This document shows, piece after piece, positions 1 to 64,000 of a stretch of DNA of 64,000 bases (within the stretch, counting starts at the first letter, position 1; each line of letters opens with the position of its first letter). The stretch is from Streptomyces sp. RPT161 (GTDB lineage: Bacteria; Actinomycetota; Actinomycetes; Streptomycetales; Streptomycetaceae). The notes beneath the pieces are model-generated. The model did not search any database. It saw only the letters and a program-made list of their open reading frames with translations, and was not told where the DNA came from. Made by a program: the position numbers and the translations under genes. The DNA is taken from the NCBI RefSeq assembly GCF_027533845.1, contig NZ_JAPZVN010000022.1, positions 1 to 64,000 of the forward strand, written 5' to 3'.

Positions 1-624
<624 letters not shown>

Positions 625-628
<4 letters not shown>

Positions 629-1287
629 CGGAGGAGTCGCAGGGCTTCCCGCAGGAGCCTGCTGACGTCCCCGTCAACGCCGCGACGGCTGACGCAGACG
701 ACGCGGCGCAGGGCGCCGGGCCCGCCGAGCAGGCGGGCCCGGCGGCCCCGGCCGGGGACGCAGAGCAGGGCGCGGACCAGGACCTGAACAAGCAACTGGG
801 GTCGCTGCGCGGCCAACTGGCCGAGCGCACCGCCGACCTCCAGCGCCTCCAGGCGGAGTACCAGAACTACCGCCGCCGCGTGGAGCGCGACCGGATCGCG
901 GTCAAGGAGATCGCGATCGCCAACCTGCTGAGCGAACTGCTGCCGGTGCTCGACGACATCGGTCGGGCGCGGGAGCACGGTGAGCTGGTCGGCGGCTTCA
1001 AGTCGGTCGGCGAGTCGGTGGAGACGGTGGTCGCCAAGCTCGGTCTGCAGCAGTTCGGCAAGGAGGGCGAGCCCTTCGACCCGCTGGTGCACGAGGCGCT
1101 GATGCACAGTTACTCGCCGGACGTCACCGAAACCACGTGCGTGCAGATTCTGCAGCCGGGGTATCGGATCGGCGAGCGGACCATCCGTCCGGCCCGGGTC
1201 GCGGTCGCCGAACCGCAGCCGGGCGCTCCGGGCAAGGAGGCCGCGGCGGACTCTGACGAGGAGAGCGGTGGCCCGGAACAGGGCTGA
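625..1287 (+). CDS. grpE: Nucleotide exchange factor GrpE
   Basis: 220 residues, GTG start overlapping the dnaK stop by 4 nt. The first ~55 residues are an Ala/Pro/Asp-rich disordered extension typical of actinobacterial GrpE; then a long coiled-coil helix (about 55-110, [22 protein letters not shown]) leads to the GrpE core with the family pattern [16 protein letters not shown] and the C-terminal beta domain [20 protein letters not shown]. Function: ADP/ATP exchange factor for DnaK. The C-terminal 25 residues are Glu/Ala-rich and probably disordered. Confidence 0.97.
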
Positions 1288-1326
1288 CGCGTCGGCAGTT
1301 GAGGTAGGAGAGGAGGGACGCCGGGG

Positions 1327-2508
1327 ATGAGCACCAAGGACTTCATCGAGAAGGACTACTACAAGGTTCTCGGCGTCCCCAAGGACGCGACCGAGGCGGA
1401 GATCAAGAAGGCGTACCGGAAGCTCGCCCGCGAGTTCCACCCGGACGCCAACAAGAACAACCCCAAGGCCGAGGAGCGCTTCAAGGAGATCTCCGAGGCC
1501 AACGACGTGCTGTCGGACCCCAAGCGCCGCAAGGAGTACGACGAGGCGCGCACCCTGTTCGGCAACGGTGGCTTCCGGCAGGGGGGTCCCGCCGGACCGG
1601 GCGGGTTCAACTTCGATCTCGGCGACCTGTTCGGCGGCGCCCACACCGGTACCGGCACCACTACCGGCGGTGGGGGCTTCGGCGGCGGTCTCGGTGACGT
1701 GTTCGGGGGACTTTTCGGGCGCGGGGGCGCCACGCGTACCCAGCCGCGGCGTGGTCAGGACATCGAGTCCGAGGTGACGTTGAGCTTCACCGAGGCTGTG
1801 GACGGGGCCACCGTGCCGCTGCGGATGTCGAGTTCGGCGCCGTGCAAGAGCTGCGCGGGCACCGGTGACAAAAACGGTACGCCGCGGGTCTGCCCGACCT
1901 GTGTGGGCACCGGGCAGGTCTCCCGGGGTTCCGGCGGCGGGTTCTCGCTCACCGATCCCTGTGTGGACTGCAAGGGCCGGGGCATGATCGCCCAGGACCC
2001 CTGTGACGTCTGCAAGGGCAGCGGCCGGGCCAAGAGCGCGCGCACCATGCAGGTGCGGATTCCGGCGGGTGTCAGCGACGGCCAGCGGATCCGGCTGCGC
2101 GGCAAGGGCGCGCCGGGCGAGCGCGGCGGCCCGGCGGGGGACCTCTACGTCGTCGTACACGTCGACGCGCACCCGGTGTTCGGGCGCAAGGGGGACAACC
2201 TGACGGTCACCGTTCCGGTCACCTTCCCGGAGGCGGTGCTCGGTGCCGAGATCAAGGTGCCGACGCTGGGCGGTCCACCGGTGACGCTGAAGCTCCCGCC
2301 GGGTACCCCTAACGGCCGTACGCTGCGGGCCCGTGGCAAGGGCGCGACCCGCAAGGACGGTACCCGCGGTGACCTGCTGGTCACGGTAGAAGTGGCGGTT
2401 CCGGAATCGGTGGACGGCAAGGCGCTGGACGCGCTGGAGTCGTATCGAGAGGCGACCGTGGATCAGGATCCGCGGGCAGAGCTGTTCAAGGCCGCGAAGG
2501 GAGCTTGA
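1327..2508 (+). CDS. dnaJ: Chaperone DnaJ (Hsp40, type I)
   Basis: 393 residues, ATG with a strong upstream purine-rich RBS (GAGAGGAGGG, 1307-1318). J domain with HPD at residues 38-40, Gly/Phe-rich linker (~80-140), then a cysteine-rich domain with four CxxCxGxG zinc motifs ([32 protein letters not shown]) and the C-terminal peptide-binding domains. It stimulates DnaK ATPase activity. The full zinc domain makes it a type I DnaJ. In Streptomyces this operon copy is usually called dnaJ1. Ends 1 nt before the hspR start codon. Confidence 0.97.
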
Positions 2509-2509
2509 G

Positions 2510-2956
2510 ATGGACGGCCGGGGCGCACGCCGCAACCCGTACGAGCTGACGGACGAGTCACCTGTGTATGTGATCTCGGTCGCCGCTCAGCTGTCAGGGC
2601 TGCACCCGCAGACCCTGCGGCAGTACGACCGGTTGGGACTGGTGTCCCCGGACCGTACCGCCGGACGGGGCCGCAGGTACTCGGCGCGGGACATCGAACT
2701 GCTGCGCCAGGTACAGCAGTTGAGCCAGGACGGCATCAACCTCGCCGGAATCAAGCGCATCATCGAGCTGGAGAACCAGGTGGCCGTGCTCCAGGCGCGG
2801 GTCGCCGAACTCCAGTCCGGCCTTGAGGGCGCCGCCGCCGCGATGCGCCAGCGCGAGGCGGCGGTACACGCCTCGTACCGCCGGGACCTGGTGCCGTACG
2901 AGGACGTGCGGCAGGCCAGCGCGTTGGTGGTCTGGCGGCCCAAGCGGCAGGACTGA
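2510..2956 (+). CDS. hspR: Heat-shock repressor HspR (MerR family)
   Basis: 148 residues. N-terminal MerR-type winged helix (about residues 18-90: YVISVAAQLSGLHPQTLRQYDRLGLV then the wing RGRRYSARDIELLRQVQ), followed by a coiled-coil dimerisation helix and a basic tail ending VVWRPKRQD. HspR represses the dnaK operon and clpB by binding HAIR inverted repeats, with DnaK as co-repressor in Streptomyces (established for the family). Last gene of the dnaK operon; a HAIR site is visible in front of clpB at 3526-3546. Confidence 0.96.
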   Translation: MDGRGARRNPYELTDESPVYVISVAAQLSGLHPQTLRQYDRLGLVSPDRTAGRGRRYSARDIELLRQVQQLSQDGINLAGIKRIIELENQVAVLQARVAELQSGLEGAAAAMRQREAAVHASYRRDLVPYEDVRQASALVVWRPKRQD

Positions 2957-2974
2957 CGCTTCCTCATACGCAAG

Positions 2975-3001
2975 GGGGCCCGGGGTTTCGCCCCGGGCCC
3001 C
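2975..3001. terminator. Hairpin terminator between hspR and the convergent PPOX gene
   Basis: Perfect 11-bp GC stem (GGGGCCCGGGG, 2975-2985, with CCCCGGGCCCC, 2991-3001) and a 5-nt loop. It sits 18 nt after the hspR stop and 48 nt before the stop of the convergent minus-strand gene, so it can serve both strands. No T tract, as is usual in Streptomyces. Confidence 0.75.
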
Positions 3002-3048
3002 TTCGCGTTGGCCCGGCCTCGCGTTCGGTCGGGCGCGGCCGAACCGCC

Positions 3049-3453
3049 TCAGGCGCGGCCCATCGCCGAGGTGAGGGCGATCTCGATGACCACCCGGTCC
3101 GGGTTCGGCGTGGTCTGGCGCCGGTAGCGCTCCTCGTAGCGGCGCACCGCCTCCGCGACGGCGGCCGGGTCCGTGGAGACGGTGGCCAGGCCCTCCAGGG
3201 TGGCCCAGCGGGCGCGGTCGATCTGGCAGAGGGCGACGCGGGCGCCCTGCTCGCCGGCGGCCAGCACGTTGCGGACCTTCACGCTCTGCTTGCGGGTGAT
3301 CACGCGGGCCAGGCCCGCTTCCGGGTCGTACGTCGCTCCCACCGCCACCACGTGGGGGGTGCCGTTGGGGCGGGGGGTGGTGAGGGTGGCGTAGTGAGCT
3401 TCTCGCCAGAAGGCGATGAAGGCCTCGCCGGGGTGCAGGGGGTTGATCGGCAT
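3049..3453 (-). CDS. Pyridoxamine 5'-phosphate oxidase-like (PPOX) F420/FMN-binding protein
   Basis: 134 residues from ATG at 3453 (MPINPLHPGEAFIAFWREAH). The split-barrel flavin/F420-binding fold is recognisable: ATLTTPRPNGTPHVVAVGATYD, then RVITRKQSVKVRNVLAAGEQGARVALCQID and WATLEGLATVSTDPAAVAEAVRRYEERYR, the layout of the TIGR03618-type 'PPOX class F420-dependent' subfamily of actinobacteria. The substrate cannot be told from sequence. A longer frame upstream of the ATG overlaps the clpB promoter and clpB itself and is not coding. Monocistronic, convergent with hspR. Confidence 0.85.
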   Translation of the reverse strand: MPINPLHPGEAFIAFWREAHYATLTTPRPNGTPHVVAVGATYDPEAGLARVITRKQSVKVRNVLAAGEQGARVALCQIDRARWATLEGLATVSTDPAAVAEAVRRYEERYRRQTTPNPDRVVIEIALTSAMGRA

Positions 3454-3525
3454 CCGGTGATCTTCCCATCCGATCCGTCCCGCGTGGTCGATGACCTTTC
3501 CGCGCCCACTTCGTTCCCAGGAAAA

Positions 3526-3546
3526 ATTGAGTCTTGTCGACTCAAG
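3526..3546. promoter_or_regulatory. HAIR operator (HspR binding site) upstream of clpB
   Basis: ATTGAGT (3526-3532), 7-nt spacer, ACTCAAG (3540-3546): one mismatch to the known HspR-associated inverted repeat CTTGAGT-N7-ACTCAAG. It lies 58 nt upstream of the clpB GTG, with a possible -10 TACACT at 3553-3558 immediately downstream. HspR is encoded just upstream, so clpB should be repressed by HspR and released on heat shock. Confidence 0.9.
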
Positions 3547-3603
3547 TTGTCTTACACTTGATCTGGCAGGATGATGGCGACGCCATGGAGGAGGTCCGCG
3601 CAC

Positions 3604-6246
3604 GTGAACGCAGAGCTGACCAACAAGAGCCAGGAGGCGCTGAGCGGCGCCAACAGTCGGGCGGTGTCCGCGGGCCACGCGGACCTGGCCCCGGCGCATC
3701 TGCTCGCCGCGCTGCTTGAGCAGCCGGAGAACGACAACCTCAAGGACTTGCTGGCCGCCGTGGGCGCCGATCCGGACGCCCTGCTCAAGGGCGCGAAGGC
3801 GCAGTTGAGCGCACTGCCCACGGTGCAGGGCTCCACCGTCGCCCCGCCGCAGGCGAGCCGCGACCTGCTCTCGGTGATCGCCGACGCCTCGCAGCGCGCC
3901 AAGGAACTGGGCGACGCCTACGTGTCGACCGAGCATCTGCTGATCGGGCTGGCCGCCAAGGGCGGCAACACCGCAGAACTACTGGACCGCCAGGGCGCCA
4001 CGGCCGCCAAGCTGCTGGACGCCTTCGAGACCGCCCGCGGAGGCACCCGAGTGACCACCCCTGACCCGGAGGCCACCTACAAGGCCCTGGAGAAGTACGG
4101 CACCGACTTCACCGCCATCGCCCGCGAGGGCAAGCTCGACCCGGTCATCGGCAGGGACAACGAGATCCGGCGGGTCATCCAGGTGCTGTCCCGCCGTACC
4201 AAGAACAATCCGGTGCTGATCGGCGAGCCGGGCGTCGGCAAGACCGCCGTGGTCGAGGGGCTCGCCCAGCGGATAGTGAAGGGCGACGTGCCCGGCGCGC
4301 TAAAGGGCAAGCGGCTGGTCCAGCTGGACCTGGGCGCGATGGTCGCGGGCGCGAAGTACCGCGGTGAGTTCGAGGAGCGGCTGAAGGCCGTGCTGGCCGA
4401 GATCAAGGAGAGCGACGGCCAGATCATCACGTTCATCGACGAACTGCACACCGTGGTGGGCGCCGGTGCGGGCGGCGACTCGGCGATGGACGCGGGCAAC
4501 ATGCTCAAGCCGATGCTGGCCCGCGGTGAGCTGCGGATGGTCGGCGCGACAACGCTGGACGAGTACCGGGAGCGGATCGAGAAGGATCCGGCGCTGGAGC
4601 GCCGCTTCCAGCAGGTGCTGGTGGCCGAGCCGAGCGTGCAGGACACCATCGCCATCCTGCGCGGCCTCAAGCCGCGGTACGAGGCGCACCACGAGGTGCG
4701 GATCGCCGACTCCGCGCTGGTGGCCGCCGCCAACCTGTCGCACCGTTACATCACCTCGCGCTTCCTGCCCGACAAGGCCATCGACCTGGTCGACGAGGCC
4801 GCCTCCCGGCTGCACATGGAGGTCGACTCCTCGCCGGTGGAGATCGACGAACTCCAGCGCGCCGTCGACCGGTTGCGGATGGAGGAGGAGTCGCTGCTCG
4901 CCATCTCCGGCGCCAAGGACAAGAAGGCCAAGAAGCAGGCCGAGAAGGAGGAGGCGCTCGCCCCCGACGCCCGCGAACGCCTGGAGGCGCTGCGCAGGGC
5001 ACGGGAGGAGAAGGAGGAGGCACTGCGCGGGCTGACCGCGAAGTGGAACAAGGAGCGCGAGGTCCACAACCGCGTCGGCGAGCTGAAGAAGCGGCTGGAC
5101 GAGTTGGAGAGCGAGTTCCAGCGGGCCGAGCTGAAGGCCCCCGAGACCGGAGACTGGGTCACCCCGGGCCGGATCAGGACCGAGCAGATCCCGCAGGCGG
5201 AGAAGGAGCTGGCCGAGGCGATCGAGGCGCAGCGGCAGCTGGAGGGCATGGTCGGCGAGGAGGTCACCCCGGACGACATCGCCCAGGTCGTCGCCTCCTG
5301 GACCGGCATCCCGGCCGGGCGGCTGCTGGAGGGCGAGACCCGCAAGCTGCTGCGCATGGAGGAGGAACTGGGCAGGCGGCTGATCGGGCAGAGCGAGGCG
5401 GTCTCCGCGGTGTCGGACGCGGTGCGCCGGTCGCGTTCCGGCATCGCCGACCCGGACCGGCCGACGGGCTCGTTCCTGTTCCTCGGCCCGACCGGTGTCG
5501 GCAAGACCGAGCTGGCCAAGGCGCTGGCCGACTTCCTGTTCGACGACGAGCGGGCGATGGTCCGCATCGACATGAGCGAATACGGCGAGAAGCACTCGGT
5601 GGCCCGGCTGGTCGGTGCCCCGCCCGGCTACGTCGGCTACGAGGAGGGCGGCCAGCTCACCGAGGCGGTGCGGCGGCGGCCGTACACCGTGGTGCTGCTG
5701 GACGAGGTGGAGAAGGCGCACCCCGAGGTCTTCGACGTGCTGCTCCAGGTGCTGGACGATGGCCGGCTGACCGACGGCCAGGGGCGGACCGTTGACTTCC
5801 GCAACACCATCCTCATCCTCACCTCCAACCTGGGCTCGCAGTACCTGGTCAACTCCGAGCTGTCCGAGGCGCGCAAGCGCGACGCCGTACTGGAGACGGT
5901 GCGGGCGTCCTTCAAGCCGGAGTTCCTCAACCGGCTGGACGACATCGTGGTCTTCAGCGCTCTGGGCGAGGACGAGCTGGGCCGGATCGCCGGACTCCAG
6001 CTCGACCGGCTGCGCGACCGCCTCAAGGACCGCCGTCTGGAGCTGGACGTCTCCGCCGGGGCGCTGGCCTGGCTGGCCCGGGAGGGCAACGACCCCGCGT
6101 ACGGTGCCCGGCCGCTGCGCCGCCTGGTGCAGACCGCCATCGGCGACCGGCTGGCGAAGGCGATCCTCGCGGGTGAGGTGCACGACGGCGACACCGTCCG
6201 TGTGGACCGCGAGGGTGAAGGGTTGACCGTACGGCCGGTCCGATGA
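3604..6246 (+). CDS. clpB: ATP-dependent disaggregase ClpB
   Basis: 880 residues from GTG at 3604, chosen because GGAGGAGG (3587-3594) lies 9 nt upstream and the N-terminus (V)[16 protein letters not shown] matches ClpB; an ATG at 3571 in frame would add 11 unrelated residues. Domains in order: Clp N-domain (1-150), AAA+ module 1 with Walker A GEPGVGKT (207-214), the long charged coiled-coil M-domain (~410-530) that distinguishes ClpB from ClpC/ClpA, AAA+ module 2 with Walker A GPTGVGKT (628-635). Rescues aggregated proteins with DnaK-DnaJ-GrpE encoded next door. Regulated by the HAIR site just upstream. Confidence 0.97.
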
Positions 6247-6316
6247 GGGCTGGGCTTGCCAGACCGGGGCCGGGATGGGGGAGGATGGCGGCAATCGTCG
6301 CGAAGGGAACCACACG

Positions 6317-6853
6317 GTGAGCATCGACCCGTCCTCCATCCCGAACTTCGGCCAAGGCCCGTCCGACCAGCCCCCGGCCGGGCCCCCGGGAGGAGGCGTG
6401 ATCCGGCCGAACCAGGACCTGGTCAAGCAGCTGCTGGACCAGATGGAGCTGAAGTACGTGGTGGACGAGGAGGGAGACCTCGCCGCGCCATGGGAGGACT
6501 TCCGTACGTACTTCATGTTCCGCGGTGAGGGGGAGCAGGAGGTCTTCGCGGTCCGCACCTTCTACGACCGCGCCTACTCCATCGAGGACAAGAACAAGCT
6601 GCTGGAGATCGCCGACGGGTGGAACCGGCAGACGCTGTGGCCGAAGGTCTACTCGCACACCCACGACGACGGCTCGGTGCGGCTGATCGGCGAGGCCCAG
6701 ATGCTGCTGGGGCTCGGCGTCGGCCTGGAGCACTTCGTGTCGTCCACGGTGAGCTGGGTGCGTGCCTCGGTCGACTTCGACAAGTGGGTGACCGAGCAGC
6801 TCGGACTGGAGAAGGACGCCGAGTCCGACGGTGACGACGGCGACGAGGACTGA
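6317..6853 (+). CDS. YbjN domain-containing protein
   Basis: 178 residues from GTG at 6317 (GAAGGGA RBS at 6302-6308, 8-nt spacing); an in-frame ATG at 6275 would add 14 unlikely residues. After a Pro/Gly-rich N-terminus (~35 residues) comes a YbjN fold: LVKQLLDQMELKYVVDEEGDLAAPWEDFRTYFMFRG, then a WNRQTLWPKVYSH turn and MLLGLGVGLEHFVSSTVSWVRASVDF. The tail is acidic. YbjN proteins are small type III secretion chaperone-like folds of unclear role; in actinobacteria often next to clpB. Function not known. Confidence 0.85.
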   Translation: MSIDPSSIPNFGQGPSDQPPAGPPGGGVIRPNQDLVKQLLDQMELKYVVDEEGDLAAPWEDFRTYFMFRGEGEQEVFAVRTFYDRAYSIEDKNKLLEIADGWNRQTLWPKVYSHTHDDGSVRLIGEAQMLLGLGVGLEHFVSSTVSWVRASVDFDKWVTEQLGLEKDAESDGDDGDED

Positions 6854-6876
6854 TCCCGACACCTCGTTGAAACGCC

Positions 6877-6914
6877 GACGCCGCGGTGGGGAGGAGATTC
6901 CCCGCCGCGGCGTC
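6877..6914. terminator. Bidirectional hairpin terminator
   Basis: 16-bp stem (6877-6892 with 6899-6914, a single G-U/T-G position) and a 6-nt loop, between the convergent YbjN gene and the membrane glycosyltransferase gene. On the plus strand it is followed by a T-containing stretch (CGTTTCGTT). Confidence 0.85.
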
Positions 6915-6933
6915 CGTTTCGTTCAGAGCCCGT

Positions 6934-8154
6934 TCACAGCGCCAGTGGCGCGATGGTGAGCAGATACGTTCCGTAGAAGAACGAGAACCCGGCCAGTGAG
7001 ATGACCGCCACCCAGGCGGTGCGCGGCCTGGCCCTGGCGAGCGCGATCGCGGCCGGGATCAGCAGCGGGAACGCGGGCATCAGGAACCGCGGCTTGCACT
7101 GGAAGAAGCCCGCGCCGCCGATGCCGATCAGCATCAGCACCCCGCAGTACGCCAGCAGCGCCACCGGGATCCGGTCGGTGATGCACAGCGCCAGCAGGAT
7201 CACCGCGGCGGCCACGATGGCCGCGGCGACGTAGTACGCGAAGTAGTCGGTGCCGGTCACCAGGTGCTTGAAGAACCGCAGCGCGCTCCAGCCGAAGTCG
7301 AACCGCGAACCCCAGCGCGCCTGGACCTTGAAGTACCCCTTGATGTCCCCGGTCTGCCAGCCGACCCACAGCACGTAGCCGAACCAGCCGAGCGGCGCGA
7401 TCGCCGCGCCGATCCAGGCCCGCCAGTCGATCGGCTTGCCCGCCCGGCGCCGCCGCCAGTAGTCCATGGCCACGCCCGCCACCACCGCGGCGGCCACCGC
7501 CACGCCGTTGGGCCGCGTGCAGCCCGCCAGGGCGGCCAGCGTGCCCGCGTAGAGCCAGCGGCGGGTCAGCACGGCGTACAGCGACCAGGCGGCCAGCGCG
7601 GTCATCACCGGCTCGGTGTACGCCATGGTCTGGATGATGGCGTGTGGCAGCAGGCCGTAGAGCAGCACCAGGGCGATGCCGACGCGGCGGCTGTAGAGCC
7701 GGGCGCCGATCAGGTAGATCGCCCACACCGACAGCAGCGTGGCGATCCAGGCGACCAGGATCGCCACGTTGATCACGCCGATCGGGATGATGTGCGAGAC
7801 CACCCGCACGGTCATCGGATACAGCGGGAAGAACGCCAGGTCGTTGTAGAGGATCGTGTGCTGGGTGGCGGACGGGATCAGGGTGCCGTAGCCGTACTCG
7901 GCCACCCGGAAGTACCAGCGCGCGTCCCAGGCGAGGCCCAGGATGCTGCGCGGATGCTGGCCCGCGTACCAGGCGTACGCGGACAGGAACAGCAGGCCGG
8001 TGGCCCGCACCGCCGCGTACACCATGAGCGCGGGTGCCGCGCGCCGCAGTGAGGCCCTCGCCCGCTCAAGGCGGGAGCGGACCTCGGGTCTCGGGGCGGT
8101 GGTTCCCCCCGCCGCAGCACGAGGAGGGGTCGAGACCGGCTCGGCCGTATACAC
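6934..8154 (-). CDS. GT-C fold membrane glycosyltransferase (PIG-V-like mannosyltransferase family)
   Basis: 406 residues from GTG at 8154 (GGAGGAG RBS). A ~45-residue cytosolic N-terminus is followed by about nine or ten hydrophobic segments. The first extracytoplasmic loop carries LAWDARWYFRVAEYGYG, the acidic WD-type motif of GT-C enzymes that use polyprenyl-phosphate sugars, followed by YNDLAFFPLYPMTVRV; together these match the PIG-V-like mannosyltransferase family of actinobacteria. Likely transfers mannose from polyprenyl-phosphomannose to an outer-face acceptor; the acceptor is not deducible. Single gene, convergent with the YbjN gene. Confidence 0.75.
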   Translation of the reverse strand: MYTAEPVSTPPRAAAGGTTAPRPEVRSRLERARASLRRAAPALMVYAAVRATGLLFLSAYAWYAGQHPRSILGLAWDARWYFRVAEYGYGTLIPSATQHTILYNDLAFFPLYPMTVRVVSHIIPIGVINVAILVAWIATLLSVWAIYLIGARLYSRRVGIALVLLYGLLPHAIIQTMAYTEPVMTALAAWSLYAVLTRRWLYAGTLAALAGCTRPNGVAVAAAVVAGVAMDYWRRRRAGKPIDWRAWIGAAIAPLGWFGYVLWVGWQTGDIKGYFKVQARWGSRFDFGWSALRFFKHLVTGTDYFAYYVAAAIVAAAVILLALCITDRIPVALLAYCGVLMLIGIGGAGFFQCKPRFLMPAFPLLIPAAIALARARPRTAWVAVISLAGFSFFYGTYLLTIAPLAL

Positions 8155-8326
8155 CTGTTCCGCTCCTCCCGGGGCGTCCGTTCATCGGCACCGTACTTGA
8201 CGACAAGCCTGAATGACTCTGTTCTTGCCTTGCGCGCATTGTCGGGTTGTACGGGTCCGTCGTGCCGAGTAGCGCAGCAATCCACCCCCACGGGTGAAAG
8301 ACGATCGAAAGTCAGGATGGGTTGCC

Positions 8327-9496
8327 TCAGGAGCGTAGCTGCTTCAGACGCGAGATCGCATCGTTGAGCACCTCTGTTCGCTTGCAGAACGCGAAGCGTA
8401 CGTAGGGAGTTCCCCTTTCCTTCGCGTCGTAGAACACCGCGTTGGGGATCGCGACCACCCCGCAACGTTCCGGCAAGGAGCGGCAGAAGTCGAATCCGTC
8501 GGTTGCGCCGAGTGGGCGAATGTCGGTGGTCACGAAGTACGTGCCGGCCGGGCGGAACACCCCGAAGCCGGCCTCCCGTAGACCGCCCACCAGCAGGTCC
8601 CGCTTGGACCGCAGGTCGGCGGCAAGATCGAGAAAATAGCTGGTCGGCAGCCGCAGCGCCTCGGCCACCGCGTATTGGAACGGGCCGGCCGAGACGTACG
8701 TGAGGAATTGCTTCGCTGTTCGCACTGCGTTCACCAGATCGTGTGAAGCGGTGACCCAGCCCACCTTCCAGCCGGTGAACGAAAACGTCTTGCCCGCGGA
8801 ACTGATGGTCACAGTTCGGTTGCGCATTCCTCTGAATGTGCTCAGTGGCAGGTGTTCGCCGTCGAAGACCAGGTGTTCGTACACCTCGTCGGTGATCACC
8901 AGAAGATCGCGTTCCACCGCCAGTTCGGCGACGGCGGCCAGCTCGTCGCGGGTCAGTACGGTGCCGGTGGGGTTGTGCGGCGTGTTGAGAAGGATCAGCC
9001 GGGTGCGTTCGGTGACCGCGGCACGCAGCTCGTCCAGGTCCAGCACGAACCTCGACCCCTCGGGACGCAGCGTGACCGGCACCCGGGTGCCGCCCGCCAT
9101 CGCGATGCAGGCGGCGTACGAGTCGTAGTACGGCTCCAGGGCTATCACCTCGTCGCCCGGCTCGACCAGGGCGAGCAGCGAGGCGGCGATCGCCTCCGTC
9201 GCGCCCGCGGTCACCAGCACCTCGGTGTCCGGATCGAACTCCAGCCCGTACCGGTCGCGTTGGTGGTCGGCGATGGCGGTGCGCAGCTCCGGGATGCCCG
9301 GACCCGGCGGGTACTGGTTGCCGCGGCCGTCCCGTAGCGCCCGTACCGCGGCCTCGCGCACCTCCTCGGGGCCGTCGGTGTCGGGGAAGCCCTGGCCGAG
9401 GTTGATGGACCCGGTGCGGGCGGCGAGCGCGGACATCTCCGCGAAGATCGTCGTGCCGAAACCGTCGAGGCGCCGATTGAGCAGAGGCCGAGTCAT
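8327..9496 (-). CDS. Class I/II PLP-dependent aminotransferase (KAT/YbdL-like)
   Basis: 389 residues, ATG at 9496 with GGAGGA upstream. Fold type I aminotransferase: LGQGFPDTDGP (substrate-side motif of the kynurenine/methionine aminotransferase group), GATEAIAA, the NTPHNPTG signature at 171-178, ITDEVYEHLVFDG, and the PLP lysine in SSAGKTFSFTGWKVGW (K236). C-terminal carboxylate-binding Arg in YVRFAFCKR. In databases such proteins are often labelled succinyldiaminopimelate aminotransferase DapC or methionine/kynurenine aminotransferase; the motifs favour the KAT I/YbdL group. A kynurenine-forming operon is encoded 7 kb away (16601-19357), which fits but does not prove that role. Confidence 0.85.
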   Translation of the reverse strand: MTRPLLNRRLDGFGTTIFAEMSALAARTGSINLGQGFPDTDGPEEVREAAVRALRDGRGNQYPPGPGIPELRTAIADHQRDRYGLEFDPDTEVLVTAGATEAIAASLLALVEPGDEVIALEPYYDSYAACIAMAGGTRVPVTLRPEGSRFVLDLDELRAAVTERTRLILLNTPHNPTGTVLTRDELAAVAELAVERDLLVITDEVYEHLVFDGEHLPLSTFRGMRNRTVTISSAGKTFSFTGWKVGWVTASHDLVNAVRTAKQFLTYVSAGPFQYAVAEALRLPTSYFLDLAADLRSKRDLLVGGLREAGFGVFRPAGTYFVTTDIRPLGATDGFDFCRSLPERCGVVAIPNAVFYDAKERGTPYVRFAFCKRTEVLNDAISRLKQLRS

Positions 9497-9636
9497 GCCA
9501 GCTATCCTCCGGCGAACCTCTGGACTTCCTCAACTCCCCATTACCGGCGCGCCGTCGCGGGCATGACCCGGAGCACGGATCGAAGCGCCTCGTTTCGGGG
9601 GAGTTCGGGGGAGTTGGGGAAGGTGAGGTGGGCGAC

Positions 9637-9798
9637 ATGCCCTACCTGGTGGGACTGGTCATCTGTGCGTGCATCGCGTTCATGGTGGTCGCGGCCATCG
9701 CGTCGGCCACCCGGCCGGATCTCGACGGCGCGGCGTCCCGCCGGGGGCGCACGGAGGCGCGCGGGGGGTCTGCCGACGGGTCGTCAGAGGAGCGGTAG
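9637..9798 (+). CDS. Small single-span membrane protein, 53 aa
   Basis: ATG at 9637 with a GGAAGGTGAGG purine tract about 9 nt upstream; TAG at 9796-9798. Residues 3-24 form one clean transmembrane helix (LVGLVICACIAFMVVAAIA), followed by a short polar, basic then acidic tail (RPDLDGAASRRGRTE... ending SSEER). Codon use is strongly G/C at third positions, as in neighbouring genes. Divergent from the aminotransferase. No recognisable family; a genuine small membrane protein is likely but its role is unknown. Confidence 0.6.
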   Translation: MPYLVGLVICACIAFMVVAAIASATRPDLDGAASRRGRTEARGGSADGSSEER

Positions 9799-10105
9799 CG
9801 GCCGGGCGAGCACAACTGCGCGTGGCGCTTGCCGCTTCGCATATGCGGCTGGAGCGGATGTGGTGAACACCTGAACAGGTACGTGCCCGTGGGGATGTAA
9901 ACCGCACTTGGATGGGTAAAACCGCTACGCGCGCTACGAAATTCATGATTCCGTATTGATTCCCGGACCCCCGTGGACACGAACCGGTGGACGTCCCCCT
10001 GGGCCGGTCCTCCACATGCCCTCCCGCGCGTCCCCGCGAGGGAGCCAGGGGACGGGCCGGCCCACCAGCCCCTGCGTGACCCTCGCGTGCTTGCGGAGCC
10101 GACCC
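9799..10105. other. Intergenic region with a TAAACCGC direct repeat
   Basis: 307 bp without a convincing gene. It contains an imperfect direct repeat, GGATGTAAACCGC-type at 9893-9905 and GGATGGGTAAAACCGC at 9910-9925, followed by an AT-richer stretch (9938-9962, AAATTCATGATTCCGTATTGATT) that may hold the promoter of the downstream DUF2617 gene. No terminator-like hairpin of note. Confidence 0.4.
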
Positions 10106-10657
10106 ATGCTCAGGACCCTTCAAACCGCCTATATCGACACCCGCGCCGGGGATCTCGCCTGGCGGCTCGGCAAGGAACCGCTGCCCGCGCTCGCCGTCGT
10201 CAACCTGGAACTCGATTTGGGGCCGCGTCCTTCGCGTACCGCGGGCAATTGCCGAATTCAGGTGCAGATGCGGCTGCTTGGCGCCTCCCACCAGGTGCTG
10301 CTGAACGCTTCGAACGGCGGTTGCTCGGAGACCGTGGCCTGTATGCCGGGCAGCAGGACGCCGCTGCCGCTGGGCGTCGCGGAGCGCATCGGGGACTGGG
10401 AGTACGAGTTCGCGGCGCGCGTGGAGACGCTCTCCCGCGGCTCGTTCGCGGGCCGTGCCCAGGAGCTGCTGGCGCTGGTCGCCGACCATCCGCACGGGCT
10501 CGCCGGGCGCTTCCCCGGCGACCCCAACGCCTTCACCGCGATGCTGGTGCAGCGCGACCCGGACGGCGGCGGCGAGGTGCACTGGCGCACCTGGCACGCC
10601 TACCCGACGGAGGGGCGGCTGGTGACCACGAGGTCACGGGTGACGGGGTTGCGGTGA
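10106..10657 (+). CDS. DUF2617 family protein
   Basis: 183 residues from ATG at 10106 (MLRTLQTAYIDTRAGDLAWRLGKEPLPAL). An open frame extends upstream but its codons look non-coding. The sequence is a mixed alpha/beta domain with CRIQVQMRLLGASHQVLL and a C-terminal WHAYPTEGRLVTTRSRV, the pattern of DUF2617 proteins that in Streptomyces are commonly found next to the spermidine synthase-like gene, as here (131 nt gap). Function unknown. Confidence 0.8.
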   Translation: MLRTLQTAYIDTRAGDLAWRLGKEPLPALAVVNLELDLGPRPSRTAGNCRIQVQMRLLGASHQVLLNASNGGCSETVACMPGSRTPLPLGVAERIGDWEYEFAARVETLSRGSFAGRAQELLALVADHPHGLAGRFPGDPNAFTAMLVQRDPDGGGEVHWRTWHAYPTEGRLVTTRSRVTGLR

Positions 10658-10788
10658 ACGCTTCCGCGGCCGGGCGTTGCGCGGGGCGCGACCGGTGGTG
10701 CGGCCGACCGTCAACGCGCCGTCGGCAACGTCCGATTGCACCCCTGTGGGTGACCGGGGCGACGCGCAGAGTGACGTAGCGTGCACTC

Positions 10789-12315
10789 ATGATCGACGTG
10801 CCCCCGTCCTTTGCCCGGTTGCCGGTCTCGGTCAGCCTCGGGCGTGCGCTGGTGCTTGGCTCGGTCTTCGTCTGCGCCGCCTGTGGACTCGTCTACGAAC
10901 TCGAACTCGTCGCGCTCGCCTCGTACTTGGTGGGCGACTCGGTCACCCAGGCGTCCGTCGTGCTCTCCGTGATGGTCTTCGCGATGGGGATCGGCTCGCT
11001 GCTGGCCAAGACCATCCGGTGCCGGGCCGCGGTCGGCTTCGCGCTCATCGAGTCGCTGCTGGCGCTGATCGGCGGGCTGTCCGCTATGGCGCTCTACGCG
11101 AGTTTCGCCTGGCTCGGGCAGTCCAGTTCGGCTCTCACGGTGTTCGCCTTCGCGATCGGGCTGCTGATAGGCGCCGAGGTGCCCTTGCTGATGACGCTCA
11201 TCCAGCGGATCAGACGGCAGGACGCGGGCGGCGCGGTGGCCGAGCTGTTCGCCGCGGACTACGTGGGCGCGCTGGTCGGGGGGTTGGCCTTTCCGTTCGT
11301 CCTGCTGCCGTTCCTGGGGCAGGTGACGGGCGTGCTGCTGACCGGGGCGGTGAACGCGGGGGCGGGCGCGGCGACGGTGCTCGGGTTGTTCCGGCGCGAT
11401 CTGAGCGGACGGGCACGCGGCTGGCTGATGGGGGTGAACATCGCGGTGCTGGTGGTGCTGGCGACCGCCGCGGTGTTCGCGGGGCCGTTCGAGCGGGCCG
11501 CGCGGCAGGCGGTCTACGGGGGCGACGTACGGCTGGCGGTGCGCACGGACGTACAGGAGGTGGTGCTCACCGGCTCGCCCGCGGGGCGTCCGCTGCGCCT
11601 CTTCCTCGACGGGCGGCTGTCGGCCTCCGGGCGCGACGAGTACCGGTACCACGAGGCGCTGGTCCACCCCGCGATGGCCGGGCCGCACCGGCGGGTGCTG
11701 ATCCTCGGCGGCGGCGACGGGCTGGCGCTGCGCGAGGTGCTGCGGTACCCGGATGTGGCGTCGGTGACGCTGGTGGAGGTGGACCCGCAACTGGTGGACC
11801 TGGCGCGCGGTGACCCCGGCCTGAGCGCGCTGAACCGTCACTCCTTCGCTGACCCGCGGGTCCGGGTGGTGACCGCGGACGCCTTCGACTGGCTGTGGGA
11901 ACGGCGCCGACCCGGCGCGTACGACGTGGTGATCGAGGATCTGCCTGACCCGGGCATCTCCCGTAGCGCCAAGCTGTATTCGCAGGAGTTCTTCGGACTG
12001 GCGGCGGCGGATCTGGCCCCCGGCGGGCGCCTCGCGGTGCACGCGGGCCGCCCGCAGCGGTTCTGGACGGTCGACGCTACGGCTCGCTCCGCGGGTCTGC
12101 GCACCACGGACTACTGGGTCCCGGCGGGCGCCACGCCCTGGTGCTTCCTGCTGGCCGCCCGTGATCCGGTCGCCGCCCACCTGTCGGCAGACGTCCCGCC
12201 CCTGCGGTCCCTGACCCCGGCCACCCTGCGCGCCGCCGTCCGCCTGGCCGAGATTTCCCGCCCGCCAACCCCTTCCTCCCCGTCCACGCTGATGCGACCC
12301 CGGTACGGAGACTGA
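10789..12315 (+). CDS. speE: Membrane-bound spermidine synthase-like (polyamine aminopropyltransferase)
   Basis: 508 residues, ATG at 10789. Two parts: an N-terminal membrane domain with about seven helices (residues ~20-230, starting [21 protein letters not shown]), and a C-terminal aminopropyltransferase Rossmann domain with the dcSAM site GGGDG (307-311), [12 protein letters not shown] and [12 protein letters not shown], where the catalytic Asp is present. Enzymes of this type transfer aminopropyl groups to diamines; many actinobacterial members have uncertain substrates. A -10-like TAGCGT (10777-10782) ends 6 nt before the ATG, so the mRNA may be leaderless. Confidence 0.85.
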
Positions 12316-12446
12316 CCTGCCTCCAGCGCGGCGGTTGAGGCGGCAACGGCTTCCCGCCGCGGCGGCGCGCGGCCGCCGCCCCGTGGCCCCGGGGCAGAAC
12401 CCGGGACGCTGCCCATGAACGCGGCGTCCCGGTAGGCTCCGGCGGT

Positions 12447-13307
12447 ATGGAGCACGAGTCGTACGTCCCATTCCCGGTCGAGACCGTGCGGCGGGCACTC
12501 AGCGAGCCCGACAGGGTCGCCCGGTGCGTCTCCGCACTACAGCGCGACGCGGCCGCCGCCGTGCCCGGCGGGCTCGCGGGACGGCTGCGGCTGCGCATCG
12601 GCGGCTCCACCATCACGTACCGCGGCAGCCTGCGGATCGCCGCCTGTGACGGCGGCTTCGAGATCGAGGGCGAGGGCGCCGAAGCCCGCGGCAGTGGCAC
12701 GGTGAAGCTGGCGCTGGTCATCGGGCTCGACCCGGAAGGCCGCGGCACCCGGCTCGGCTTCTCCGGCGCCGTGCAGGCCGAGGGCCGACTCACCGAGTAC
12801 GACCAGCCGACCGTGGAAGCCGCCGGTCGCCGTCTGCTGGATCGTTTCGTTTCCGACCTCACAACGGATCTGGAAGCCGAACCCCCCGCCGAGTTCGCCC
12901 CGCCCGCGCAGGAGGCGTCCGCGCAGGGCGTGCTGCTGCCGGGCGACGTCGACATGGACGACATGGACGACGCCGAGGACGTGGAGCTCTCCGAGCTGCC
13001 CGAACTCTCCGAGGAGGGTGAGGAGTTGGAGCTGGTCGAGGTCGACGTACCGGAGACCCCCGCCGGTCTGGAGGACGACCCGCATCCACGCGCCGACGTG
13101 CCCGCCGAGGCCGCGCACGCGCGCCGCACCATGATCGGCCGCAGTGCGGAGGAGGTCGACCACGCGCCGCCGCGCGGCCGTTACGCCCCGGTGCCCGCGC
13201 CGACCACCAGCTCGACCGGCGACACCCTGCGCTGGGCCGCACCGGCCGCCGCCGCGCTGCTCGCCTCGGCCGTGGTGGTCGGCCGGGTGCTGCGCCGCCG
13301 CCGCTGA
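12447..13307 (+). CDS. SRPBCC (CoxG-like) protein with C-terminal membrane anchor
   Basis: 286 residues. N-terminal SRPBCC/CoxG-like lipid- or ligand-binding fold (residues 1-~145: MEHESYVPFPVETVRRALSEP, then GTVKLALVIGLDPEGRGTRLGFSGAVQAEGRL and a long C-terminal helix). A highly acidic linker (~155-215) and a basic stretch follow, ending in one transmembrane helix (WAAPAAAALLASAVVVGRVL) with a positive tail RRRR, i.e. a tail-anchored cytosolic domain. Putative -10 TAGGCT (12433-12438) lies 8 nt before the ATG. Role unknown; CoxG relatives bind hydrophobic ligands. Confidence 0.75.
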   Translation: MEHESYVPFPVETVRRALSEPDRVARCVSALQRDAAAAVPGGLAGRLRLRIGGSTITYRGSLRIAACDGGFEIEGEGAEARGSGTVKLALVIGLDPEGRGTRLGFSGAVQAEGRLTEYDQPTVEAAGRRLLDRFVSDLTTDLEAEPPAEFAPPAQEASAQGVLLPGDVDMDDMDDAEDVELSELPELSEEGEELELVEVDVPETPAGLEDDPHPRADVPAEAAHARRTMIGRSAEEVDHAPPRGRYAPVPAPTTSSTGDTLRWAAPAAAALLASAVVVGRVLRRRR

Positions 13308-13326
13308 CAGGCCCTAGATTCGGGGC

Positions 13327-14130
13327 ATGCACCAGACACCAGAACCGGTCCGGCTCACGGCCGGAGACGTCGAACTGACCGTGCGGCCGGACGCCGGCTG
13401 CGGCATCAGCAGCCTGCGCGTCGGCGGTACCGAACTGCTGCGGCAGGGCCCGCGCTACGGCTCGTTCGTCATGGTCCCGTGGTGCGGACGCACCGATAAC
13501 GGGCGGTTCCGCAACGGCGGCGTGACCCACCAACTGCCCATCGACGCCGCCCCGCACGCCATCCACGGCACCGGACGCCATGCGACCTGGACGCAGTCCA
13601 CACAGGGGGAGCGCACCGCCTCGTTCTACTACGACCTCACCGACCCCTGGCCGTACGAGGGCCGCGTGACACAGGTCTTCGAGCTCACCGAGAACGAACT
13701 GCGGCTCACCCTTGGAGTGGAGACCGCCGAGGTGTCCTTTCCGGCACAGGCAGGCTGGCACCCGTGGTTCCTGCGCAATCTCGGCGCGGGCGGCCAGGAC
13801 GCCACCATCGACTTCGCGCCCGCCTGGCAGGAGGAGCGCGGCGACGACCACCTGCCGACCGGCCGCCGGATCGACCCCCAGCCGGGCCCGTGGGACGACT
13901 GCTTCGGCATGCCGGACGGCGTCGATGTGACCCTCACCTGGCCGGGCCGGCTGAGGCTCAAGGTGACCAGCCCGGCCGAGTGGGTGGTGGTCTACGACGA
14001 GCAGCCGGAGGCCATCTGCGTCGAGCCGCAGTCGGGGCCGCCGAACGGCCTCAACACCCATCCGCGGCTGGTCACCCCGATCGATCCGCTGGAGATCACG
14101 ACGGTCTGGGCGTGGGAGCGGCTCGGCTAG
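13327..14130 (+). CDS. Aldose 1-epimerase family protein
   Basis: 267 residues, ATG at 13327, 19 nt after the previous stop; a -10-like TAGATT (13315-13320) sits 6 nt upstream, suggesting a leaderless transcript. Galactose mutarotase-type beta sandwich: PDAGCGISSLRVGGTELL, MVPWCGRTDNGRF, HAIHGTGRHATWTQ (catalytic His region), FPAQAGWHPWFLRN, CVEPQSGPPNGLN. Probably interconverts anomers of a hexose or a modified hexose; exact sugar unknown. Followed after 10 nt by pyrE. Confidence 0.85.
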   Translation: MHQTPEPVRLTAGDVELTVRPDAGCGISSLRVGGTELLRQGPRYGSFVMVPWCGRTDNGRFRNGGVTHQLPIDAAPHAIHGTGRHATWTQSTQGERTASFYYDLTDPWPYEGRVTQVFELTENELRLTLGVETAEVSFPAQAGWHPWFLRNLGAGGQDATIDFAPAWQEERGDDHLPTGRRIDPQPGPWDDCFGMPDGVDVTLTWPGRLRLKVTSPAEWVVVYDEQPEAICVEPQSGPPNGLNTHPRLVTPIDPLEITTVWAWERLG

Positions 14131-14140
14131 TCTCATGGGC

Positions 14141-14680
14141 ATGACTGACGCCCGTGACGCCCTGCTGCAGCAGATCAAGGACAAGGCCGTGGTGCACGGC
14201 AAGGTGACCCTCTCCTCCGGCAAGGAGGCCGACTACTACGTCGATCTGCGCCGGATCACCCTCGATGGCGAGGCGGCGCCGCTGGTCGGCCAGGTGATGC
14301 TGGACCTGACCGCCGACCTTGACTACGACGCGGTGGGCGGGCTGACCCTCGGCGCCGACCCGGTCGCCGCCTCGATGCTGCACGCCGCCGCGGCGCGCGG
14401 GCGCAGGCTGGACGCGTTCGTGGTCCGCAAGACCGGCAAGGCGCACGGGCTCCAGCGCCGGGTGGAGGGTCCGGACGTCAAGGGCCGCCGGGTGCTGGCG
14501 GTCGAGGACACCTCGACCACCGGCGGTTCGGTGCTGACGGCGGTCGAGGCGCTGCGCGAGGAGGGCGCCGAGGTCGTCGGTGTCGCGGTGATCGTGGAGC
14601 GCGGTGCGGCTCCGGCCATCGCGGAGACCGGGCTGCCGTACTTCCAGGCGTACAGCCTGGCCGACCTCGGCCTGGATTGA
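14141..14680 (+). CDS. pyrE: Orotate phosphoribosyltransferase PyrE
   Basis: 179 residues from ATG at 14141 (MTDARDALLQQIKDKAVVHGKVTLSSGKE). This start is preferred over the ATG at 14135 because a -10-like TAGTCT (14128-14133) lies 7 nt upstream, fitting a leaderless transcript, and because the family begins this way. PRPP-binding motif RRVLAVEDTSTTGGSVLTAV and the orotate-binding SSGKEADYYVDLRR are intact. Converts orotate plus PRPP to OMP in UMP biosynthesis. Ends 36 nt before a palindrome containing parS. Confidence 0.95.
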   Translation: MTDARDALLQQIKDKAVVHGKVTLSSGKEADYYVDLRRITLDGEAAPLVGQVMLDLTADLDYDAVGGLTLGADPVAASMLHAAAARGRRLDAFVVRKTGKAHGLQRRVEGPDVKGRRVLAVEDTSTTGGSVLTAVEALREEGAEVVGVAVIVERGAAPAIAETGLPYFQAYSLADLGLD

Positions 14681-14716
14681 TCGCTGGCGCACGCCTCTGA
14701 CCTGCGCTTATCGGGA

Positions 14717-14750
14717 AGCGGTGGCTGTTTCACGTGAAACGGCCACCGCT
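14717..14750. other. parS site (14727-14740) embedded in a hairpin
   Basis: 14727-14740 is exactly GTTTCACGTGAAAC, the ParB-binding parS consensus of Streptomyces (core of the Bacillus site TGTTTCACGTGAAACA). It is flanked by perfectly complementary 9-mers AGCGGTGGC (14717-14725) and GCCACCGCT (14742-14750), so the whole 34 bp can form a long hairpin that could also terminate pyrE transcription. In S. coelicolor parS copies cluster around oriC, so this suggests the window lies in the origin-proximal part of the chromosome. Confidence 0.88.
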
Positions 14751-14865
14751 CACGCGTAAGTGTGATAGCTGCCGTATGGAGGTTGAGCGGGAGTCTGCGA
14801 AGATGAGGGCGACGATGACGTAGCCACGTCTGTACGAGACCCGCGGACCCCCAAGGAGCGGACAC

Positions 14866-15888
<1,023 letters not shown>

Positions 15889-15895
15889 GGCCCGG

Positions 15896-15919
15896 TTCGG
15901 GGGGCCGCGGCCCCCCGAA
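15896..15919 (+). terminator. Palindromic terminator after fba
   Basis: A perfect 24-bp palindrome starting 8 nt after the fba stop (left arm TTCGGGGGGCC at 15896-15906, right arm at 15909-15919). Typical GC-only Streptomyces terminator without a T run. Confidence 0.8.
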
Positions 15920-15999
15920 TCCCTCGGGGCCCGTGCCCCGGACGCCGAAACCCCCATCTCCCCGGCCGCCCGCGGTCGGGGAGCGGGCAGACTGGGGGT

Positions 16000-16413
16000 A
16001 TGGCCATTCATGAGAACCTGCTCGGGGGGCCGCCCCCGACCCATCTGCCCGACGATCCGGAGCCGCGTGAGCTGCTCGCCTCGGGCACCTCGCCGGCGGA
16101 CGTCGCCGCGAAGTACCCCTCCTCCTCGCTGGCCTGGGCACAGCTCGCCGATGACGCCTTCGAGGCCGGCCGGGTGGTGGAGTCGTACGCCTACGCCCGT
16201 ACCGGATACCACCGCGGCCTGGACGCACTGCGCCGCAACGGCTGGAAGGGCCATGGGCCGGTGCCCTGGGAGCACGAGCCCAACCGCGGCTTCCTGCGCT
16301 CCCTGCACGCCCTCGGCCGCGCCGCACAGGCGATCGGCGAGAACGAGGAGCACGAGCGCTGCGCCGCCTTCCTGCGCGACTCGTCCCCGACGGCAGCTGA
16401 CACGCTGGGCTGA
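16000..16413 (+). CDS. DUF3151 family protein
   Basis: 137 residues, ATG at 16000; -10-like CAGACT (15988-15993) 6 nt upstream suggests a leaderless mRNA. All-helical, TPR-like small protein: LPDDPEPRELLASGTSPADVAAKYPSSSLAWAQLADDAFEAGRVVESYAYARTGYHRGLDALRRNGWKG (pattern only), with the conserved GPVPWEHEPNRGFLRSL. Matches the actinobacterial DUF3151 family, conserved next to fba. Function unknown. Confidence 0.88.
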   Translation: MAIHENLLGGPPPTHLPDDPEPRELLASGTSPADVAAKYPSSSLAWAQLADDAFEAGRVVESYAYARTGYHRGLDALRRNGWKGHGPVPWEHEPNRGFLRSLHALGRAAQAIGENEEHERCAAFLRDSSPTAADTLG

Positions 16414-16423
16414 ACCCGTACGC

Positions 16424-16459
16424 CAAGACCTGTCTGGCCCCGCCGCCAGGCAGGTCTTG
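16424..16459 (+). terminator. Hairpin terminator after the DUF3151 gene
   Basis: 15-bp stem (16424-16438 with 16445-16459, one G-U pair) and 6-nt loop, starting 10 nt after the stop codon; followed by CCGTAT. Separates this gene from the tryptophan catabolism operon. Confidence 0.85.
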
Positions 16460-16600
16460 CCGTATCCCGGTCACTGCCCGCATGATGCGCATGGGCCGGG
16501 CGGCACGTCGATCGTGTGCGCGGGTCCGAGGGGACCGGGGCTCCGACGCCGATCGGGAAGGAGCAGACCGCTACCCGGTGGCGCAAGCAAGGAGACAGCG

Positions 16601-17443
16601 ATGTCCCACCACCCCGACTCCGACGAAGCGGGGGCGCAGACACCCAACCTCGACTTCGAGGGCACCACCCCCTACGACGACTACGTACAGGCCGACGTCC
16701 TCACCCATCTGCAGCACCCGCTCTCCGACGACCCGGGCGAGATGGTCTTCCTGGTGACCACCCAGGTGATGGAGCTGTGGTTCACCGTCATCGTCCACGA
16801 ATGGCAGACCGCCGCCGAGGCGCTGCGCCAGGACGACCTGCCGACCGCCCTCGCGGCGCTGCGGCGCAGCACCTACGAGCTGGAGTCGCTGAACGCGTCC
16901 TGGAAGCCGCTGGCCCATCTCACGCCCGTTCAGTTCAACTCGTACCGCAGCGCGCTGGGCGAGGGATCCGGGTTCCAGTCGGCGATGTACCGGCGCCTTG
17001 AGTTCCTGCTCGGCGAGAAGTCCAGCTCGATGCTCGTCCCGCACCGCGGTGCCTCGCGGGCGCACGCCGAACTGGAGAAGGCGCTACAGGAACCGAGCCT
17101 GTACGACGAGGTGCTGGGCTTCCTGTCCCGCCGCGGCCACCCGGTCCCGGCCGCGGCGCTCGACCGCGACGTCGCCCAGCGCTACGAGGCAGACCCGGCG
17201 GTGGAACGGGTCTGGCAGCGGATCTACGCGGGACCGCAGGACAGCCCGGAGGCGCGGCTCGGCGAGGCGCTGACCGAGGTCGCCGAACTGGTGTGGCGCT
17301 GGCGCAACGACCACCTGGTGGCCACCCGCCGCGCGATGGGCGCCAAGCCGGGCACCGGCGGTTCCGCGGGCGTGGCCTGGCTGGAGAAACGTGCCCGCAA
17401 GAACGTCTTCCCCGAGCTGTGGACGGCCAGAAGCCATGTCTGA
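16601..17443 (+). CDS. tdo: Tryptophan 2,3-dioxygenase
   Basis: 280 residues from ATG at 16601, with an ideal AAGGAG RBS (16589-16594). The frame is open further upstream but reads non-family sequence through the terminator. Family hallmarks: YDDYVQADVLTHLQHPLSDDPGEMVFLVTTQVMELWF (substrate-pocket helices, quoted in parts), FTVIVHEW, FNSYRSALGEGSGFQSAMYRRLEFLLG and the C-terminal GTGGSAGVAWLEK loop with heme-ligand His in the RNDHLVATRRAMG segment. Oxidises L-Trp to N-formylkynurenine. First gene of the operon; stop overlaps the kynureninase ATG by 8 nt. Confidence 0.95.
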   Translation: MSHHPDSDEAGAQTPNLDFEGTTPYDDYVQADVLTHLQHPLSDDPGEMVFLVTTQVMELWFTVIVHEWQTAAEALRQDDLPTALAALRRSTYELESLNASWKPLAHLTPVQFNSYRSALGEGSGFQSAMYRRLEFLLGEKSSSMLVPHRGASRAHAELEKALQEPSLYDEVLGFLSRRGHPVPAAALDRDVAQRYEADPAVERVWQRIYAGPQDSPEARLGEALTEVAELVWRWRNDHLVATRRAMGAKPGTGGSAGVAWLEKRARKNVFPELWTARSHV

Positions 17444-18650
17444 CTCACTGCTGGGCCGTGCTGAACGGCTGGACGCCGATGACCAACTGGCCAAGATCCG
17501 CGACCGGTTCGACCTTGAGGCCCCATCTGATCAGGCGGCCGGCGACGCGGGCGTGTACCTGGACGGCAACTCGCTCGGCGCGCTGCCGCACGGTGTGGCC
17601 GCCAGGCTTCAGGACGTGGTGGAGCGCGAGTGGGGGCGGCTGCGCATCCGCTCCTGGGACGAGAGCGGCTGGTGGACCGCGCCCGAGCGGGTCGGCGACC
17701 GGATCGCCCCGCTGATCGGTGCCGCGCCGGGGCAGGTGGTGGTCGGCGACTCCACCAGCGTGAACGTCTTCAAGGCGCTGGTCGGCGCGGTGCGGATGGC
17801 ACCGCAGGACCGGGACGAGGTGCTGGTCGACGCGGCCACCTTCCCCACCGACGGCTACATCGCCGCGTCGGCGGCGCGGATGACCGGCCGTACGGTGCGC
17901 CCGGTCCGCGCCGTCGACATGGCGGCCGAGATCGGGCCGCGTACCGCCGTGGCGCTGGTCAACCACGTCGACTACCGCACCGGGCGGCTGCACGACCTGC
18001 CCGGCACCACCGCCGCCGCGCACGCCGCGGGCGCGCTGGTGGTGTGGGACCTGTGCCACAGCGCCGGGGCGCTGCCGGTGCGGCTGGACGCGGACGGGGT
18101 GGACCTGGCCGTCGGCTGCACGTACAAGTACCTCAACGGCGGCCCGGGCGCGCCGGCCTACCTCTACATCCGGCGGGAGCTGCAACCGCGGTTCGACTCC
18201 CCGCTGCCCGGTTGGAACTCGCACACCGACCCGTTCGGCATGCGACCCGACTACGAACCGGCGGACGGTGCGCCGCGCGGCAGGGTGGGTACGCCGGAGA
18301 TCCTGTCGATGCTCGCGCTGGAGGCGGCACTTGAGGCGTGGGACGGGGTGTCGATCGAGGAGGTGCGGTGCAAGAGCCTGGCGCTGAGCGACTTCTTCCT
18401 GGAGTGCGTGGCCGCGCTCGTGCCGGACGGCATGGTCGAGTCGATCACGCCCGCCGAACACGCGCTGCGCGGCAGCCAGGTGTCGCTGCGCTGCGAGCGC
18501 GCGGGCGAGGTGATGGCGGCGCTGATCGAACGGGGTGTGGTGGGCGACTACCGGCGCCCCGATGTGCTGCGGTTCGGTTTCACCCCGCTGTACACGCGGT
18601 ACGTGGACGCGCTGCGCGCCGCGCGCACCCTCGCGGACGTGCTGCGGTGA
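17436..18650 (+). CDS. kynU: Kynureninase
   Basis: 404 residues from ATG at 17436, inside the end of the dioxygenase gene (8-nt overlap, translational coupling). PLP fold type I: YLDGNSLGALPHGVAARL, WGRLRIRSWDESGWW, GDSTSVNVFKAL, DLCHSAGALPVRL and the PLP lysine in VGCTYKYLNGGPGAPAYLYI; C-terminal RFGFTPLYTRYVD. Hydrolyses kynurenine to anthranilate plus L-alanine. TGA overlaps the GTG of the next gene (GTGA). Confidence 0.95.
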   Translation: MSDSLLGRAERLDADDQLAKIRDRFDLEAPSDQAAGDAGVYLDGNSLGALPHGVAARLQDVVEREWGRLRIRSWDESGWWTAPERVGDRIAPLIGAAPGQVVVGDSTSVNVFKALVGAVRMAPQDRDEVLVDAATFPTDGYIAASAARMTGRTVRPVRAVDMAAEIGPRTAVALVNHVDYRTGRLHDLPGTTAAAHAAGALVVWDLCHSAGALPVRLDADGVDLAVGCTYKYLNGGPGAPAYLYIRRELQPRFDSPLPGWNSHTDPFGMRPDYEPADGAPRGRVGTPEILSMLALEAALEAWDGVSIEEVRCKSLALSDFFLECVAALVPDGMVESITPAEHALRGSQVSLRCERAGEVMAALIERGVVGDYRRPDVLRFGFTPLYTRYVDALRAARTLADVLR

Positions 18651-19357
18651 CGCCGCCGGACGAGGAGGCGGCGCTGCTGGCGCTGCCGCCCGCCCCGGCG
18701 GAGCGGAGCCTGCGGTACGGGCCGCATCCCTCGCAGGTCATCGACTACTACGGGCCGGGTGGCGGGCGGCGGCTGACCGTGCTGCACGGCGGCTTCTGGC
18801 GGGAGGCGTACGACCGCGCCCATCTGTCGCCGCTGGCCGCGGAGTTGGCGCGGCGCGGCTATGCGGTGGCGCTGGTCGAGTACCGCCGGGTCGGCGGGGG
18901 CGGTGGCTGGCCCGCGACGTTCGACGACGTGTCCCAGGCGGTCGAGACCGCGTGGGACGGCGCGCCGCAGGTGCTGTTGGGCCACTCGGCGGGCGGTCAG
19001 CTCGCCCTGTGGGCCGCCGCGCGGGGCGGGGCGAGCGCGGTGGTGGCGGTGTCGCCGGTCGCGGACCTCGGATACGCGCGGGAGTCGCGGCTCAGCGGTG
19101 GGGCGGTGGACGAACTCCTGGGCGCCGAGGGCGAGTTGGCGGCCGTCGACCCGATGCGGCTGCTGCCGCTCACCGCCCCGACGGTGCTGCTGCACGGTAC
19201 GGCGGACCGCGACGTTCCCGTCGAGGTCTCACGCCGGTACGCGGGTGCCTCCGGCGCGGTGCTGCGCGAACTGGCAGGCGTCGGCCACTACGCGCCGCTG
19301 ATCCCGGGGTCCCCGGCCTTTCCGCGGCTGCTGGCGGCCCTGGCCGAGGTGGCTTAG
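18647..19357 (+). CDS. Alpha/beta hydrolase, probable kynurenine formamidase
   Basis: 236 residues from GTG at 18647 (4-nt overlap with kynU). Alpha/beta hydrolase: oxyanion HGGFWRE, nucleophile elbow GHSAGGQLALWAA, C-terminal acid HGTADRDVPVEVS and catalytic His in VGHYAPL. HGG[FY]W plus GxSAGG is the pattern of arylformamidases (kynurenine formamidases of the hydrolase type, different from metal-dependent KynB). The operon context supplies the missing middle step N-formylkynurenine to kynurenine between the two genes before it. The activity is inferred from context plus motif. Confidence 0.82.
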   Translation: MTPPDEEAALLALPPAPAERSLRYGPHPSQVIDYYGPGGGRRLTVLHGGFWREAYDRAHLSPLAAELARRGYAVALVEYRRVGGGGGWPATFDDVSQAVETAWDGAPQVLLGHSAGGQLALWAAARGGASAVVAVSPVADLGYARESRLSGGAVDELLGAEGELAAVDPMRLLPLTAPTVLLHGTADRDVPVEVSRRYAGASGAVLRELAGVGHYAPLIPGSPAFPRLLAALAEVA

Positions 19358-19387
19358 GGGCGAGCCCCCCCGATGGAAGGAGCCCGC

Positions 19388-20587
19388 ATGGATTTCGACC
19401 CCCGGTCGCCCGAGTTCATCGCCGACCCGTACCCCGCCTACCGGCGGCTGCGGGAGCAGGGGAGAGCGATCTGGTACGAGCCGACACGCCAGTGGCTGGT
19501 CCCGCACTACGCGGACGTCAGCGCCGCCCTGCGGGACCGCCGCCTGGGGCGGACGTACCTGCACCGCTTCACCCACGAGGAGTTCGGCCGCACCCCGCCG
19601 CCCGCCGCGCACGAACCGTTCCACACGCTCAACGGCAACGGGTTGCTCGACCTTGAGGCCCCCGACCACACCCGGATCCGGCGGTTGGTCGCCAAGGCCT
19701 TCACCCCGGCGACGGTGCGCCGTCTGACCCCCACCATCGACAAGCTCGCCGTGGAACTCGTGGACGCCCTGTGCGCCGACGGCGGCGGCGACCTGCTGGC
19801 CGGGGTGGCCGAGCCGCTGCCGGTCGCCGTCATCGCCGAGATGCTGGGCATACCGCCCGCCGACCGGGGGCTGCTGCGTCCCTGGTCGGCGGCGATCTGC
19901 GGCATGTACGAGCTGAACCCGGACGACGCCACGGCCACCGCCGCCGTCCGTGCCAGCCTGGAATTCTCCGCCTATCTGCGGGAGTTGATCGCCGCGCGGC
20001 GGGCCGACCCGGGTGACGACCTGATCAGCGCGCTGATCGCCGCGTACGACGAGGGGGACCGGCTCTCCGAGCAGGAGATGGTCTCCACCTGTGTGCTGCT
20101 GTTGAACGCGGGCCATGAGGCTACCGTCAACACCACCGCCAACGGCTGGTGGACGCTGCTGCGCCACCCCGACCAGCTCGAACTGCTGCGTGCCGACCCG
20201 GGGTTGCTGCCCACCGCCATCGAGGAGCTGCTGCGGTACGACACCCCGTTGCAGTTGTTCGAGCGCTGGGTGCTGGACGACATCGAGATCGGCGGCACCA
20301 CCATCCCGCGCGGCAGCGAGGTCGCGTTGCTGTTCGGCTCGGCGCACCGGGACCCGGTCCGCTTCGCCGACCCGGACCGGCTGGACCTGGCCCGCGCCGA
20401 CAACCCGCATCTGGCGTTCGGCGCGGGCATCCACTACTGCCTGGGCGCACCGCTGGCCCGCATCGAACTCGCCGCGTCCTTCGGGGCGTTGCTGCGTTCG
20501 GCGCCGGGCCTGCGGCTGGTGCGCGAACCGGAGTGGCAGCCGGGCTACGTCATCCGGGGGCTGCGCGAGCTGCTGGTCGAGGTCTGA
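19388..20587 (+). CDS. Cytochrome P450
   Basis: 399 residues from ATG at 19388 (GAAGGAG RBS 6 nt upstream; the ATG at 19373 lacks one). Standard bacterial class I P450: I-helix LLNAGHEATVNT, ExxR motif in AIEELLRYD, and the heme-thiolate loop FGAGIHYCLGAPLARIEL with the axial Cys. Lacks its own ferredoxin or reductase nearby. Starts 30 nt after the formamidase gene, so may be co-transcribed with the kynurenine operon. By position it may be the orthologue of the S. coelicolor P450 encoded near purA (CYP107 type); substrate unknown. Confidence 0.92.
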   Translation: MDFDPRSPEFIADPYPAYRRLREQGRAIWYEPTRQWLVPHYADVSAALRDRRLGRTYLHRFTHEEFGRTPPPAAHEPFHTLNGNGLLDLEAPDHTRIRRLVAKAFTPATVRRLTPTIDKLAVELVDALCADGGGDLLAGVAEPLPVAVIAEMLGIPPADRGLLRPWSAAICGMYELNPDDATATAAVRASLEFSAYLRELIAARRADPGDDLISALIAAYDEGDRLSEQEMVSTCVLLLNAGHEATVNTTANGWWTLLRHPDQLELLRADPGLLPTAIEELLRYDTPLQLFERWVLDDIEIGGTTIPRGSEVALLFGSAHRDPVRFADPDRLDLARADNPHLAFGAGIHYCLGAPLARIELAASFGALLRSAPGLRLVREPEWQPGYVIRGLRELLVEV

Positions 20588-20591
20588 CCCG

Positions 20592-22184
20592 TCACCCGAT
20601 GTCGCGGCGGCGCAGGGCGGCGAGCCCGGCCGCCGTCAGCACCGCGGCCAGCGCGGTGAGCCACACCAGTGGCGCCGCGGCCACCGGCGCGGACGGCACC
20701 CTCGGCAGGTGCGTGAAGACGGACAGGTCGAGCGCCCACCGGCTGAGCCTCAGCAGTGGCCCGTACAGCCCGAGGGCGAGCGTCAGCGAGGCCACGGTCC
20801 AGCCGGCCAGGGCCAGTCTCGGTACCGCGCCGAGGATCAGCACCGCGACGGCGGCGACGAACAGCACCGCGGGCAGCTGGACCAGTCCGGCCCCGGCCAT
20901 ACGCGGCAGTTGGCCGCCCACGTCGCCGACCGCCGCCCCGTAGCCGACGCCCAGCGCCAGCCCGCCGACGGCCAGCAGCGCGGCGGATCCGGCCGCGGCG
21001 ACCAGCAGATGCGCGGCGGCCCAGCGGATCCGGCCGACCGCCGCGGCGAGCACCGGTTCCGCCCGCCCGCCGATCTCCTCGCCGCGCAGCCGCAGCACCG
21101 CCTGGACGGCGTAGACGGCGGCGAGCATGCCCAGGAAGCTGACCATGGTGGCCAGGAAGGAGTCCACCAGGTTGTGCGTGCCGCCCAGGCTGTTCAGCTC
21201 GTCGGCGACGGACTTGTTGCCGTTGCCCAGGGACACCGCGCCCTTGGTGATCGCCCCCAGCACCAGGCCCGCGACGGCGTAGCCGGACAACCAGCCGCAC
21301 AGCGCCCCGCGTTGCAGCCGCCAGGCCAGCCCGAACACACCGGACAGCCGCCGCCCGGCGCCCTCGGGACCCGGCCGGGACGGCAGCAGTCCGGCGTCCA
21401 GGTCCCGCCGGGCGACCAGCGAGTGCGCCAGCGCGACCAGGACCGGCACCGCACCGGCGAACAGTCCGAGCACCCACCACCGCTCGCCCGCGTACGGGCG
21501 CAGCCGCTCCGCCCAGCCCAGCGGGGAGAGCCAGGCGGCCCAGCCGGGACCGCCGGGACCGGCGGCGTCGCCGGTGGCGCGCAGCAGATAGCCGACGCCC
21601 AGCAGGGCGCCCGCGATGCCCTTGGCGGCCCGTGCGCTCTGGGTGAGCTGTGCGGTGACCGCGGCGACGGCCGCGTAGCAGCAGCCCGCGCCGCCGAACG
21701 CGAGCCCGAACGCCAGTGCTCCGGTGGCGCCTTGGGGCAGCAGTCCGAGGGTGACGATGGCGGCGAGGGCGAGTGAGGTGCCGAAGCCGGTGAGCAGTGC
21801 GGCGGCCAGGGGCGCCCGCCGTCCGATGGCGCCCGCGCCGAGCAACTCCAGCCGCCCGTCCTCCTCTTCCTCGCGGGTGTGCCGCACCACCAGCAGCAGT
21901 GCCATCAGCCCGGCCAGCGCAGGGCCTGTCGACCCCATGCGCCAGGCGGTGAGCCCGCCGATGCCGGTGTCGTAGACGGGGCCGTAGAGCGCGCGCAGCG
22001 AGCCGTTGGCGGCCATGCTGGCGGCGAGTGAGGTGCGGCTGGCCTGTGTGGGGTACAGGCCGCTGATGGCGGACCGCATCGCGATGACCAGCAGGCCGAG
22101 CGGGAGCACCCAGGCCGGGATCATGATCCGGTCGCGCCGCAGTGCCAGCCGGACCAGGGCGCGGGTGCCGGTGAGGTCGTTCAT
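20592..22184 (-). CDS. ABC exporter permease
   Basis: 530 residues with about 12 hydrophobic segments in two repeats, starting [38 protein letters not shown]. The length and duplicated layout match the actinobacterial TnrB3-type exporter permeases of antibiotic/polyketide efflux systems. Its start overlaps the ATPase gene by 4 nt, so the two form one transporter unit. The stop lies 4 nt from the stop of the convergent P450 gene, leaving no room for an intergenic terminator. Confidence 0.85.
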
Positions 22185-23077
22185 CGGGCCGCCGTCTCGC
22201 TCCGGTAGTGGCGCAGGAAGAGCTCGTCGAGCGTGGGCGGGGTGCAGTTGAGGGCGCGGACGCCGACCGAGGTGATCTGCCGTAGTACGGCGTCGAGTTG
22301 GTCGGTGTCGACCTGCAACGCGACGCGCTCGCCGTGGACGTCGAGGTCATGGACGCCGGGCAGACGCGCGAGGCCGTTGGGCGGACCGGCGAGTTCGGCG
22401 GTGATCGAGGTGCGGGTCAGGTGCCGCAGCTCGGCGAGGGTGCCGGTCTCCACGGTGCGGCCCCTGCGGATGATGCTGACCCGGTCGCACAGGGCCTCGA
22501 CCTCGCTGAGGATGTGACTGGAGAGCAGGACGGTGCGGCCCCGGTCGCGCTCCTCGCGCACGCACTCGCGGAAGACCTCCTCCATCAACGGGTCGAGCCC
22601 CGACGTCGGTTCGTCGAGGATGAGCAGCTCCGCGTCGGAGGCGAACGCCGCGACGAGGGCGACCTTCTGCCGGTTGCCCTTGGAGTAGGTGCGGCCCTTC
22701 TTCGTGGGATCGAGTTCGAAGCGGCGCAGCAGCTCCTGCTTGCGGTGCTGGTCCAGGCCGCCGCGCAGTCGGCCGAGCAGGTCGATGACCTCGCCGCCGG
22801 ACAGGTTGCGCCACAGGGTGACGTCTCCGGGGACGTACGCCAGCCGCGCGTGCAGCCGTACCGCGTCGCGCCAGGGGTCGCCGTCGAGCAGCCGCGCCTG
22901 GCCCCGGTCGGCGCGCAGCAGGCCGAGCAGCACCCGGATGGCGGTGGACTTCCCGGCGCCGTTCGGCCCCAGGAAGCCGTGGACCTCACCGCGTGCGACG
23001 GTCAGGTCGAGCCCGTCCAGCGCCTGGGTGCGGCCGAACGCCTTGTGCAGGCTGGTCACCTCGATTGCCGAGTTCAT
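22181..23077 (-). CDS. ABC exporter ATP-binding protein
   Basis: 298 residues. Walker [10 protein letters not shown] (~residue 36), Q-loop region [18 protein letters not shown], signature [15 protein letters not shown], Walker [15 protein letters not shown] and H-loop [10 protein letters not shown]; ~75-residue C-terminal extension typical of drug-export (DrrA-like) ATPases. The signature is SKGNRQK instead of the canonical LSGGQ, common in this subfamily. Pairs with the permease downstream; divergent from the MarR-like regulator. Confidence 0.93.
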
Positions 23078-23138
23078 GGTTTCGAAGCTACGCTGGTTTC
23101 AGAAAGTTGTGAAGTTATAGAATCGTATAGTGATCGCC
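23078..23138. promoter_or_regulatory. AT-rich divergent promoter/operator region
   Basis: 61 bp between the exporter operon and its regulator, markedly A/T-rich from 23097 to 23132. A -10-like TATAGT (23126-23131) ends 7 nt before the regulator ATG, so that gene may be leaderless; the mirrored TATA...TATA around GAATCG (23117-23129) is a candidate operator for autoregulation. No clear -35 can be assigned. Confidence 0.5.
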
Positions 23139-23615
23139 ATGGCAGACCAGCAACGGGACGAAGAAGCCGTCGACCGGTTCGTGGAACGATTCGCCTCCGA
23201 ACTCGTGGAGGCGGGCATGCAGCGGATGCCCGCCCGGGTGTTCGCCGCCCTGCTGGTCGCCGACGACGGTGCGCTGACCTCCGCGGAAGTCGGCGAACGG
23301 CTCAAGGTCAGCCCGGCCGCCGTCTCCGGCGCGGTGCGCTACCTCGCGCAGGTCGGCCTGATCAGCCGGGAGCGGGAACCCGGCTCACGGCGCGAGCGGT
23401 ACCGGCTGCACAGCGACCAGTGGTACGAGACGTTCACCCGTCGCGACCGCTTCCTCACCCGGCTGGAGAGCACCCTGGCCTCCGGCGTCGATGCGGTCGG
23501 CGGCGGGACCCCCGCGGGGGAGCGGATCGCCGAGACCGCCGACTTCTTCGCCTTCCTGCAACGGGAGTGGACCAAAACGATGGAGCGCTGGCGCGCGGAA
23601 CGCTCGGGCCGCTAG
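23139..23615 (+). CDS. MarR/GbsR-family transcriptional regulator
   Basis: 158 residues from ATG at 23139 (a GTG at 23130 is also in frame). Winged helix: RMPARVFAALLVADDGALTSAEVGERLKVSPAAVSGAVRYLAQVGLISREREPGSRRERYRL (seen in parts), followed by a helical dimerisation region DFFAFLQREWTKTMERW. The layout fits the GbsR-like branch of MarR proteins. Divergent from an ABC exporter operon and therefore likely its local regulator, possibly sensing the exported compound. Confidence 0.85.
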   Translation: MADQQRDEEAVDRFVERFASELVEAGMQRMPARVFAALLVADDGALTSAEVGERLKVSPAAVSGAVRYLAQVGLISREREPGSRRERYRLHSDQWYETFTRRDRFLTRLESTLASGVDAVGGGTPAGERIAETADFFAFLQREWTKTMERWRAERSGR

Positions 23616-23714
23616 GGACTCCGGTTCTCGGCGGATCGCGGTTCGTCCGACCACGACGGCGGAGAACGGCGGCGTCGAACGAACCGCAACCCCAACCGCG
23701 TGTTCCCCCGGCGG

Positions 23715-24518
23715 CTAACGGGGAACCGTCAGCCGCCAGGCGTCGGCCTGTACCGTCCAGGTCCTGGTGCGCACCGGGCCGGTCAGCGACTCGTCGGCGT
23801 GGTAGCGGAAGTCCCGGCCGGAGATCGTCACCGCCTGGGCGCGCACCCGCAGCGGGCGGCCGCTGGTCTGCTGCACATAGACGTCCGCCAGACCGCCGGT
23901 CGGGGAGCGCACCGACACCTCGTGCACCGGGCGGTCCAGGTCGGCCAGCAGCACCCCGTCCGCCTCCACCCGCAGCCGGTGCCCCGGCGACTGGCCGGGG
24001 CCGCCGGTCAGGGTGCGCAGCAGCGAACGGGCGCCGCGCTCAAGCCAGTTGCCCCGGGGCGGCGGGGCGGGCCAGGACGGGATCCGCAGCGTACCCAGCA
24101 CGATCCCGCCGCTCTCGTCGAGGAGCAGGTCGAGGTCGCGCACCGCGCCGTCCAGCGCCGCGCGGGCCGCCGCCACCGTGGACGCCGGCACACCCAGCCG
24201 TCGGGACAGCGCCAGTTCGGAGCGCTGACCGACCGGCACCATCGACAGCGCCGCCTCGCCCAGCGCGCCCTCCAGATGCAGCAGTCGCACCGTGCGCAGC
24301 AGCGCGTGATCGTCGCCGATCACCACCGGACGGCGGCGACCGCGGTGCACCAGCGCCCGGCGCAGTTCCTCGCCGCTGTCCGGGAGGCAGACCTTCAGCG
24401 ACGACGCGCCCGCCCGCAGGACGTCCTTCGCGATGCGCACCGATTCACCGTCCAATGTGCGGGCCGCGGGGTCGATGACCACCAGCAGCGGAAGCCCGGC
24501 CGAGGCTTGAGCCGACAC
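23715..24518 (-). CDS. Degenerate diacylglycerol/lipid kinase-like protein
   Basis: 267 residues from GTG at 24518. The overall layout is that of the DAGK catalytic family: VVIDPAARTLDGESVRIAKDVLRAG at the N-terminus, a nucleotide-loop position RPVVIGDDHALLRTVRLL, a MVPVGQRSELALSRRLG segment (cf. LPxGTxND.ARxLG) and a C-terminal beta sandwich ending DESLTGPVRTRTWTVQADAWRLTVPR. The ATP-binding GGDGT is replaced by GDDHA and the GTxNDxAR motif is altered to GQRSELALSR, so kinase activity is doubtful. Divergently oriented from purA. Confidence 0.7.
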   Translation of the reverse strand: MSAQASAGLPLLVVIDPAARTLDGESVRIAKDVLRAGASSLKVCLPDSGEELRRALVHRGRRRPVVIGDDHALLRTVRLLHLEGALGEAALSMVPVGQRSELALSRRLGVPASTVAAARAALDGAVRDLDLLLDESGGIVLGTLRIPSWPAPPPRGNWLERGARSLLRTLTGGPGQSPGHRLRVEADGVLLADLDRPVHEVSVRSPTGGLADVYVQQTSGRPLRVRAQAVTISGRDFRYHADESLTGPVRTRTWTVQADAWRLTVPR

Positions 24519-24535
24519 CTTCGTCCTTCCTCAGG

Positions 24536-24655
24536 TAAAATCTCGGTGCAAGAGCCCCTTGCGCCTTTGCGCCAGGGGCTTCGTCTATTCCGGGGCACCG
24601 GTTCGACGGCTCTTACGCACGTTGGACATGCCCCGCCCGGAAGGGGTGTACGCCT
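24536..24655 (+). promoter_or_regulatory. Structured purA 5' leader
   Basis: A -10-like TAAAAT at 24536-24541 is followed by a possible closing stem CGGTGC (24544-24549) / GCACCG (24595-24600) around a 12-bp terminator-like hairpin (24553-24564 with 24569-24580, one mismatch). Nearer the gene, CCCC (24631-24634) can pair with GGGG (24643-24646), which is the purA Shine-Dalgarno AAGGGG. The arrangement could form an attenuator or a translation switch; it matches no riboswitch class I can name. Confidence 0.45.
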
Positions 24656-25939
24656 GTGCCCGCACTTGTGCTGCTCGGTGCTCAGTGGGGTGACGAGGGC
24701 AAGGGAAAGGCCACCGACCTGCTCGGCGGCTCGGTTGACTACGTGGTCCGCTACCAGGGCGGTAACAACGCCGGTCACACGGTGGTCGTCGGCGACCAGA
24801 AGTACGCGCTGCACCTGCTCCCATCCGGGATCCTCTCCCCGGGGTGCACCCCCGTCATCGGCAACGGAGTCGTCGTCGACCCGGCGGTCCTGCTTTCCGA
24901 GCTGAGTGGACTCCAAGCGCGTGGTGTCGACACCTCCAAGCTCCTGATCAGCGGAAACGCCCATCTGATCACCCCGTACCACCAGACCCTGGACAAGGTC
25001 ACCGAGCGCTTCCTGGGCAAGCGCAAGATCGGTACCACCGGTCGCGGCATCGGCCCGGCCTACGCCGACAAGATCAACCGGGTCGGCATCCGGGTGCAGG
25101 ACCTGTTCGACGAGTCGATCCTGCGGCAGAAGGTCGAGGCCGCGCTGAACGACAAGAACCAGATCCTGGTCAAGATCTTCAACCGCCGGGCCATCTCCGC
25201 CGACAAGGTGGTCGAGGAGTACCTGGGCTACGCGGAGCAGATCCGCGACTACGTCGCCGACACCACCCTGGTGCTGAACCAGGCGCTGGACGAGGACAAG
25301 GTCGTGCTGCTGGAGGGCGGCCAGGGCACGTTGCTCGACGTGGACCACGGCACGTACCCCTTCGTGACCTCCTCCAACCCGACGGCCGGCGGTGCCTGCA
25401 CCGGTTCCGGTATCGGCCCGACCCGCATCTCGCGCAGCATCGGCATCCTCAAGGCGTACACCACCCGGGTCGGCGCGGGTCCGTTCCCGACCGAACTGTT
25501 CGACGAGGACGGCGACAAGCTGCGCACCATCGGCGGCGAGCGGGGCGTCACCACCGGCCGTGACCGCCGCTGCGGCTGGTTCGACGCGGTGATCGCCCGG
25601 TACGCCACCCGGGTCAACGGGCTCACCGACTTCTTCCTCACCAAGCTCGACGTGCTCACCGGCTGGGAGGAGATCCCGGTCTGCGTGGCGTACGAGATCG
25701 ACGGCAGGCGCGTCGAGGAACTCCCGTACAGCCAGACCGACTTCCACCACGCCAAGCCGGTCTACGAGACGCTGCCCGGCTGGAACGAGGACATCACCAA
25801 GGCGAAGACCTTCGACGACCTGCCGAAGAACGCCAAGGCGTATGTGAAGGCCCTGGAGGACATGTCCGGCGCCCCGATCTCCGCGATCGGCGTGGGCCCG
25901 GGCCGGGACGAGACGATCGAGATCAACTCGTTCATCTGA
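24656..25939 (+). CDS. purA: Adenylosuccinate synthetase
   Basis: 427 residues, GTG at 24656 with AAGGGG 9 nt upstream. Diagnostic motifs: [14 protein letters not shown] (GTP/IMP loop with catalytic Asp and Lys), [47 protein letters not shown] and [11 protein letters not shown]-terminal [12 protein letters not shown]. Converts IMP plus Asp to adenylosuccinate, the first AMP-specific step. Monocistronic: long inverted repeat follows. Confidence 0.97.
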
Positions 25940-25959
25940 GGCACCGACCTGGCACCGCA

Positions 25960-26000
25960 TCGGCCACTGCCGTTGACAACATGTCGACGGCAGTGGCCGA
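25960..26000 (+). terminator. Long inverted repeat after purA
   Basis: Perfect 14-bp arms TCGGCCACTGCCGT (25960-25973) and ACGGCAGTGGCCGA (25987-26000); the 13-nt interior itself pairs GACA/TGTC (25975-25978, 25982-25985), so the hairpin extends to about 19 pairs around an ACA loop. Starts 21 nt after the purA stop. No T tract. Most likely the purA terminator, but also placed where it could influence the aminotransferase gene starting at 26056. Confidence 0.75.
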
Positions 26001-26055
26001 AGCCATACAGGCTGAGCATTTCGGCGTGCGGTCGCGGCTCCTTACGCTGGGCGGC

Positions 26056-27408
26056 ATGACAGCCCCTCTCGCAGATCCCGAGCGCGGCGCTGCCGTCAAG
26101 GCCGCGGACCGTGCGCATGTCTTCCACTCCTGGTCCGCGCAGGCGGTCATCGACCCGCTGGCGGTGGCCGGGGCCGACGGCTCCTACTTCTGGGACTACG
26201 AGGGCAACCGCTACCTGGACTTCTCCTCCCAGCTGGTGAACACCAACATCGGGCACCAGCACCCCAAGGTGGTCGCGGCCATCCAGGAGCAGGCCGGGAA
26301 GCTGGCCACCTTCGCGCCCGCGTTCGCGATCGACGTACGGTCCGAGGCGGCGCGGCTGATCGCCGAGCTGACCCCGGGCGACCTGAACAAGATCTTCTTC
26401 ACCAACGGCGGCGCCGAGGCGGTGGAGAACGCGGTGCGGATGGCCCGGCTGCACACCGGGCGGCACAAGGTGCTGTCGACCTACCGGTCGTACCACGGGG
26501 CGACCGCGGCGGCGATCAACCTCACCGGTGACCCGCGCCGCTGGGCGTCCGACACCGGCTCGGCCGGGGTGGTGCACTTCTGGGGGCCGTTCCTGTACCG
26601 CTCGCAGTTCCACGCCGGCACCGAGGCGCAGGAGTGCGAGCGGGCGCTGAAGCACCTTGAGGAACTGATCGCCTTCGAGGGCCCGCAGACCATCGCCGCG
26701 ATCATCCTGGAGACGGTCCCCGGCACCGCCGGGATCATGGTCCCGCCGCCCGGCTATCTGGCGGGGGTGCGGGAGATCTGCGACCGGTACGGGATCGTCT
26801 TCGTCCTCGACGAGGTGATGGCGGGCTTCGGGCGCACCGGCAAGTGGTTCGCCGCGGACCACTGGGGGGTCGTCCCGGACCTGATGACCTTCGCCAAGGG
26901 TGTCAACTCCGGTTACGTGCCGCTCGGCGGGGTGGCGATCTCCGAGCGGATCGCGGAGACCTTCGCCCACCGCCCGTACCCGGGCGGACTCACCTACTCC
27001 GGCCATCCGCTGGCCTGTGCCTCGGCCATCGCGACGATCAACGCGATGCGGGAGGAGCGGATCGTGGAGAACGCCGCCGAGATCGGCGAGCGGGTGCTCG
27101 GGCCCGGCCTGCGGGAGCTCGCCGCGCGGCACGAGTGCGTGGGGGAGGTGCGGGGGATGGGTGTCTTCTGGGCGCTGGAACTGGTCAAGGACCGGTCGAC
27201 CAGGGAGCCGCTCGTGCCCTACAACGCCTCCGGCGCGGACGCCGCCCCGATGGCGGAGTTCGCCGCCGCGTGCAAGCGGGGTGGGCTGTGGCCGTTCGTG
27301 AACATGAACCGGACGCATGTGGTGCCGCCGTGCAACGTCTCCGAGGCGGAGGCCAAGGAGGGGCTCGCCGTCCTGGACGCGGCGCTGTCCGTCGTGGACC
27401 CGCGATGA
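26056..27408 (+). CDS. Class III PLP-dependent aminotransferase
   Basis: 450 residues from ATG at 26056, chosen because -10-like TACGCT (26043-26048) lies 7 nt upstream (leaderless) and because the open frame further upstream runs through the purA terminator. Class III hallmarks: YFWDYEGNRYLDFSSQLVNTNIGHQHP, FTNGGAEAVENAVRMAR, SYHGATAAAINLTGDPRRW, FVLDEVMAGFGRTGKWFA and the PLP Lys in FAKGVNSGYVPLGGV. Resembles omega-amino acid:pyruvate or taurine-type aminotransferases; substrate not determinable. Not an obvious pathway partner of its neighbours. Confidence 0.88.
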   Translation: MTAPLADPERGAAVKAADRAHVFHSWSAQAVIDPLAVAGADGSYFWDYEGNRYLDFSSQLVNTNIGHQHPKVVAAIQEQAGKLATFAPAFAIDVRSEAARLIAELTPGDLNKIFFTNGGAEAVENAVRMARLHTGRHKVLSTYRSYHGATAAAINLTGDPRRWASDTGSAGVVHFWGPFLYRSQFHAGTEAQECERALKHLEELIAFEGPQTIAAIILETVPGTAGIMVPPPGYLAGVREICDRYGIVFVLDEVMAGFGRTGKWFAADHWGVVPDLMTFAKGVNSGYVPLGGVAISERIAETFAHRPYPGGLTYSGHPLACASAIATINAMREERIVENAAEIGERVLGPGLRELAARHECVGEVRGMGVFWALELVKDRSTREPLVPYNASGADAAPMAEFAAACKRGGLWPFVNMNRTHVVPPCNVSEAEAKEGLAVLDAALSVVDPR

Positions 27409-27429
27409 TCCCGCCCGTTCGCCGCGGCA

Positions 27430-27720
27430 TCAGTGCCAAGAGGCCAGCAGGTCCCCCAGGGGCATCGCCGGACAGACGTTGACCTGAGCCTGGAGTTCGC
27501 GGAACAGCGGTTCCGTCACCGCGGGCAGCTGCGTCGCGTCGCGGAGGTCGAAGACGAGCAGAACCGTCCGCACCCCGTCCGCATAGAACGCGTACGCCGC
27601 CTCCGGCCGCACCCGCTCGGCCAAGCGCCGCAGCGTCTCGCGCAGCGCCCCGGACTCCAGCGCCCGGCTCCCCGCCTCGGCCTCGATCTGGATCGTCATC
27701 AGCGTCCGCACGTAGCCCAT
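27430..27720 (-). CDS. Small conserved hypothetical protein (96 aa)
   Basis: 96 residues from ATG at 27720 (MGYVRTLMTIQIEAEAG); a second ATG at 27699 (MTIQIEAEAG) is a possible alternative start. Predicted beta-alpha-alpha-beta pattern with YAFYADGVRTVLLVFDLRDATQLPAVTEPLFRELQAQVNVCPAM, reminiscent of dimeric ferredoxin-like barrel proteins (cf. DUF3303). No catalytic motif seen. Convergent with the class III aminotransferase gene. Function unknown. Confidence 0.6.
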   Translation of the reverse strand: MGYVRTLMTIQIEAEAGSRALESGALRETLRRLAERVRPEAAYAFYADGVRTVLLVFDLRDATQLPAVTEPLFRELQAQVNVCPAMPLGDLLASWH

Positions 27721-27875
27721 CGTCCGGCCGCGCGGCGCCGCGCACCCGCCCCGCGGGCCGAACGGGTGGTGGCGCTGGTCACGTGGCGGAGTACCGGCCG
27801 TCGGCCCGGGTAGCCGCCTCGCATATCTTGTCCCGGGCACATCAGGCCCCGGGGACCCAGGAGCGAGGAGGCGGC

Positions 27876-28565
27876 ATGCCGGGCAGCACGCCGGTTCGGC
27901 GCAGCAGTCTGCGCCAGCAGATCGCCGACGCGCTCCGCGACGAGGTCCTCACCGGACGGCTGGCCGCCGGACGCCACTTCACCGTCAAGGAGATCGCCGA
28001 CCTGTACGGCGTCTCGGCCACCCCGGTGCGCGAGGCGCTGGTCGACCTCGCGGCGCAGGGCCTGCTGGACGTCGAACACCACCGCGGCTTCCAGGTGCGG
28101 CAGTTCACCCACGACGACTACCGCGGCCTGGTCGAGGCCCGCACGCTGGTGAGCGAGGGGATATTCCGCCGGCTGGCCGCGCACGGCCCGCTGCTGCTGC
28201 CCGACGAGGGCATGGCGTCGGTGCGCCGCCGCGCGGAGGCCGCCGCGAGCGCCGCCCGGGCGGGTGCGCTGGACGTACTGATCGGCTGCGACCTGCGCTT
28301 CTGGCGGGAGTTGGCGGTGCTCACCGCCAACACGCACGTGTGTGAGTTCCTGGACCGGCTGCGGGTGCAGTCGTGGGTGTTCGCGGTCCCTCTACTGCGT
28401 CGCGAACCGGATCTGGCGGGAGTGTGCTGGACCGAGCACGTCGCACTGGCGGACGCCATCCGGGACGGCGACACGCAGGGCGCGCGCCGCATAGTGGACG
28501 CGTACAACGAGCACTCGCTCTCCCTGATGCGGCGACTCGTCGAGCGGCACGGCGACGGCCGCTGA
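27876..28565 (+). CDS. GntR-family regulator (FadR/FCD subfamily)
   Basis: 229 residues from ATG at 27876, RBS GAGGAGG 5-6 nt upstream. GntR winged helix near the N-terminus (LRQQIADALRDEVLTGRL, EIADLYGVSATPVREAL, DLAAQGLL), then a helical FCD-type effector domain in which DLRFWRELAVLTANTHVCEFL and TEHVALADAIRDGD carry the usual Asp/His metal-ligand positions. Likely senses an organic acid and represses a catabolic operon; no obvious target adjacent. Lies close to the likely junction of two conserved blocks (see findings). Confidence 0.88.
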   Translation: MPGSTPVRRSSLRQQIADALRDEVLTGRLAAGRHFTVKEIADLYGVSATPVREALVDLAAQGLLDVEHHRGFQVRQFTHDDYRGLVEARTLVSEGIFRRLAAHGPLLLPDEGMASVRRRAEAAASAARAGALDVLIGCDLRFWRELAVLTANTHVCEFLDRLRVQSWVFAVPLLRREPDLAGVCWTEHVALADAIRDGDTQGARRIVDAYNEHSLSLMRRLVERHGDGR

Positions 28566-28614
28566 CTGCCGGCTGACGCCCCCCTGACGTACGGCACGGG
28601 TCCGTCACGTACCC

Positions 28615-28643
28615 CTGACGCGACGCCGAGCTGCGGTTACGCT
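28615..28643 (+). promoter_or_regulatory. Vegetative-type promoter
   Basis: CTGACG (28615-28620), 17-bp spacer, TACGCT (28638-28643): a good HrdB-type match about 30 nt upstream of the GTG at 28679. The region just upstream contains several CTGACG/CTGAC repeats (28573-28620). Confidence 0.6.
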
Positions 28644-28678
28644 GGCGACCCTGCCTCCTACCACCTCCTGGAGCGCCC

Positions 28679-29329
28679 GTGGCCTGCGACCTATGGTTGG
28701 TCCCCCTGGTCGATGTGCTGTGTCACAGCCCGGAAAACCCGTTCGCGGAAGAGATCGGCGCGTACAACAAGGCACTTGGCGAGGCGGGCCTGCCGCCGGT
28801 GCCGATCCACGGCTACATGCCCGGACTGTCGGGGGACGTCGCCCCGGTCGCCGGGTTCGACTACGCGGCGCTGCACTTCCTGCGCCGCGCCCACATGCTG
28901 ATGCTGTGCGGGCTTGAGGTGACGCCGGTCGGTGAACTCGGCGGAGACTACGAGCAGTTGCTGGAGATGTTCGAGTCCGCGGCGCAGCAGTCGCACCTGG
29001 TCTGGCACTACGACCACGCGGGCGCGTACGTACCGCTGGACTTTCCCGCACCGGTGGTGAACGACGAACTCCTCGCGGGCGGTGGGCCGTTGGGGTCCAG
29101 CCATGGGCTGCTGCGCGAACTGGAGTCGGTGGCACCGGCGATCGGCGTCGACCCGGCCAACCCGCCGCTGGCGCCGGCCCCACCGGAGCGGCCGACGGCG
29201 CTCGACGAACCGGCCGCACAGATCCCGTACGAGGACCATCCGTTCGCCCGGGAGCGGCACGTCTGGCTGGGGCTGCACGCGGCGGCGACCCGCAGCCTGG
29301 CCCAGGGCTCGATGATCATGTTCAGCTGA
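28679..29329 (+). CDS. Conserved hypothetical protein (216 aa)
   Basis: GTG at 28679, GGAG about 7 nt upstream, behind a good promoter. Soluble protein, no signal peptide: VACDLWLVPLVDVLCHSPENPFAEEIGAYNKALGEAGLPPVPI, a GFDYAALHFLRRAHMLMLCGLEVTP segment, GLLRELESVAPAIGVDP, and a Pro-rich stretch (~160-185) before HPFARERHVWLGLHAAATRSLAQGSMIMFS (all seen in parts). I do not recognise a domain. The next gene is convergent (SLATT protein). Confidence 0.7.
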   Translation: MACDLWLVPLVDVLCHSPENPFAEEIGAYNKALGEAGLPPVPIHGYMPGLSGDVAPVAGFDYAALHFLRRAHMLMLCGLEVTPVGELGGDYEQLLEMFESAAQQSHLVWHYDHAGAYVPLDFPAPVVNDELLAGGGPLGSSHGLLRELESVAPAIGVDPANPPLAPAPPERPTALDEPAAQIPYEDHPFARERHVWLGLHAAATRSLAQGSMIMFS

Positions 29330-29365
29330 GCGGCGGCGCGGTCCGTGGGCCTGCGAGGAGAACCC

Positions 29366-30199
29366 TTACCTCCCAGGACCCTCCGGTGGGCGCTGCCGGG
29401 GCATGTTGGGGCGGTTTCCGGGCGGCAGCGGAAACCGCCCGAGCTGCTGCCCGCCCTCGCCGCGCCGCCAGGACACCAGGGCCTGGGTGCGCAGCGGCGC
29501 GGTTCCGGCGCCGAACTCCACCATCCACTCGGCCGTCTCGCCACGCACCAGCTCCGAGACGTCCTCGCTGAACCCGCGCAGCACCGCCAGGCACCGCTCA
29601 GCGGCCTCGCTCGCGGTGCCCTCCGTGGGGCCGAGCACCTCGCGTACGCTCTCCGACGCCCAGTCGAACCGCAGCTTCTCCAGTCGCCGTTGCACCGCCT
29701 GCGCGGTCGCCACGTCGCGCATCCACCCGGAGGTCAGGCCGAACCACCGGTCGACGCCCACGCAGACCGCGGCGGCCAGCAGCCCCAGGTAGCCCCAGGC
29801 CGCCAGGTCGCTCGCGGTGTGCGTCAACTGCACCAGCGGCAGCGCCAGTCCGGTGGCCACCCCGAGCACCGTGGCGATCCGCAGCGCGCGGGCCCAGCGG
29901 CGCTTCCACACCCGGTCCGCCAGGTACCAGTCGGCGGTGCGCAGCGCGCTGTCCTCGGCCCAGCGGTACAGCTCGCCGAGGCGGCGCGCCGGGTCGCCCC
30001 AGTCGCCGAGCGGGAACGGGACGCCGCGCAGATCCCCCTGCGGTGGACCGCCGCGCCGGGGAGTGCCGTCCACCCGCCCCACGGGCGGCCGACCGGACGG
30101 TGCCGCGTCGCCGCCCGCCCGGCCCAGCGGCCACAGGCCGCGCCCCGGGCCGTTCCCCTCCTGAGGGGTCCCCTCGGGGTGCTTGTCCGGTTGGCTCAC
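29366..30199 (-). CDS. SLATT-domain membrane protein
   Basis: 277 residues from GTG at 30199 (GAGGGAG RBS 8 nt upstream); a longer open frame reaches into purD antisense and is not coding. About 75 Pro/Gly-rich N-terminal residues, then the SLATT architecture: amphipathic helices LGELYRWAEDSALRTADWYLADRVWKRRWARALR (in parts), two transmembrane helices (IATVLGVATGLALPLVQL and WGYLGLLAAAVCVGV), and a long helical tail VQRRLEKLRFDWASESVREVL. SLATT proteins are predicted pore-forming effectors of SMODS/SLOG (nucleotide second messenger) conflict systems; no nucleotidyltransferase or SLOG gene is nearby here. Divergent from purD. Confidence 0.72.
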   Translation of the reverse strand: MSQPDKHPEGTPQEGNGPGRGLWPLGRAGGDAAPSGRPPVGRVDGTPRRGGPPQGDLRGVPFPLGDWGDPARRLGELYRWAEDSALRTADWYLADRVWKRRWARALRIATVLGVATGLALPLVQLTHTASDLAAWGYLGLLAAAVCVGVDRWFGLTSGWMRDVATAQAVQRRLEKLRFDWASESVREVLGPTEGTASEAAERCLAVLRGFSEDVSELVRGETAEWMVEFGAGTAPLRTQALVSWRRGEGGQQLGRFPLPPGNRPNMPRQRPPEGPGR

Positions 30200-30403
30200 C
30201 CGTAGAACTCCCTCGCACTCGCGTCGTCCCGCCGAAATCCCCTTCTTACCGCCGAACGGCTGACCACGGGGGCACGATCGACGGAATTCCGCCCGAAAGT
30301 GCCGTGTGGTCGGGTATATGCGCCTCGACGTGTTACCCGAAAGAGTGAAGCCGGGAGAAAGGGCGGCTGGGTGGGGGAAGACCCTCGCAACTAGGCTGAC
30401 CCC

Positions 30404-31654
30404 GTGAAGGTCCTCGTAATCGGCGGTGGCGCCCGCGAACACGCCCTGTGCCGCGCCCTCTCCCTCGACCCCGACGTCACCTCCCTGCACTGCGCGCCCG
30501 GCAACGCCGGAATCGCCGAGGTCGCCGAACAGCACCCGGTGGACGTGCTCGACGGTGAGGCCGTCGCAGACCTCGCCGCCCGGCTCGCCGCCGACCTGGT
30601 CGTGGTGGGCCCGGAGGCCCCGCTGGTGGCCGGCGTCGCCGACGCGGTGCGCGCCCGCGGCATCCCGTGCTTCGGACCGTCCCGCGAGGCGGCCCGGTTG
30701 GAGGGCTCCAAGGCATTCGCGAAGGACGTGATGGCCGCCGCGGGGGTGCCCACCGCCCGTTCCTACGTGTGCACCACGCGGGAGGAGATCGACAGGGCGC
30801 TCGACGCCTTCGGCGCGCCGTACGTCGTCAAGGACGACGGGCTCGCCGCGGGCAAGGGCGTGGTGGTCACCGAGGACCCGGCGACCGCCAGGGAGCACGC
30901 GCTGGCCTGCGACCGGGTGGTCATCGAGGAGTTCCTGGACGGCCCCGAGGTCTCGCTGTTCGCGATCACCGACGGCACCACCGTGCTGCCGCTGCAGCCC
31001 GCGCAGGACTTCAAGCGGGCGTACGACGCGGACCAGGGCCCGAACACCGGTGGCATGGGCGCGTACTCGCCGCTGCCGTGGGCCGACGCGAAGCTGGTGG
31101 ACGAGGTCATGTCGACCGTGCTCCAGCCCACGGTGGACGAACTGCGCCGGCGCGGCACGCCGTTCGCCGGTCTGCTGTACGCGGGCCTGGCGATCACCTC
31201 GCGCGGGGTGCGGGTCATCGAGTTCAACGCCCGCTTCGGCGACCCGGAGACCCAGGTCGTGCTCGCCCGGCTGAAGACCCCGCTGGCCAGTGTGCTGCTG
31301 AACGCGGCGACCGGTCGGCTGGACGAGGAGCCGCCGCTGCGGTGGAGCGACGGCGCGGCGGTGACCGTCGTGATCGCCTCGCACAACTACCCCGCCACCC
31401 CCCGCACCGGTGACCCCATCGAGGGGCTTGAGGCGGTGCCGTCCAACGACCCTCATACGTATGTACTGCATGCGGGTACGAAGTGTGATGCAGAGGGACG
31501 CGTGGTGAGCGCGGGCGGCCGGGTACTGTCCGTGACCGCGACGGGTACGGATTTGGCCAAAGCTCGGGAGCGCGCGTACGCCGGTGTCGACCTGATCCAC
31601 CTGGACGGATCACACCACCGGAGGGACATCGCCAAGGCGGCGGCGGAGGGCTGA
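30404..31654 (+). CDS. purD: Phosphoribosylamine-glycine ligase (GARS)
   Basis: 416 residues, GTG at 30404; -10-like TAGGCT (30392-30397) 6 nt upstream suggests a leaderless message. ATP-grasp enzyme: [17 protein letters not shown] at the N-terminus, [15 protein letters not shown], the ATP-grasp loop [43 protein letters not shown] and [14 protein letters not shown]. Second step of purine synthesis (phosphoribosylamine + Gly to GAR). Divergent from the SLATT gene. Confidence 0.97.
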
Positions 31655-31708
31655 AACGGAGCCTCCTGCTCCGGGGCGCCACCATCGGGTGAGCCCTTGC
31701 CCATCCGG

Positions 31709-31737
31709 CTGACGCGGCCCCCGCTCGCAACTAGGGT
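31709..31737 (+). promoter_or_regulatory. Promoter of a leaderless small ORF
   Basis: CTGACG (31709-31714), 17-bp spacer, TAGGGT (31732-31737); the predicted transcription start coincides with the ATG at 31745. The stretch CTCGCAACTAGG overlapping the -10 is also present at the purD start (30386-30397). Confidence 0.65.
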
Positions 31738-31744
31738 GCCCCGC

Positions 31745-31879
31745 ATGCGGACTCCAGCCGTGCCCTTAAGGCAACTGGCCGCACCGCATTGCGATGTCAG
31801 TGGGCAGTGCCACAGTGGGGGGATGAAGCAACGCCGTCGGCGTCTCGTTCTCAGCGGGGCCTTCTCAGCTAGGGGGTGA
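31745..31879 (+). CDS. Leaderless 44-aa ORF coupled to the next gene
   Basis: ATG at 31745 lies 7 nt after a -10 hexamer, so it would be translated leaderless; TGA at 31877-31879 overlaps the GTG (31876) of the following membrane-protein gene (GTGA). The peptide has two Cys and two His near its middle (HCDVSGQCH) and a basic run (KQRRRR). No homologue recognised. It may be a real small protein or a leader ORF whose translation drives the downstream start. Confidence 0.5.
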   Translation: MRTPAVPLRQLAAPHCDVSGQCHSGGMKQRRRRLVLSGAFSARG

Positions 31880-33570
31880 ACAGCTCGGTGGCCGGTGAAG
31901 ACGCAGCACGCACCCGCGCCCTCGCGGTGCTCCGCATCCGCAGCACCGCGCTGGCGGTCGCCCTGCTGCCCGCCGCCTTCGCGGTGGTGCTGCTGGTCGC
32001 CGGTGCCACCGGCCGGATCGGCGGCGGGGGCTGGGACGCGCTGCGCTGGGCCGTACTGGGCGGCGCGCTGGCGGTGCTGGTGCTGGCGGGCGGAGTGGCC
32101 GCGGTGATCGTACGGGCCAGGCCCGCCGTCAGCCCGACCGTGCCGGTGGCCGAGTCCTGCGCGCCCGAGCTGTACCGGATGGTGCGTGACCTGGCCGGAC
32201 GCCTCCAGGTACCGGCGCCGTCGGCGATAGCGCTCACCCCGGACTGCGACAGCTGGCTGGAGGACCGCAGCCACCAGCGGCACCGCACGGGCCGTGCCGG
32301 CCGTCGGCTGGCGCGCCGGGCGCCGCAGGCCCCGGTGCTGGTCATCGGCTCGCCGTTCATGTGGTGGATGCGGGTGGCCGAGCTACGCGCGCTGCTCGCC
32401 CCGGTCGTCGCGGGCACCGGACCGTCCGCCGACCCGGACATAGCCGCCGCCCGGCGCTTCGTACGCGGGCTGGACGCCGCCGTGGCGGTGTCGGCGCAGG
32501 GTGCCGCCGTGCCGGGCGGGCGCGGCGGGCTGACCCGGATGGTCCGGCGCCCGGCGCTGGCGTTCATCGGCTGGGTGGCCCGGCTGCTGCTGCGCGGCTG
32601 CCGGGCGCACATCGCCGAGATGGAGCGCGCGGTCGCGGCGGCGGCCTCGGAGCGCGCGCAGGCGGTGGACTACGGGCTGCGGATCGTCGCCCAGGAGCAG
32701 GTCGGCCTGGCGTACGCCGGGTGGGACCGGCTGCTCACCCGGGTGGCGCTGCCCGCCTGGCGGATGGGCCGCTGGCCGTCCCGGCTGGACGCGGGCGTGG
32801 TCTCGGCGCTCACCGAGCTGTCCCGCCGGGACCGGCTGGCCGAGGGCTTCGAGAGCAGACTCGGTGAACGCCCCGCCTGCGACCTGCTGGAAGAACCCGG
32901 CACGATCGACGAGGCGGCCTCCCTGCTCGCCGCCCGCCTCTTCCACGGCGTCCCGTCGCGCTCCGCCATCGGCTGGTCCCCGGTCGCCTGGGAGGCGTAC
33001 CCCGAAGAAGTGGTCGACCGCATATGGCGCAGCGACGCCGCGCGGCTGCACCGGGTGCTGGACGAGCTGTCGCCGCCCGCCGGAGTGCCGGACGGCGCCG
33101 GGATCGGCGAGGGGCACGGCCCTGCCAAGGCGACCCTCGCCCGTGTGCTGGACCGGCTCTCGCAGGGCGGCAGCGAGGAACTCGCGGCCCGGATCAGCGT
33201 GTTGCAGGCGCGCGAGGAACGTGAACAGGCGCAGGCCGAAACGCTGGTAGGGCCCACCGTGCCGACCGCCGCCGTGGGCCCGGAGGGCGACCCGGCCACC
33301 CCCGTCTACCAGTTGCTTCCGCCGCGCACCGGCCGTGAGCTGCTCACCGACCACGTCACCGCGATGGTGTGCTGCGCCGCCGTGGACACCGCCGGCGCCG
33401 CCCCCGGGCTCGACTGGCTGGACGGTCCGGCGCTGCTGGTCGGCGGCACCCCTCGGTCTGACCTGTCCTGGCCGGTGCTGCGGCTGGTGGAGAACGGAGA
33501 CGCCGCGCCACTGCGGTCCTGGCTGAACGCGGTCGGGGTCCGCCTGGAGAAGCCGGTGCGGCTTGTCTGA
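31876..33570 (+). CDS. M48 peptidase-like membrane protein lacking the zinc motif
   Basis: 564 residues from GTG at 31876 (supported by the GTGA overlap with the upstream small ORF; GTG 31888 is an alternative). Two transmembrane helices near the N-terminus (~30-75), then a region resembling HtpX/M48 peptidases: APELYRMVRDLAGRLQVPAPSAIALTPDC, VLVIGSPFMWWMRVAELRALLAPVVAG, and DAAVAVSAQG further on. In M48 peptidases the helix after ELRA(V/L)LA carries HExxH; here that position reads PVVAG, so zinc binding is lost. The ~300-residue C-terminal part is alpha-helical and unrecognised. Probably a non-catalytic membrane protein. Confidence 0.65.
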   Translation: MNSSVAGEDAARTRALAVLRIRSTALAVALLPAAFAVVLLVAGATGRIGGGGWDALRWAVLGGALAVLVLAGGVAAVIVRARPAVSPTVPVAESCAPELYRMVRDLAGRLQVPAPSAIALTPDCDSWLEDRSHQRHRTGRAGRRLARRAPQAPVLVIGSPFMWWMRVAELRALLAPVVAGTGPSADPDIAAARRFVRGLDAAVAVSAQGAAVPGGRGGLTRMVRRPALAFIGWVARLLLRGCRAHIAEMERAVAAAASERAQAVDYGLRIVAQEQVGLAYAGWDRLLTRVALPAWRMGRWPSRLDAGVVSALTELSRRDRLAEGFESRLGERPACDLLEEPGTIDEAASLLAARLFHGVPSRSAIGWSPVAWEAYPEEVVDRIWRSDAARLHRVLDELSPPAGVPDGAGIGEGHGPAKATLARVLDRLSQGGSEELAARISVLQAREEREQAQAETLVGPTVPTAAVGPEGDPATPVYQLLPPRTGRELLTDHVTAMVCCAAVDTAGAAPGLDWLDGPALLVGGTPRSDLSWPVLRLVENGDAAPLRSWLNAVGVRLEKPVRLV

Positions 33571-33809
33571 TTCGACGGCTGGTGGCTCCACCGACGGCCC
33601 GCTAGCGGCCACCACACTGCCCTACTCACGTCACATCGGTCTCATCGGTCGCATCTCGGCAGACAGCGCAGATGACCGGAAATGGACCCTTCACCGCGAA
33701 TCTGTTCCGATAATTAGCCACTAAGGGTGATGGACGGACCGCATTGTGTGATGTGCTGGGGCAAACAGCAGGCGCACCGCCAGCAGGACAAGGCGGGGAG
33801 GGGATTCTC

Positions 33810-35336
33810 GTGGGGACGGACCAGATCCGGCGCTGGGACTCCGGGGCCCTCGCGCACGCCGTGACCGACCCCTTCGGCCAGGGGCCACTGCCCTGGCTGC
33901 GCGGCCGGGAGTACTACCTGGACGGATCGGGGCAACTGCTGCCCTGGTACGTGGAGTTGGCCGCCATCGACGCGATGGACGCCCTCGACGGCGAACGCGT
34001 TCCCGAGCAGCGCTCGATGCGCAGGCATGTGTCGGGACCGCGCAACGCCGATGACGTGCGCCTGCAGATCAAGGGCTTCGCCTCGTCCGGCTCCGTCATG
34101 CCCGGCGGGAGCGTCGACTTCCACATCACCGTCGATCCGCCGCAGCAGTTCAGCGTCGACGTCTACCGGATCGGGCACTACGGCGGTGACGGCGCCGCCC
34201 ACATCACCACCAGCCCCCGGCTGTCCGGCATCGTCCAGCCGCCGCCGCTGGCCGCGGGGCGCACCGTCTCCTGCCACCACTGGTGGCTGTCCTGGCGGTT
34301 GCAGGTCCCCTCGTACTGGAACACCGGCGCCTATGTCGCGGTGCTCACCACCGCCGACGGCTACCGCAGCCACGTCCCGTTCACCGTTCGAGACTCCCGG
34401 CCCGCCGATCTGCTGCTGGTGCTGCCAGACATCACCTGGCAGGCGTACAACCTCTATCCCGAGGACGGCCGCACCGGCGCCAGCCTCTACCACGCGTGGG
34501 ACCAGGAGGGCCGACTGCTCGGCGAGGAGGCCGCCGCGGTGACCGTCTCCTTCGACCGCCCCTACGCGGGTGCCGGCCTGCCGCTGCATGTGGGCCACGC
34601 CTACGACTTCATCCGCTGGGCCGAACGTTACGGCTACGACCTCGCGTACGCCGACACCCGCGATCTGCACGCCGGACGCATCGACCCCGGCCGCTACCGG
34701 GGCATGGTCTTCCCCGGGCACGACGAGTACTGGTCGGTGTCCATGCGCCGGGCCGTCGAGCGGGCCCGGGACCAGGGCACCTCGCTGGTGTTCCTGTCCG
34801 CCAACACCATGTACTGGCAGATCGAGTTGGGGCCTTCTCCCGCGTCCGCCCCCGACCGGCTGCTCACCTGCCGCAAGCGGCGCCGCGACCCCGGTGATCC
34901 GCGCGGGCGCACCGCGCTGTGGCGGGACATGGGCGAGCCGGAACAGCAGCTGCTCGGGGTGCAGTACGCGGGCCGGGTACCCGAACCGTCGCCGCTGGTG
35001 GTGCGCAACGCCGACCATTGGCTGTGGCAGGCCACCGGCGCCGACGAGGGTGACGAACTGCCCGGCCTGGTCGCGGGCGAGGCGGACCGTTACTTCCCGC
35101 GTACCGCGCTGCCGGAGTACACCGACCGGATCCTGCTCGCACACTCCCCGTACGAGGACACCCAGGGGGCGCGGGTGCACCAGGAGACCTCGCTGTACCG
35201 GGCGCCCAGCGGCGCGTATGTCTTCGCCTCCGGCACTTTCGCCTGGTCGCCGGCGCTGGACCGGCCCGGCCATGTCGACCCCCGGGTGCAGCGGGCCACC
35301 GCCAACCTGCTGGACCGCATCTGCAAGCGGGACTGA
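33810..35336 (+). CDS. N,N-dimethylformamidase beta subunit-like protein
   Basis: 508 residues from GTG at 33810, with GGGAGGGGA 6-7 nt upstream; the frame is open for 22 more codons with no supporting RBS. Features: VDVYRIGHYGGDGA, TWQAYNLYPEDGRTGASLY, VSFDRPYAGAGLPLHVGHAYDFIRWAERYGYDLAYADTRDLH (in parts), YRGMVFPGHDEYWSVSMRRAVERARDQGTSLVFLSANTMYWQIE (in parts). This is the class of the large subunit of dimethylformamidase, whose C-terminal domain has a glutamine amidotransferase-like fold. No alpha subunit is present, so DMF hydrolysis is not implied; secreted relatives exist but no signal peptide is seen. Confidence 0.78.
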   Translation: MGTDQIRRWDSGALAHAVTDPFGQGPLPWLRGREYYLDGSGQLLPWYVELAAIDAMDALDGERVPEQRSMRRHVSGPRNADDVRLQIKGFASSGSVMPGGSVDFHITVDPPQQFSVDVYRIGHYGGDGAAHITTSPRLSGIVQPPPLAAGRTVSCHHWWLSWRLQVPSYWNTGAYVAVLTTADGYRSHVPFTVRDSRPADLLLVLPDITWQAYNLYPEDGRTGASLYHAWDQEGRLLGEEAAAVTVSFDRPYAGAGLPLHVGHAYDFIRWAERYGYDLAYADTRDLHAGRIDPGRYRGMVFPGHDEYWSVSMRRAVERARDQGTSLVFLSANTMYWQIELGPSPASAPDRLLTCRKRRRDPGDPRGRTALWRDMGEPEQQLLGVQYAGRVPEPSPLVVRNADHWLWQATGADEGDELPGLVAGEADRYFPRTALPEYTDRILLAHSPYEDTQGARVHQETSLYRAPSGAYVFASGTFAWSPALDRPGHVDPRVQRATANLLDRICKRD

Positions 35337-35431
35337 ACCGGGGTTGGAAAGGGTGACCGACCCCGGGCCGCGCGGCCGGACGGCGGGTACGGGAGAATCA
35401 GGGCACTTGGACCAACCCACGTGGAGGAACC

Positions 35432-36331
35432 GTGTCCGGATTCGTCGAGAAGCCCGAGCCCGAGCAGGTACCGGGCCTGGTGCATCTGCACACCGGAAAG
35501 GTCCGTGACCTCTACCAGGACGCCGAGGGGCGGCTGGTGATGGTCGCCAGCGACCGCATGTCGGCGTACGACTGGGTGCTTCCGACGGTCATCCCGGACA
35601 AGGGGCGGATCCTCACCCAGCTGTCCCTGTGGTGGTTCGAGCAGCTCGCCGACGTGGTCGCCAACCATGTGATCTCCACCGATCTGCCCGAGGGGGCGCC
35701 CGCCGACTGGGCGGGCCGCACGATGGTCTGCAAGTCCCTGCGCATGGTCCCGGTCGAATGTGTGGCCCGCGGCTACCTGACCGGATCCGGCCTCAAGGAG
35801 TACGAGCGCGACCGTACCGTCTGCGGACTGGCGCTGCCCGAGGGGCTGGTCGACGGATCCGAGCTGCCCGCGCCGATCTTCACCCCGGCGACGAAGGCCG
35901 CGGTCGGCGAGCACGACGAGAACGTCTCCTACGAGGAGGTCGCCCGCCAGGTGGGCGCCGAGACCGCGGCGCTGCTGCGGCAGACGACGCTCGCGGTGTA
36001 CGGGCGGGCCCGTGACATCGCCCGGGAGCGGGGGATCATCCTCGCGGACACGAAGTTCGAATTCGGCTACGAGGGCGGGGAGTTGGTGCTGGCGGACGAG
36101 GTGCTGACGCCGGACTCCTCGCGGTTCTGGCCGGCGGACGGCTGGCAGCCGGGGCGCGCGCAGCCGTCGTTCGACAAGCAGTACGTGCGGGACTGGTTGA
36201 CCTCGGCCGCCTCCGGCTGGGACCGGTCGGCGGACGCTCCTCCTCCGGCGCTGCCGGAGGAGGTCGTCGAGCGGACCAGGGCGAAGTATGTGGAGGCGTA
36301 CGAGCGGCTCACGGGTACGCCCTGGGCGTAG
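35432..36331 (+). CDS. purC: SAICAR synthetase
   Basis: 299 residues, GTG at 35432 with GGAGG upstream. Key segments: HTGKVRDLYQDAEGRLVMVASDRMSAYDWVLPT, VPVECVARGYLTGSGLKEY, IFTPATKAAVGEHDENVS, IILADTKFEFGYEGGELVLADEVLTPDSSRFW (in parts) and FDKQYVRDWL. Converts CAIR plus Asp to SAICAR. Convergent with the MFS gene. Confidence 0.97.
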   Translation: MSGFVEKPEPEQVPGLVHLHTGKVRDLYQDAEGRLVMVASDRMSAYDWVLPTVIPDKGRILTQLSLWWFEQLADVVANHVISTDLPEGAPADWAGRTMVCKSLRMVPVECVARGYLTGSGLKEYERDRTVCGLALPEGLVDGSELPAPIFTPATKAAVGEHDENVSYEEVARQVGAETAALLRQTTLAVYGRARDIARERGIILADTKFEFGYEGGELVLADEVLTPDSSRFWPADGWQPGRAQPSFDKQYVRDWLTSAASGWDRSADAPPPALPEEVVERTRAKYVEAYERLTGTPWA

Positions 36332-36403
36332 GGGGCCTTCTCCCGTCGGCCCTCACCCGGCGTTGCGCACGGTTGGTTGTGGGTCGGGGCGCCCCGCGAA
36401 GAA

Positions 36404-37648
36404 CTATGTGAGCCCCGACGGAGCCGACCCCGTGCCGAAGCGGACGCCCCGTGCCTCCTTGCCGAAGGCGCTGAGGGCGATGACGACGGCCAGCGTCGGG
36501 AAGATCGTCACCATCAGGGCCGTCGGATAGCTGTACTGCTTCGCCAGCGCCTCCTGAATCGGCAGGTTCAGCGCGGCGATGAGATTGCCGAGCTGATACG
36601 TGACGCCGGGATAGAAGCCCCGAATCGCGTCCGGGCTCAGCTCGTTGAGGTGCGCCGGAATCACACCCCAGGCCCCCTGCACACACAACTGCATCAGGAA
36701 CGAGCTGACCGCCAGCCACCCGGCGGTGGTCGACAGGGCGAAGGCCGGAACCACCAGCAGCCCGGCCGCGGCGGCGATCGTGATCACCCGGCGGCGGCCG
36801 AGCCGCTCCGAGTACGCGCCCAGCAGCGGGCCGCCGATCATCGCGCCGACGTTGTAGATGATGGCGATCACGATCGCGGTGTCCGCGGACATCCCCAAGC
36901 CCTTCTTGATGAAGGTCGGGTAGACGTCCTGGGTGCCGTGCGACATCCAGTTGAACGCGGTCATGAGCGCGACGAGGTAGACGAACCGCCGCAGCACGGT
37001 CGGGTTGCGGAACACCTCACGGGCCGGAGTGGCGTTCAGCCGTACCGTGCGCTCCCAGACCTCGCTCTCCTCGACCCTGGTCCGTACGAACAGCGCCACC
37101 AGCGCCGGGACCAGGCTGAACGCGAACAGGCCGCGCCAGCCGAAGGCCGGTTCGATGAAGAGGAACGCGACGGCGGCCAGCAGATAGCCGAAGGAGTAGC
37201 CGCCCTGGAGCATCCCGGACCAGAAGCCGCGCTTCTCGGCCGGGATCTTCTCCATCGCCAGCGCGGCGCCGAGACCCCATTCTCCGCCCATGCCGATGCC
37301 GTACAGCAGCCGCAGCACCAGCAGCACCGTGTAGTTCGGGGCGAAGGCGCAGGCGAAGCCGACGACGGAGTAAAACAGCACGTCGACCATGAGCGGTACG
37401 CGGCGCCCGCGCCGGTCGGCCCACAGTCCGAAGACGAACGCGCCGACCGGCCGCATGATCAGCGTCGCGGTGGTCAGGAACGCCATGTCGGTCAGCGAGA
37501 CCTTGAACTCGTCGGCGATCTCGCTGTAGACGAGGACCACGAGGAAGTAGTCGAAGGCGTCCATCGCCCAGCCCAGATAGGCCGCGACGAACGCGTTGCG
37601 CTGGTCCTTGGTCAGGCCGCGCGCTTGCTCCCGTACCGTACTCAGCAT
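36404..37648 (-). CDS. MFS permease of the sugar/carboxylate symporter type
   Basis: 414 residues, 12 predicted transmembrane helices. MFS motifs: AFDYFLVVLVYSEIADEF at TM1 (the DxF of metabolite:H+ symporters), GLWADRRGRRVPLMVDVLFYS after TM2, LRLLYGIGMGGEWGLGAALA in TM4-5, SERLGRRRVITIAA between TM8 and TM9. Closest families by motif are lactate/sialate/aromatic acid:H+ symporters (JEN1/NanT-like). Substrate unknown. Promoter presumably between 37649 and 37719. Confidence 0.85.
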   Translation of the reverse strand: MLSTVREQARGLTKDQRNAFVAAYLGWAMDAFDYFLVVLVYSEIADEFKVSLTDMAFLTTATLIMRPVGAFVFGLWADRRGRRVPLMVDVLFYSVVGFACAFAPNYTVLLVLRLLYGIGMGGEWGLGAALAMEKIPAEKRGFWSGMLQGGYSFGYLLAAVAFLFIEPAFGWRGLFAFSLVPALVALFVRTRVEESEVWERTVRLNATPAREVFRNPTVLRRFVYLVALMTAFNWMSHGTQDVYPTFIKKGLGMSADTAIVIAIIYNVGAMIGGPLLGAYSERLGRRRVITIAAAAGLLVVPAFALSTTAGWLAVSSFLMQLCVQGAWGVIPAHLNELSPDAIRGFYPGVTYQLGNLIAALNLPIQEALAKQYSYPTALMVTIFPTLAVVIALSAFGKEARGVRFGTGSAPSGLT

Positions 37649-37719
37649 TCTGCGGAAACTATGCCGAGGTCAGGCCCATGTCAACGTCCTGATCATGGCC
37701 CACGCCGAAGCGGAATACA

Positions 37720-37755
37720 CGAAGGCCCCGGTTGGTCAGCCAACCGGGGCCTTCG
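37720..37755 (-). terminator. Terminator of tRNA-Gly(GCC)
   Basis: Perfect 16-bp stem (37720-37735 with 37740-37755) and a 4-nt loop, 5 nt past the 3' end of the minus-strand tRNA-Gly gene. Confidence 0.9.
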
Positions 37756-37760
37756 CTTAC

Positions 37761-37836
37761 TGGAGCGGACGACGAGGCTCGAACTCGCGACCTCAACCTT
37801 GGCAAGGTTGCGCTCTACCAACTGAGCTACGTCCGC
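37761..37836 (-). tRNA. tRNA-Gly(GCC), copy 1
   Basis: Full cloverleaf on the minus strand: acceptor GCGGACG/CGTCCGC, D-arm GCTC-AGTTGGTA-GAGC with G18G19, anticodon loop TTGCCAA, T-loop TTCGAGC, discriminator T and an encoded CCA (37761-37763). Starts only 18 nt after the stop of the upstream response-regulator gene on the same strand, so it may be reached by read-through. Identical to the copy at 41677-41752. Confidence 0.97.
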
Positions 37837-37854
37837 GTGCGCTGCTGAGCACCA

Positions 37855-38496
37855 TCATAGCCAACCCTGGGACCGCGCGATGCGCACCGCCGCATGGCGG
37901 TTCTCCGCGGAGAGCTTCGCCGCCGCCGACGAGAGGTAGTTACGGACGGTTCCGGGCGACAGCGCGGCGCGCTCGGCGATCTCCGCGATCGGCGCGCCGT
38001 TCGCCGCCAGCTCCAGCAGCTGGGTCTCCCTGGCGGTCAGCGGGGAGTCGCCCGCGCTGATCGCGTCGGCCGCCAACTCCGGGTCCACATAGCGGCCTCC
38101 GGCGTGCACGGTACGGATGATCTCGGCGAGCCGCTGCGCGGAGACGGTCTTCGGTACAAAACCGCGTACCCCCGCGGACAGCGCGCGCTTGAGGTGGCCG
38201 GGGCGGCCGTGCCCGGTGACGATCATGGTTCGGCAGTCGGGGAGTTCGGAGCGCAGCGATGTGGCCACTGTCACACCGTCCGCGCCCGGCATCTCCAGGT
38301 CCAGTACGGCGACGTGCGGCCGGTGTGCCCGGGCCATCGCCAACGCCTCCGGCCCCGAGGCCGCCTCCGCCACCACCCGAAGATCCTCCTCGAACGACAG
38401 CAGCGCGGCCAGCGCGCCCCGGATGAGGTGTTCGTCGTCGGCCAGCAGCACCCGCACCGGCGCCGTGTCCCCGGCTGGTTGGCCCTGCGCGTTCAT
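37855..38496 (-). CDS. Response regulator, NarL/LuxR family (DesR-like)
   Basis: 213 residues from ATG at 38496. Receiver domain with VLLADDEHLIRGAL, phosphoacceptor in HVAVLDLEMPGADG, VTGHG and the Lys of FVPKTVSAQRL; C-terminal LuxR-type HTH LTARETQLLELAANGAPIAEIAERAALSPGTVRNYLSSAAAKL (in parts). Overlaps the histidine kinase gene by 4 nt. Probably controls the ABC exporter in the same operon; a palindromic operator candidate lies at 41595-41614. Confidence 0.93.
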   Translation of the reverse strand: MNAQGQPAGDTAPVRVLLADDEHLIRGALAALLSFEEDLRVVAEAASGPEALAMARAHRPHVAVLDLEMPGADGVTVATSLRSELPDCRTMIVTGHGRPGHLKRALSAGVRGFVPKTVSAQRLAEIIRTVHAGGRYVDPELAADAISAGDSPLTARETQLLELAANGAPIAEIAERAALSPGTVRNYLSSAAAKLSAENRHAAVRIARSQGWL

Positions 38497-39752
38497 CCCG
38501 CTCCCCCTGCCGTGACCGCCCGGTACGACCGCGGTTCGTCCGGCGCGGTCGCCCTCGGCACCTCGGCGGTCAGCTGGAACACCCCGCCCGGCCGGCGCTC
38601 GGCGGTCAGTGTGCCGTCCACCGCGGTGAGTCGCTCGCGTAGTCCGTCGATGCCGTTTCCCTTGCCCGTCGGCCGGTCGTCCACCCCGTCGTTCTCCATC
38701 GTCAGCACCGCCGCGCCGTCCGGACACGCCCGCAGCCGTATCGCGCAGCGCCGTGCGTCGCCGTGCCGCAGCACGTTGGTGGTGCCCTCGCGGACCACCC
38801 AGGCCAGCACCGACTGCGCCTGCTCGGGCAGCGCCGACGCGTCGTCGCCGTGCACCCGGCAGTCCACCCCGGCGGCGCGCAGCACCGACAGGGCGCCTGC
38901 CAGTTCGGTGTCGAGGTCGGCGGTTCGGTAGCCGCGCACCACGTCGCGCACCTCGCCCTGCGACTCCCGGGCGATGCGCTGCACCTCGATCATCTGCTCC
39001 ACCGCCTCCGGCCGCTCACGGCGAACGAGTTGGACCGCCAGCTCGCTCTTGAGCGCGATGACCGAGAGGTTGCGGCCGAGCACATCGTGCAGGTCCCGCC
39101 CGAACCGCAGCCGCTCCTCGGCCACCGCGAGCCGCGCCTGCACGTCACGGGCCTGCTCCAACTCGCGCAGCACGGACAGGATCCAGCCGCACCCTCTGGA
39201 GGAGAAGCCGAACGACGCACTGCCGATCGCGCCCATGAACAGGCTTCCGGCCAGGGGCGCCACTCCCCGTCCGGTGGCACCGACCACGACCGACACCGTC
39301 GCCACTGCCAGGGCGGAGACCCACACGGTGCGCCGGATCGGCATCAGCAGCGAGAACGGACCGGTGAGCAGGGCCGTGCTGAACATCACGGCCTCCGCCA
39401 CCACCCAGGAGGCCAGAACTCCGGCCGCGTGCGACACCGCCACACACGACAGCACCGCCGCGGACACCGCCGCCAACCCGATCGTCAGCCTTCGGCCCGG
39501 AGCCTCGCGTAGCTCCAGGTAGTGGTCGAGCGCCTGGCTGTTCAAGGCGATGGCCAAGGCGCCCTGGCAGAGCAGCAGTAGCATCGACAGCGGGGTGAGC
39601 AGCAGCGCGCACGGGTGCCGGCGGAAGGTGGCCAGGCCCGGGAGGAGTACCAACATCCCGCCGAGCGTGAACAGCCCGAACGACACGTACATCGAACAGC
39701 GGCTGTACAGCTCCACCCGCCCGGCACCGCTCCGCTTCCCCCACCCCAACAC
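38493..39752 (-). CDS. Sensor histidine kinase (DesK/NarX-type)
   Basis: 419 residues. About five to six N-terminal membrane helices (~20-185) with very short loops (membrane-state or drug sensing type), a coiled coil LRELEQARDVQARLAVAEERL, HisKA_3 with phosphoacceptor RFGRDLHDVLGRNLSVIALKSELA, and a compact HATPase with VVREGTTNVLRHGDARRCAI and GNGIDGLRERLTAVDG. Typical partner of NarL-type regulators next to ABC-2 exporters. 4-nt overlap with the response regulator. Confidence 0.92.
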   Translation of the reverse strand: MLGWGKRSGAGRVELYSRCSMYVSFGLFTLGGMLVLLPGLATFRRHPCALLLTPLSMLLLLCQGALAIALNSQALDHYLELREAPGRRLTIGLAAVSAAVLSCVAVSHAAGVLASWVVAEAVMFSTALLTGPFSLLMPIRRTVWVSALAVATVSVVVGATGRGVAPLAGSLFMGAIGSASFGFSSRGCGWILSVLRELEQARDVQARLAVAEERLRFGRDLHDVLGRNLSVIALKSELAVQLVRRERPEAVEQMIEVQRIARESQGEVRDVVRGYRTADLDTELAGALSVLRAAGVDCRVHGDDASALPEQAQSVLAWVVREGTTNVLRHGDARRCAIRLRACPDGAAVLTMENDGVDDRPTGKGNGIDGLRERLTAVDGTLTAERRPGGVFQLTAEVPRATAPDEPRSYRAVTAGGAG

Positions 39753-39764
39753 CGGACCTACCCC

Positions 39765-40532
39765 TCAACGCCTCGGCTCCCAGCGGAACCACCGTCGCAC
39801 AGACCACCCCGCGAGACCGAGCCAGACCCCCGCGGTCAGCACGTCCCGCACCACCCGCATCGCGCCGGCGCCCCCCAGGAAGCCCGCCCGGAAGAGGTCC
39901 ACGACCGGGGTCATCGGCAACAGACGGCAGACGTCGGCCAGTTGGTGCGGCATGATCTCCAACGGTATGAACAGCCCGGAACCGGCGAGCGAGACCAACC
40001 ACAACGGCATCGTCGTCAGCTGGGCGACCTCCGCGCTACGGGTGACGATGGTCGTCGCGGCGGCGCAGGCCACCATCAGCGGTATGCCCAACACCACGCC
40101 GAGCAGCAGCACTTCGGGCCGCCGGGGTGCGGACAGGTCGAGCATCGCGGTTCCCGCGACCACCAGCACGGCGCACTGGGCCAGCGCCACGACCACCGAG
40201 GGCAGCGCGGTACCGGCCAGGATCTCCAGGTCCGTCGGCTCTCCGGTGCGCAGCCGCTTGAGCACCAGCTCATCGCGCCGGGTGACGTACGCGGGCACCA
40301 GGTTCGCGTAGACGGCGAAGGCAAGGATCATGCCGATCCCGCCGGTCACCGACACCGCCGTGGCGGTCATGCCGACCCTGCCGACGCCCATCTTGGCGGT
40401 GGTGGCGTGCATCGCGTAGATCATGACCAGCGGCATGGCCAGGGCTGTGAACGCCGCCGACCGGTTGCGCCACAGCAAGGTCGCCTCGGCCCGGCCCAGC
40501 GCCGCCATCCGCGTCATCGTGGTGGTGCTCAT
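39765..40532 (-). CDS. ABC-2 type exporter permease
   Basis: 255 residues from ATG at 40532 (4-nt overlap with the ATPase gene). Six hydrophobic segments: SAAFTALAMPLVMIYAM, GIGMILAFAVYANLV, VVVALAQCAVLVVAGTA, VLLLGVVLGIPLMVACAAATTIV, WLVSLAGSGLFIPLEIMP and VWLGLAGWSV; LVPAYVTRRDELVLKRLRTG is the cytosolic loop characteristic of ABC-2 permeases. Works with the ATPase encoded just upstream. Confidence 0.9.
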   Translation of the reverse strand: MSTTTMTRMAALGRAEATLLWRNRSAAFTALAMPLVMIYAMHATTAKMGVGRVGMTATAVSVTGGIGMILAFAVYANLVPAYVTRRDELVLKRLRTGEPTDLEILAGTALPSVVVALAQCAVLVVAGTAMLDLSAPRRPEVLLLGVVLGIPLMVACAAATTIVTRSAEVAQLTTMPLWLVSLAGSGLFIPLEIMPHQLADVCRLLPMTPVVDLFRAGFLGGAGAMRVVRDVLTAGVWLGLAGWSVRRWFRWEPRR

Positions 40533-41551
40533 GCCGCCAGCTCCTCCCTCTCGCCCGCGGCGATGTCCAGGAACGCCTCTTCGAGCGAGGCGGATCGGGC
40601 GTCCAAGCCGACGAGTTCTACCTGTTTGTCCCTTGCCCACAGCAGGAGTTCGGTCAGCGCCGCCTGCAGCCGCTCGGTTCGGACCTCCACCCTGCGGCCG
40701 GACGCCGCAGCGGGTACGGACAGCGGCAGCTCGGCCGGTGAGACGCCGGGCGGCAGCTCGAACCGGATGCGGGCCGGGCGCGCCGCGGTCACCTCGGCCG
40801 GGGTGCCGGAGGCCACGATCCGGCCCTGGTGCATGATCGCCAGCCGGTCGGCCAGCGCCTCCGCCTCGTCCAGGTAGTGGGTGGTCAGGACGATGGTGGT
40901 GCCCTGGTCGCGCAGCCGCCGCACCAACTCCCAGGTCTCCCGGCGCACTTCGGCGTCCAGGCCGGTGGTCGGCTCGTCCAGGAACAGCAGTTCAGGCTTG
41001 CCGAGCAGGGCCAACGCCAGGTCCAGTCGGCGCCGTTCGCCGCCCGAGAGGAGCTTGACCCGCACCTGGTGGCGCGCGGTGAGGCCGACCATGTCCAGCG
41101 CCTGGGCCACCGGCCGCGCGCCGGTCGTGCACCCGGCCCACATGCGGGCGGTCTCCAGCACAGTCAGGTCGGACGGGAACCCACCCTCCTGCAACATGAC
41201 ACCGATCCGCGGCCGGACGGCGGCGCGATCCCGGTACGGGTCGTGGCCGAGTACCCGGACCTGGCCGCCGGAGGGTGCGGCCAGCCCCTCTAGCAGTTCG
41301 ACGGTCGAGGTCTTGCCCGCCCCGTTGGTGCCCAGCAGGGCGAACAGTTCGCCCCGGGCGACGGTGAAGGAGATGCCGCGGACGGCTTCGAAGCCGGTGT
41401 GGGTGGCGGTGCCTGTGGGGGCGGCTGTGCCTGTGTCGCGTTTGGTGCCGTTGGCGGTTGTGGCGCTTTTGGTGGTCCTGGGCCGGAACGATCCGTAGCG
41501 GCGGCGCAGGGCGGTGACCTCGATCACCTGCCGGTCAGTGTCGGTGTGCAT
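40529..41551 (-). CDS. ABC exporter ATP-binding protein with a Thr-rich insertion
   Basis: 340 residues. Walker A LGTNGAGKTST, Q-loop GVMLQEGGFPSDL, signature LLSGGERRRLDLALAL, Walker B ELLFLDEPTTGLDAE, H-loop LTTHYLDEAEAL; C-terminal domain as in DrrA-type ATPases. Odd: between the first strand (VTALRRRYGSF) and GFEAVRGISFTV there is a ~32-residue Thr/Ala/Gly-rich insertion (41399-41491), low complexity at the DNA level. First gene of an ATPase-permease-kinase-regulator operon. Confidence 0.92.
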   Translation of the reverse strand: MHTDTDRQVIEVTALRRRYGSFRPRTTKSATTANGTKRDTGTAAPTGTATHTGFEAVRGISFTVARGELFALLGTNGAGKTSTVELLEGLAAPSGGQVRVLGHDPYRDRAAVRPRIGVMLQEGGFPSDLTVLETARMWAGCTTGARPVAQALDMVGLTARHQVRVKLLSGGERRRLDLALALLGKPELLFLDEPTTGLDAEVRRETWELVRRLRDQGTTIVLTTHYLDEAEALADRLAIMHQGRIVASGTPAEVTAARPARIRFELPPGVSPAELPLSVPAAASGRRVEVRTERLQAALTELLLWARDKQVELVGLDARSASLEEAFLDIAAGEREELAA

Positions 41552-41594
41552 GACATCAGCGTTCCGCCGCGGCGGGGCGTTGGACGGTGCGCGG

Positions 41595-41623
41595 TGTCAT
41601 CAGTGCTGATGACATTTGTCATC
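41595..41623. promoter_or_regulatory. Palindromic operator candidate of the ABC/two-component operon
   Basis: 9-bp arms TGTCATCAG (41595-41603) and CTGATGACA (41606-41614) separated by 2 bp, followed by a third TGTCATC half site at 41617-41623. Located 44-72 bp upstream of the minus-strand ATPase start, in the expected promoter zone; a plausible binding site of the operon's own NarL-type regulator. Confidence 0.6.
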
Positions 41624-41631
41624 GGAGTAAC

Positions 41632-41675
41632 GCAAAAAGAAAAGGACCCGCCTCTTACGAGGTGGATCCCTTTCG
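41632..41675 (-). terminator. Intrinsic terminator of tRNA-Gly(GCC) copy 2
   Basis: On the minus strand, directly after the tRNA, an imperfect ~14-bp hairpin (arms around 41643-41656 and 41661-41675) is followed by a T-rich run (TTTTCTTTTTG), i.e. a classical intrinsic terminator, rare in this GC-rich genome. Confidence 0.8.
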
Positions 41676-41676
41676 C

Positions 41677-41752
41677 TGGAGCGGACGACGAGGCTCGAAC
41701 TCGCGACCTCAACCTTGGCAAGGTTGCGCTCTACCAACTGAGCTACGTCCGC
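41677..41752 (-). tRNA. tRNA-Gly(GCC), copy 2
   Basis: Identical over all 76 nt to the tRNA at 37761-37836, including the encoded CCA. Minus strand. Together the two copies flank the ABC/two-component operon as direct repeats. Confidence 0.97.
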
Positions 41753-41829
41753 AGGTTGCCTCCGAGCGGCTTTCACCGCCCGGCGCGCTGACCACTCTAC
41801 CTGATCGAATCGACCGGTAGGGCCGTCGG

Positions 41830-41901
41830 AGCGGGTGACAGGAATCGCACACTGCGCCTCCCCTTTGGAAAAGGGGCGCTCTACTACTGAGCTACACCCG
41901 C
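41830..41901 (-). tRNA. Atypical tRNA-Gly(UCC) with altered D-loop and T-arm
   Basis: 72 nt on the minus strand, no encoded CCA. Perfect acceptor (GCGGGTG/CACCCGC), D-stem (GCTC/GAGC) and anticodon arm (CCCCT-TTTCCAA-AGGGG, anticodon UCC). The D-loop is AGTAGTA, so G18 is A (base 41885). The T-arm reads CAGTG-TGCGATT-CCTGT: position 55 is G instead of T (base 41848), giving GTGC in place of GTTC, and only two of five T-stem pairs can form. Either a tRNA specialised away from EF-Tu/ribosome use or a decaying copy. Confidence 0.8.
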
Positions 41902-42263
41902 GCGGTTCGGTGGTTCGGCCTTTCGGCCTCGCCCCCGGCGCGCTTCAGACTTTAGCTGATCACCGGGGGCTGCTGTCCAATCGAGCCCTCAACTGCCGGG
42001 CAGATGGCTGCATATGGAGGCTTACGTCCGATTCGACCCGGCCCCGCGGGCGCCGGGCCGCAGTCGCCCACCCCTGTCCGTCCGGGGGCTCGGGGTCGCC
42101 CAGAGTCTCCGGACAGGCTCGGGGACTCGCCCCCTCGCCCCCACGAAATCTGCGACGGCGAACAGCCCGGACGGCGCGGTGTCGGCGGCACCGAACTCAC
42201 TGCAACCCCCGGCCCGGGGGCGGGAGGCCGCCCCCCGGCTTCCGGCCGCAGGGGATCGAACCG
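41902..42263. other. Intergenic region between tRNA-Gly(UCC) and the Lsr2 gene
   Basis: 362 bp without a convincing gene; open frames here lack sensible codon use. The only clear structure is a GC hairpin at 42214-42238 (CCGGGGGCGG with CCGCCCCCCGG, one bulged C, 4-nt loop) suited to terminate the minus-strand Lsr2 gene. The tRNA promoter must lie near 41902-41990. Confidence 0.55.
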
Positions 42264-42581
42264 TCACCGCGCGGCGTCGAACGCCTCGTACACCTTCTTG
42301 GGGATCCGCCCCCGCGGCGGCACGTCGAACCCGTGGGACCGCGCCCAGGCCCGCACCGCCGCCGGGTCCGGCGCGACCGACGTCCGCTTGTACGTCTTGC
42401 CCGACCGGCTGCGGCGGCGCCCCGCCTGCAGGTAAGGCATCAGCGCGTCGCGGAGCTTGTCCGCATTCGCGGCGGAGAGGTCGATCTCGTAAGACTTGCC
42501 GTCAAGGCCGAACGCGACCGTTTCCTCTGCTTCGCCGCCGTCGATGTCGTCGGAGAGGGAGACCACCACGCGCTGCGCCAT
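42264..42581 (-). CDS. lsrL: Lsr2-family nucleoid-associated protein (LsrL type)
   Basis: 105 residues from ATG at 42581 with AAAGGA upstream; the open frame before it is not coding. N-terminal dimerisation part MAQRVVVSLSDDIDGGEAEETVAFGLDGKSYEIDLSAANADKLR (in parts) and C-terminal AT-hook-like DNA-binding part VRAWARSHGFDVPPRGRIPKKVYEAF, in which RGR is the minor-groove contact motif. Lsr2 proteins bind A/T-rich DNA and silence it, H-NS-like. Placement in front of purS matches the S. coelicolor paralogue LsrL rather than Lsr2 itself (recalled synteny). Confidence 0.93.
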   Translation of the reverse strand: MAQRVVVSLSDDIDGGEAEETVAFGLDGKSYEIDLSAANADKLRDALMPYLQAGRRRSRSGKTYKRTSVAPDPAAVRAWARSHGFDVPPRGRIPKKVYEAFDAAR

Positions 42582-42948
42582 GGATATCGGTCCTTTCGTG
42601 CGGCAACGGCTGCACGGGTACGTACCAGGTACCCATGTCGTCCGCCCTGACGTGCGGAGATGTGCCGTAGCCGACTGGTCGGGGTCAATGCGTTTTGATT
42701 TGCGCAAGGGACGGTATTACGAGCGGAAGCTGTGGCATATTTCCCTGCCTCATCGCGCCGCAATCGGGACCATACGGTTTTCCTTGCGTTTTCCACAGAG
42801 GTTACCCCGGTCGATGCATAACCGTGATGGGGTGACGGGGATATCTATGCGCGTAGATTTTTCGGCCGGGTACGCTGAGAGCACTTCGGAGGTCGTCACA
42901 GTCGCCACCTTCGAGGTCACCTCACGCACCACACCACCGGGAGTGCAC
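42582..42948. promoter_or_regulatory. A/T-enriched divergent region lsrL/purS
   Basis: 367 bp without a gene. From about 42680 to 42870 it is clearly A/T-richer than the rest of the window (e.g. TTTTGATTTGCGC, CATATTTCCC, GGTTTTCCTTGCGTTTTCC with a GTTTTCC direct repeat at 42776-42794), as expected for an Lsr2-type target and thus a candidate autoregulatory site. A -10-like TACGCT at 42871-42876 may start the purSQL transcript about 65 nt before purS. Confidence 0.55.
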
Positions 42949-43194
42949 GTGGCACGCGTCGTAGTCGACGTCATGCTCAAGCCCGAGATCCTCGACCCCC
43001 AGGGACAGGCGGTGCAGCGCGCACTTCCTCGCCTGGGCTTCGAAGGCATCTCGGACGTTCGCCAGGGCAAGCGATTCGAACTCGAAGTCGAGGGGCCGAT
43101 CGATGACGACGCCCTCGCCCGTATCCACAAGATCGCCGAGAGTTTCCTCGCCAACACCGTGATCGAGGACTTCACCGTCAGGGTCGACTCGTGA
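42949..43194 (+). CDS. purS: FGAM synthase subunit PurS
   Basis: 81 residues from GTG at 42949 (GGGAG 6 nt upstream; GTG at 42943 is also possible). Sequence [31 protein letters not shown]...[13 protein letters not shown] is the PurS signature. Small dimeric subunit bridging PurQ and PurL in the FGAM synthase complex. TGA overlaps the purQ GTG (GTGA). Confidence 0.96.
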
Positions 43195-43922
43195 CCGCCC
43201 ACCCGTCGCCCACCACCACCCCCAAAGGCGGTCCCTCGGGCCTCGGTAACTCCAGGATCGGGGTCGTCACCTTTCCCGGTTCGCTCGACGACCGGGACGC
43301 GCTGCGCGCGGTGAAGCTCGCCGGGGCCGAACCGGTATCGCTGTGGCACCGGGACAAGGACCTCCAGCAGGTCGACGCGGTCGTACTGCCGGGCGGTTTC
43401 TCCTACGGGGACTATCTGCGCTGCGGCGCCATCGCCCGGTTCTCGCCGATCATGGAGATGATCATCGAGGGCGCAAAGCAGGGTCTGCCGGTCCTGGGCA
43501 TCTGCAACGGATTCCAGATCCTCTGCGAATCCCATCTGCTGCCCGGCGCGTTGACCCGCAACGACCATCTGCACTTCATCTGCCGCGACCAGAAGCTGCG
43601 GATCGAGAACGCCTCGACCGCCTGGACCGCGGACTACGAGCAGGGCCAGGAGATCACCGTCCCGCTGAAGAACGGCGAGGGCGGCTATGTCGCCGATGAG
43701 CGCACCCTGGACATGCTGGAGGCCGAAGGCCGGGTCGTCGCCCGTTACCTGGACCTGAACCCCAACGGTTCGCGCCGCGACATCGCCGGCATCACCAACG
43801 AGGCCGGAAACGTCGTCGGCCTGATGCCGCACCCCGAGCACGCCGTCGAGCCGCTGACCGGCCCGACGACCGAGGGCCTCGGATTCTTCACCTCGATCCT
43901 CAAGCAGTTGGTGAACACGTGA
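43191..43922 (+). CDS. purQ: FGAM synthase glutaminase subunit PurQ
   Basis: 243 residues from GTG at 43191 (4-nt overlap with purS). Class I glutamine amidotransferase: [21 protein letters not shown], nucleophile Cys in [21 protein letters not shown], and His/Glu in [12 protein letters not shown]. An N-terminal extension of ~20 Pro/Thr/Ser-rich residues precedes the usual start ([17 protein letters not shown]), so a later start is possible. Supplies ammonia to PurL. Confidence 0.96.
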
Positions 43923-43954
43923 CCGAGCGCAGCGAGGGCACCAAAGGACGCAGC

Positions 43955-46204
<2,250 letters not shown>

Positions 46205-46216
46205 GCCCTCCGGGAC

Positions 46217-46253
46217 CGCGGACGGCGTGACCCCATAGACCACGCCGTCCGCG
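46217..46253 (+). terminator. Terminator after purL
   Basis: 13-bp perfect stem CGCGGACGGCGTG (46217-46229) / CACGCCGTCCGCG (46241-46253), 11-nt loop, 13 nt after the purL stop. Ends the purSQL operon. Confidence 0.85.
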
Positions 46254-46324
46254 TCGCCCGCCGGGGCTGCCCCGCCCGGGAAAAGGACATGTCGCCCCCC
46301 GCCGCGGGTGGATACGCTGCGGCC

Positions 46325-47119
46325 ATGCCGTCTCGTAGCCGTAAGAGCCGTTCCTACGACCCCGAGAAGACCCGCCGCGCACTGGTGGCGCAGGCCGGGG
46401 CCGTGGCGGAGGCGGTGCGGGGGCTGGCCCCCGAGGCGTTCCAGCGGCGGACCAGGGTCGGTGGCTGGACGGTGCGGGAACTCGTCGCGCACCTCGCCCG
46501 GCAGGTGGAGGTGATGCCCCGGGTACTGGCCGCCGAGGCCCCCGCCGCCGCGGACCTCACGCTCACCCGCTGGGCCCGCTCGACCGCGAGCCTGGCCGAC
46601 CGGCTGGACGCGGACACCCGCGAGGCGGCGGACGAATCCCCGGACGTGGCGGACCGGTTGACCCGCGCCGTGGCGGCCCTGGAAGCCGCTGTGGCCGGTC
46701 CGCTACCGGACCGGCTGGTCCGCATCACCCTGGGCTCGCTGACCGCCGCCGACTTCGCGGTGACCCGGCTGGTCGAACTCGTCGTGCACACCGACGACCT
46801 GGCCGACGCCACCGGCCTCGACATCCCCGTCGACCGCCAAGCGCTGGCCGCCACCACCCGGCTGCTCGCCGACGCGCTCGCCGAGGCCGCGCCCGGCAAC
46901 TCCGTCGAACTCCGGGTTCCGCCGTTCGCCGCCGTGCAGTGCGTCACAGGGCCGCGGCACACCCGCGGCACCCCGCCGAACGTGGTGGAGACCGATCCGC
47001 TGACCTGGATCCGGATGGCCACCGGCCGTCTCACCTGGGCGGAGGCGCTGGATTCCGCGCGTCTGTCGGCCAGCGGAGAGCGGGCCGATCTCTCCGGGTA
47101 CCTGCCGGTACTGGGGTGA
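46325..47119 (+). CDS. Mycothiol-dependent maleylpyruvate isomerase-family protein
   Basis: 264 residues from ATG at 46325; -10-like TACGCT (46313-46318) 6 nt upstream suggests a leaderless transcript. DinB/MDMPI four-helix N-terminal domain with metal-ligand His in VRELVAHLARQ and VELVVHTDDLADA, followed by a C-terminal SCP-like domain (TPPNVVETDPLTWIRMATGRLTWAEAL). Family members use mycothiol as cofactor; substrate here unknown. Sits between purL and purF, as commonly in Streptomyces. Confidence 0.85.
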   Translation: MPSRSRKSRSYDPEKTRRALVAQAGAVAEAVRGLAPEAFQRRTRVGGWTVRELVAHLARQVEVMPRVLAAEAPAAADLTLTRWARSTASLADRLDADTREAADESPDVADRLTRAVAALEAAVAGPLPDRLVRITLGSLTAADFAVTRLVELVVHTDDLADATGLDIPVDRQALAATTRLLADALAEAAPGNSVELRVPPFAAVQCVTGPRHTRGTPPNVVETDPLTWIRMATGRLTWAEALDSARLSASGERADLSGYLPVLG

Positions 47120-47203
47120 CCTGGCGTTCCGCGCAGGTCACCCTGCGGGTTTCGATCGATCCCCGGTTCGGACCATCGGGGGGCCTGCCCTAGACTCGGT
47201 CTC

Positions 47204-48721
47204 GTGCCACGTGGTGACGGACGACTCAACCACGATCTCCTTCCCGGCGAGAAGGGCCCCCAGGACGCTTGCGGCGTCTTCGGCGTCTGGGCCCCGGGTG
47301 AAGAGGTCGCCAAGCTCACCTATTTCGGGCTGTACGCCCTGCAGCACCGCGGACAGGAGTCCGCGGGCATCGCAGTGAGCAACGGCTCCCAGATCCTGGT
47401 CTTCAAGGACATGGGCCTGGTGTCCCAGGTCTTCGACGAGACCTCCCTCGGCTCCCTCAAGGGCCACATCGCCGTCGGTCACGCGCGCTACTCGACCACC
47501 GGCGCCTCGGTGTGGGAGAACGCCCAGCCGACCTTCCGGGCGACCGCCCACGGCTCGATCGCCCTGGGCCACAACGGCAACCTGGTCAACACGGCCGAGT
47601 TGGCCGAGCTGGTCGCCAAGCTCCCGCAGGGCGACGGCCGGGCCACCAACGTCGCGGCCACCAACGACACCGACCTGGTCACCGCGCTGCTCGCCGGGCA
47701 GACCGACGACGACGGCAAGCCGCTGCCCGTGGAGGACGCCGCGCAGCGCGTACTGCCGCAGGTCAAGGGCGCGTTCTGCCTGGTCTTCATGGACGAGCAC
47801 ACGCTCTACGCGGCGCGTGACCCGCAGGGCATCCGTCCGCTGGTGCTCGGCCGCCTGGAGCGTGGCTGGGTCGTCGCGTCGGAGACCGCCGCGCTGGACA
47901 TCGTGGGCGCCACGTTCGTCCGCGAGGTGGAGCCGGGCGAGCTGATCGCCGTCGACGAGAACGGGCTGCGCTCCTCCCGGTTCGCCGAGGCCAGGCCGAA
48001 GGGCTGCGTCTTCGAGTACGTCTACCTGGCGCGCCCGGACACCGACATCGCGGGCCGCAACGTCTACCTCTCGCGCGTCGAGATGGGCCGCAGACTGGCC
48101 AAGGAGGCGCCGGTCGACGCCGACCTGGTGATAGCGACGCCGGAGTCCGGTACCCCGGCCGCCGTCGGCTACGCCGAGGAGAGCGGCATTCCGTACGGCT
48201 CCGGCCTGGTGAAGAACTCCTACGTGGGCCGTACCTTCATCCAGCCCTCGCAGACCATCCGCCAGCTGGGGATCCGGCTCAAGCTGAACCCGCTCAAGGA
48301 GGTCATCCGGGGCAAGCGCCTGGTGGTGGTGGACGACTCGATCGTCCGCGGCAACACCCAGCGCGCACTGGTCCGGATGCTGCGCGAGGCCGGTGCGGCC
48401 GAGGTGCACGTACGCATCTCCTCGCCGCCGGTGAAGTGGCCCTGCTTCTTCGGCATCGACTTCGCCACCCGCGCCGAGCTGATCGCCAACGGCATGTCGG
48501 TCGAGGAGATCGGCAAGTCGCTGGGCGCAGACTCGCTGGCCTACATCTCCATCGACGCCATGGTCGAGGCGACCACGATCGCCAAGCCCAACCTGTGCCG
48601 CGCCTGCTTCGACGGCGAGTACCCGATGGAGCTGCCCGACCCGGAGCTGCTGGGCAAGCAGCTGCTGGAGACCGAGCTGGCGGGCGGCCCGGACGCGGCC
48701 AACGCGCTCCGCCGCCCGTAG
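47204..48721 (+). CDS. purF: Amidophosphoribosyltransferase
   Basis: 505 residues, GTG at 47204; -10-like TAGACT (47191-47196) 7 nt upstream indicates a leaderless message. N-terminal propeptide then the nucleophile Cys in GPQDACGVFGVWAPG, glutaminase loop HARYSTTGASVWENAQP, PRPP motif RLVVVDDSIVRGNTQRALV, and Cys residues in NLCRACFDGEYPMELP consistent with a 4Fe-4S-binding PurF. First committed step of purine synthesis. Confidence 0.97.
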   Translation: MPRGDGRLNHDLLPGEKGPQDACGVFGVWAPGEEVAKLTYFGLYALQHRGQESAGIAVSNGSQILVFKDMGLVSQVFDETSLGSLKGHIAVGHARYSTTGASVWENAQPTFRATAHGSIALGHNGNLVNTAELAELVAKLPQGDGRATNVAATNDTDLVTALLAGQTDDDGKPLPVEDAAQRVLPQVKGAFCLVFMDEHTLYAARDPQGIRPLVLGRLERGWVVASETAALDIVGATFVREVEPGELIAVDENGLRSSRFAEARPKGCVFEYVYLARPDTDIAGRNVYLSRVEMGRRLAKEAPVDADLVIATPESGTPAAVGYAEESGIPYGSGLVKNSYVGRTFIQPSQTIRQLGIRLKLNPLKEVIRGKRLVVVDDSIVRGNTQRALVRMLREAGAAEVHVRISSPPVKWPCFFGIDFATRAELIANGMSVEEIGKSLGADSLAYISIDAMVEATTIAKPNLCRACFDGEYPMELPDPELLGKQLLETELAGGPDAANALRRP

Positions 48722-48755
48722 GGCTCGTATCCCCTCAACGAAAGATCTCAAGGCA

Positions 48756-49826
48756 ATGTCTTCAGAGACCACTGGTGCGAGCTACGCCGCCGCGGGAGTC
48801 GACATCGAGGCGGGCGACACCGCCGTCGAGTTGATGAAGGAGTGGGTGCGCAAGGCGACCCGCCCCGAGGTGGTCGGCGGACTAGGCGGCTTCGCCGGGC
48901 TGTTCGACGCCAGCGCGCTGAAGCGCTACGAGCGCCCGCTGCTCGCCTCCGCCACCGACGGCGTCGGCACCAAGGTGGACATCGCCCGCCGCATGGGCGT
49001 CTACGACACCATCGGCCACGACCTGGTGGGCATGGTGGTGGACGACCTGGTGGTGTGCGGTGCCGAGCCGCTGTTCATGACCGACTACATCTGTGTCGGC
49101 AAGGTCTTCCCCGAGCGGGTCGCCGCCATCGTCAAGGGCATCGCCGAGGGCTGTTCGCTGGCCGGCTGCGCGCTGGTCGGCGGTGAGACCGCGGAGCACC
49201 CCGGGCTGCTCGGCGTCGACGAGTTCGACGTGGCCGGCGCCGGTACCGGTGTGGTCGAGGCGGACCGGCTGCTGGGCGCGGATCGCATCCGAAAGGGTGA
49301 CGTGGTCATCGCCATCGAGTCCTCCGGACTTCACTCGAACGGGTACTCACTCGTTCGCCATGTGCTGTTCGATCGGGCTGGCTGGGCGCTGGACCGGGAG
49401 GTTCCGGAGTTCGGCCGGACGCTGGGCGAGGAACTGCTGGAGCCGACCAGGATCTACGCGCTGGACTGCCTGGCGCTCACCCGCACCGCCGAGGTGCACG
49501 CCTTCTCCCACATCACCGGCGGCGGGCTGGCCAACAACCTGGCCCGGGTGGTCCCCGACGGGCTGCACGCCGTGGTCGACCGCTCGACCTGGAGCCCGGA
49601 CCCGATCTTCGACCTTGTCTGCAGGTTGGGCGAGGTCAGCCGTCCGGAGCTGGAGAAGACCCTGAACATGGGCGTCGGCATGATCGCCGTGGTGCCGCCC
49701 GAGTCGGTGGACGTGGCGTTGACGACCCTCGCCGACCGCGGGGTGGACGCCTGGGTGGCGGGCGGGATCGAGGACCGCGGCGACCGTACCGAGGCGGTGG
49801 CGCTCACCGGCGACTACGCGGCCTAG
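48756..49826 (+). CDS. purM: Phosphoribosylformylglycinamidine cyclo-ligase (AIR synthetase)
   Basis: 356 residues. Family motifs: SYAAAGVDIEAGDTAVELMK, GGLGGFAGLFD, LLASATDGVGTKVDIA, IGHDLVGMVVDDLVVCGAEPLFMTDYI (in parts), GGETAEHPGL, ITGGGLANNLARVVPDG. Converts FGAM to AIR. 34 nt after purF; the two are likely co-transcribed. Confidence 0.97.
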   Translation: MSSETTGASYAAAGVDIEAGDTAVELMKEWVRKATRPEVVGGLGGFAGLFDASALKRYERPLLASATDGVGTKVDIARRMGVYDTIGHDLVGMVVDDLVVCGAEPLFMTDYICVGKVFPERVAAIVKGIAEGCSLAGCALVGGETAEHPGLLGVDEFDVAGAGTGVVEADRLLGADRIRKGDVVIAIESSGLHSNGYSLVRHVLFDRAGWALDREVPEFGRTLGEELLEPTRIYALDCLALTRTAEVHAFSHITGGGLANNLARVVPDGLHAVVDRSTWSPDPIFDLVCRLGEVSRPELEKTLNMGVGMIAVVPPESVDVALTTLADRGVDAWVAGGIEDRGDRTEAVALTGDYAA

Positions 49827-49851
49827 GGCACCGGTAAAGGCGCACGACGAA

Positions 49852-49880
49852 ACCCGGTCCGGGCGAGGCCCGGACCGGGT
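49852..49880. terminator. Bidirectional terminator purM / DUF3073
   Basis: 13-bp perfect stem ACCCGGTCCGGGC (49852-49864) / GCCCGGACCGGGT (49868-49880), 3-nt loop, between convergent genes. Confidence 0.9.
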
Positions 49881-49895
49881 GAGCGAGACGAAGGG

Positions 49896-50156
49896 TCAAG
49901 CGCGGCGACGCTGTTGCGACGAGTGGTGCCCCTCGGCGTCCTCGTCATCGTCGTCTTCGTCGGTGTTGTACAGATCCGCGTACCGTGCGTACGGGTCGTT
50001 GTTCCGCTCATCGTCGTCGTGCTCCGGCTTCACCGGTCGCGTCGGCGACGATGCGCCCAGCTCCTCGGCCAGACGTGAGAGATCCGTTCCGCCGCTGTTG
50101 TACTTCAGCTGGCGGGCGACCTTTGTCTGCTTGGCCTTGGCCCGGCCGCGCCCCAT
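49896..50156 (-). CDS. DUF3073 family protein
   Basis: 86 residues from ATG at 50156 with GAGGGGG 7 nt upstream. Begins MGRGRAKAKQTKVARQLKYNSGGTDLSRLAEELG, the invariant start of DUF3073, then a very acidic tail (DEDDDDEDAEG) and basic end QQRRRA. Small, probably disordered, nucleic-acid or ribosome-associated by charge; function unknown. Confidence 0.9.
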   Translation of the reverse strand: MGRGRAKAKQTKVARQLKYNSGGTDLSRLAEELGASSPTRPVKPEHDDDERNNDPYARYADLYNTDEDDDDEDAEGHHSSQQRRRA

Positions 50157-50314
50157 GGCTCGACCCCCTCAACGGCGGGGCTCGACGGCCCCGAGTCTTG
50201 ACACGCGTTCATGAATGGGAACGGTCTCCATGGCGAAGACCGGCCCGTAGGGCTTCAACGGTACCTGCTTCCGCGCCCACACGGTACGTCGCCCGCACGA
50301 CGCGCGTCGAAGCA

Positions 50315-50332
50315 GGGGCCGTTAACGGCCCC
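50315..50332. terminator. Palindrome downstream of the dehydrogenase gene
   Basis: Perfect 18-bp palindrome GGGGCCGTTAACGGCCCC, 76 bp past the stop of the minus-strand dehydrogenase and upstream of the DUF3073 gene. A larger CCTGCTTC (50264-50271) / GAAGCAGG (50309-50316) pairing overlaps it. Candidate terminator, or an operator for the DUF3073 promoter. Confidence 0.5.
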
Positions 50333-50407
50333 GTCCTAGCTGGTCAGCCACGATTTTACCTTCTTTCGCGGCGGGGCGACGGCCGGGTCGTGGTACGGGT
50401 CACCCCG

Positions 50408-51520
50408 TCAGTCAACCGTTGGGCGCAACCAGCTCTCGGCGGGGGTGCGGTCGGCCATCCGCTGCTCGGCCAACCGGTCCGCGGCGGCGGCTGGCGGAAT
50501 TCCATCGGCCGCGGCGCGTTCGAATATTGCCAAAGTTGTGTCAAAGATCTTCGTGGCCTTTGCCTTTGCCCGGTCGAAATCGAACCCGTGCAACTCGTCG
50601 GCCACCTGGATCACGCCACCGGCATTCACCACGTAATCCGGCGCATAAAGGATTCCGCGGTCGGCCAGATCCTTCTCCACACCGGGATGCGCCAGTTGGT
50701 TGTTGGCGGCACCACAAACCACCGAGGCTGTGAGGTTGCGCACACTGTCGTCGTTCAGGGCACCACCCAGTGCACACGGTGCGTAAACATCCAGCTGCGC
50801 GCCGATGAGCTCGTCGGTGCTCGCGACGGCCTCGACCCCGGGGTGCGCGGCGCGGATCCGCTCCACCGCGTCGGCCCGCACATCGGTGACCACCACGACC
50901 GCGCCGTCCGCCAGCAGGTGCTCCACCAGGTGGTGGCCGACCTTGCCGACGCCCGCGATGCCCACTCGCCGTCCGCGCAGCGTCGGGTCGCCCCAGCGCA
51001 CCTGCGCGGAGGCCCGCATGCCCTGGAAGACGCCGTAGGCGGTGAGCACCGAGGAGTCGCCCGCCCCGCCGTTCTCCGGGGAACGGCCGGTGGTCCACGG
51101 GTTCTCGGCGGCGACGACGTCCATGTCGGCGACGTAGGTGCCGACGTCGCACGCGGTCACGTAGCGCCCGCCGAGCGAGGCGACGAACCGGCCGTAGGAG
51201 CGCAGGAGTTCAGGAGTCTTGTCGACCACCGGGTCGCCGATGATGACGGCCTTGCCGCCGCCGTGGTCGAGCCCTGCGAGCGCGTTCTTGTAGCTCATGC
51301 CGCGGGCGAGGTTCAGCGCGTCCTCGACGGCGTCCTCGTCGCTGGCGTACGGGAAGAAGCGGGTGCCGCCGAGCGCGGGGCCCAGGGCGGTGGAGTGGAT
51401 GGCGATGACGGCCTTCAGGCCGGTGTCGCGGTCCTGGCAGAGCGCGACCTGTTCGTGTCCCCCCTGCTCCGATCGGAACAGCTTGGAGACCACGGAATCT
51501 GATGGACGTACGTCGGTCAC
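50408..51520 (-). CDS. vdh: Valine/leucine dehydrogenase (Glu/Leu/Phe/Val family)
   Basis: 370 residues from GTG at 51520 (GGGAG upstream). N-terminal substrate domain with [17 protein letters not shown], the catalytic-lysine region [23 protein letters not shown], and a C-terminal Rossmann domain [28 protein letters not shown]-dependent oxidative deamination of branched-chain amino acids. Position next to bldC matches vdh of S. coelicolor (recalled synteny). Provides branched-chain 2-oxo acids for fatty acid and polyketide precursors. Confidence 0.92.
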
Positions 51521-51737
51521 GGTGGTGACTCCCGAGGTCGGTGAATAAGCCCTCCGGGAGGGTAGGGGAGGGCCCGTTGAACAGAAGACTAGGCCCGTTC
51601 ACACGCTGTAGCGCCTGCCGTGTCATGGATCACCCCCGGGGTTGACGAAAGCCTTGCCCAGCGGGCCGGTGGATGGGAGACGGAAGGGCGGCGGGCGTGG
51701 CACGATGCGGCATACAGACGGCGACGAGGGAGCTGGT

Positions 51738-52610
51738 GTGGGCTGGTCTGCGGTTGCGGTGCCGTACGCCTCGTATCTGCGCGTCTACGAGCCTCTCGCG
51801 GCCTTTCCCGAGCCCGAGCGCAGCCACTGGAAGCGGTACGCCGCGGCGGGCCATCTGCCCACCGCCCAGGACGAGTTGCGCCAGTCGCTGGCCGATCTGG
51901 TGCCCGTGCCGCCGGTGCCGGTTCCGGTGCACGAGAGCCAGGACGCTTTCGTCGTGGTGGCCGACGAGGTGACCCACATCTGTCCGTGGCGCACCCGGCT
52001 GCGCGCCTGGCTGGCCCTTGAGCAGCTCCAGGAGGAACTGCCCGCCCCGGTCCTGGACGCGGTGCTGCCGCCGCTCGTACGGCGCCAGACGACCGCCGAC
52101 TACGACCTGTGGCGGGTCGCCAACCCGGACGCCCGGCCGTGGATCCGATCGGCCACCTGGCATGTGCCGGTGCGCTGGTTCGTCCTTTTCGACGACGCCG
52201 AGCGGGAGTTCGAGCCGGGCGGCGTCTGCGCATCGGACGACGACGGCGACGAGAAGCGGCGCAGCGCGCCGGTGCTGCGCTACCGGGCGCCGATGGTGCA
52301 GGCGCGCCGCCGGGTGGCGCGGGGGCTGCGGGTGCTGCGGGACAGCCTGGAGGAGGGGCCGTTGATCGACGGCCTGGTGGACGTCGGCCGCTGGCTGGAG
52401 GAGTTCCACCCGCGCTCCTTGGTGGAGTTGGACTACGGCGGCCTGGTGTACGCGATTCCGGAGAGCCGTCTGGCCGGTGACCACAGCGCGGCGGAGGTGG
52501 CGGAGGGGCTCGCGGCGCTGCGCGAGGGGGACGGCGCGCGGGCCGCGGAGACCTATGCCCGGCTGACCGCCCGCTGGCGCGGGGTGCGCGAGCTGCAGTA
52601 CGCGAGCTGA
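51738..52610 (+). CDS. Conserved hypothetical protein (290 aa)
   Basis: GTG at 51738 with GAGGGAG 5 nt upstream is the best start; an ATG at 51705 in frame is the alternative. Soluble protein: GWSAVAVPYASYLRVYEPLAAFPEPERSHWKRYA, a repeated Pro-Val segment (LVPVPPVPVPVHE), EVTHICPWRTRLRAWLALEQLQEELP, WHVPVRWFVLFDDAEREFEPGG and a C-terminal GLRVLRDSLEEGPLIDGLVDVGRWLEEFHP (in parts). Conserved between vdh and bldC in Streptomyces (recalled). No domain recognised. Confidence 0.8.
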   Translation: MGWSAVAVPYASYLRVYEPLAAFPEPERSHWKRYAAAGHLPTAQDELRQSLADLVPVPPVPVPVHESQDAFVVVADEVTHICPWRTRLRAWLALEQLQEELPAPVLDAVLPPLVRRQTTADYDLWRVANPDARPWIRSATWHVPVRWFVLFDDAEREFEPGGVCASDDDGDEKRRSAPVLRYRAPMVQARRRVARGLRVLRDSLEEGPLIDGLVDVGRWLEEFHPRSLVELDYGGLVYAIPESRLAGDHSAAEVAEGLAALREGDGARAAETYARLTARWRGVRELQYAS

Positions 52611-53087
52611 ACGCGCGTTTGACCCGCACGTGGTGATGTGTACCCTTACCGAACGCTTATCCCGGGAACGGGGTTTGGACTGGACCTGACCGGGTCCTTG
52701 GTCCCGATCCCGGCCAATTGGGCAAGCGTGATGGAGAGCACGTTTCCCGACTCTTGCCTCCATAGCTAACCCTCGTGTCAAAATAGGACAACTTGCGTGT
52801 TCTTGTCTCGTCCCGGTCCTTTGATCTCACTGTGACTGATCGTCACGCCTGCGTGACTGTCCGTTATGGCCCGGTCCATCGGCTTCCGCCGAGCTTGAAC
52901 ACCTGAGAGGGCAATTCCATCGGTTTGGCCGACACGGCTGGACAGATGGTGTAGTTGTAGTGCCGAGGACAAGCCGTTCGTCCTATTACCGACTCGGCTC
53001 GCGTCCGCCATTTCGGGCAACGCGGGTCAAGGTGCAGAATTTAGAGGAAAGAACCGTGATGGTTCGGTTCTCCCGAGGAGGCCGCTC
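52611..53087 (+). promoter_or_regulatory. 477-bp upstream region of bldC
   Basis: No gene. A HrdB-type promoter candidate TTGACC (52619-52624), 16-bp spacer, TACCCT (52641-52646) lies at its start, which would give a ~435-nt leader. Further in: a GGACC/GGGTCC hairpin near 52681-52697, an inverted/direct repeat cluster GTGACTGATCGTCAC...GCGTGAC (52830-52857), and an A/T-richer stretch GTGTCAAAATAGGACAACTTG (52774-52794). A second promoter may lie near 52950 but no clean hexamers are seen. Confidence 0.5.
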
Positions 53088-53294
53088 ATGACCGCTCGCA
53101 CCCCTGATGCCGAGCCGCTGCTGACCCCCGCTGAGGTCGCCACCATGTTCCGTGTGGACCCCAAGACGGTCACGCGCTGGGCAAAGGCAGGCAAGCTCAC
53201 GTCCATCCGCACGCTCGGTGGCCACCGCCGCTACCGCGAGGCGGAGGTTCGGGCTCTGCTCGCGGGCATTCCGCAGCAGCGTTCCGAGAGCTGA
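53088..53294 (+). CDS. bldC: Developmental regulator BldC (MerR-like)
   Basis: 68 residues, ATG at 53088 with GAGGAGG upstream. A lone MerR-type DNA-binding domain: LLTPAEVATMFRVDPKTVTRWAKAGKLTSIRTLGGHRRYREAEVRALLAG (in parts), with no effector domain. BldC binds DNA as head-to-tail oligomers on direct repeats and delays entry into development in Streptomyces. Followed by a strong terminator. Confidence 0.97.
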   Translation: MTARTPDAEPLLTPAEVATMFRVDPKTVTRWAKAGKLTSIRTLGGHRRYREAEVRALLAGIPQQRSES

Positions 53295-53381
53295 AACACC
53301 CCAGTACATCCGATTCCGGGTCCCCCAGCCCGGAACGCCTAAGCACTTCCTGACCCCTGTCCCCATCAGGGTTCGCCTCTA

Positions 53382-53420
53382 GATCGCGTCGGACTCCGCC
53401 GGGTCCGACGCGATCTTTTT
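53382..53420 (+). terminator. Intrinsic terminator after bldC
   Basis: 13-bp perfect stem GATCGCGTCGGAC (53382-53394) / GTCCGACGCGATC (53403-53415), 8-nt loop, then TTTTT (53416-53420). Confidence 0.93.
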
Positions 53421-53602
53421 GTGTTCGAAAGCTGTTCGGGTGGCGGTGCGGCGGGAGTGCAATTTCACATATTAAATTGACGGCATACGGAAGGGGTGGA
53501 AGTTCCACCTTCTCCGCATCTCGTCTGGTGACTCCCGTCACATGTGACGGTATTGCCGTCCGATGTAGGGATGCGGTAAGGGGGGCTCTGTCGGTTTTTG
53601 GG
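53421..53602. other. A/T-rich patch with two palindromes
   Basis: No gene. Contains AATTTCACATATTAAATTGACG (53461-53482, A/T-rich, with a TTGACG), the 15-bp mirror GGTGGAAGTTCCACC (53495-53509) and the perfect 16-bp palindrome CCGTCACATGTGACGG (53535-53550). These could be operators, or 3' structures of the minus-strand DUF6274 gene. Confidence 0.5.
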
Positions 53603-53821
53603 TCAGCTGGGGGCGTCCGCACCGCGCGGTTCCGAGGGGCACCCGTCCCCCGAGGGGGCCAGCAGCGCCAGGCGCAGCAGGCGGTGGCAGATCGGGCAGT
53701 GGCGGGTCAGATGGCCCCGGCCTGCGGCGGCCGACAGATGGGCGCGGAGCAGCGCGCGGGTCTCGTGTCGCGGGTTTCGAGCGGTCTGACGCTGCGCGTC
53801 TCCTGATACGGCTGTCGACAT
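53603..53821 (-). CDS. DUF6274 family small protein
   Basis: 72 residues from ATG at 53821 (MSTAVSGDAQRQTARNPRHETRALLRAHLSAAAGRG in parts). A CxxC within HLTRHCPICHRLLRLAL suggests a small metal-binding turn. The frame runs upstream through the tRNA-Asp gene but only this part has coding character. Matches the DUF6274 proteins encoded between bldC and hrpA in Streptomyces. Function unknown. Confidence 0.72.
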   Translation of the reverse strand: MSTAVSGDAQRQTARNPRHETRALLRAHLSAAAGRGHLTRHCPICHRLLRLALLAPSGDGCPSEPRGADAPS

Positions 53822-53944
53822 CGGGGTCCACCGCCTTCCGCTGGGCTTATGCCACAGGTACTCGCCGCTTCCCGGTGCGTCAAGGTCGCGGCGGCGCCAG
53901 GGTTTCGGACCCCGAACGGCAGAGTGTGAGCGGAAACGCAAAAT

Positions 53945-53969
53945 GGCCCACATCCGAAGGATGTGGGCC
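53945..53969 (-). terminator. Intrinsic terminator of tRNA-Asp copy 1
   Basis: 11-bp stem GGCCCACATCC (53945-53955) / GGATGTGGGCC (53959-53969) followed on the minus strand by ATTTTGCG. Confidence 0.88.
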
Positions 53970-53974
53970 GGTTG

Positions 53975-54049
53975 CGGTCCTGACGGGATTTGAACCCGCG
54001 GCCTCCACCTTGACAGGGTGGCGAGCACTCCAAACTGCTCCACAGGACC
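53975..54049 (-). tRNA. tRNA-Asp(GUC), copy 1
   Basis: 75-nt cloverleaf: acceptor GGTCCTG/CAGGACC, anticodon loop CTGTCAA, T-loop TTCAAAT, discriminator G, no encoded CCA. Identical to the copy at 59355-59429. Lies 84 nt downstream of the hrpA stop on the same strand. Confidence 0.97.
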
Positions 54050-54133
54050 AGGTTTCGCAGCTCTCAGAACTTCCTGCGCTGCGATGAAGACTGTACAGCA
54101 GTGCGGGCCCCCAGGTCGAACTCGCGATTCGGC

Positions 54134-58081
<3,948 letters not shown>

Positions 58082-58170
58082 ACGGCTCCCAGGATCTCAC
58101 CCGCCGCGCGCGTGCCGCGAACGGGTTTCACGGCGTGCGCGACGCCCGGCCGACCGGGAGGGTGGGCGGC

Positions 58171-59196
58171 ATGAGCCAGCAACGGGATACGGGCCGTGCA
58201 CACCGGATTCGGGAGAAGTGGCACGCCTTCCGCGTGTCGCCGTTCCTGCCCGCGGTGGTGGTCACGTTCATCGTCGCGGTGGCCGCGGGGCTGTTCGCGG
58301 GCTCGTACACGTACGCCTTCGCCAACCCGACTCCGCGTCACATTCCGACCGCCGTCACCGGTGTCCCGGCCTCCGAGGTCAAGCGGGCGCAGTTCGTACA
58401 GGGCATGGAGAGGGCGCTCGGCGCGTCGCTCCGGCTGCGCCACTACCCGACCTACGCGCAGGCGCTGCACGCCGTCAACGAGCAGCAGGTCTTCGCGATC
58501 CTCCAGGAGCGAAGGGGCAGAGCGGAGCTGGACCTCTCCGGCGCGTCCGGTGCCTCCGTCGCCCAGCTGCTGGCGGAGGCGGCGCCGCGGGTCAGTTCGT
58601 CGGTCGGGGTACCGCTGGTCGTGAAGGACATCAGGCCGTTGCAGCCGGGTGACCCGCGCGGCCTGGCCGTCTTCTACATCTCGCTGGCCTCGGTGATCCT
58701 CGGCTTCATCGGCGCGGTGCAGTTGAGCGTCCACGCCAAGGAGCTCACACCGGCGGAGCGGATCGCCTTCACGGTGGCCTACTCGCTGCTCGGCGGCTTC
58801 TCGATCTGCGCGGTGGTGGACTGGGGGCTGGGCGCGCTACGGCTGCCGTTCGTGGAGTCCTGGCTGATCCTGGCGCTGACGATGTTCACCTCGGGGATGG
58901 TCTTCAGCATGTTCAACGTCCTGATCGGGCGCTGGGCGCTGCTGCCGACCTGGGGGCTGATGGTGATGCTCGGCAACCCGTCCTCGGGCGGCGCGGTCTC
59001 CTGGCCGCTGCTGCCGTCCCTGCTCGGTACCATCGGCCGCTGGCTGCCCCCGGGCGCCTCGGTCAACGCCCAGCACACCGCCGTCTACTTCCGCCACTAC
59101 CAGCACCCGTTCCCGTTCGTCGTCCTCGCGGTCTGGGCCGTGGCGGCCGGCACGGTCTTCTGGGTGTGGCGGCACCGGCATCCGGGCGGGCGGTAG
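58171..59196 (+). CDS. DUF3533/YhgE-like membrane protein
   Basis: 341 residues from ATG at 58171 (GGGAGGGTGG upstream; an in-frame GTG at 58135 lacks an RBS). One N-terminal transmembrane helix (LPAVVVTFIVAVAAGLFAGSYTYAF), a ~130-residue external domain (PRHIPTAVTGVPASEVKRAQFVQG...), then about five helices beginning FYISLASVILGFIGAVQLSV with PSSGGAVSWPLLPSLLGTIGRWLPPGASVNAQHTAVYFRHY (in parts), the conserved C-terminal ABC-2/YhgE pattern. Possible export or phage-infection-type membrane protein; role unknown. Confidence 0.8.
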   Translation: MSQQRDTGRAHRIREKWHAFRVSPFLPAVVVTFIVAVAAGLFAGSYTYAFANPTPRHIPTAVTGVPASEVKRAQFVQGMERALGASLRLRHYPTYAQALHAVNEQQVFAILQERRGRAELDLSGASGASVAQLLAEAAPRVSSSVGVPLVVKDIRPLQPGDPRGLAVFYISLASVILGFIGAVQLSVHAKELTPAERIAFTVAYSLLGGFSICAVVDWGLGALRLPFVESWLILALTMFTSGMVFSMFNVLIGRWALLPTWGLMVMLGNPSSGGAVSWPLLPSLLGTIGRWLPPGASVNAQHTAVYFRHYQHPFPFVVLAVWAVAAGTVFWVWRHRHPGGR

Positions 59197-59236
59197 CACG
59201 GGTTGGGCGGGGTCTCATACGAGTGAACGGGCGACA

Positions 59237-59272
59237 ACGACGAAGACCCCGCCGGGGCGGGGTCTTCGTCGT
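59237..59272. terminator. Terminator between the DUF3533 gene and the tRNA cluster
   Basis: 17-bp perfect arms (59237-59253 with 59256-59272); on the minus strand it follows tRNA-Phe by 4 nt, and on the plus strand it follows the DUF3533 stop by 40 nt. Probably serves both. Confidence 0.9.
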
Positions 59273-59276
59273 GCGG

Positions 59277-59350
59277 TGGCTGGGGCCGGGGTCGAACCGG
59301 CGACCTACCGCTTTTCAGGCGGTCGCTCGTACCAACTGAGCTACCCAGCC
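59277..59350 (-). tRNA. tRNA-Phe(GAA)
   Basis: 74-nt cloverleaf: acceptor GGCTGGG/CCCAGCC, anticodon arm ACCGC-CTGAAAA-GCGGT, T-arm GCCGG-TTCGACC-CCGGC, discriminator A, no encoded CCA. Last of the Glu-Asp-Phe cluster in transcription order. Confidence 0.97.
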
Positions 59351-59354
59351 GCAG

Positions 59355-59429
59355 CGGTCCTGACGGGATTTGAACCCGCGGCCTCCACCTTGACAGGGTG
59401 GCGAGCACTCCAAACTGCTCCACAGGACC
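59355..59429 (-). tRNA. tRNA-Asp(GUC), copy 2
   Basis: Identical over 75 nt to the tRNA-Asp at 53975-54049. Only 4 nt separate it from tRNA-Phe, so they are processed from one precursor. Confidence 0.97.
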
Positions 59430-59467
59430 AAGCTTGTGCGAGCACTAGTCTCGCACATGGTGGTGCG

Positions 59468-59540
59468 TGCCCCCAACGGGATTCGAACCCGTGCTACCGC
59501 CTTGAAAGGGCGGCGTCCTGGGCCACTAGACGATGAGGGC
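59468..59540 (-). tRNA. tRNA-Glu(UUC)
   Basis: 73-nt cloverleaf: acceptor GCCCTCA/TGGGGGC (one G-U), anticodon loop CTTTCAA, T-loop TTCGAAT, discriminator A, no encoded CCA. First tRNA of the cluster. Confidence 0.97.
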
Positions 59541-59635
59541 TGATGGCCCGCCTTGGCGCGTTTTCCTGCCGCCGTCGGGGACGTGAGAAGCATATGGGAT
59601 GCCGAGCGGTATCGCCAAAACGGTTTCAATGCGGG

Positions 59636-59977
59636 TCAGCCCCAGCCCAACTCGTGCAGCCGCGCGTCGTCGATGCCGAAGTGGTGGGCGACTTCGTGGA
59701 CCACCGTCACCGCCACCTCGTGCACCACTTCCTCCGGCTCCTGGCAGTGCCGCAGGATCGGCCCCATGTAGATGGTGATCCGGTCGGGGAGCACGCCCGC
59801 GTACCACTCGCCGCGTTCGGTCAGCGGAGTCCCCTCGTACAGGCCCATCAGCTCCGGGCCCGACGGGTCGGGTTCGTCCTCCACGAAGACCGCGATGTTG
59901 TCCATGGCCTGGGACAGCTCGGAGGGGATCCGGTCGAGTGCGGTACCGACCAGCTCCTCGAACTCCTCCCGCGACAT
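59636..59977 (-). CDS. Minimal zincin-like metallopeptidase (MMP-like, PF06262)
   Basis: 113 residues from ATG at 59977 (MSREEFEELVGTALDRIP); a GTG at 59986 in frame (VLKMSREEF) is also possible and would overlap the stop of the upstream gene. Catalytic zinc motif HEVAHHFGIDDARLHELGW near the C-terminus, preceded by VLPDRITIYMGPILRHC. These small cytosolic proteins have the zincin core only; their substrate is unknown. Last gene of a minus-strand operon. Confidence 0.88.
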   Translation of the reverse strand: MSREEFEELVGTALDRIPSELSQAMDNIAVFVEDEPDPSGPELMGLYEGTPLTERGEWYAGVLPDRITIYMGPILRHCQEPEEVVHEVAVTVVHEVAHHFGIDDARLHELGWG

Positions 59978-59979
59978 CT

Positions 59980-61160
59980 TCAGCACCCCGCCATTCTCCC
60001 GGACCGGCGCGCCACGGCGAGCAGGACGAGCGCCGCGGCCTGTGTCGCGGCGACGGTGACGACCAGCGCCCGCACCGAGTACCCGTACAGCGTCCCGGTG
60101 AGTGCCCCGCCGACCAGCGTGGCGGCGCCGACCACTCCGGCGAAGACGCCGTACGCGGTGGCCCGCCTGGCGGCTGGGACCAGGTCGGCGACGGTGGCCA
60201 GCAGGGTGGACTCCTGCACGCCGAGCGCCGCGCCCCAGGCCAGCGCAGCGCCCACCGCCACCGCGACCGTGCCGGTGAACGCCAGCGCGGGCACCGCCGC
60301 GGTCATCAGCGGCAGCGCCACCAGCGCCCGCGCCCCGATCCTGTCGTACGCCCAGCCGGTGGCCAGCGCGCTCGGCGCGTCGGCCAGCATCACCCCCGCG
60401 TACAGCATCGGCACCGCCGCGACCGGCAGCAGGGCGCGGTGCACCAGGTGGTACGAGAGCACGCCGAACGTGGCCAGACCGCAGGTGGTGACCCCGGTGA
60501 AGGCCGCGTACAGCCAGAACGCGCGGGGCAGCGGCGCCGAGGGCGCCTCGGCGGGCGCCGGCGGTGTCGGCTCGTACGCCGCCGGGGCCGGGGCCCGGGC
60601 CCGCAACCACAGCAGTACCGCCAGTGCGGCGGCGCCCGGCGCGGCCAGGACCAGCAGCGCGGGCGCGTAGTCGCCGCCGGTGGCGGCCAGTACTCCGGCC
60701 ACGGTCAGCGGCCCGATCAGCGCGCCGGTCTGGTCCAGCGCCTGGGCCGCCGCGAAGCCGCGGCCGCGCCCGGTGGCGGCGCTGCGTGCGAGAGCAGGGT
60801 GTCCTTGGCCGGGCCGCGCACGGCCTTGCCCCCCGCCCGGCGACCACCAGCCCGCAGGCCGCCCACAGCGTGCCCACCACGCCCAGCGGCGGCACGCTCA
60901 CCACGGTCAGCAGGTACCCGGCGATGGTGACCGTCCAGAACCGCCGGGTGCGGTCGGCCAGCGGCCCGGACACCAGCCGCAGCCCGAGCGCCGCCGCGTC
61001 CCCGGCGCCGGTGACCACGCCGATCACCGCCGCCGAGCGAGCCCAGCAGCGGTCCGGTGACCGGGCGGGCGCACTCGTAGACGAAGTCCGCCAGCAGGCT
61101 GACGACGCCGAAGGAGACCACGAAGCGCCAGGGAGGCAGCGCGGCCCTGGCGGCGGTCAT
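59980..61160 (-). pseudogene. MFS transporter with three frameshifts
   Basis: Starts MTAARAALPPWRFVVSFGVVSLLADFVYECARPVTGPLLGSLG (ATG at 61160, in parts) and ends at 59980, about 390 residues if joined, the usual MFS size. The reading frame changes three times: near 61028-61034 (from ...LLGSLGG to VIGVVTGAGDAAALGLRLVSG), near 60830-60836 in a run of six G (…LVVAGR to GKAVRGPAKDTLLSHA), and near 60778-60783 (to AATGRGRGFAAAQALDQTG). Conserved protein sequence continues through all four pieces, so the lesions are recent or are sequencing errors. Upstream crcB stop is 7 nt away. Confidence 0.75.
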
Positions 61161-61167
61161 CCCCGGC

Positions 61168-61542
61168 TCATCCCCACAGGACCCGGGCCAGCCCGGCTCC
61201 GGCGAAGGCGGCGGTGACCCCGGCGACCACGCTGGCCACCACGTTCGCCACGGCGAGCAGTCGCGCGCCCTGCTCGGCCAGCCGCAGCGTCTCGTAGCTG
61301 AACGTCGAGTACGTGGTCAGCGCCCCGCACAGGCCGGTGCCGAGGAGCAGTTGCAGCCGCGAGGACGCGGCTCCCGCCGCGGCCGCGCCGGTGAGCGTGC
61401 CGAGGACCAGACAGCCGACCACGTTGACGGTGAACGTCCCCCAGGGGAAGACCGTGTCGTGCCGGGACTGGACCGTGCGGTCGGTCAGATAGCGCAGCGG
61501 GGCGCCGACCACCGCTCCGGCGATCACCAGTAGCCAGTTCAC
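61168..61542 (-). CDS. crcB: Fluoride exporter CrcB/FluC (second copy)
   Basis: 124 residues from GTG at 61542 (GAGGAG RBS; GTGA overlap with the DUF190 gene). Four helices with Fluc signatures: [35 protein letters not shown], and [18 protein letters not shown]. The conserved Asn, central-helix Gly/Thr-Phe pore motif and the TYSTFS stretch are present. Fluc channels are dual-topology dimers; here two paralogues are co-encoded (see 61874-62386). Confidence 0.93.
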
Positions 61543-61883
61543 CGCCGCTCCTCGTTTCCCACGTACCGGATGACCTCGCACTCGTCGAGGGTCACCAGGC
61601 CCTCCGAGACCAGTTCGTCGAGTTGCGGCAGGAAGGCCCGTACCCGCTCCTCGGTGTCGACGATCACCACGGCCACCGGAAGGTCCTCGCTGAGCGACAG
61701 CAGCCGTGAGGTGTGGATCAGTGAGGACGCGCCGAAGCCCTCGACTCCCTTGAAGACGGAGGCGCCGGCGAGCCCGGCGGCGTGCGCGCGGTGCACGATC
61801 TCGCTGTGCAGCGGCCGGTGGTGCCAGGTGTCGTTCTCCCCGACGTAGATCGTCACCCGCAGCGCGGGACCGGTCAGTCGCAT
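61539..61883 (-). CDS. DUF190 (PII-like) protein
   Basis: 114 residues from ATG at 61881-61883. Ferredoxin-like PII-related fold: [50 protein letters not shown] (in parts), [41 protein letters not shown]190 proteins are regularly encoded between or next to crcB genes and are thought to regulate or assist fluoride export; mechanism unknown. Overlaps both flanking crcB genes. Confidence 0.9.
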
Positions 61884-62386
61884 CGTGCCTCCCGCCAGTC
61901 GAGGAAGCGTCGGGTCAACGCCGCCGCCGTCCACACCGATACCAGGGCGGCCACCGCCGTCCCGGTCAAGTAGCCCAGCGCCACGCCGATCTGACCACGC
62001 GTCAGCAGCCGCTGTGTGTCGACCGCGTAGGTGGAGAAGGTGGTGAACCCGCCGAGCACGCCGGTGCCGAAGAACGGCCGCACCAGACGGTGTGCCGAGA
62101 CCCCCTCGGTGATGACCACCATGAAGACCCCGATCACCGCGCAGCCCACCGCGTTGACCAGCAGCGTGGTCCACGGGAACGTCCCGTGCCCGGTCGGCCA
62201 CAGCAGCGAGGCGCCGTAGCGGGCGCACGCGCCGAGCGCGCCGCCGAGCGCGATCACCGCGAGGGCGGGGAGCTGGCCGCGCAGCGGCGACCGGCGGATG
62301 GGCGGGGAGGGGGTGAACCGCGGACCGGGCTGGTGCGCGGTCGGGGTCTTCGGCCCGGTTCCTGGCATGGACGCTTCCGCCTCCAC
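61874..62386 (-). CDS. crcB: Fluoride exporter CrcB/FluC (first copy)
   Basis: 170 residues from GTG at 62386 with AGGAGG 5 nt upstream; ATG 62368 is the alternative. A ~40-residue Pro-rich N-terminal extension precedes the Fluc core: [68 protein letters not shown]. First gene of the crcB-DUF190-crcB operon; its stop lies within the start region of the DUF190 gene (10-nt overlap). Confidence 0.93.
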
Positions 62387-62391
62387 GTACG

Positions 62392-62446
62392 CCTCCTACT
62401 CGCGCGGCGCCCCCTGGTGTGCGGGCGCGCTCCATCGGCAAGTAGG
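62392..62446 (-). promoter_or_regulatory. crcB leader hairpin overlapping the RBS
   Basis: In the minus-strand transcript CCTACTTGC (bases 62446-62438) pairs with GCGAGTAGG (62403-62395), with further G/C pairing inside. The 3' arm overlaps the Shine-Dalgarno AGGAGG (about 62392-62397) of crcB, so folding would hide the RBS. Does not show the GAUG repeats of known fluoride riboswitches. Confidence 0.4.
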
Positions 62447-62606
62447 GACCGTTGGCGGCCGACACCGCGGTTCGGGTACGGCGGGCCCCACCGCCGCGCG
62501 GCCGCCGTGGACCGGGCGGACCGCTTTTCCCACCCTAACGGGATGCCGTCCGGCGCACCCGACGTGCTCCCGTGTCCTCCGGCCGGGGGAATGCGTTGGG
62601 TAGGCC

Positions 62607-63086
62607 GTGACTCGACTTTCCGCGCGGGCCCGCAGGGCCGCCGCCGCGCTGCCGTTGGTGTTCCTGCTCGCCGGGACCGCGGGTTGTCTGCGGTTCTCCG
62701 AGCCCGGCCGTCCGCAACCGCATGGCTCGACGGCTCCCTCGGCCGGTGCGGGCAGCGCGAGCGCGGACCCGCACGACGACGCGGCCCGGACGCGCGGGGC
62801 GCTGCCGGGCGTGCCCGGGGACGCCTCGGTCTCGCCGGGCGCGGCTTCGGTGCAGGCGGCGGCGCCGTCCGCGGGGCACCCGGCGGACCAGCCCGCCCCC
62901 GCGGGGCCCGGACGGCCGCCCTCCGGGCAGCACGGCCCGGCGCCCCGGCCGTCGTCGGAGCGGCCGAGCCCGCCTGCGGGGCCGCCGCCGGTGTCCAGCC
63001 CGGTGTCCACCCCGACGCCGACGCCTCCGCCGTCCACCGGCGGGGCCTCGCCCTCGCCGGGCGCGCAGCCGAAGGCGGGGGGCTGA
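62607..63086 (+). CDS. Pro/Ser-rich putative lipoprotein
   Basis: 159 residues, GTG at 62607. N-terminus TRLSARARRAAAALPLVFLLAGTAGC is a positively charged plus hydrophobic signal ending in a lipobox-like TAGC (Cys ~27). The rest is low-complexity Pro/Ala/Ser/Gly, probably an extracytoplasmic flexible stalk without a folded domain. Divergent from the crcB operon. Codon periodicity is less clear because of composition, so confidence is moderate. Confidence 0.6.
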   Translation: MTRLSARARRAAAALPLVFLLAGTAGCLRFSEPGRPQPHGSTAPSAGAGSASADPHDDAARTRGALPGVPGDASVSPGAASVQAAAPSAGHPADQPAPAGPGRPPSGQHGPAPRPSSERPSPPAGPPPVSSPVSTPTPTPPPSTGGASPSPGAQPKAGG

Positions 63087-63133
63087 GACGGCGGCTCCGG
63101 ATGTCACGCCGCTCACCCCGGCTGGAAGGCGAT

Positions 63134-63163
63134 TTGGCGTTCGGGGCAGTCTGTCGGTATGGT
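63134..63163 (+). promoter_or_regulatory. Promoter of the DEAD-box helicase gene
   Basis: TTGGCG (63134-63139), 18-bp spacer, TATGGT (63158-63163), giving a ~140-nt leader. The leader contains a CGCGCCG/CGGCGCG hairpin (about 63206-63222). Long leaders are common for cold-inducible RNA helicases. Confidence 0.6.
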
Positions 63164-63311
63164 GGTAGATCGTTTGCCCCATTTCCCCGGCGCCACACCG
63201 AAGCGCGCCGTGCGGCGCGTTCCTTGACTCCTGTGGCTGACCGCATCGAGGCGGTTGTAAGCAACCTGCGGAGCTGGCGCGTGCCCAGTCTCCGAGAGGT
63301 TCAGCTTCAGC

Positions 63312-64000
63312 ATGTCCATTGACACTGCCGACCGTTCTGCCATGCCCGAGAACATCGAGGTCGACACCGCTTCCGAGGAAGCCCCCAGCATCACCTTCGC
63401 GGACCTCGGGCTGCCCGAGCAGATCGTCCGCAAGCTCGCGCAGAACGGTGTGACCACCCCGTTCCCGATCCAGGCCGCCACCATTCCGGACGCCCTGGAG
63501 GGCAAGGACATCCTGGGCCGTGGTCGTACCGGCTCCGGCAAGACCCTGTCGTTCGGTCTGCCGCTGCTGACCACGCTCGCGGGCGGCCGCACCGAGCAGA
63601 AGCGCCCGCGCGGTGTGATCCTCACCCCGACCCGCGAGCTGGCGATGCAGGTCTCCGACGCGCTCCAGCCGTACGGCGACGTGCTCGGGCTGAAGCTCAA
63701 GGTGGTCTGCGGCGGCACCTCGATGGCCAACCAGATCTACGCGCTGGAGCGCGGCGTCGACATCCTCGTCGCCACCCCGGGCCGGCTGCGCGACCTGATC
63801 GACCGCGGCGCCTGCGCCCTCGACCAGGTGCGGATCGCGGTGCTCGACGAGGCCGACCAGATGGCCGACATGGGCTTCCTGCCCGAGGTCACCGAGATCC
63901 TCGACCTGGTGCCGGCCGGCGGCCAGCGGCTGCTGTTCTCCGCGACGCTGGAGAACGAGATCGACACGCTGGTCAAGCGGTACCTGGTGAGCCCGGTCAC
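63312..64000 (+). CDS. DEAD-box RNA helicase, N-terminal part
   Basis: ATG at 63312; 229 residues before the window ends. N-terminal acidic ~25 residues, then Q motif FADLGLPEQIVRKLAQNGVTTPFPIQAATIP (in parts), motif I GRGRTGSGKT, Ia PTRELAMQV, Ib TPGRL, motif II VLDEADQMADMGF and motif III SATLE. The conserved helicase domain 1 is complete; domain 2 lies beyond the window. Probable cold-shock or ribosome-assembly helicase. Confidence 0.95.
   Translation, partial: MSIDTADRSAMPENIEVDTASEEAPSITFADLGLPEQIVRKLAQNGVTTPFPIQAATIPDALEGKDILGRGRTGSGKTLSFGLPLLTTLAGGRTEQKRPRGVILTPTRELAMQVSDALQPYGDVLGLKLKVVCGGTSMANQIYALERGVDILVATPGRLRDLIDRGACALDQVRIAVLDEADQMADMGFLPEVTEILDLVPAGGQRLLFSATLENEIDTLVKRYLVSPV

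Follow-up and report, generated by a model that had tools for sequence, protein, structure and literature searches.

The peptidoglycan tRNA-Gly(UCC) of Staphylococcus epidermidis carries GUGC in its T loop. Such tRNAs of Staphylococcus aureus and S. epidermidis were reportedly described by Stewart (1971) and Giannouli (2009). According to a report available in part (PMC4052509), the non-proteinogenic tRNA-Gly of S. aureus has A49-U65 and A51-U63 where strong EF-Tu pairs would otherwise stand, and its positions 18-19 are UU or CU. The accessible part of another (PMC8007984) presents an S. aureus UCC gene with a low tRNA score and with D- and T-loop variants, the product of which is charged and poorly recognised by EF-Tu; the same case is repeated in PMC4810233, also seen as a partial text. 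A further odd tRNA gene is tRNA-Other of Bacillus cereus, a pseudo-tRNA that is thought to be non-translational and has wall phenotypes (PMC3399842, partial text).

The locus reported here is a real and conserved second tRNA-Gly(UCC) of the Streptomycetaceae with a bulged T stem. The gene (hereafter the variant) occupies 41830..41901 on the minus strand of the window, i.e., of the whole stretch of 64,000 nucleotides that was analysed, and is 72 nt long without CCA. Infernal identifies it as a tRNA (Rfam RF00005, 56.5 bits, E 1e-10; curated cut-off 29), and the score lies within the span of 49 to 77.5 bits covered by the 63 tRNA matches of the genome. The acceptor, D and anticodon stems are perfect in the RF00005 alignment, as an earlier examination of the letters (the sequence-only reading) had stated; it was also right about the anticodon UCC (41867-41869), A at position 18 (41885) and G at position 55 (41848), all on the minus strand. 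Minimum-free-energy folding produced a cloverleaf neither for the variant nor for the canonical tRNA, and the folds were left unused.

ARAGORN did not call the variant in the window and calls just 14 of its 45 distinct forms when each is placed in made-up flanks; the variant is thus easy to overlook. The same calls would suit a decaying tRNA pseudogene, which we consider highly improbable, as it is contradicted by the conservation of the body, the compensated changes, the promoter-like region and the copy number. In 206 distinct contexts, the identity is 93% over the 72-nt body and 30-38% in the flanks, and the changes among relatives are compensated in the acceptor, D and anticodon stems and, in the register described below, in the T stem as well. 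The view that the gene does not look like random decay is thereby upheld, and its departures do lie in the T arm and the elbow.

The T stem was initially credited with only two pairs, G51-U63 and G53-C61. This is true in the textbook register; however, if the strand is shifted by one around a bulged U (41851, minus strand), the window gene has 5/5 pairs (G-U, C-G, A-U, G-C, bulged U, G-C). The T arm (41838..41855, minus strand) then reads GCAG-[U]-G / C-CUGU with the loop U-G-C-G-A-U-U, and the variable loop is 4 nt long, which is also its length in the canonical tRNA-Gly(UCC) of the genome; the Infernal alignment likewise places one inserted U in this arm. Over the 45 distinct sequences, 224/225 T-stem pair cells are satisfied in the bulged register vs 90/225 in the standard one, the values for the other stems being 315/315 (acceptor), 180/180 (D) and 224/225 (anticodon). 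The sole exception in the bulged register is one sequence common to loci L070 and L244 (Mangrovactinospora gilvigrisea), where ACA-U-GG opposite CCUGU forms five pairs once the bulge is moved one place. The 45 forms come from 187 loci with 232 copies, some of which were retrieved twice, and were gathered by similarity to the window gene, so that invariant pairs carry little information; most weight falls on the shift of the bulge and on the inability of the standard register to pair. With this reservation, A51-U63 is found in 45/45 sequences, and the first pair (49-65) is G-U in 41/45 and A-U in 4/45.

Positions 18 and 55 hold A and G, respectively, in 40/45 distinct forms, the other 5/45 having G and U, with no mixed combinations; the switch may be a single evolutionary event and is not strong covariation. 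The G18-U55 forms belong to Embleya (L242) and Streptomyces sp. SID3343 (L229), which share one form, to Yinghuangia (L211), and to the loci L065, L068 and L069 from the genera designated g2 and g5. As the Embleya and Yinghuangia forms combine the bulge with a normal G18-U55, it is the bulge and not the elbow change that is, as far as the compared sequences go, the constant peculiarity of the variant.

The sequence-only reading had further described the tRNA elbow as lacking, which we cannot support: G19-C56 and U54-A58 are retained in 45/45 sequences, and 18-55 is A-G or G-U. The T loop contains GUGC in 40/45 forms, and the U-G-C-R-A of the A18-G55 forms matches the T-loop consensus UGxRA as quoted in the available part of a T-box review (PMC7583486). 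Considering the two retained contacts together with this match, the elbow is probably rewired rather than lost. An L shape is therefore plausible, which is one point in favour of a tRNA that is competent in translation, i.e., a reader of GGA and GGG in which the bulge is tolerated and the elbow rewired, and which is kept as an extra copy under regulation, perhaps for a growth phase. The sequence UCC in a normal anticodon loop at 38/38 loci, taken from a DNA search that did not require it, is another; such conservation would also be explained by decoding and so counts against a non-ribosomal role.

The comparison with staphylococci can now be made by description. According to the partial texts (PMC4052509, PMC8007984), the variant shares with the tRNA-Gly(UCC) of S. 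aureus the amino acid, the anticodon, changes in both D and T loops, and A51-U63; like the staphylococcal gene, it is extra to the canonical set. There are differences as well: S. aureus replaces both G18 and G19 (PMC4052509, as far as its accessible part goes), whereas the variant has A18 G19 in 40/45 forms and G18 G19 in 5/45; S. aureus combines A49-U65 with A51-U63 (same source), whereas pair 49-65 of the variant is mostly G-U as given above; and the bulged T-stem nucleotide, the kept G19 and the G18-U55 subgroup are all unlike the staphylococcal case. The parallel drawn in the sequence-only reading is sound in the kind of change, A51-U63 (bulged register) and GUGC included; the details diverge. 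Our guess is that the variant arose independently of the staphylococcal genes. The B. cereus tRNA-Other, again compared by description, resembles the variant as an odd tRNA gene thought to act outside translation and differs from it in having a Trp anticodon, in being poorly charged (with lysine in vitro) and in lying beside a genomic island (PMC3399842, partial text).

Matches at the level of the variant (E 2e-14 or better) are present in 222/297 genomes of the family and in 15/17 genera, a table count by E in which not every match was inspected letter by letter. A broader tally, 256/297 genomes matching the 92-nt query at E up to 0.01, includes canonical tRNAs, whose matches to this query begin at 4.8e-12; excluded from it are 31 genomes of the genus designated g14 (best E 5.0e-12; L071-L078 are canonical), two of g12 (canonical) and one of g16 (E 0.001). 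The g12 matches (1.7e-10 and 4.8e-12, in 2/3 genomes) were considered as variants and rejected, as they are really a canonical tRNA with a few matching flanking bases. Another search, with no strong match in 3/3 g12 genomes, misses canonical copies, so that it is weak evidence for absence there. Outside the family, 0/354 genomes of the class match the exact or the 2-mismatch signature, which other bulged forms would escape; each signature matches 40/394 class genomes, namely 40/40 of those drawn within the family (the window genome and 39 of g10). The 92-nt stretch is identical in two other genomes of the window's genus.

Named carriers include Streptomyces, Streptantibioticus, Yinghuangia, Embleya, Wenjunlia and Mangrovactinospora. 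The observation is not one of Streptomyces in the strict sense: the named locus nearest to the window belongs to the same family (Streptantibioticus rubrisoli, L200; PurL 97.6% identical over 626 of 761 aa). Among the 119 named variant-bearing loci, a single copy is present at 99, two copies at 8, three at 11 and four at 1, i.e., tandem copies (2-4) occur at 20/119. Three copies are also found at L202 (NZ_PXWG01000042.1), which is titled Streptosporangium nondiastaticum and which we suspect to be a misnamed streptomycete. The variant, with its bulged T stem and probably rewired elbow, has apparently gone undescribed so far: no description of a similar streptomycete tRNA-Gly was found in the literature covered, which takes in a minority of the subscription journals, and the accessible parts of papers on DasR (PMC4398421), on noncoding RNA of S. 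ambofaciens (PMC8388888) and on development (PMC4255298) do not mention the gene.

The canonical tRNA-Gly(UCC) of the window genome lies at G000:C52:91396-91466. It shares the acceptor type and the 4-nt variable loop with the variant; unlike the variant, it is 71 nt long and has the T stem GCGGG/CCCGT with G51-C63, the contact G18-U55 and no bulge. The question of a canonical copy elsewhere, raised in the sequence-only reading, is settled for the family as well: 296/297 genomes contain one (E up to 1e-9, at which the canonical query matches 0/45 variant forms). The weakest match inspected (g5, 4e-13) comes from a gene of its own (L312), and the single genome without a match (G135), in which the variant is present, is a draft assembly of 470 contigs. 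Thus, the variant is not the sole reader of GGA. For this reason, and because the bulge lies in the EF-Tu-facing stem in 45/45 forms and decoding alone gives no reason to retain so odd a T arm, we regard the translation-competent extra copy as rather unlikely, even though the variant also has a promoter-like region of its own.

This region (41949..41980, minus strand) consists of TTGGAC (41975-41980), the block CCCCCGGTGATCAGC (41955-41969) and TAAAGT (41949-41954). A -10-like site TA[GAC]A[GC]T is found in 152/204 distinct upstream regions vs a mean of 5.8 and a maximum of 12 in shuffles (n=100), and 52/204 are without the site sought; a TTG-type -35 is present in 145/204, with a spacer of 19 nt in 136/145 and of 20 nt in the window. 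The consensus aligned on the -10-like site is CCGAcTTGC...gCACCCC.GgTGATC.GC-TAGAGT. Its GGTGATC block was not seen upstream of the canonical UCC gene of the window genome or of twelve g14 and g12 Gly(GCC) genes. The spacer contains a partial dyad CACCC/GGGTG, which suggests that expression of the variant would be regulated, and we take the layout (a spacer mostly of 19 nt, CACCCC.GgTGATC and the partial dyad) to resemble that of promoters under MerR-type regulators.

The order of genes on the minus strand is lsr2, the variant, Gly(GCC) and ABC transporter genes. The upstream gene lsr2 (42264..42707, minus strand; Pfam PF11774, Lsr2 dimerization, E 4e-28; PF23359, DNA-binding, E 1.4e-16) is a conserved neighbour, with a matching upstream gene in relatives, and purQ- and purL-like genes lie past it on the opposite strand. 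Directly downstream is an ordinary tRNA-Gly(GCC) called by ARAGORN (41677..41752, minus strand); such a gene occurs less than 400 nt downstream of the variant at 175/182 loci (187 minus 5 with less than 200 nt downstream), at a median of 78 nt. Within the window, the tRNA-Gly(GCC) genes at 37761-37836 and 41677-41752 are identical, both differ from the genome's third GCC gene, and together they flank a block of a response regulator, a histidine kinase and an ABC transporter.

The identity elements of tRNA-Gly are G1-C72, C2-G71, C35, C36 and U73. The variant keeps them, and its pair 3-70 is G-C in 39/45 forms and A-U in 6/45. We presume, from the comparison of forms, that one U was inserted in the T stem early in the Streptomycetaceae and that the 18-55 contact would have switched later, in most genera, from G-U to A-G. 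With its identity elements retained, the tRNA should be charged by glycyl-tRNA synthetase and carry glycine, and, since the bulge and A51-U63 lie in the stem gripped by EF-Tu, the Gly-tRNA should evade this factor. It would then remain free for a Gly-tRNA-dependent enzyme outside the ribosome, most likely the enzyme of the FemX type by which glycine is added in the LL-DAP-Gly cross-bridge. A functional and specialised paralogue of this kind, with non-ribosomal use and FemX as the likeliest user, is the explanation that we favour, with a confidence somewhat short of even; FemX is accordingly named as the leading, though unproven, candidate.

The window genome has one FemAB gene, which counts in favour of use by FemX. 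The co-occurrence of FemAB (PF02388) with the variant gives no signal, as FemAB is present in 43/43 genomes tested (23 with the variant and 20 without), so that FemX does not need the variant in those 20. This is in line with another role outside translation: the variant could donate glycine to a non-ribosomal enzyme other than FemX, or be a regulatory tRNA-like RNA acting through fragments or protein titration. Against this explanation stand the unchanged identity elements and acceptor, and a T-box partner is unlikely; we hold it to be improbable, if not strongly so. Taking both non-translational possibilities together, a use outside translation is likely.

The T-box partner role was rejected as unlikely: no glycine-specific T-box was found in the genome, whose single match at E up to 1 is the leader of ileS (G000:C52:547917-548137, below the Rfam cut-off). 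The 7 other family genomes that were searched also give similar weak T-box matches, G072 having two; the ileS leader is the one that was inspected.

The series of bulge only, bulge with A18-G55, and gene absent represents a natural test of the T-arm features that EF-Tu and FemX read. A non-standard tRNA-Gly that is conserved in the main antibiotic-producing genus and in its relatives is of interest also because the question is testable in genetically tractable laboratory strains. The absent state is exemplified by g14 (9/9) and g12 (3/3 genomes examined), where two tandem Gly(GCC) genes occupy the usual site of the variant (five of the twelve loci were also checked for the lsr2 neighbour); hence, the variant gene can be lost. 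The genus g14 is probably, not certainly, Kitasatospora, since an Mbl-type second MreB was not seen in 6/6 of its genomes (in G170, the score of the second full match is like that of MreB) and mbl is absent in Kitasatospora according to the accessible part of PMC5331497; a strong Mbl-type match is also missing in three g3 genomes and one g5 genome, so that this absence is no proof. If the assignment is correct, the Kitasatospora wall, which contains LL-DAP as well as meso-DAP together with glycine and galactose (PMC8236941, partial text), allows the speculation that a lower need for wall Gly-tRNA explains the loss.

In g12, the tRNA-Gly called UCC (L080:1452-1526, L081:1452-1526 and L085:1360-1433) has the anticodon loop CCUCCAG, with C33 instead of the near-universal U in 3/3 genomes, all of them without the variant where it would normally lie. 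This tRNA may replace a non-translational tRNA-Gly. A wider proposal, that the Streptomycetaceae independently evolved a wall tRNA-Gly that avoids EF-Tu, with the bulged nucleotide as the antideterminant, the A18-G55 elbow and, in g12, a replacement with C33, is put forward tentatively and with some doubt.
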